From: Sulfurimonas sp.
Lineage (GTDB): Bacteria > Campylobacterota > Campylobacteria > Campylobacterales > Sulfurimonadaceae
NCBI GenBank assembly: GCA_027011725.1
Contig: JALUZQ010000059.1
Location: 1-11,875, forward strand
Direction of reading: 5' to 3'
Length of the DNA: 11,875 nucleotides
The notes below the pieces were generated by a model. That model ran no database searches. It was given only the letters and a program-made list of their open reading frames with translations, and was not told the origin of the DNA. The translations under genes and the position numbers were made by a program. Shown one piece after another: positions 1-11,875 of the stretch (positions within the stretch are counted from its first letter, which is position 1; the number at the start of each line of letters is the position of its first letter).

Positions 1-435
1 GAGCACTACTTTCACAAGGTTTGGATCGGTTGCTGCTTCTGCGTTTATAGAGTTATAGCAGCTTCCCATAATGAAATCTCTTTGCTGCGTTTGGAGCGTT
101 CTTAGTTTACTCATAAGTGCTTCGACAACATCAGGCTCAATAAATGGCTCATCTGCTTGAACATTGATGATAAGCTCATCGTCAGGCAGGTTAAGCAGTG
201 AAGCACATTCATAGATACGGTCTGTTCCGCTTTTGTGTGTTGTGGAAGTTAGCATCGCATCAACGCCATACTCTTTACATTTTTTAATGATACTCTCATC
301 ATCGGCCGCAACGACAACTCTATCTAAATGTGCAACTCTTTTTGCAGTACGTACAACCATAGGAAGTCCGTCAATTTCGGCGAGTACCTTTTGTGGAAAA
401 CGAGTCGATGCTAAACGTGCTGGAATGATAATCAT
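1..435 (-). CDS. kdsB: 3-deoxy-manno-octulosonate cytidylyltransferase (CMP-KDO synthetase), C-terminus cut by window edge
   Basis: KdsB joins CTP and KDO to make CMP-KDO, the donor for the inner core of lipopolysaccharide; the enzyme is cytosolic. The reverse-strand translation starts MIIIPARLASTRFPQKVL, the nucleotide-binding signature of the family (IPAR.ASTR.P.K). It continues with a THKSGTDRIYE segment (family H.SGT.R) and VQADEPFIEP near residue 92, equivalent to the family VQGDEP with Ala for Gly. The 145 visible residues are a little over half of the usual 240-250; the rest lies to the left of the window. The ATG at 435 is chosen because the signature must begin within a few residues of the start, and an AAAGG (complement of 446-450) lies 10 bases upstream. 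It is divergent from the operon starting at 492. A related CMP-sialic-acid-type transferase is much less likely, given the exact N-terminal motif. Confidence 0.95.
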   Translation of the reverse strand, partial: MIIIPARLASTRFPQKVLAEIDGLPMVVRTAKRVAHLDRVVVAADDESIIKKCKEYGVDAMLTSTTHKSGTDRIYECASLLNLPDDELIINVQADEPFIEPDVVEALMSKLRTLQTQQRDFIMGSCYNSINAEAATDPNLVKVVL

Positions 436-454
436 TGTAAATAAGCCTTTATGA

Positions 455-472
455 TATAATTGCGATATTATA
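455..472. promoter_or_regulatory. Face-to-face -10 boxes for kdsB and the 492 operon
   Basis: On the plus strand TATAAT lies at 455-460. On the minus strand a perfect TATAAT occupies 472-467 (plus strand ATTATA). Together they form TATAAT-6 bases-ATTATA, an exact inverted repeat. Transcription from the plus box should start near 467 and from the minus box near 460, giving each divergent gene a leader of about 25 bases. No convincing -35 box is visible for either, as is usual for sigma-70 promoters in Campylobacterota. With 17-base spacing, each -35 position would fall over the start codon of the opposite gene. The boxes are seen in the sequence; their activity is inferred. Confidence 0.6.
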
Positions 473-491
473 ACCCAAGGGACTTTAATTA

Positions 492-1187
492 ATGCTTCTT
501 TATCAGCCGCAATCTGGCTACTGTTACAACAGTGATTCTATTTTTCTTTATGATTTTATTAACCATTTTCAGCCTAAGGGAAAAATTTTGGATGTTGGAG
601 CAGGGTGCGGTGTTGTCGGGCTTTTAGTGGCACGTGATAACAAAAAAGTAGAGTTAGAAGCTGTGGAAAAACAGGCTGCGTTTAGAGAGTATGCCAAAGT
701 AAACGCAAGGGTCAACAATATTGAGTATATGCTTCATGAGGGAGACTTTTTAGAGCTGCAAAGTGATGAAAAGTATGACTATATCATTTCAAATCCTCCT
801 TTTTATCCTGCAGGAGTGCAAAAGAGTGAAGATGAGATGCTTTTTCATGCAAGATATAATGTAAACTTGCCCTTAGAGCCGTTTTTTAAAAAGGTCTCAC
901 AGCTTTTAAAGCCTCGTTCTCATTTTATATTTTGCTACGACGCGACACAGTTTGCTTTGGTGTGCGAAGCGTTGGCAAAGGTTAAAATGCGAGTTGTCGA
1001 TGCACAGTTTGTCCATCCCAAGAGTGACAGAGCTGCTTCGTTGGTGATGGTGCATGCACGAAACGGCTCAAAGTCCATGATGAAAGTCTGGCCGCCATTT
1101 ATCAGTTTTGAGGGGAATGAACCTTCACAAAAAGTTCAAGAGTTATACAAAAAAGCCAATACACAGAGTATAAAATGTCAAATATAA
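492..1187 (+). CDS. TrmN6/YfiC-like adenine-N6 methyltransferase, probably acting on tRNA
   Basis: A 231-residue class I SAM-dependent methyltransferase. The start resembles the TrmN6 (YfiC, COG4123) family: QPQSGYCYNSDSIFLYDF matches the family pattern QP..GYR.S.DS..L..F. Motif I, LDVGAGCG, at residues 33-40 binds SAM, and NPPFY at 101-105 is the catalytic NPPF/Y motif of adenine-N6 methyltransferases. In E. coli the family member methylates A37 of tRNA1-Val; the target here is inferred. The length is close to that of E. coli YfiC (about 245). The ATG at 492 has an AAGGGA at 477-482, nine bases upstream. It is the first gene of the operon and overlaps the next gene by 13 bases. The C-terminus after about residue 195 looks lineage-specific. 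A PrmC-like protein methyltransferase is less likely because the motif is NPPF rather than NPPY. Confidence 0.8.
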   Translation: MLLYQPQSGYCYNSDSIFLYDFINHFQPKGKILDVGAGCGVVGLLVARDNKKVELEAVEKQAAFREYAKVNARVNNIEYMLHEGDFLELQSDEKYDYIISNPPFYPAGVQKSEDEMLFHARYNVNLPLEPFFKKVSQLLKPRSHFIFCYDATQFALVCEALAKVKMRVVDAQFVHPKSDRAASLVMVHARNGSKSMMKVWPPFISFEGNEPSQKVQELYKKANTQSIKCQI

Positions 1188-1555
1188 TAAAAAAAGAGGG
1201 ATACCCTTACGCTTTTAATGCTGATGCTTGTGCAACCTGTGAAGGGCGCTGCTGTACGGGAGAGAGTGGATATATTTATGTTACAAAAAATGAAATAGAG
1301 AAGATTGCTGAGTTGCTTGGGTTAGAGGTTAACGAATTCAGAGTAAAATACCTTTTTCAAAAAGGGTATAAGTTCTCTATAAAAGAACAAAAATTTGGCG
1401 ACTCGTATGAATGTATATTTTACGATAGAGAAACAAATGGATGTAAAATATATATGGCAAGACCGTCGCAGTGTAAAACGTTTCCATTTTGGGACTATTT
1501 TAAAACGAGAGTGGATGAACTCAAAGATGAGTGTCCGGGGATTATTGATGATTAA
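1175..1555 (+). CDS. YkgJ-type cysteine-cluster protein (UPF0153/CxxCxxCC family)
   Basis: A 126-residue protein with eight cysteines, at residues 19, 22, 26, 27, 80, 90, 100 and 120. The N-terminal C-x2-C-x3-C-C (CATCEGRCC) and the later GCKIYMARPSQCKTFPFW block are hallmarks of the YkgJ/CxxCxxCC family, thought to bind zinc or an Fe-S cluster. No enzymatic activity is firmly established for the family, so no function is assigned. There is no signal peptide, so it should be cytosolic. The ATG at 1175 lies inside the end of the methyltransferase gene (13-base overlap) and no strong ribosome binding site is visible, which suggests translational coupling. Its stop overlaps the start of the next gene by eight bases. 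The family assignment is firm and the role is unknown. Confidence 0.85.
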   Translation: MSNIIKKEGYPYAFNADACATCEGRCCTGESGYIYVTKNEIEKIAELLGLEVNEFRVKYLFQKGYKFSIKEQKFGDSYECIFYDRETNGCKIYMARPSQCKTFPFWDYFKTRVDELKDECPGIIDD

Positions 1556-2840
1556 AATTATTACAGCTTTATTGGTGTCACTCTTGTTTATTTCGTGTTC
1601 TGCACATAGAGCTGCACCAAAACCAAGCGAGAAAGCTTTTGAGGGTGAGGATGTCTACATTATGTTCGCTTTGCGAGCAGAGCAGTTGAAAGACTACAAA
1701 AGTGCAGCTGCTCTTTTTGAGAAGCTCTATGATAAGGCTGAGAAAAAAGAGTACTTGTACCGTTCGCTCAAAGATGCTTTGTATGCAAAAGAGTATGAGT
1801 ATGTGATACAAAGAGTAGATACACTGATAGAGGGTTCTTTTGATGATGCAAAACTTGTGCGTTACAAGGTGATGGCACTTGTAGCCCTTGGAAAACTCGA
1901 TGCAGCCAAAGCACTTGCAATGGATTTGGCAGATAAAACACAAAATGCAGATGACTATCTTTTAGCAAGTGATGTTTTGATAAAGAAAAAAGAGTTCGAT
2001 CTTGCACTCAAGTATCTCAACAGTGCCTATGTACAAAACTATAATGAGAAAATTCTCGACAAGATGGCGATCATCCTCTATGTTAATTTAGATAGAAAAA
2101 AAGATGCCATAGCTTACCTTGAAACACATAGCCGTATCAATGGCTGTTCTAAACTTATATGTAACAGGCTTGCAGGTTTTTATAGTCGTGAAAATAATAT
2201 AGATGGGTTGCTCTCTGTCTATAAACGTCTCTATAACATAGATAAAGATGAAAATATTGCACAAAAGATTATTCAGATATATGCTTACAAACGAGACTAT
2301 GTGCAGCTTATAAACTTTCTTGAAGAGAGTGGTGCAGATGATGATGTGCTGCTTCAGCTCTATATTACAGGCAAAAACTATGAGAAAGCATATAAACTTG
2401 CACAGAAGCTTTATGATAAAACTGGAGATGTGAAGTATCTCGGACAAAATGCCATTTATGAGTATGAGAGTCATCTCAAAGAGATCTCTACAAAAACACT
2501 CCATGATGTTGTTCAAAAACTTGAAGAGGTTGTCGCGCAAACACATGACCCGCTGTATGAGAACTATCTTGGCTATATTTTGATAGACCATGAAGTAGAT
2601 GTGAAAAAAGGGATCAAACACATTCAAAACGTACTCAAAAATAATCCGGAATCTGCCTACTATCTTGACTCTTTGGCATGGGGATACTACAAACTTGGTG
2701 AGTGTAAGAAAGCGAAGAAGCTTTTTGACAAGATTGTCACGATGGAAGGCGGCGATAATGAAGAGGTCGTTAAACATGTAAACGCAGTTAAAGCCTGCGT
2801 ACAAAAATCTCATAAAAACACAAAGGTAAAAACAAAGTAA
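1548..2840 (+). CDS. TPR-repeat lipoprotein
   Basis: A 430-residue protein that starts [17 protein letters not shown]: a short basic N-terminus, a hydrophobic stretch and a lipobox-like LFISC with Cys17 as the probable lipidated residue. It should sit in the periplasm, anchored to a membrane. The rest is rich in helical pairs typical of tetratricopeptide repeats, for example around residues 46-62, 118-130, 146-162, 275-291 and most clearly 335-396 ([11 protein letters not shown], then [21 protein letters not shown]). TPR proteins usually act as scaffolds; the partner is unknown. An in-frame start at 1395 is possible but would remove the signal peptide from the N-terminus and overlap the upstream gene by about 160 bases, so 1548 is preferred. 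GGGGA at 1537-1541 could be the ribosome binding site. The C-terminal tail is lysine-rich. Confidence 0.85.
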
Positions 2841-3631
2841 TGATTTTAGATGATATTATAAAAAAGACAAAAGAGGATTTGGTAAAGCGGGAAAAAGAGT
2901 TTTCGCTTGATTGGCTTGGTCGCTCCTTAGCGTTTAATGCACGACAGCCGCGTGATGTAGTGCCTTACCTCAAAGCAACTGAGGAAGATCCATACCGTAT
3001 CATATCTGAAGTAAAAAAAGCTTCTCCTTCAAAGGGTGTCATTCGTGAAGATTTTGATCCTTTAGCGATTGCGCAGAGTTATGAAAGAGGTGGTGCGAGT
3101 GCTATTTCTGTATTGACTGAGCCACACTTCTTTCAAGGCTCTTTGGATTATCTCGCAGGTATTCGCAGATATGTCGGTATTCCGCTATTGCGAAAAGACT
3201 TCATCATTTCAAAGTATCAGATACTCGAAGCACTTGTTTTTGGTGCTGATTTTATTTTGCTTATTGCTGCAGCGCTGAGTAAAAGTGAACTCAAAGAGTT
3301 GCTAAACTATACAAGACACTTAGGCATGGAAGCACTTGTTGAGGTGCACGATAAAAAAGATCTTGTCAAAGCTATTTATGCGGGTGCGGACATCATTGGT
3401 ATAAATCATAGGAACTTGCAAACATTTGAGATGAATATGAATCTCTCGTATGAGCTTATTCCTCTCATTCCAAATGGAAAGATCATTGTGGCAGAGAGCG
3501 GTATTTATGAACATGGTCAGCTTGAAGATCTGAGTAAAGCGGGTGTTGATGCCTTTTTGGTGGGAGAGTCTTTGATGCGTCAAGATGATGAAGAGGCTGC
3601 TCTGAAAAAATTAAAATATGGAGAAGTGTAA
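2840..3631 (+). CDS. trpC: Indole-3-glycerol phosphate synthase
   Basis: TrpC closes the indole ring: it converts carboxyphenylamino-deoxyribulose phosphate to indole-3-glycerol phosphate, with loss of CO2 and water, in tryptophan synthesis. The 263 residues form one TIM barrel, with no TrpF fusion. Conserved active-site residues are visible: [11 protein letters not shown] with Glu57 and Lys59, LLRKDF with the catalytic Lys119, LVEVH with Glu168, GINHRNL with Asn189, VAESGI with Glu219-Ser220, and the phosphate-binding FLVGESLMR near 239-247. The ATG shares one base with the preceding TAA (TAATG), which points to coupled translation. No other trp gene is in the window, so this trpC is separated from the rest of the pathway. 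It sits among genes of unrelated function, including dapE and ridA. Confidence 0.97.
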
Positions 3632-3972
3632 TGAAAAAGATACTACTACTTGGTGTCGTTGCCGGTTTGCTTTTAAGTGGATGTACGCAAGAGACACAAA
3701 ATAAGATAGGACGTTCAATTCAGAACTGGACAGGAACAAACGGAGTACTTGATATTTATATGGGTGGTAAACTCACACAACGCTTTATTAAAATCGATAA
3801 GCTTACAACTGCTACAAGTACAGACGGTTCTATTTCGAGAAATTACAGATACGGGTATGGATACCTGGATTTGAATCAAAACTACATTGTGGATCAAGGT
3901 GAGAAGAAACTTTACTTTGAAGTAAGTAACTACTCTACACCTTATGTTTTCTATGAAAACCCTGCGAGATAA
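3631..3972 (+). CDS. Small hypothetical lipoprotein
   Basis: A 113-residue protein whose start, [18 protein letters not shown], is a textbook lipoprotein signal peptide with lipobox LSGC and Cys18 as the lipidated residue. The mature part is hydrophilic and rich in aromatic residues (NYRYGYGYLDLNQNY at about 71-85, KLYFEVSNYSTPYVFYEN at about 93-110), consistent with a small beta-rich fold. I do not recognise a family, and it should be read as a conserved-type hypothetical. The ATG overlaps the trpC stop by one base, and GGAG at 3620-3623 is a good ribosome binding site. A three-base gap separates it from dapE. The lipid anchor is well supported; the function is not known. Confidence 0.8.
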   Translation: MKKILLLGVVAGLLLSGCTQETQNKIGRSIQNWTGTNGVLDIYMGGKLTQRFIKIDKLTTATSTDGSISRNYRYGYGYLDLNQNYIVDQGEKKLYFEVSNYSTPYVFYENPAR

Positions 3973-3975
3973 GTT

Positions 3976-5073
3976 GTGCAACTCTTAGAACTTTTTAAGT
4001 ATCTTATCAACTCCAAGAGTGAAACACCCGATGATGGTGGAATACTTAACTTTATAGAAGATTATCTGGAAGGCTTCACCGCTGTTCGCATAGATGTAGA
4101 AGATGTAAAAAATCTTTTCATTTACAAAAAATTCGGTGAAGGTGAACATTTATGCTTTGCAGGACATGTTGATGTTGTTCCTGCGGGAGATGACTGGACG
4201 AGTGATCCTTATGAAGCGACCGAAAAAGAGGGCTACATTTATGGACGTGGTACGCAAGATATGAAAAGCGGTGTCGCTGCGTTTACACAGGCAGTAAAAA
4301 ATGCCACTGCGTTTAGTGGAACACTCTCTTTACTGTTAACCTCTGATGAAGAGGGTGATGCCATAAACGGAACTGTAAAAGTTCTTCAATACCTTAAAGA
4401 AAAAGAGATGCTTCCTGATGTCTGCGTGGTTGCAGAGCCTACTTGTGAAGAGCAATTTGGTGATGCCATCAAAGTAGGGCGTCGTGGTTCTATAAACGGA
4501 TATATTACGCTCAAAGGCAAACAGGGTCACGCTGCATACCCTGAAAAAGCGATCAACCCCATTCATCAGATAGCACAGGTGCTTGGAAATATGGCGGGAA
4601 TTGACCTTGATAATGGTGATGAACATTTTGCTCCTTCGAAGTTTGTCATAACAGACATTCGCTCAGGAATGCAGGTAACAAATGTAACACCAAATGAGCT
4701 TAAGATGATGTTTAATGTACGAAACAATACAAAAACAACACAAAAAGAGGTTCGAGCATTTGTAGAGAAGTATTTAAAAGATTTTGACTATGAGCTGCGT
4801 TTGACACAGGGTTCTTACCCATTTAAAACAGATACTAATACAAAACTTGTCAGAAATATAGATGCAGCCATTGAAAAAGTGACAAAAATAGCACCAAAAC
4901 ACTCAACAGCAGGTGGAACCAGTGATGCTCGCTTTATCGCTGCGTTTGGAGTGGATGTGATAGAGTTCGGTGTAAAAAATGACACCATTCACTCAGTCAA
5001 CGAACGCACAACACCCGAAGAAGTGCAAGGTTTGTATGAAGTCTTTGCAACGCTCATAGAAGATTGGAAGTAG
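3976..5073 (+). CDS. dapE: Succinyl-diaminopimelate desuccinylase
   Basis: DapE removes succinate from N-succinyl-LL-diaminopimelate, feeding lysine and peptidoglycan synthesis. The 365-residue protein is an M20-family dinuclear zinc hydrolase. Family residues are in place: FAGHVDVVP with His64 and Asp66, YGRGTQDMKSG with bridging Asp95, TSDEEGD with catalytic Glu125 and ligand Glu126, AEPT with Glu154, and IHSVNE with His339. The dimerisation lid lies roughly between residues 168 and 280 (GRRGSINGYITLKGKQGHAAYP at its start). STAGGTSDARF at about 311-321 is typical of DapE rather than ArgE. The start is GTG at 3976, three bases after the lipoprotein stop, and the ribosome binding site is weak (AGATAAG), so coupling is likely. 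The usual length for DapE is about 375. Confidence 0.93.
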   Translation: MQLLELFKYLINSKSETPDDGGILNFIEDYLEGFTAVRIDVEDVKNLFIYKKFGEGEHLCFAGHVDVVPAGDDWTSDPYEATEKEGYIYGRGTQDMKSGVAAFTQAVKNATAFSGTLSLLLTSDEEGDAINGTVKVLQYLKEKEMLPDVCVVAEPTCEEQFGDAIKVGRRGSINGYITLKGKQGHAAYPEKAINPIHQIAQVLGNMAGIDLDNGDEHFAPSKFVITDIRSGMQVTNVTPNELKMMFNVRNNTKTTQKEVRAFVEKYLKDFDYELRLTQGSYPFKTDTNTKLVRNIDAAIEKVTKIAPKHSTAGGTSDARFIAAFGVDVIEFGVKNDTIHSVNERTTPEEVQGLYEVFATLIEDWK

Positions 5074-5075
5074 TG

Positions 5076-5486
5076 ATGAAAACATTTTTACTATTATTGA
5101 GTTTTGTGCTTTCTTTAAACGCAGTGGAACTTGGTTGGTCACATAACTACCAAAAAGGGTTGCAAGAGGCGAAAAAAGAGCATAAATTGGTCTATGTGCT
5201 TATAACATCCGATCATTGTGGGTGGTGTAGGAAGTTTGAACGTACAACTTTGCAAAATAAAGCTATTAAAGAGCGACTCAAACGAGAGTTTATCACAATT
5301 CATCTCTCCCGCGAGTGGGATGAAATCCCAGCTGCGTTTCAAACATCGCCAATTCCAAGACACTACTTTGTAGATGCAAAGGGAAACATTCTCTACTTAT
5401 CACTTGGGCATAGAGATGTAGAGATGTTTGACTCATTTATGGATAACGCACAAGAAAAAGACAAACTAAACAAGGAGAAAAAATGA
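5076..5486 (+). CDS. Exported thioredoxin-fold protein with CGWC motif
   Basis: A 136-residue protein: MKTFLLLLSFVLSLNA is a Sec signal peptide, with cleavage probable after Ala16. A thioredoxin-like domain of the thioredoxin_7/SoxW-like type follows. The redox motif CGWC is at residues 48-51 in the context SDHCGWCRKFE, and the SPIP segment at 91-94 probably supplies the cis-proline loop. It is likely a periplasmic thiol-disulfide protein; whether it reduces or oxidises its partner, and which partner, cannot be read from the sequence. A longer frame begins with TTG at 5064 inside dapE, but ATG 5076 places the signal peptide correctly and has GGAAG at 5066-5070 five bases upstream. The gap from dapE is two bases, and the gene overlaps ridA by ATGA. 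The C-terminal tail is highly charged (KDKLNKEKK). Confidence 0.85.
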   Translation: MKTFLLLLSFVLSLNAVELGWSHNYQKGLQEAKKEHKLVYVLITSDHCGWCRKFERTTLQNKAIKERLKREFITIHLSREWDEIPAAFQTSPIPRHYFVDAKGNILYLSLGHRDVEMFDSFMDNAQEKDKLNKEKK

Positions 5487-5875
5487 AATTTGTACAAACA
5501 GAGAAAGCACCTTCAGCAATAGGACCCTATTCACAGGCAACTGTGTTTAATGGCATAGTCTATACATCAGGACAGATTGCACTCACCCCAGAGGGAAGTG
5601 ATGAACTATTACGTGAGAGCGTAGGCGTTCAGGCTGTAAGAGTTTTGGAAAATCTCAAAGCGGTGCTCGAAGAGGCTGGAAGTTCAATGGATAGTGTAAT
5701 AAAAACAACGATTTTCTTAGCAGATATGGATTCATTTGCAACAGTCAATGAAGTCTATGAAAAGGCTTTTGGAGAACATAAACCGGCTCGCTCAACTGTG
5801 GCTGTGAAAACTTTACCAAAAAATGCACTTGTTGAGATTGACGCTGTAGCCGTTGTAAATGATTACTCTTTTTAA
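5483..5875 (+). CDS. ridA: RidA family reactive imine/enamine deaminase
   Basis: RidA hydrolyses reactive enamines and imines (such as 2-aminoacrylate) released by PLP enzymes, protecting cell enzymes from damage. The 130-residue length matches the YjgF/YER057c/UK114 family. The family signature is complete: APSAIGPYSQA at residues 9-19, YTSGQI at 27-32, and PARSTVAVKTLPKNALVEIDAVA at 101-123, which holds Arg103 (binds the carboxylate; Arg105 in E. coli) and Glu118 (Glu120). These residues mark a true RidA rather than a Rid2-7 paralogue. AAGGAG at 5472-5477, five bases before the ATG, is the best ribosome binding site of the operon, so this last gene may be translated strongly. It overlaps the thioredoxin-fold gene by four bases. 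No clear terminator follows. Confidence 0.95.
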   Translation: MKFVQTEKAPSAIGPYSQATVFNGIVYTSGQIALTPEGSDELLRESVGVQAVRVLENLKAVLEEAGSSMDSVIKTTIFLADMDSFATVNEVYEKAFGEHKPARSTVAVKTLPKNALVEIDAVAVVNDYSF

Positions 5876-5925
5876 AAGATATTGTAATTACTTAAAGATT
5901 AAACATAAATTAAAGCTTAGTTAGG

Positions 5926-5931
5926 TACAAT
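5926..5931 (+). promoter_or_regulatory. Probable -10 box of the rplU-rpmA transcript
   Basis: TACAAT at 5926-5931 within TTAGGTACAATTCC is a good match to a sigma-70 -10 box. It lies 48 bases before the rplU start, in an AT-rich spacer after ridA. No -35 box stands out, as is common in this phylum. Transcription would begin near 5938, leaving a leader of about 42 bases. Confidence 0.5.
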
Positions 5932-5941
5932 TCCGAACTTT

Positions 5942-5972
5942 TTGTAGAAATACAACCTAAAAATATTTAAGG
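5942..5972 (+). promoter_or_regulatory. rplU leader hairpin and weak structure over the ribosome binding site
   Basis: TTGTA (5942-5946) pairs with TACAA (5951-5955) around a GAAA tetraloop. Directly after it, CCTAAA (5956-5961) can pair, with one bulged base, with TTTAAGG (5966-5972), which contains the AAGG ribosome binding site. The first hairpin is perfect but short. The second is weak and is listed because a strong, perfect version of the same pairing occurs before rpmA. Regulation of L21/L27 by such leaders is an inference here. Confidence 0.35.
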
Positions 5973-5979
5973 ACCATAG

Positions 5980-6288
5980 ATGTACGCAATTATTAAAAAT
6001 GGTGGTAAGCAGTATAAAGTTCAAGAGGGTGATGTATTATCTTTAGATAAAATGTCTCTTGAGCCAGAAGCTACTATCGAAATCAAAGAAGTTCTAGCAG
6101 TAAATGCTGGCGAACTTAAAATGGGAGCTCCATACGTAGATGGTGCTGTTGTTACTGCTGAAGTTATCAGCGAAGGTCGTGACAAGAAAGTTATCACTTT
6201 CAAGAAACGTCGTCGTAAAGACTCTAAAGTAAAACGTGGTTTTAGAAGAGATTATACTCGTGTTCGTATCACGAAAATAGCTGCATAA
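5980..6288 (+). CDS. rplU: 50S ribosomal protein L21
   Basis: L21 binds 23S rRNA and is one of the primary assembly proteins of the large subunit. The 102-residue protein opens with [20 protein letters not shown], the L21 signature, and ends in the basic block [27 protein letters not shown] typical of the family. Length is normal (E. coli 103). AAGGA at 5969-5973 lies seven bases (counting from 5973) before the ATG. It is followed by rpmA after an unusually long and structured 160-base spacer. Codon use is biased as expected for a highly expressed gene. Confidence 0.98.
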
Positions 6289-6315
6289 GTTATAAAATAA
6301 GTTTATTGACTAAAA

Positions 6316-6390
6316 GCGACTAGTCGCGCGAGCTTTCTGCTGAAGAAAACTTAGCGTTAGCGTAGCGAAAGGGACTTTGTTCCTTTCGCG
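6316..6390 (+). repeat. GC-rich palindromic intergenic element, REP-like
   Basis: This 75-base block is about 52 percent GC, well above its AT-rich flanks. In order it holds: a perfect 12-base palindrome, GCGACTAGTCGC (6316-6327); a hairpin AGCTTTCT/AGAAAACT with one mismatch and a five-base loop (6331-6351); three TAGCG units (6352-6356, 6358-6362, 6363-6367); and an 11-pair hairpin GCGAAAGGGAC/GTTCCTTTCGC with a TTT loop and one G-T pair (6365-6389). GTAG sits at 6362-6365, right at the base of the last hairpin, as in REP elements recognised by RAYT transposases. There is no T run after it, so a terminator is unlikely. The structure is seen; membership of a dispersed repeat family is inferred and needs other copies in the genome. 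Confidence 0.5.
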
Positions 6391-6407
6391 TAATAAAATA
6401 AATAAGA

Positions 6408-6441
6408 GGTTCCCTTAAAATTGGGAACCAATTTTAAGGAG
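6408..6441 (+). promoter_or_regulatory. Two interleaved, mutually exclusive hairpins at the rpmA ribosome binding site
   Basis: Hairpin A pairs GGTTCCC (6408-6414) with GGGAACC (6423-6429) around an eight-base loop. Hairpin B pairs CCTTAAAATT (6413-6422) with AATTTTAAGG (6430-6439) around a seven-base loop. Both are perfect. The loop of A is the left arm of B and the right arm of A is the loop of B, so the full stems cannot coexist; the order a-b-a'-b' is that of an H-type pseudoknot with no linker bases. Stem B contains AAGG of the rpmA Shine-Dalgarno AAGGAG (6436-6441) and would hide it. Stem A leaves it free. The repeats are seen directly; a switching role is inferred. Confidence 0.7.
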
Positions 6442-6448
6442 ATTTGAG

Positions 6449-6706
6449 ATGGCACATAAGAAAGGTCAAGGTAGTACACAGAATAATCGTGATTCGGCTG
6501 GTAGAAGACTCGGTGTGAAGAAATTTGGTGGTGAATCAGTAATCGCTGGTAACATCATTATCCGTCAACGTGGAACAAAAGTTCACCCAGGTAAAAATGT
6601 TGGTATGGGAAAAGACCATACAATTTTTGCTTTAGTAGATGGTACTGTTGCGTTTGAAAGAAAAGATAAAAAACGTCAACAAGTTTCAATTATACCTGCT
6701 GCATAA
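6449..6706 (+). CDS. rpmA: 50S ribosomal protein L27
   Basis: L27 reaches with its N-terminal tail into the peptidyl-transferase centre and helps place tRNA substrates. The 85-residue protein starts [22 protein letters not shown], with the typical unprocessed tail; it lacks the cleavable N-terminal extension seen in Firmicutes. [24 protein letters not shown] is the family core. Length is normal (E. coli 85). AAGGAG at 6436-6441 lies seven bases before the ATG and is embedded in the interleaved hairpins described separately, so initiation may be controlled there. A hairpin terminator follows the stop codon. Confidence 0.98.
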
Positions 6707-6715
6707 TTCTACAAC

Positions 6716-6750
6716 TGTTTAGGCTCATATGCCTAAACAACTCTTTCTTT
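6716..6750 (+). terminator. Rho-independent terminator after rpmA
   Basis: TGTTTAGGC (6716-6724) pairs perfectly with GCCTAAACA (6731-6739) around a TCATAT loop, followed by the T-rich stretch ACTCTTTCTTT. It begins ten bases after the rpmA stop. The T run is interrupted by C, so efficiency may be moderate. Confidence 0.75.
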
Positions 6751-6804
6751 CGGATTTTTCCAAACAAAAACAAAACTTTTAAATGTTTAACAATATAACT
6801 ATTT

Positions 6805-6810
6805 TATAAT
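6805..6810 (+). promoter_or_regulatory. Probable -10 box of the obg operon
   Basis: A consensus TATAAT at 6805-6810, inside ATTTTATAATAGTC, lies after the rpmA terminator and 58 bases before obg. The upstream region is T- and A-rich without a clear -35 box, as usual in Campylobacterota. It would drive obg-proB-fmt-birA-parA-parB. AAGGA at 6857-6861 is the obg ribosome binding site. Confidence 0.6.
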
Positions 6811-6868
6811 AGTCTATTTTTAAATATTTATGCTTTCATAAATTGAAGCAAAAACCAAGGATAAAATA

Positions 6869-7969
6869 ATGTTTACAGATAGTGTCGAATTAACAGTCTC
6901 ATCAGGAAAGGGTGGACCAGGATGTGTGGCATTTCGTCGCGAAAAATTTGTACTCAATGGTGGTCCAAACGGTGGAGATGGCGGAAAAGGTGGAGACATC
7001 TGGTTTAAGTGTGATAACAATACCCACACGCTTTCTCATTTTCAAAGAAAAATGCACATCAAAGCAGACAACGGTCGTCCGGGTGAAGGCTCAAACTGCA
7101 CTGGAAAATCGGGTGCAAAGAAAGTAATAGTTGTTCCACCTGGAACACAAATAGTGGACAATGAAACAGGCGAACTTCTTCTTGATATGCTTGAACACGG
7201 ACAAGAGGTAAAGTTTCTTGAAGGTGGAAAAGGCGGACTTGGAAATACGCACTTTAAATCACCGACAAATCAAAGACCTACTTATGCACAGCCTGGGGAA
7301 AAAGGTGAGACAAGAAGCATTAAGCTTGACTTGAAACTTATTGCCGATGTTGGCTTGGTAGGTTTTCCCAATGTTGGAAAATCAACACTTATCTCAACCG
7401 TCTCAAATGCAAGACCTGAAATAGCAAACTACGAGTTTACAACGCTGACTCCAAAGCTTGGACAGGTGAACATCGGAGATTATGAGTCATTTGTTATGGC
7501 TGACATTCCGGGTATAATCGGTGGAGCACATGAAGGAAAAGGGCTTGGCATCAAGTTCCTTCGCCATATTGAGAGAACAAAAACACTTCTTTTTATGATT
7601 GACCTTGCTTCATATCGCGACCTGAAAGAGCAGATAGAAGTACTACAAAATGAAGTGGCATCTTTTTCTGAAAAACTCGGAACATCGAGATATGCTATTG
7701 CTTTAACTCGTGTTGACATAGTGCCGCCTGAAGAGTTAGAAGAGAAAGTGAACTCATTTATAGAGATGTTAGGACTTGCTCCAACAAAAGGAAGTGAGTT
7801 TGATTTTGACAGAGAATTGCCATACTTTATTCAAGAAACGTCAGATGAGAGTCTAGGGTATGAGAAAGAGAAACCATACTTTATCGTGCCAATATCTTCT
7901 GCAACGAATAAAAATATAGAGCCTCTCAAATATGCACTCTTTAACTTAGTTCAAGAGAGTAGAAAATAA
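6869..7969 (+). CDS. obgE: GTPase Obg/CgtA, ribosome assembly
   Basis: Obg is an essential GTPase that binds 50S precursors and links ribosome maturation to cell state. The 366 residues show the glycine-rich Obg domain (about 1-158, with [13 protein letters not shown] at 31-43 and the GGKGGLGN block near 119-126). The G domain follows: P-loop GFPNVGKS at 165-172, TTLTP near 191-195, DIPG at 212-215, G4 as TRVD at 280-283, and SSA at 343-345. G4 is normally NKxD, so Thr-Arg replaces Asn-Lys. Between G4 and G5 lies an extra segment of about 30 residues ([20 protein letters not shown]). The protein ends soon after G5, so the C-terminal OCT or acidic tail of other Obg proteins is missing. Placement after rplU-rpmA is the common bacterial order and fits its work on the 50S subunit. 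Confidence 0.96.
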
Positions 7970-7974
7970 CGAAT

Positions 7975-8742
7975 ATGAAACGTGTAGTAGTAAAGGTTGG
8001 GAGTGCTGTTTTAACGCAAGATGGAACGATTGCACTTGAGAGAATGCAGTCTCTTGTTGATTTTTTAGCAGAACTGAAAAAGAAGTATGAAGTGATTTTG
8101 GTCTCTTCGGGTGCAGTAGCCGGTGGTTACACAAAACTTAAACTAGATAGAACTGTACTTGCCAATAAACAGGCTCTTGCCGCTATTGGACAGCCGGTAC
8201 TTATGCACAAATATACAAAGAAATTTGCAAAGTATGACCAACTTATAGCACAGGTACTTGTAACAGCTGCGAACCTAAAAAAAGATGATGATATTGACCG
8301 TATTAAAAGGACGGTTGATACCTTGATTAGCAATAACGTCATACCCATCGTGAATGAAAATGATGCAACAGCAACTGATGAGCTTGAAGTTGGTGACAAT
8401 GACCAACTCTCAGCATACATCACAAAAAACACCGATGCCGATATGCTCATCATTCTCTCAGATATTGATGCCTACTATGATGGAGATCCACGAGAAAATC
8501 CTGATGCAAAAGCACTCAAAAAAGTTTCACACATTAGTAAAGAAGAGTTACAAAAAGATGTCAATCCTCATAATATTTTTGCGACCGGAGGCATTGTGAC
8601 AAAACTCAAAGCTGCTGATTATCTGCTAAACGCAGGGAAGTCTATGTTTTTAGCAAGTGGTTTTGATTTGCGTGATGTACGTAGTTTTATGCTTGAAGGT
8701 AAACATAGAGGCGGGACACTATTTATGCGAGATGGAGAGTAA
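7975..8742 (+). CDS. proB: Glutamate 5-kinase, short form without PUA domain
   Basis: ProB phosphorylates glutamate to glutamyl 5-phosphate, the first and feedback-controlled step of proline synthesis. The 255 residues cover only the amino-acid-kinase domain: KVGS at 7-10, SSGAVAGG at 44-51, QALAAIGQ at 66-73, IPIVNENDATAT at 123-134, GDNDQLSA at 140-147, LSDIDAYYDGDPR at 161-173 and ATGGIVTK at 203-210 (family GTGGMxTK). The E. coli enzyme (367 residues) has an extra C-terminal PUA domain, absent here; the frame ends cleanly with fmt starting on the next base, so this is the natural short form and not a truncation. It starts five bases after obg, with no strong ribosome binding site, which suggests coupling. 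proA is not in the window. Confidence 0.95.
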   Translation: MKRVVVKVGSAVLTQDGTIALERMQSLVDFLAELKKKYEVILVSSGAVAGGYTKLKLDRTVLANKQALAAIGQPVLMHKYTKKFAKYDQLIAQVLVTAANLKKDDDIDRIKRTVDTLISNNVIPIVNENDATATDELEVGDNDQLSAYITKNTDADMLIILSDIDAYYDGDPRENPDAKALKKVSHISKEELQKDVNPHNIFATGGIVTKLKAADYLLNAGKSMFLASGFDLRDVRSFMLEGKHRGGTLFMRDGE

Positions 8743-9654
8743 ATGAACATTATATTTATGGGAACACCCGATTACGCACAAAAGATACTCCAAAGATTGC
8801 TTGATACGCCAGATATAAATGTAACAGCAGTTTATACTCAGCCAGATAAGCCGGTAGGGCGTAAAAAAGTGATGACGCCTCCACCTGTAAAACTTTTAGC
8901 TGAGTCATATAAACTGCCGGTATATCAACCGACACGACTACGAGATGAAGAAACTGTCAAAGAGTTACGTCAAATAGTGTGTGATTATATTGTGGTAGCA
9001 GCATATGGACAGATACTTCCTAAAGAGATTTTGGAGTATGCTCCGTGCATAAACCTTCATGCTTCTATCTTGCCACAATATCGTGGAGCAAGTCCAATAC
9101 AGCAGACACTGCTCAATGGTGACAAGCAGACTGGTGTAACGGCGATGCTTATGGATGAAGGGCTCGATACGGGTGACATTTTGAAAATCAAGACCATAGA
9201 TGTCGGGGATGATGAGATGGTCGAGTCTCTGTTTGAGCGTTTAACTGATGTTGCAGCAGACTTGACTGTAGATGTTTTGGAAAACTTTACTGCTTTGGAG
9301 CCCAAAAAACAAGATGAATCATTAGCAACTCATTGTAAAAAAATTACAAAAGCAGATGGTGAAGTAAGTTTTGATGATGCTCAAACTCTCTACAACAAGT
9401 ACCGTGCATTTACACCTTGGCCGGGTATTTATCTCTCTTCTGGGTTGAAGCTTAAAAAGATTACGCTCGAAGATACTACTACAGAGCATAGCGAAGCCGG
9501 AAAAATTATAGAAGTTGATAAAGAGAGTGTTGTGGTAAGTTGCAAACGTGGCAGCATAAGGGTTTTTCGTGTACAACCCAACTCAAAGAAAGAGATGGAT
9601 ATAGCGGCATACATTAACGGAAAGAGAATCGGTCTTGAAGATACTCTTTCATAA
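8743..9654 (+). CDS. fmt: Methionyl-tRNA formyltransferase
   Basis: Fmt transfers a formyl group from 10-formyl-tetrahydrofolate to Met-tRNAfMet for translation initiation. The 303-residue protein has the formyltransferase domain first: MNIIFMGTPDYA at the start, the folate-site motif INLHASILPQYRGASPIQ at 103-120 with catalytic Asn104 and His106, and DEGLDTGDIL at 138-147 with Asp142. A C-terminal OB-like domain begins around residue 200 and includes YRAFTPWPGIY. Length is close to E. coli Fmt (315). The ATG directly abuts the proB stop and has GGAG at 8734-8737. The gene overlaps birA by 20 bases. Confidence 0.97.
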   Translation: MNIIFMGTPDYAQKILQRLLDTPDINVTAVYTQPDKPVGRKKVMTPPPVKLLAESYKLPVYQPTRLRDEETVKELRQIVCDYIVVAAYGQILPKEILEYAPCINLHASILPQYRGASPIQQTLLNGDKQTGVTAMLMDEGLDTGDILKIKTIDVGDDEMVESLFERLTDVAADLTVDVLENFTALEPKKQDESLATHCKKITKADGEVSFDDAQTLYNKYRAFTPWPGIYLSSGLKLKKITLEDTTTEHSEAGKIIEVDKESVVVSCKRGSIRVFRVQPNSKKEMDIAAYINGKRIGLEDTLS

Positions 9655-10270
9655 GACTCTTCCCTCAACACAACTCTATCTCAAAGAACAACTTAAATCC
9701 AAACAACTCCAAGCTCCTATTGCTGTAGTTGCCGATATTCAAACGCAGGGTATTGGCAGTAGAAACAATGAATGGATCTCACAAGAGGGAAATCTCTTTC
9801 TCTCTTTTGCTTTACCCCTTACAGAACTACCAAATGACTTGAAACTCGAATCAGCGTCTATCTATTTCGCATATATATTAAAAGAGACACTGACTGCGTT
9901 TGGTTCTAAAGTTATTTTAAAATGGCCAAATGATTTTTACATTGATGATAAAAAGATCGGTGGAATGATTACCACAGTCGTTGGCAATACACTCATTTGT
10001 GGCGTAGGTCTTAACATAAGAGATGGAGGCAAAGAGTTCGCAGCTTTGGATGTGAAAATCGATAAAAATCATCTGCTGGAGCTCTATTTTCAAAATCTTG
10101 AAAAAAAAGTTTTATGGAAGCAAGTTTTTAGTAAATATAAGTTAGAATTTCAAACTAACAAAAAGTTTTTTACACATAAAGAGAGTGAACGAATTTCTTT
10201 GGAAAATGTCACGCTCGAAGATGATGGAAGCATAAGTATTGATGGTGAGAGGATGTATAGCAGACGATGA
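9635..10270 (+). CDS. birA: Biotin-[acetyl-CoA-carboxylase] ligase, monofunctional
   Basis: BirA activates biotin with ATP and attaches it to the carrier domain of acetyl-CoA carboxylase and similar enzymes. The 211-residue protein has only the catalytic part: STQ at 11-13, GIGSRNNEW at 39-47 in the place of the family GRGRxGRxW biotinyl-AMP loop, LKWPND at 95-100, KKIGGM at 106-111 and GVGLNI at 123-128. The N-terminal helix-turn-helix of E. coli BirA is missing, so it should not be a repressor. The start is TTG at 9635, inside fmt, with GGAAAGAG at 9619-9626; the next in-frame ATG would delete the STQ motif. The C-terminal domain is short. The gene overlaps parA by ATGA. Confidence 0.9.
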   Translation: MKILFHKTLPSTQLYLKEQLKSKQLQAPIAVVADIQTQGIGSRNNEWISQEGNLFLSFALPLTELPNDLKLESASIYFAYILKETLTAFGSKVILKWPNDFYIDDKKIGGMITTVVGNTLICGVGLNIRDGGKEFAALDVKIDKNHLLELYFQNLEKKVLWKQVFSKYKLEFQTNKKFFTHKESERISLENVTLEDDGSISIDGERMYSRR

Positions 10271-11049
10271 GTGAAATAATTGTAATTGCAAATCAAAAGG
10301 GTGGGGTGGGTAAGACTACAACTGCCGTAAATTTAGCTGCTTCACTTGCTGTTGCAGAAAAAAAAGTACTTTTGATAGACTCGGATCCACAGGCGAATGC
10401 CACAACCTCATTAGGATTTCATAGGAATGATTATGAGTTCAATATATATCATGTACTTATTGGTACAAAAAAACTCAAAGATATCATTTTAAAATCAGAT
10501 CTTCCAACTCTGCATATAGCCCCTTCAAATATCGGTTTGGTCGGGATAGAAAAAGAGTACTATGATGCAGATAAAGCAAAAGGTCGTGAACTGGTCTTAA
10601 AAAAGGCCATAGCGAATGTGCAAAAAGATTATGATTATATTATTATAGACTCTCCGCCTGCACTTGGACCGATGACTATCAATGCACTCTCTGCGGCAAA
10701 TTCAGTAATCATTCCTATTCAGTGTGAGTTCTTTGCACTTGAAGGTTTGGCACAGCTCTTAAATACAGTAAAACTTGTAAGAAAGTCGATTAATCCAAAA
10801 CTAGCGGTAAAGGGTTTTTTACCGACGATGTTCTCATCACAAAACAACCTTTCAAAACAAGTCTTTGCAGATTTACGTCAACATTTTAAAGGGAAACTCT
10901 TTAAAGACGAATCAGATAAATATATTGTTGTCCCGAGAAATGTAAAGCTTGCAGAGTCTCCGTCATTTGGAAAACCGGCAATACTCTATGATGTCAAATC
11001 AACGGGTTCTATCGCCTATCAACATTTAGCACAAGCTATTATCAAATAA
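10267..11049 (+). CDS. parA: Chromosome partitioning ATPase ParA (Soj)
   Basis: ParA is a DNA-binding, ATP-dependent dimer that moves ParB-parS complexes and so segregates the replicated origin region. The 260 residues carry the deviant Walker A KGGVGKTT at 11-18, LLIDSDPQANAT at 35-46, Walker B region YIIIDSPPALG at 124-134, and the C-terminal VPRNVKLAESPSFGKPA at 222-238 typical of chromosomal Soj-type ParA. It lacks the N-terminal HTH of plasmid type Ia ParA. The ATG overlaps the birA stop by four bases. parB follows after a 27-base gap. Its position at the end of a translation-related operon is normal in Campylobacterota. Confidence 0.97.
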   Translation: MSEIIVIANQKGGVGKTTTAVNLAASLAVAEKKVLLIDSDPQANATTSLGFHRNDYEFNIYHVLIGTKKLKDIILKSDLPTLHIAPSNIGLVGIEKEYYDADKAKGRELVLKKAIANVQKDYDYIIIDSPPALGPMTINALSAANSVIIPIQCEFFALEGLAQLLNTVKLVRKSINPKLAVKGFLPTMFSSQNNLSKQVFADLRQHFKGKLFKDESDKYIVVPRNVKLAESPSFGKPAILYDVKSTGSIAYQHLAQAIIK

Positions 11050-11076
11050 TTTTTAGATTTTAAAGGAGCTTTTGTA

Positions 11077-11875
11077 GTGAAAAGTCAAAAACTTGGAAGA
11101 GGTCTTGATGCGCTTTTAGGCGAAATAGACGAAGCATATGAAAATGAGGGTTCTCAACGTGATGAGATCATGGATCTCTCACTTAAAGAGATCAGACCTA
11201 ACCCTTTTCAACCAAGAAAATCATTTAACGAAGACTCACTTCAAGAACTTGCAGACTCTATAAAAAATGATGGGCTCCTGCAGCCTGTCGTTGTTACTGA
11301 AGATATAGACGGATATATACTTATAGCTGGAGAGAGACGTTTTCGTGCATCAAAATTAGCAAAAATGAAAACGATTCGCGCTATTGTGCTTAACAGTGAT
11401 GAGCATAAAATGCGTCAATTCGCACTTATAGAGAATATTCAACGTGAAGAGTTGAACTCAGTAGAACTTGCTGAAGCCTATAATGAACTTTTAAAACTTC
11501 ATGAGTTGACACATGATGAGCTCTCAAATATGATACATAAAAGTAGAACTCATATTACTAACACACTGCGTTTACTACAGCTCTCAGAGAAGACTAAAAA
11601 GGCACTGATAGAGCAAAAAATCACAGCAGGTCATGCAAAAATGCTTGTCGGACTAACAGATAAAGAACAACAACTTATCGTTAACTCTATTATAGGGCAA
11701 AAACTGAGTGTTCGTGAGACTGAAAGTATGATCAAAACAATAAAAGAAAAAAATAAAGTTGAAACGGTACAAAAAAGTTCTACTGAATCTTTTGAACAAT
11801 ATGACTTTTCAAAACTAAAAAATTCTTTAGAATCATATGGATTTGACTACAAGATTAAAAACAATGCTTTGACAC
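11077..11875 (+). CDS. parB: Chromosome partitioning protein ParB (Spo0J), 3' end cut by window edge
   Basis: ParB binds parS sites, spreads as a CTP-dependent clamp, and stimulates ParA. Translation from GTG at 11077 gives 266 residues with no stop before the edge: KLGRGLDALLG at 5-15 (the ParA-interacting N-terminal motif), RPNPFQPRKSF at 40-50, the CTP-binding GERRFRAS at 85-92, the ENIQRE box at 119-124, and a helix-turn-helix around 145-167 (LTHDELSNMIHKSRTHITNTLRL). The C-terminal dimerisation domain is just starting at the edge; chromosomal ParB proteins are usually 280-300 residues, so little is missing. AAGGAG at 11063-11068 lies eight bases before the GTG and supports this start, which precedes the conserved motif by four codons. 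Confidence 0.95.
   Translation, partial: MKSQKLGRGLDALLGEIDEAYENEGSQRDEIMDLSLKEIRPNPFQPRKSFNEDSLQELADSIKNDGLLQPVVVTEDIDGYILIAGERRFRASKLAKMKTIRAIVLNSDEHKMRQFALIENIQREELNSVELAEAYNELLKLHELTHDELSNMIHKSRTHITNTLRLLQLSEKTKKALIEQKITAGHAKMLVGLTDKEQQLIVNSIIGQKLSVRETESMIKTIKEKNKVETVQKSSTESFEQYDFSKLKNSLESYGFDYKIKNNALT

Follow-up and report, generated by a model that had tools for sequence, protein, structure and literature searches.

Genomic context of the rpmA feature

The window, that is, the whole 11,875-nt stretch of DNA analysed here, belongs to a Sulfurimonas sp. genome (G000; GCA_027011725.1, contig JALUZQ010000059.1) available as a fragmented assembly of 1.42 Mb in 279 contigs, 68% complete. Its plus strand carries rplU, encoding ribosomal protein L21 (5980..6288; NCBIfam TIGR00061, 128.5 bits), as the gene upstream of rpmA, encoding ribosomal protein L27 (6449..6706; NCBIfam TIGR00062, 135.7 bits); obg, named by NCBIfam, lies at 6869-7969. 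The rpmA start codon, an ATG at 6449, is preceded on the same strand by the Shine-Dalgarno sequence AAGGAG (6436..6441), recognised in the sequence itself, and no sigma-70-like promoter site was found in the rplU-rpmA spacer (6289-6448). Within this spacer, also on the plus strand, lies a structured RNA element (6311..6441), which consists of a 5' module and a 3' switch module and is delimited by the full-length match of a covariance model, R3, described below.

Competing stems at the rpmA Shine-Dalgarno site

The 3' end of the element contains two inverted repeats of the plus strand, both recovered by an inverted-repeat search. Stem A (GGTTCCC/GGGAACC, 6408-6414 with 6423-6429), also evaluated by fold energies, is perfect over 7/7 pairs, as the preliminary description of this DNA had reported. 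The second perfect repeat of that description is present where it was placed, but is longer than the 10 pairs claimed: stem B (CCTTAAAATTGG/CCAATTTTAAGG, 6413-6424 with 6428-6439), for which covariation was additionally found, comprises 12/12 pairs closed by a 3-base loop. Since the stems share positions 6413-6414, 6423-6424 and 6428-6429, they are mutually exclusive. Stem B pairs the AAGG of the rpmA Shine-Dalgarno sequence, and stem A represents the fold without that hold. A full H-type pseudoknot of the a-b-a'-b' arrangement was rejected, as no linker bases would remain; a partial one may form at rpmA.

The predicted energies of the two folds in the window 40-mer are about equal (stem A -13.5 vs stem B -13.8 kcal/mol), and at 37, 25 and 10 °C, compared with an RNA thermometer in mind, both are predicted to shift together, with B slightly favoured. 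A third helix on the plus strand (6431-6438/6443-6450), compatible with stem A and covering part of the Shine-Dalgarno site together with the start codon, is predicted in the minimum-energy folds of a 63-nt stretch and of an A-constrained 83-nt stretch. Because this helix covers the start codon, the A state of the window copy opens only partly, the predicted chance of AAGG being unpaired amounting to 0.40 with stem A and 0.00 with stem B; the earlier statement that the Shine-Dalgarno sequence is paired in one fold and free in the other thus stands for the B fold and is reduced to partial opening for the A fold. The suggestion that such repeats are unlikely by chance agrees with the shuffling results: the predicted fold of the 63-nt stretch has z = -3.5, 0/200 dinucleotide shuffles being equally stable, and 0/5000 mononucleotide shuffles of the 40-mer, its last four bases fixed, offered both folds at -10 kcal/mol or below.

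The proposed switch at rpmA across the genus

The genus set comprised 135 genomes, rpmA being found in 123; one genome (G048) carries two rpmA loci, on C29 and C37. After the start-less fragments L205 and L206 were dropped, 124 rpmA loci with a start codon were analysed. The rplU-rpmA spacer, measurable in 123 cases, was 40 nt or shorter in 94, between 41 and 65 nt in none, and longer in 29. The switch was present at 28/124 loci, including L171, where it is degraded, and L006, whose spacer is cut by a contig end; two loci retained a remnant, namely the 5' part of the element without the switch, and the other 94 had neither, their spacers being plain and no longer than 40 nt. On the rplU-rpmA tree of 121 loci, presence was patchy, requiring 17 parsimony changes vs 19 to 28 with shuffled labels.

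Stem B was assessed on an ungapped alignment of 27 rpmA copies (A1; 23 distinct), which left out L171 and the remnants L132 and L202. In this set 93.8% of stem B cells were paired and three pairs displayed double changes; three such pairs were reached in 41/500 shuffles, the paired share and the covariation score in 0/500. The internal pair 16-34 was unpaired in 12/23 distinct copies. Stem A is shifted in register by one base between the CCC/GGG and CCT/AGG classes of rpmA copies, with pairing kept, and because this shift precludes counting on alignment A1, stem A was tested through energies and arm swaps on the 23 distinct copies. Stems A and B averaged -10.4 and -9.8 kcal/mol, respectively, with energies correlated at 0.56 and lying within 2 kcal/mol of each other in 12/23 copies; swapping arms between copies brought the averages to -8.6 for A and -7.8 for B. 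Stem B is weak in some rpmA copies (L017, -2.6; L207, -4.2; L022, -4.7 kcal/mol).

With downstream sequence included, AAGG was predicted to be unpaired more often under stem A than under stem B in 27/27 rpmA copies, the mean unpaired value being 0.86 vs 0.02. The compensatory change in both stems that the preliminary description had proposed to look for among relatives is retained in the rpmA copies of the genus. Its proposal of a translational switch at rpmA survives as two exclusive folds, one masking the Shine-Dalgarno sequence and both kept by compensation, and loses its specificity for L27. Loss in relatives had been named there as evidence against the proposal, and the 94/124 loci lacking the element partly bear this out as regards an essential regulator of rpmA.

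A dispersed element of about 131 nt

R1, a covariance model of the 40-nt switch, gave matches in 109/135 genus genomes (E <= 0.1). Most of the 40 R1 matches examined away from rpmA end an element of about 130 nt, the 5' part of which has diverged in a few copies, L252, L271 and L278 among them. The R3 model was built from 19 copies, none of them at rpmA, and finds the window copy in full length (model positions 1-132; 117.1 bits, E 1.6e-26 in its own genome); the window copy is hence a member of a dispersed family recognised by a model to which no rpmA copy contributed. Matches to R3 were obtained in 127/135 genus genomes (E <= 1e-3), with three in the window's own genome and, under laxer scoring, 67 in G107, 53 in G010 and 25 in G133. 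Across the order, 143/398 genomes from 28/87 genera carried matches (E <= 1e-4), and in a phylum sample 55/298 genomes did, all 55 in the same order, the share of the sample lying outside that order not being given. Among 22 places examined, mostly in other genera, several from the same family terminate in a switch of this kind, and most from outside it do not. In another family, L375:883-930 and L376:801-848 (minus strand) display terminal hairpins of a similar interleaved plan with a different sequence (GGGTTCCC..GGGAACCC in L375), and no start codon was found behind either.

The element is ordered as P1, P2 (the loop of which pairs upstream), P3, P4, an A-rich linker and the switch, and all of the following coordinates refer to the plus strand of the window copy. 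P1 is a hairpin (GCGACTAGTCGC, 6316..6327), in which pairs 6-17 and 7-16 covary in the family alignment A4 and 86% of cells are paired. P2 forms a mini-pseudoknot (6331..6347), also identified by covariation, in which AGC at 6331-6333 pairs with the loop GCT at 6339-6341, crossing the helix TTCT/AGAA at 6335-6338/6344-6347. P3 is the short hairpin GC(GUUA)GC (6354..6361), with pair 45-50 changing between CG (69), UA (26) and UG (7) in 104 copies (E 0.05), and P4 (GCGAAAGGGAC..GTTCCTTTCGC, 6365..6389) is an inverted repeat bearing the strongest covariation of the element. The P3 loop of L242, L247, L248 and L253 accommodates a further nested hairpin, conserved in sequence and about 26 nt long, and the P4 loop of L246 and L273 holds a longer insert.

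A search of window positions 5900-6900 against Rfam returned three chance matches (E >= 0.94, far below gathering scores), none of which overlapped 6311-6441, and 12 loci with element copies gave no match to Rfam 15 at E <= 0.5. No description of the element was found in the literature searched, a coverage from which subscription journals were mostly absent. The family of about 131 nt is thus apparently undescribed so far.

Evidence favouring selection on a sense-strand RNA

Alignment A4 contained 106 distinct copies and a structure of 34 pairs. Paired cells reached 97.6%, compared with 81% in shuffled and 42-50% in slid controls, 0/500 shuffles being as high, and 27 of the 34 pairs exhibited double changes; as the alignment was fitted to the model, these counts lean towards the model structure. 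Covariation was tested against a custom tree-based null with 40 simulated alignments, rather than with R-scape, and was significant in P1, P2, P3, P4 and stem B. Support was weaker for pair 8-15 of P1 (E 0.28) and not significant for pair 39-47 (E 3). The pseudoknot pair 21-31 (window 6331/6341), which crosses P2, also covaries, being GC in 61, AU in 34 and GU in 3 of 98 copies.

Paired columns held 121 G-U vs 24 A-C cells overall, 73 vs 3 in P4 and 13 vs 2 in stem B, with P1 as an exception (12 of each), and the plain MAFFT alignment A3 held 13 G-U and no A-C in P4. This excess of G-U over A-C favours sense RNA over double-stranded DNA as the selected form, so that the sequence comparison favours an element selected as a sense-strand RNA.

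Placement and downstream genes

A set of 97 switch copies from 100 loci was chosen rather than drawn at random, combining the best matches with a richer sampling of G107, G010 and G133. Within this chosen set, 95/97 copies lie directly before a start codon and in sense to it. In 93/97, an ORF of at least 50 codons begins -1 to +10 nt past the element, mostly at +5 to +8, with ATG in 82 cases, TTG in 7 and GTG in 4. Two further copies precede L32 genes, one of 49 codons (L293) and one with the same initial residues (L302); of the remaining two, one stands before a shorter ORF (L258) and one before a second element copy (L251). The Shine-Dalgarno end of these copies is partly a matter of construction, because R1 ends on AAGGAG, but this does not apply to the start codon behind it. 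The upstream ORF, assigned by a crude rule, could be classified for 93 copies, lying on the same strand in 83 and on the opposite strand in 10. In G133, where 24 of the 25 listed matches were inspected by eye, 14 had the switch, in sense to a start codon in 14/14; some of the ten without it stood before starts and others did not.

The 92 downstream proteins fell into 52 groups, 19 of which had more than one member. An NCBIfam match was obtained for 18/20 of those scanned, above the curated cut-off for L7/L12, L9, L19, L32, DnaK, GroEL, DapB, LuxS, adenylate kinase, NusB, HypA, lumazine synthase, HemE and a Rid protein, and below it for NifU-like, omega, ApbC-like and RluA-like proteins. As the named genes share no common pathway, they suggest no ligand.

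The proposed switch away from rpmA

At most other genes the competing helix is formed by an upstream strand. This helix, A', is predicted to take a C of the CCUU anti-Shine-Dalgarno strand in 87/89 distinct copies (constrained minimum-energy fold), and the arm position that is usually mismatched in stem B pairs in A' (GC 31, UA 5, AU 5, CG 1), which suggests that A' has been selected in its own right. Native A' averages -7.6 kcal/mol, compared with -5.4 for arms taken from copies with different arms and -2.6 for shuffled ones, and is at least as stable as the swapped arms in 4272/5516 comparisons. It is weak (-1.0 to -2.3 kcal/mol) in L274, L270, L299, L307 and L279.

Without downstream sequence, the non-rpmA copies average -7.6 for A' vs -5.0 kcal/mol for B, with 23/89 within 2 kcal/mol and a correlation of 0.05; given this imbalance, many copies may just stay open. 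Adding downstream sequence brings the two states to averages of -9.6 and -9.7 kcal/mol, and AAGG is then predicted to be less often paired in the A state in 95/97 non-rpmA copies (mean unpaired 0.68 vs 0.08). Comparison and prediction thus both recover an anti-sequestor helix (A or A') and a sequestor helix (B) over the Shine-Dalgarno site. The loop GGAAC of the rpmA-type stem A occurs in 0/97 copies elsewhere; rpmA is a rewired member of the family, its competing strand relocated from upstream into the loop of stem B.

Origin, tandem units and mobility

Among 76 copies, similarity averaged 0.70 between orthologous copies of different genomes (79 pairs), 0.61 within genomes (116 pairs) and 0.62 between unrelated copies. 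Copies within a genome are no closer than unrelated ones, which indicates no recent burst, and orthologues are the most alike, so that the copies appear mostly old and inherited.

Tandem arrays of 90-nt and of about 130-nt units occur; switchless 5' modules also exist, including in tandem arrays, and some of them stand before no gene. In G010, the 5' module is repeated five times in tandem as near-identical units of 90 nt, of which the first lacks P1, at L352:1181-1665 (C9, minus strand) between nusG and rplK, as identified by eye; the opposite strand contains a repetitive 149-aa ORF, which could be misannotated as a gene. At L352:2535-2655 of the same genome, the 5' module stands directly before a tRNA-like sequence (by eye), and a similar match in G133 (L345) is placed likewise. 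The window's own genome has a 5' module without the switch at L209:975-1060 (C29), antisense to frr and pyrE (by eye), and a switchless match in G133 (L347) has flanks resembling those of L209. In G285 (C1), head-to-head pairs of 5'-module matches with identical score are located at 762748-762956, 1641286-1641494, 1817645-1817853 and 2223003-2223211.

The PF01797 transposase was detected in 72/135 genus genomes and was not found in G004, G005, G013, G014, G015, G018 and G021, each with 10-20 element matches; no element was found at 20 PF01797 loci. REP/RAYT mobility as a present driver was rejected on these two grounds. A single query copy (L264) gave no match in plasmid and phage collections.

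Interpretation and alternative explanations

The odds slightly favour the explanation that the family is a dispersed cis-acting structured RNA with a two-state switch at the ribosome-binding site, of which the rpmA feature is the 3' end. The element, its fold, the competing helices, the sense RNA form and the position before start codons are borne out by comparison of sequences. Lying mostly between co-directional genes, the element would supply the Shine-Dalgarno sequence of the downstream gene. Pairing of the CCUU strand with the AAGG of that sequence in stem B would keep translation low; capture of the same strand by the competing helix, A' at most genes and A at rpmA, would leave the site open and translation higher. 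The two folds may interconvert, or be chosen during transcription in cells, and the choice would set translation of the downstream gene, with the pseudoknotted 5' module (P1-P4) possibly influencing it or protecting the RNA. In a broader version, which we entertain only tentatively, dozens of housekeeping genes would have in their leaders members of one compact, pseudoknotted, Campylobacterales-wide RNA family, which would serve them as a shared sensor or protector and, in the genus, would drive a common bistable ribosome-binding-site switch, rewired at rpmA.

The element could alternatively be a slowly moving or once mobile repeat, comparable to BOX or REP, with no regulatory role; its own ribosome-binding site and an open A' would make insertion harmless, and stem B would be a by-product. 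Its dispersed and modular nature, the tandem units, the occasional antisense 5' module, the patchiness at rpmA and the usually stronger A' in short stretches would all fit, yet we consider this unlikely, if far from negligible, in view of the greater likeness of orthologous than of within-genome copies, the compensatory changes retained in stem B, the sense placement directly before start codons in the chosen set, the lack of a plasmid or phage match for the one copy compared, and, for the transposase family tested, the failure to find it in element-rich genomes or to find elements at its loci. A similar degree of doubt, or slightly more, attaches to a role in mRNA stability or processing, whereby the 5' module would stop a ribonuclease between operon genes, so that the halves decay or are expressed separately, and the 3' module would merely keep the new 5' end translatable. 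Such a role would suit the same-strand ORF upstream of 83/93 classifiable copies, the compact covarying fold with its pseudoknot pair and the stand-alone tandem array between nusG and rplK, but by itself leaves two competing helices over the Shine-Dalgarno sequence unexplained.

Autoregulation by L27 or L21, with the product binding the rpmA leader and shifting it from A to B, was the reading suggested in the preliminary description. The location over the rpmA Shine-Dalgarno site and a form of stem A peculiar to rpmA speak for it, but the element is also found ahead of other genes, with 52 groups of downstream proteins in all, and is missing from most rpmA loci; as the element is not confined to rpmA, this was rejected as the main reading and is now very improbable. 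Least credible of all is a DNA operator or a minus-strand terminator appearing as palindromes: a terminator-like pattern does exist on the minus strand (6429-6408), but the predominance of G-U over A-C, overall and in P4 and stem B, points to sense RNA.

On either view, a structured RNA for which Rfam has no family is present in dozens of gene leaders, among them those of ribosomal-protein, chaperone and Fe-S assembly genes. A working switch would place the translation of many core genes in ecologically important sulfur oxidisers under a single RNA element, a control that genes would gain by acquiring that element; if the shared-sensor reading is true, a dispersed RNA instead of a protein would wire together a translation regulon. 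Even a merely tolerated repeat would be unusual in being so closely fitted to ribosome-binding sites.

Comparison with known systems

Translational riboswitches such as preQ1 and SAM-II act by sequestration of the Shine-Dalgarno sequence. The element resembles them in its architecture, with a pseudoknotted, structured 5' region and, downstream of it, anti-sequestor and sequestor helices that cover the Shine-Dalgarno site, and differs in its many copies before unrelated genes and in a 5' module that also occurs alone or in tandem. Autogenous ribosomal-protein leaders, as described for L20 in the available sections of PMC6097659, likewise place a structure over the ribosome-binding site of a ribosomal-protein gene, but the element, with its 52 downstream protein groups, is not specific to ribosomal proteins.

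Among dispersed repeats, the REPs treated in the available sections of PMC3733652 are palindromes of 20-40 bp, and the main text of that article does not name Sulfurimonas, Sulfurospirillum, Arcobacter, Campylobacter or Helicobacter. As in the GTAG-tagged REPs of that account, P4 starts on the final G of a GTAG tetranucleotide, and its central pair is non-standard in about a third of the element copies; unlike REPs, the element is a 131-nt multi-helix RNA. The BOX elements of Streptococcus pneumoniae, according to the available sections of PMC3049150, can be transcribed with neighbouring genes and have been termed parasitic. Judged against that account, BOX and the present element are both modular, dispersed and reiterated in tandem, but nearly all switch copies of the latter are in sense and end on a ribosome-binding site just before a start codon, and its copies have in common a covarying RNA fold that includes a pseudoknot pair.
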